Shown here: positions 1 through 6,294 of the stretch, one piece after another
Layout of the letters: each line of letters begins with the position of its first letter
Numbering within the stretch: position 1 is the stretch's first letter
Assembly (NCBI GenBank): GCA_040757115.1
Contig: JBFLYA010000042.1
Location: 1 to 6,294, forward strand
Length of the DNA: 6,294 nucleotides
Direction: 5' to 3'
Source of the DNA: a bacterium
GTDB taxonomy: Bacteria > UBA9089 > CG2-30-40-21 > SBAY01
The notes under the pieces: generated by a model
Databases searched by the model: none
What the model saw: only the letters and a program-made list of their open reading frames with translations
What the model was told of the DNA's origin: nothing
Made by a program: the position numbers and the translations under genes

Positions 1-1
1 A

Positions 2-91
2 GTAAATTTCGTGTCTTCACACTATTTCTACTATCGGCAAAAGACCTTTCTTTATTTAGCTAATTCGTGCCAAAAACTTCTATCATATTGA
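2..91 (+). pseudogene. possible out-of-frame remnant of the upstream CARF-HEPN gene
   Basis: From the left edge, the second reading frame is open up to a TGA at 89-91. It ends with the peptide FLYLANSCQKLLSY. Proteins of the Cas02710/Csm6-like type that I recall have an L-x-N-A/S segment shortly before their HEPN helices, so LANS could be the end of the missing N-terminal part of the gene at 67-648. That gene is read one frame away, and its own frame is closed by a TAA at 61-63. A frameshift somewhere around 65-110 would join the two. This is a tentative reading based on remembered family consensus. The stretch is short and could equally be non-coding sequence or the tail of another gene. Confidence 0.25.
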
Positions 92-648
92 GTCCTATCC
101 AAAAACTTGAACATCGAGTAATAGCAATAGCGTTTATCTTTACCTTGATGGAAAATCTTCGTAACTATCTCTTTCAAAGATACACCGGTGTAATGCTCAA
201 AAAGATAGATGGGAAATTCAAAGCATTCAACGAGTATATCAAAATAAATCCCGAGTTAGAGAAACGACTACAACAAAAGAATCTGCAGTATGAGAATAGT
301 CCTAATAGGATTGTCTTACTTGAGATTTTAAAATGGAAGAATGAAGAGATTAAAGACGATTCTCTTACAAATATCCTGAAATTTATTGAAGACCTGGAAA
401 GGGAAAAAGAGACTTCTAATTATGGCAAAATCTCTCTGTCAGATTTAAGGAACAATGGACCTCTTGCTCATGGAACTAAGGGTATATCAGAACAACTGCT
501 AAAAGAGATTTATCCACCTTACGGAAAGGATGGATTATTTAATGATACCAAAACCTTCTTGATAAAGATTTGTGATTTTAAAGGGGAGTGGCATAATCCT
601 TATGATATGATAAATCAGAAAATAATTGAATTGATGGAGCAACAGTAA
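67..648 (+). CDS. HEPN-domain protein, C-terminal part of a Csm6-like (Cas02710-type) CRISPR ribonuclease, probably truncated
   Basis: The 193-residue product contains RNNGPLAHG at residues 128-136. This fits the HEPN RNase signature R-x(4-6)-H, with the usual polar residue after Arg (R128, N129, H135) and the LAHG ending common in Cas02710/Csm6-like proteins. An earlier helical segment, FIFTLMENLRNYLFQRY, resembles the helix before the motif in that family. Family members are usually about twice this length and begin with a CARF domain that binds cyclic oligoadenylate, which then activates HEPN cleavage of RNA. No CARF domain is in frame here. The only in-frame start is a GTG six bases after a stop, without a Shine-Dalgarno sequence; the first ATG is at 148. 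I infer a frameshifted or split gene, or less likely a stand-alone HEPN protein. It lies 10 nt upstream of the RT-primase gene, which suggests one transcript and a type III CRISPR context. Confidence 0.6.
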   Translation: MPKTSIILSPIQKLEHRVIAIAFIFTLMENLRNYLFQRYTGVMLKKIDGKFKAFNEYIKINPELEKRLQQKNLQYENSPNRIVLLEILKWKNEEIKDDSLTNILKFIEDLEREKETSNYGKISLSDLRNNGPLAHGTKGISEQLLKEIYPPYGKDGLFNDTKTFLIKICDFKGEWHNPYDMINQKIIELMEQQ

Positions 649-658
649 CGGATAAAAA

Positions 659-3523
659 ATGGCAGGAGACAAAATAATTAGTTCATCCCTTTGGCATAAA
701 CTTATTTCTGAAGATAACCTCTACTCTGCCTGGCTTAAGGTAGCCGGGAATATGGGCGCAGGAGGAATAGATAGGGTTAGTATAGAGGATTTTCAACTAA
801 ATCTCCATGAAAATCTTGAGATTATCAAAACCCTGCTTGAGAAACAAGGGTATAACTTCTTACCCTTAATTAGGTTTGAAATAGATAAACCTTCCGGTGG
901 TAAACGACCTTTAGGCATACCCGCGGTAAGGGATAGAATTGTTGAACAGGCTTTACTGATGGTGCTTCAACCAGTATTTGATAAAGATTTCCTCAATTGC
1001 AGTTATGCCTATAGACCAGGTAAATCTCCACATAAGGCGCTAAATAGGGTTGAGCAGTATCTAAAAAATGGCAATCATTGGATGGTAGATGCAGATATTG
1101 ACTCGTTCTTCGAGACTATTGACCATAATCTGTTGATAAAATTTATTGAGCAGAAGATAAGTGATTTTAGAATAATTGAGCTTATAAAAAGGCTACTTAC
1201 AAAAACAGGAGAGATAGAAGATAAAGGCATATCTCAAGGGGCAGTCATCTCACCATTATTGGCTAACATCTATCTTCATCAATTTGACTTAAAGATTACT
1301 GGATATGGATATAGGTTAGTAAGATATGCTGATGATTTCTTAATTCTATGTAAATCTAAGAATGAAGCAGAAGAAGCCTTTAATCTGGCGGCTCGCACTT
1401 TGGAGGAATTGCATCTAAGAATTAATGAGGCAAAGACAAAGATACATAATTTGGAGGATGGATTTATATTCCTGGGATACCAATTTAGCCCAAAAGGGAA
1501 AAGTCCTTCCCCAAAAGCAGTGGAAAGACTCAAAAATAAGATTAAAACGGAGGCTAATCAATTGAATCCATCAAAGGAACGATTGAGGAGTATTATTTGT
1601 GGTTGGAGAGGCTACTTTAAACTTGACCCAGAAAGAGATACGGATTTGATAAAGGCACTTGAGGAAATTTTAAACACAGAACCACAATCTATCCCTGCTC
1701 ATTTAGCTCTCGCCGCTTGTGCTATAGAGGCTGGAGATATTAAAAAGGCTTATGAAATTGCCTCAAATAGAACAAAGTTGCCAGCTTCAGATGCCCCTGA
1801 AACTCATTATCAATGGGGTGTGGTTTATGATGAATTAGATAAGCCTGAGGAAGCCGCTGAAGAGTTCTTTAATACCCTGAAACTCAATCCACAACATAAA
1901 GATGCCTTTTATAGCTTAGGCTTACTTTATCTTAACCAGAAAAAGGTTGATAAATCTATTCGCTACTTTCAAAAGGCAATTCAGATTGACCCTGAGTTTG
2001 CCCTCTCCTATTATGGGCTTGGGTCAGCATTGGAACAATGGGGACTTCGTGGAGCTTCTGCAAAGGCATTTAAAAAGGCTTTTGAACTCAATCCAGAACT
2101 TAAAGAAAGTAGATGCATTAAAGAAGTAGAAAAAGGTAAAGAAAAACTACCATACAACGGATTGGATTTTAGCCTATTTTTAAATCTGTTTATGGGCAGA
2201 GAAGGGGTTTATGCTAAACAATGGGTTGATAGTGGTGGTAAAACAGGATATTTACCCGTAAGAAGTCCTTTAGGCGAAAAGGAAATTAAAGCACATTTAT
2301 CTGGCGAGCAAACTATAGGAATGTATCTTATAAGAGCAGATAATACTGTCAAGGTAATGGTGATAGATATTGATGTAAATAAAAAGATGATACTCAAGTA
2401 TAGCCTCGATGAGGAAATGATGAAAACATTTGATAAAAAGACACAGGAAGATGCTAATAAAATTAGTAGTTTTTGTAATGAATTGGGAATCAATGCCTAT
2501 ATTGAGGATAGTGGTTATAAAGGGAGACATTGCTGGTTTTTCTTTAAACAGCCTCTACGGGCTTCAGAGGTAAGGGAACTTGGGATGATTATTATGAAGA
2601 AGGTTGGTGAACCCGCAGAGGGTATTCATCGAGAACTCTTTCCTATACAAAATATGGTTTCTTCAGATGGCTTAGGTTGTCTGATTAAACTCCCATTAGG
2701 GAAACACAGGGTAACCCAAAAGCGTGCTCTATTTGTAGATTATAAGGGTATCCCTTATTCAGACCAGGCAGAATTTATAAAGGGAATAAAGTTGATAACC
2801 AACGAGGATATTAAACAGGCTATTGAAAGATTACATCTCGAAGTTCAACAAAAAGAAGAGATTTTAAAAGAGGAACCCCAAGATGAATCCATTCAGAAGG
2901 TCATTCAAGGATGTAATGTATTGAGATTTCTGGTTAATAAGGCAAAAGAAACAAAAGACCTTAATCACTACGAAAGATTAGTGCTACTTTATTCCCTGGG
3001 ACATTTAGGTGATGAAGGCAAAAGATACATCCATTATGTTATGAGTCATTGCTTAAATTATAGTTTTCATATCACCCAGCGGTGGTGTAACCGACTTCAG
3101 TATTCTCCTATAAGTTGTCCCAAAATTAGAGACTGGTTATCTAATATTACGCCAGCCATAGGTTGTTACTGTGAATTTAAATTACCAGAAGGCGGCTATC
3201 CCTCACCAGTTCTTTACGCTAATCCCAATGCTACAAAACAAATGGGGATGAAAAAAGACGCTATAGTTAGTCAACATCAACCAGTTTATATTAAAGAAGA
3301 AAAACCAACAGCACTGGCAGAAGGAGAATCTATTGATGAGATAGTGAAAAGATATATTGAGCTTAAAAAACACAAAAGAACAATTGAATTAGACCTGCAA
3401 AAACAAGAGCATAGACTTAATTCGCTATTTGATACAAAAAAGACTGATTCTATCTTGACTGAATTTGGTGTATTAAATAGAATAAACCAGGAAGACAAAA
3501 CTATTTGGATGATTGAGATTTAA
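659..3523 (+). CDS. reverse transcriptase-TPR-archaeo-eukaryotic primase fusion (CRISPR-associated RT/prim-pol)
   Basis: The 954-residue product is a probable prespacer-making polymerase. Residues 1-290 form a group II intron-like RT: AGGIDRVSIEDF near the start, KPSGGKRPLGIP (77-88), YAYRPGK (116-122), motif A VDADIDSFF with D146, GISQG (190-194), YADD (223-226) and FIFLGYQF (269-276). GWRGYFK (315-321) recalls the maturase segment; there is no HNH nuclease. Residues 345-485 hold about four TPR-like repeats ending in NP/DP. Residues 495-700 are an AEP primase core: GREGVYAKQW (513 on), IDID (D570, D572), SGYKGRH (618-624) and KLPLGKHR (677-684), much as in TOTE-type primases. Residues 750-840 resemble a PriL C-terminal domain with C752, C798, C820 and C836/C838. 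Residues 890-926 look coiled coil. All catalytic motifs appear intact. Family knowledge: CRISPR-associated prim-pols and their RT fusions occur beside cas1/cas2. RNA-derived spacer synthesis is inferred. The ATG at 659 is chosen because it places the RT N-terminus normally; the RBS is weak. Confidence 0.93.
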   Translation: MAGDKIISSSLWHKLISEDNLYSAWLKVAGNMGAGGIDRVSIEDFQLNLHENLEIIKTLLEKQGYNFLPLIRFEIDKPSGGKRPLGIPAVRDRIVEQALLMVLQPVFDKDFLNCSYAYRPGKSPHKALNRVEQYLKNGNHWMVDADIDSFFETIDHNLLIKFIEQKISDFRIIELIKRLLTKTGEIEDKGISQGAVISPLLANIYLHQFDLKITGYGYRLVRYADDFLILCKSKNEAEEAFNLAARTLEELHLRINEAKTKIHNLEDGFIFLGYQFSPKGKSPSPKAVERLKNKIKTEANQLNPSKERLRSIICGWRGYFKLDPERDTDLIKALEEILNTEPQSIPAHLALAACAIEAGDIKKAYEIASNRTKLPASDAPETHYQWGVVYDELDKPEEAAEEFFNTLKLNPQHKDAFYSLGLLYLNQKKVDKSIRYFQKAIQIDPEFALSYYGLGSALEQWGLRGASAKAFKKAFELNPELKESRCIKEVEKGKEKLPYNGLDFSLFLNLFMGREGVYAKQWVDSGGKTGYLPVRSPLGEKEIKAHLSGEQTIGMYLIRADNTVKVMVIDIDVNKKMILKYSLDEEMMKTFDKKTQEDANKISSFCNELGINAYIEDSGYKGRHCWFFFKQPLRASEVRELGMIIMKKVGEPAEGIHRELFPIQNMVSSDGLGCLIKLPLGKHRVTQKRALFVDYKGIPYSDQAEFIKGIKLITNEDIKQAIERLHLEVQQKEEILKEEPQDESIQKVIQGCNVLRFLVNKAKETKDLNHYERLVLLYSLGHLGDEGKRYIHYVMSHCLNYSFHITQRWCNRLQYSPISCPKIRDWLSNITPAIGCYCEFKLPEGGYPSPVLYANPNATKQMGMKKDAIVSQHQPVYIKEEKPTALAEGESIDEIVKRYIELKKHKRTIELDLQKQEHRLNSLFDTKKTDSILTEFGVLNRINQEDKTIWMIEI

Positions 3524-3524
3524 A

Positions 3525-4520
3525 ATGGCTACCTTATATTTAACCGAACAAGGTTCTGTAGTAAAGAAAAAGTCACGACGATTGGTAGTGGCTAAAAAAG
3601 AGGAGATTTTGGCAGAAGTTCCTACCTTCAATCTCGAAAGGGTAATTATCTATGGGAATGTCCAGATTACTACGCAGACATTAAACTTCCTTTTAGAATC
3701 AGGGATTGAAACAAGTTTTATGTCAACTCATGGGAAATTCCATGGCAGGCTTGCACCTATGGAATCAAAGAATATTCTATTACGAATTGCTCAGTATGAG
3801 CGATACTTAGATGAAGAGTTTCAAGTAAATCATAGCAAGAGAATAGTAGAGGCAAAGATAAAGAATGGGAGGACAATTATTCAGCGGTATATATCTAATC
3901 ATCCAGAAGTAGATTTTGGAAATGTGGTTGAGGAACTTGCTCAGTCCTTAAAAAGTCTTCAAAACAAAGAAAGGGTTTCAACTATATTAGGCGTAGAGGG
4001 ACAATCTACCGCTAACTATTTTCAAGCCTTTGGGAAAATGTTTAGAGGAGATCTAAAGTTTGCGGGGCGATGCCGGCGTCCCCCTAAGGACCCCATTAAT
4101 GCCCTATTAAGTTTTGGTTATATGCTGATTACTAATGAAATATTATCCATCCTTTGCGCTATAGGTTTTGACCCTTATATTGGGTATCTTCATGGCATTG
4201 ATTATGGTCGGCCATCACTTGCCCTGGATTTGGTTGAAGAATTTAGACATCCAGTAGTTGATAGATTTACCCTGAATTTGATTAATAACCATATCCTCTC
4301 TGAGGATGATTTTGAAAATAAGGGAGAGGAAGGAATCTATTTGAAAAAAGAAGCTCTGACAAAATATTTTGCTCAATATGAACAGATGATAACTCATTCA
4401 TTTACAGATTTTTCTTCAAATGAAAAGATAAATTATAGACTCTTATTTAAAAATCAGGCTTATAAATTGGCTAAAACTATTCAGACAAAAGAACCTTATC
4501 AACCTTTTTTAGTGAGATAA
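3525..4520 (+). CDS. cas1: CRISPR-associated endonuclease/integrase Cas1
   Basis: Cas1 is the metal-dependent integrase that, with Cas2, inserts prespacers at the leader-repeat junction. The 331-residue protein is a normal length and carries the conserved active-site pattern: E158 in LGVEG, H223 in YLHG, and D235/E238 in LDLVEEFR. GRCRRPPKDPINALLSFGY and the GIDYGRPSLALDL block are also typical of the family. The N-terminal 80 or so residues are the beta-rich dimerisation domain and the rest is the helical catalytic domain. The ATG at 3525 is preferred, giving the N-terminus MATLYLTEQG. An in-frame TTG at 3513 would add only four residues and overlap the previous gene. The start lies one base after the stop of the RT-primase gene, so translational coupling is likely. 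The RT is not fused to Cas1, unlike in many RT-Cas1 systems. No inactivating change is seen. Confidence 0.97.
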   Translation: MATLYLTEQGSVVKKKSRRLVVAKKEEILAEVPTFNLERVIIYGNVQITTQTLNFLLESGIETSFMSTHGKFHGRLAPMESKNILLRIAQYERYLDEEFQVNHSKRIVEAKIKNGRTIIQRYISNHPEVDFGNVVEELAQSLKSLQNKERVSTILGVEGQSTANYFQAFGKMFRGDLKFAGRCRRPPKDPINALLSFGYMLITNEILSILCAIGFDPYIGYLHGIDYGRPSLALDLVEEFRHPVVDRFTLNLINNHILSEDDFENKGEEGIYLKKEALTKYFAQYEQMITHSFTDFSSNEKINYRLLFKNQAYKLAKTIQTKEPYQPFLVR

Positions 4521-4524
4521 AAAG

Positions 4525-4800
4525 ATGTTTATAGTTGTTTCTTATGATGTCAGGAATGATAAAAAAAGGAATAAGATTGCTAATCTTATGGAAGATTATG
4601 GGACAAGAGTCCAATATAGCGTCTTTGAATGCCATTTAAATCAAAAAGTATTTGACAGGATGGTAAAGGATGTGTTAAAATATCTTCAGATTGAGAAAGA
4701 TAGTCTGCGAATCTATAAGATTTGTGAAGATTGTATTTCAAGGATAGAGGTTTACGGCGTGGGCAGAGTAACAGAAGATGAAGAAGTAATTATTATTTAA
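4525..4800 (+). CDS. cas2: CRISPR-associated protein Cas2
   Basis: Cas2 forms the central dimer that bridges two Cas1 dimers in the adaptation complex. The 91-residue product is typical in size and shows the ferredoxin-like start MFIVVSYDVRNDKKRNKI, with the conserved Asp at residue 8. It continues with GTRVQYSVFEC, the usual second-helix and strand segment, and then DSLRIYKICEDC. It begins four bases after the cas1 stop, without a clear Shine-Dalgarno sequence, which suggests translation by re-initiation. Its end abuts the array leader, the usual order of cas1-cas2-leader-array. Some Cas2 proteins have nuclease activity in vitro, but the role here is expected to be structural. Confidence 0.96.
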   Translation: MFIVVSYDVRNDKKRNKIANLMEDYGTRVQYSVFECHLNQKVFDRMVKDVLKYLQIEKDSLRIYKICEDCISRIEVYGVGRVTEDEEVIII

Positions 4801-4992
4801 AAACTGAGAATGGGGTTAGTGAAAAAATTGGTCCACCGAGAGGAACCTTGAAAAATAAGGGGAAATTGAGGTAAGTGGTGTTAAAAACAAGCAAAAATTT
4901 GTTTGATTGGAGGTAATTTTTTAATGAAAAAAAGGAGGTTATCGGAAAGTGGGTTATAAGTCTAATAGTATCAAGGGCAAAAACACACCGCA
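4801..4992 (+). promoter_or_regulatory. CRISPR leader
   Basis: This 192-nt AT-rich, gene-free stretch lies between cas2 and the first repeat, where a leader with the array promoter and integration signals is expected. It contains an inverted repeat AAACAA (4885-4890) / TTGTTT (4899-4904), two GGAGGT motifs at 4909-4914 and 4934-4939, and a -10-like TATAAG at 4955-4960. No convincing -35 box pairs with the TATAAG, so the promoter is not defined. The assignment rests on position next to cas2 and on repeat orientation: the repeats end in ATTGCGAC, a variant of the ATTGAAAC ending usual on the transcribed strand of type I/III repeats. Confidence 0.75.
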
Positions 4993-6294
4993 GTAGGAAA
5001 ATAAGACCTGATGAATAAGGGATTGCGACTAATGATAAATTATCGTAGATGGAGGCTTCAAAAAGTAGGAAAATAAGACCTGATGAATAAGGGATTGCGA
5101 CATAAGTAAGAAAATTATCAACATCTTGACTATATTTCGTAGGAAAATAAGACCTGATGAATAAGGGATTGCGACTTATCAATAGTAACAGTAGCTGCGG
5201 GTGGTGAAACTGATGTAGGAAAATAAGACCTGATGAATAAGGGATTGCGACATACCTAAATCCAGGTTTATAGCCTGGAGCTTTTTATAAGTAGGAAAAT
5301 AAGACCTGATGAATAAGGGATTGCGACATAATTCTAATATATGCTCCATTTTTATACCTTCCATTTTTAGTAGGAAAATAAGACCTGATGAATAAGGGAT
5401 TGCGACTGTTATAAATGCTATCCAAGAAAAGTTCGGAAGTCAAGCGTAGGAAAATAAGACCTGATGAATAAGGGATTGCGACTGTGGCACGGGAGGATGA
5501 AGAATCGTGTCACGGTCTGTAGGAAAATAAGACCTGATGAATAAGGGATTGCGACGTTGACCTCGACCAAAAAAAATAGCCCTCATTTGTTAGTAGGAAA
5601 ATAAGACCTGATGAATAAGGGATTGCGACACTCCCGAAATGCCTGCTACCGCTATTTTTCTCATACTGTAGGAAAATAAGACCTGATGAATAAGGGATTG
5701 CGACAATACCATCGCAATTCTAAATTTTTTCATTTTACTTGTAGGAAAATAAGACCTGATGAATAAGGGATTGCGACACATAAAGGAGCACTACAGGACA
5801 TTCTACTTTTGCGTAGGAAAATAAGACCTGATGAATAAGGGATTGCGACAAATGGTTGCGGTCCCGTAGATTTTCTTATCCGAGGTGTAGGAAAATAAGA
5901 CCTGATGAATAAGGGATTGCGACATTTTTTGTCATCCATTCTTTAATTCGAGCAATTTTTTCGTAGGAAAATAAGACCTGATGAATAAGGGATTGCGACT
6001 TCTTCTATTTCTTGTTCTAATCCATATATATTCAGTAGGAAAATAAGACCTGATGAATAAGGGATTGCGACCTCCGTCTGCCGAACCAGATGAATTACTA
6101 TTTCTTGAGTAGGAAAATAAGACCTGATGAATAAGGGATTGCGACGATATGAAGAATGGTCGTTTAGAGTAACTTCTCCTTGGTAGGAAAATAAGACCTG
6201 ATGAATAAGGGATTGCGACGTAAAAATCTGTCTTCATTATTTATTAACCTCTTGATGTAGGAAAATAAGACCTGATGAATAAGGGATTGCGACA
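4993..6294 (+). CRISPR. CRISPR array, 18 repeats and 17 full spacers, continuing past the right edge
   Basis: The repeat is 37 nt, beginning GTAGGAAAATAAGACC and ending AAGGGATTGCGAC. Repeats start at 4993, 5065, 5139, 5215, 5291, 5370, 5446, 5519, 5593, 5668, 5741, 5813, 5887, 5963, 6035, 6109, 6183 and 6257, and all 18 read as identical. Spacers measure 35, 37, 39, 39, 42, 39, 36, 37, 38, 36, 35, 37, 39, 35, 37, 37 and 37 nt, with no duplicates seen. Base 6294 is the first base after the last visible repeat, and no degenerate terminal repeat appears, so the array probably goes on. The repeat lacks a strong palindrome but contains AATAAG twice, at repeat positions 8-13 and 22-27. Transcription is inferred to be rightward, away from cas2, giving crRNAs with an 8-nt 5' tag AUUGCGAC if processed by a Cas6. 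The long, variable spacers and the upstream HEPN gene favour type III. Confidence 0.99.
5261..5286 (+). other. terminator-like hairpin inside spacer 4
   Basis: Within the fourth spacer, TCCAGG (5261-5266) and CCTGGA (5274-5279) can form a 6-bp stem with a 7-nt loop, followed by GC and five T (5282-5286). This is the shape of a rho-independent terminator, though the stem is short. It most likely reflects the source of the spacer rather than a working terminator in the array, but it could lower transcription of later spacers. Confidence 0.35.

Follow-up and report, generated by a model that had tools for sequence, protein, structure and literature searches.

CRISPR-associated primase-polymerases (CAPPs) were defined in 2021, and a type fused to a reverse transcriptase (RT) was already included (Zabrady 2021; PMC8211822). 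The Marinitoga piezophila CAPP primes, extends and displaces strands, and a fragment comprising its TPR and AEP parts binds Cas1 (PMC8211822). Primers made by Marinitoga-type CAPPs begin with a purine ribonucleotide (PMC8211822, PMC10415136). Two of the RT-fused proteins, the CART-CAPPs of Caloramator australicus and Geobacillus lituanicus, have been assayed, and in these the RT domain alone primes and copies both RNA and DNA (PMC10415136). The PrimPol domain alone and the RT-dead protein were inactive in both cases (Zabrady 2023; PMC10415136). The authors hypothesize that PrimPol inactivity is widespread among CART-CAPPs and call the reason for its retention unclear (PMC10415136). On RNA, de novo priming without help is reported for three RTs, CaCART, GlCART and Mm (PMC10415136). 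RT-Cas1 is reported to be able to tail RNA protospacers with DNA for direct integration (PMC11014452).

The window analyzed here, a stretch of 6,294 nucleotides of bacterial DNA, encodes such a fusion. A single uninterrupted plus-strand open reading frame with an ATG start (positions 659-3523) specifies a protein of 954 residues. It begins with a group II intron-type RT domain (residues ~8-330, positions 680-1648), assigned by profiles and fold, whose catalytic residues are D146, D225 and D226. A TPR linker follows (residues ~331-483, positions 1649-2107), matched by Pfam TPR families (best E 4e-17) and modeled as about 10 helices. The PrimPol/AEP domain (residues ~499-728, positions 2153-2842) carries D570, D572, H624, E659 and K677. 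It is followed by a PriCT-like C-terminal domain (residues ~743-861, positions 2885-3241) and a Mu Gam/Gp157-like tail (residues 892-954, positions 3332-3520; PF22709, E 3e-17) with a long helix at 892-927. The C-terminal domain has four invariant cysteines, Cys 752, 820, 836 and 838 (columns C256, C324, C340 and C342 of alignment A2, whose first position is residue 497).

Profile matches assign each half of the protein to a known family. Pfam recovers RVT_1 (E 5e-36), AEP-TOTE (E 3e-51) and the Gp157-TOTE tail (E 3e-17). The NCBIfam group II RT model TIGR04416 matches residues 19-328 at 317 bits (cut-off 300), and NF040561, 'CRISPR-associated primase-polymerase type A1', matches residues 357-916 at 407.4 bits, above its curated cut-off of 200. 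These matches define the fusion as a complete type A1 CAPP (TPR-PrimPol-CTD) with a group II-type RT at its N-terminus. With PADLOC, the RT model scores 306 bits and the 'adaptation polymerase' PrimPol model 296 bits. A sequence search places the PrimPol domain close to the structure 7nqd (E 6e-34). Proteins with this RT-TPR-PrimPol layout have been described before under the name CART-CAPP (Zabrady 2021, 2023), and the fusion has the features of that group: an intact N-terminal group II-type RT, an AEP domain on the same chain, and adjacent cas1 and cas2.

The predicted structure agrees with these assignments. The AlphaFold model of the 954-residue protein has a mean pLDDT of 83 and a pTM of 0.48, at which relative domain placement is unreliable, so no distance between the active sites was read from it. 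Residues 10-350 resemble the GsI-IIC RT (6ar1, Z 33.0), and the RT also superposes on the crystal structure of the CaCART-CAPP RT (8bgj, Z 22.0, 190 residues, rmsd 1.7 Å). Residues 283-487 resemble the OGT TPR domain (Z 19.9), with helices spanning 328-477. The Marinitoga CAPP PrimPol 7nqe superposes on residues 499-728 with Z 31.1 and an rmsd of 1.8 Å over 218 residues. An initial annotation made from the DNA letters had described one polypeptide with RT, TPR repeats and PrimPol beside cas1/cas2, and the reading frame, profiles and folds confirm this. It had also named an AEP fold for residues 495-700 as a test beforehand, and that fold is present (AEP-TOTE, E 3e-51; 7nqe, Z 31.1). Every residue it quoted was correct on rechecking: DADIDSFF starts at 144 (giving D146), YADD lies at 223-226, IDID at 569-572 (D570/D572), SGYKGRH at 618-624, and IKLPLGKH starts at 676 (KLPLGKHR, 677-684). 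Its description likewise holds: one protein unites an RT with a CRISPR-associated PrimPol, cas1 and cas2 are separate, and both catalytic centers are intact.

The genes that follow are those of an adaptation module. On the plus strand, cas1 (3525-4520, 331 residues; PF01867, E 2e-95; TIGR00287) starts one base past the fusion stop codon, and cas2 (4525-4800, 91 residues; PF09827, E 2e-24) comes next. The interval from cas2 to the first repeat (4801-4992) is the presumed leader, by position only. No sigma-70-like promoter was found in it; a lone terminator-like hairpin lies on the minus strand at 4830-4847, possibly by chance. Repeat detection identifies a CRISPR array on the plus strand at 4993-6293, with 18 identical 37-nt repeats and spacers of 35-42 nt. 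The repeat has a weak minus-strand match to Rfam CRISPR-DR8, below the gathering threshold. The array is type III-like, and it runs on past the end of the window beyond a run of N. This run (contig C42, L032, 6294-6483) is flanked on both sides by the same spacer and repeat, so the array length in the assembly is unreliable. Upstream of the fusion, a plus-strand reading frame at 67-648 encodes a HEPN-type C-terminal part resembling Csx1/Csm6 (PADLOC CARF_HEPN, E 1e-10; Csx1, E 3e-9), with an R-x6-H motif (RNNGPLAH); its score against TIGR02672 is below the cut-off. No CARF part is in frame with it, there being an in-frame stop at 61-63 and the contig beginning at base 1.

Effector genes are absent from the window and were found on another contig of the same genome. 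At C7:4433-13087 lie cas6, cas10/csm1, csm2, csm3, csm4 and a CARF gene; past them comes a short array that has 24 nt of repeat in common with the window array. A homologous fusion (L035/L044) adjoins a Cas10-Csx10-RAMP operon that is III-D-like. The fusion is thus associated with type III systems both here, through Csm1-4 on C7, and in the homolog near Cas10, Csx10 and RAMP genes. We infer that the window locus and the C7 Csm operon work together, with crRNAs from the window array probably loading the type III-A Csm complex encoded on the other contig. Two further cas1 genes occur in the genome (G000 C15:850-1677 and C301:1471-2328; L141 and L142), and one of them adjoins a long array whose repeat differs; several CRISPR systems therefore coexist in it.

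The spacers were compared with phage records and viral contigs. The array had no match in phage records, and five of six spacer cores had none among viral contigs. The sixth had an exact 22-nt match to a viral contig, which was not counted, as the spacer matches at only 27 of 38 bases. No protospacer was identified among the phage records and viral contigs searched. By analogy with related systems, the spacers of this array may be of RNA origin.

Genome searches yielded 22 further loci with RT and PrimPol in one open frame. Their hosts include Nitrospinota, Bacillota, Verrucomicrobiota/Lentisphaerota, Calditrichota, Thermodesulfobacteriota, Acidulodesulfobacteriota, CSSED10-310 and ANME-type archaea. 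This recurrence of uninterrupted fusions in unrelated genomes rules out misassembly or a chance fusion. Nearly all 22 are adjoined by cas1/cas2, and for many an array lies in the fetched flank. A whole-protein query against close-relative genomes gave no match; an alignment-based scan succeeded. No relatives of the fusion were found in phages or viral contigs, and plasmid matches were distant, mostly to helicase-type proteins. A few more loci, outside the 22, are interrupted by frameshifts or run into contig edges (L045, L053, L054, L058, L059, L061). In L045, L053, L059 and L061 the RT-PrimPol gene is broken by frameshifts at differing points, through sequencing error, decay or programmed frameshifting. 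In two genomes of the same order (L037, 2047-3364; L038, 3602-5108) the RT-CAPP-cas1-cas2 locus has collapsed by internal deletions at differing sites, reflecting decay or assembly error. The joins in L038 yield a 319-residue frame made of the RT start, a piece of the CTD and the Cas1 end.

RT-bearing forms cluster in the PrimPol tree, with three label changes; L048, an RT-less row among them, is cut by a contig edge. The main clades are common to the RT and PrimPol trees, which suggests that the two halves were inherited together. The RT-PrimPol linker shrinks to 51-54 residues in L110 and L068, and any single Pfam TPR family matches at most 5 of 17 fusions, so the fusion can do without TPRs.

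We propose, with moderate confidence, that the fusion is a CART-CAPP serving Cas1 and Cas2 as a two-site adaptation polymerase, in which RT and PrimPol would both be active. The RT domain would initiate de novo and copy fragments of RNA (or single-stranded DNA) into cDNA. As a second active polymerase, the PrimPol would start or finish the opposite strand, or fill in gaps where integration occurs, so that the prespacer reaching Cas1-Cas2 is a duplex. Contact with Cas1 is probably made by the TPR/PrimPol part; docking through the TPRs is plausible because the M. piezophila TPR+AEP fragment binds Cas1 (PMC8211822). We infer the two activities, the order of the steps, the Cas1 contact and RNA as the spacer source. 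A PrimPol that would act once the first strand is made, by synthesizing the second or by filling gaps, is compatible with the published assays and with the conservation described below.

The alternative nearest to the published view is that the RT does all synthesis and the PrimPol is catalytically redundant, acting as a scaffold for RT, Cas1 and DNA. We regard this as rather unlikely, even with two assayed homologs in which the PrimPol is inactive and the RT alone primes and extends (PMC10415136). The residues that bind metal and nucleotide are retained along with the fold. Across 17 aligned full-length fusions, PrimPol residues D570, D572, S618, G619, G622, H624, E659 and K677 are invariant, as are D146, D225 and D226 of the RT. 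Part of the sample was recruited by PrimPol motif II, so conservation of that motif is not independent; D570/D572, E659 and K677 played no recruiting role. Three fusions found by profile and not by motif (L109, L110, L168) keep the DxD and H624, and two of them have R at 677. For the three closest pairs, dN/dS is 0.19, 0.19 and 0.08 in the PrimPol and 0.23, 0.11 and 0.12 in the RT. Both domains are under purifying selection of similar strength, again at odds with a purely structural PrimPol. The family-wide residue conservation and the dN/dS values together suggest that both active sites are in use.

One fusion has lost its PrimPol motifs altogether. In L039 (6404-9115) all are replaced (ALEVEPTQ, NGQHGFR, ITLPLG), the NCBIfam CAPP score is down to 77 bits, and the RT motifs are intact. 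At 1.55, its PrimPol/RT distance ratio exceeds all others in the set of 23, which lie between 0.79 and 1.30. The gene directly next to it (9195-11648) encodes a separate, intact TPR-PrimPol-CTD protein (288 bits), followed by cas1 and cas2. That L039 retains the dead fold hints at a role for the fold as such, in keeping with a scaffold. Against a scaffold alone, the sole fused PrimPol with all motifs lost is the one that lies beside a second, intact PrimPol. Several profile scans used strict E-value limits, at which dead PrimPol domains could be missed; a search at a limit of 1e-3 did recover the degenerate L039 domain. Because the dead fused PrimPol adjoins an intact TPR-PrimPol, the simplest reading of the sequences is that PrimPol catalysis would be needed even with an RT present and can be supplied in trans. 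L039 would then show a natural division of tasks, with the RT on a protein whose PrimPol is dead and the live PrimPol on a protein of its own. We give about even chances to the stronger claim that both sites are needed, the RT making cDNA and the PrimPol making the second strand or repairing the array, with L039 as the split form.

Activity does not follow from intact motifs. L057, a Bacillaceae homolog whose FSDD lies at 210-213, has near-canonical, intact PrimPol motifs, including the variant SG-x-R-G-x-H, whose R also occurs in the Marinitoga CAPP. Since this homolog keeps its motifs, the published inactive PrimPols may look intact too.

The initial annotation had proposed that the AEP domain solves the priming problem of the RT, by supplying the primer from which the RT would start first-strand cDNA. 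The presence of both active sites in the fusion and the purine-ribonucleotide-start primers of Marinitoga-type CAPPs (PMC8211822, PMC10415136) are compatible with this, and we consider it improbable. The idea is weakened because two homologous RT domains, CaCART and GlCART, prime on their own, and these and the Mm RT need no help on RNA (PMC10415136). The reported DNA tailing of RNA protospacers by RT-Cas1, a route to direct integration, also counts against it (PMC11014452). A defense polymerase of the UG10/DRT or TOTE-like kind, placed beside cas genes by chance, would explain the lower-scoring hits to RT_UG10_large (134 bits) and to AEP-TOTE in Pfam, and is given almost no credence in view of the cas1/cas2 adjacency in almost all loci with flanks, the often adjacent array, and best models that are CRISPR CAPP (407 bits), PADLOC RT (306) and PADLOC 'adaptation polymerase' PrimPol (296).

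What is new here is comparative evidence for retained PrimPol function, which conflicts with simple redundancy. If true, the proposal of two working polymerases, both needed, would overturn the published view of the fused PrimPol as a redundant leftover. It bears on how double-stranded spacers fit for integration arise from RNA and on why some CRISPR RTs carry a primase. The conservation suggests a testable conflict with the published explanation of the CART-CAPP PrimPol, and the comparison points to concrete test proteins: the window fusion, its RT-dead and PrimPol-dead mutants, and the L039 split pair.

Among known systems, the UG10 RT-PrimPol proteins of the DRT class also combine RT and primase in one polypeptide; the window protein scores lower against them (134 bits), and UG10 is not described as an adaptation module. 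A mobile group II intron is ruled out, with neither a ribozyme (no Rfam family match to group II intron RNA at E<=1) nor maturase X (GIIM absent from the Pfam matches of the protein at E<=0.01). The RT-Cas1 and Cas6-RT-Cas1 proteins of Marinomonas mediterranea share a group II-derived CRISPR RT within an adaptation module (7kft, E 1.5e-35). An RT-Cas1 fusion is ruled out by the separate cas1 frame at 3525-4520; here the same-chain partner of the RT is the PrimPol. Residues 357-954 form a complete TPR-PrimPol-CTD CAPP of the CAPP-TPR type A1 (NF040561; Marinitoga piezophila and sp. 1137; 7nqd, 7nqe, 7nqf, 7p9j), with a PrimPol match at Z ~31, and the window fusion differs by its extra N-terminal RT. 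The closest likeness is to the CART-CAPPs of Caloramator australicus (CCJ33120) and Geobacillus lituanicus, with an N-terminal group II-type RT, PrimPol and CTD, cas1/cas2 adjacency, a type III association and a model that fits 8bgj (Z 22.0). The window fusion is longer than CaCART-CAPP (954 versus 713 residues) and keeps a clear TPR block between RT and PrimPol. Its PrimPol motifs are intact, whereas the published CART-CAPP PrimPol domains are reported inactive; these motifs and the purifying selection argue against inactivity as the common state of CART-CAPP PrimPols.
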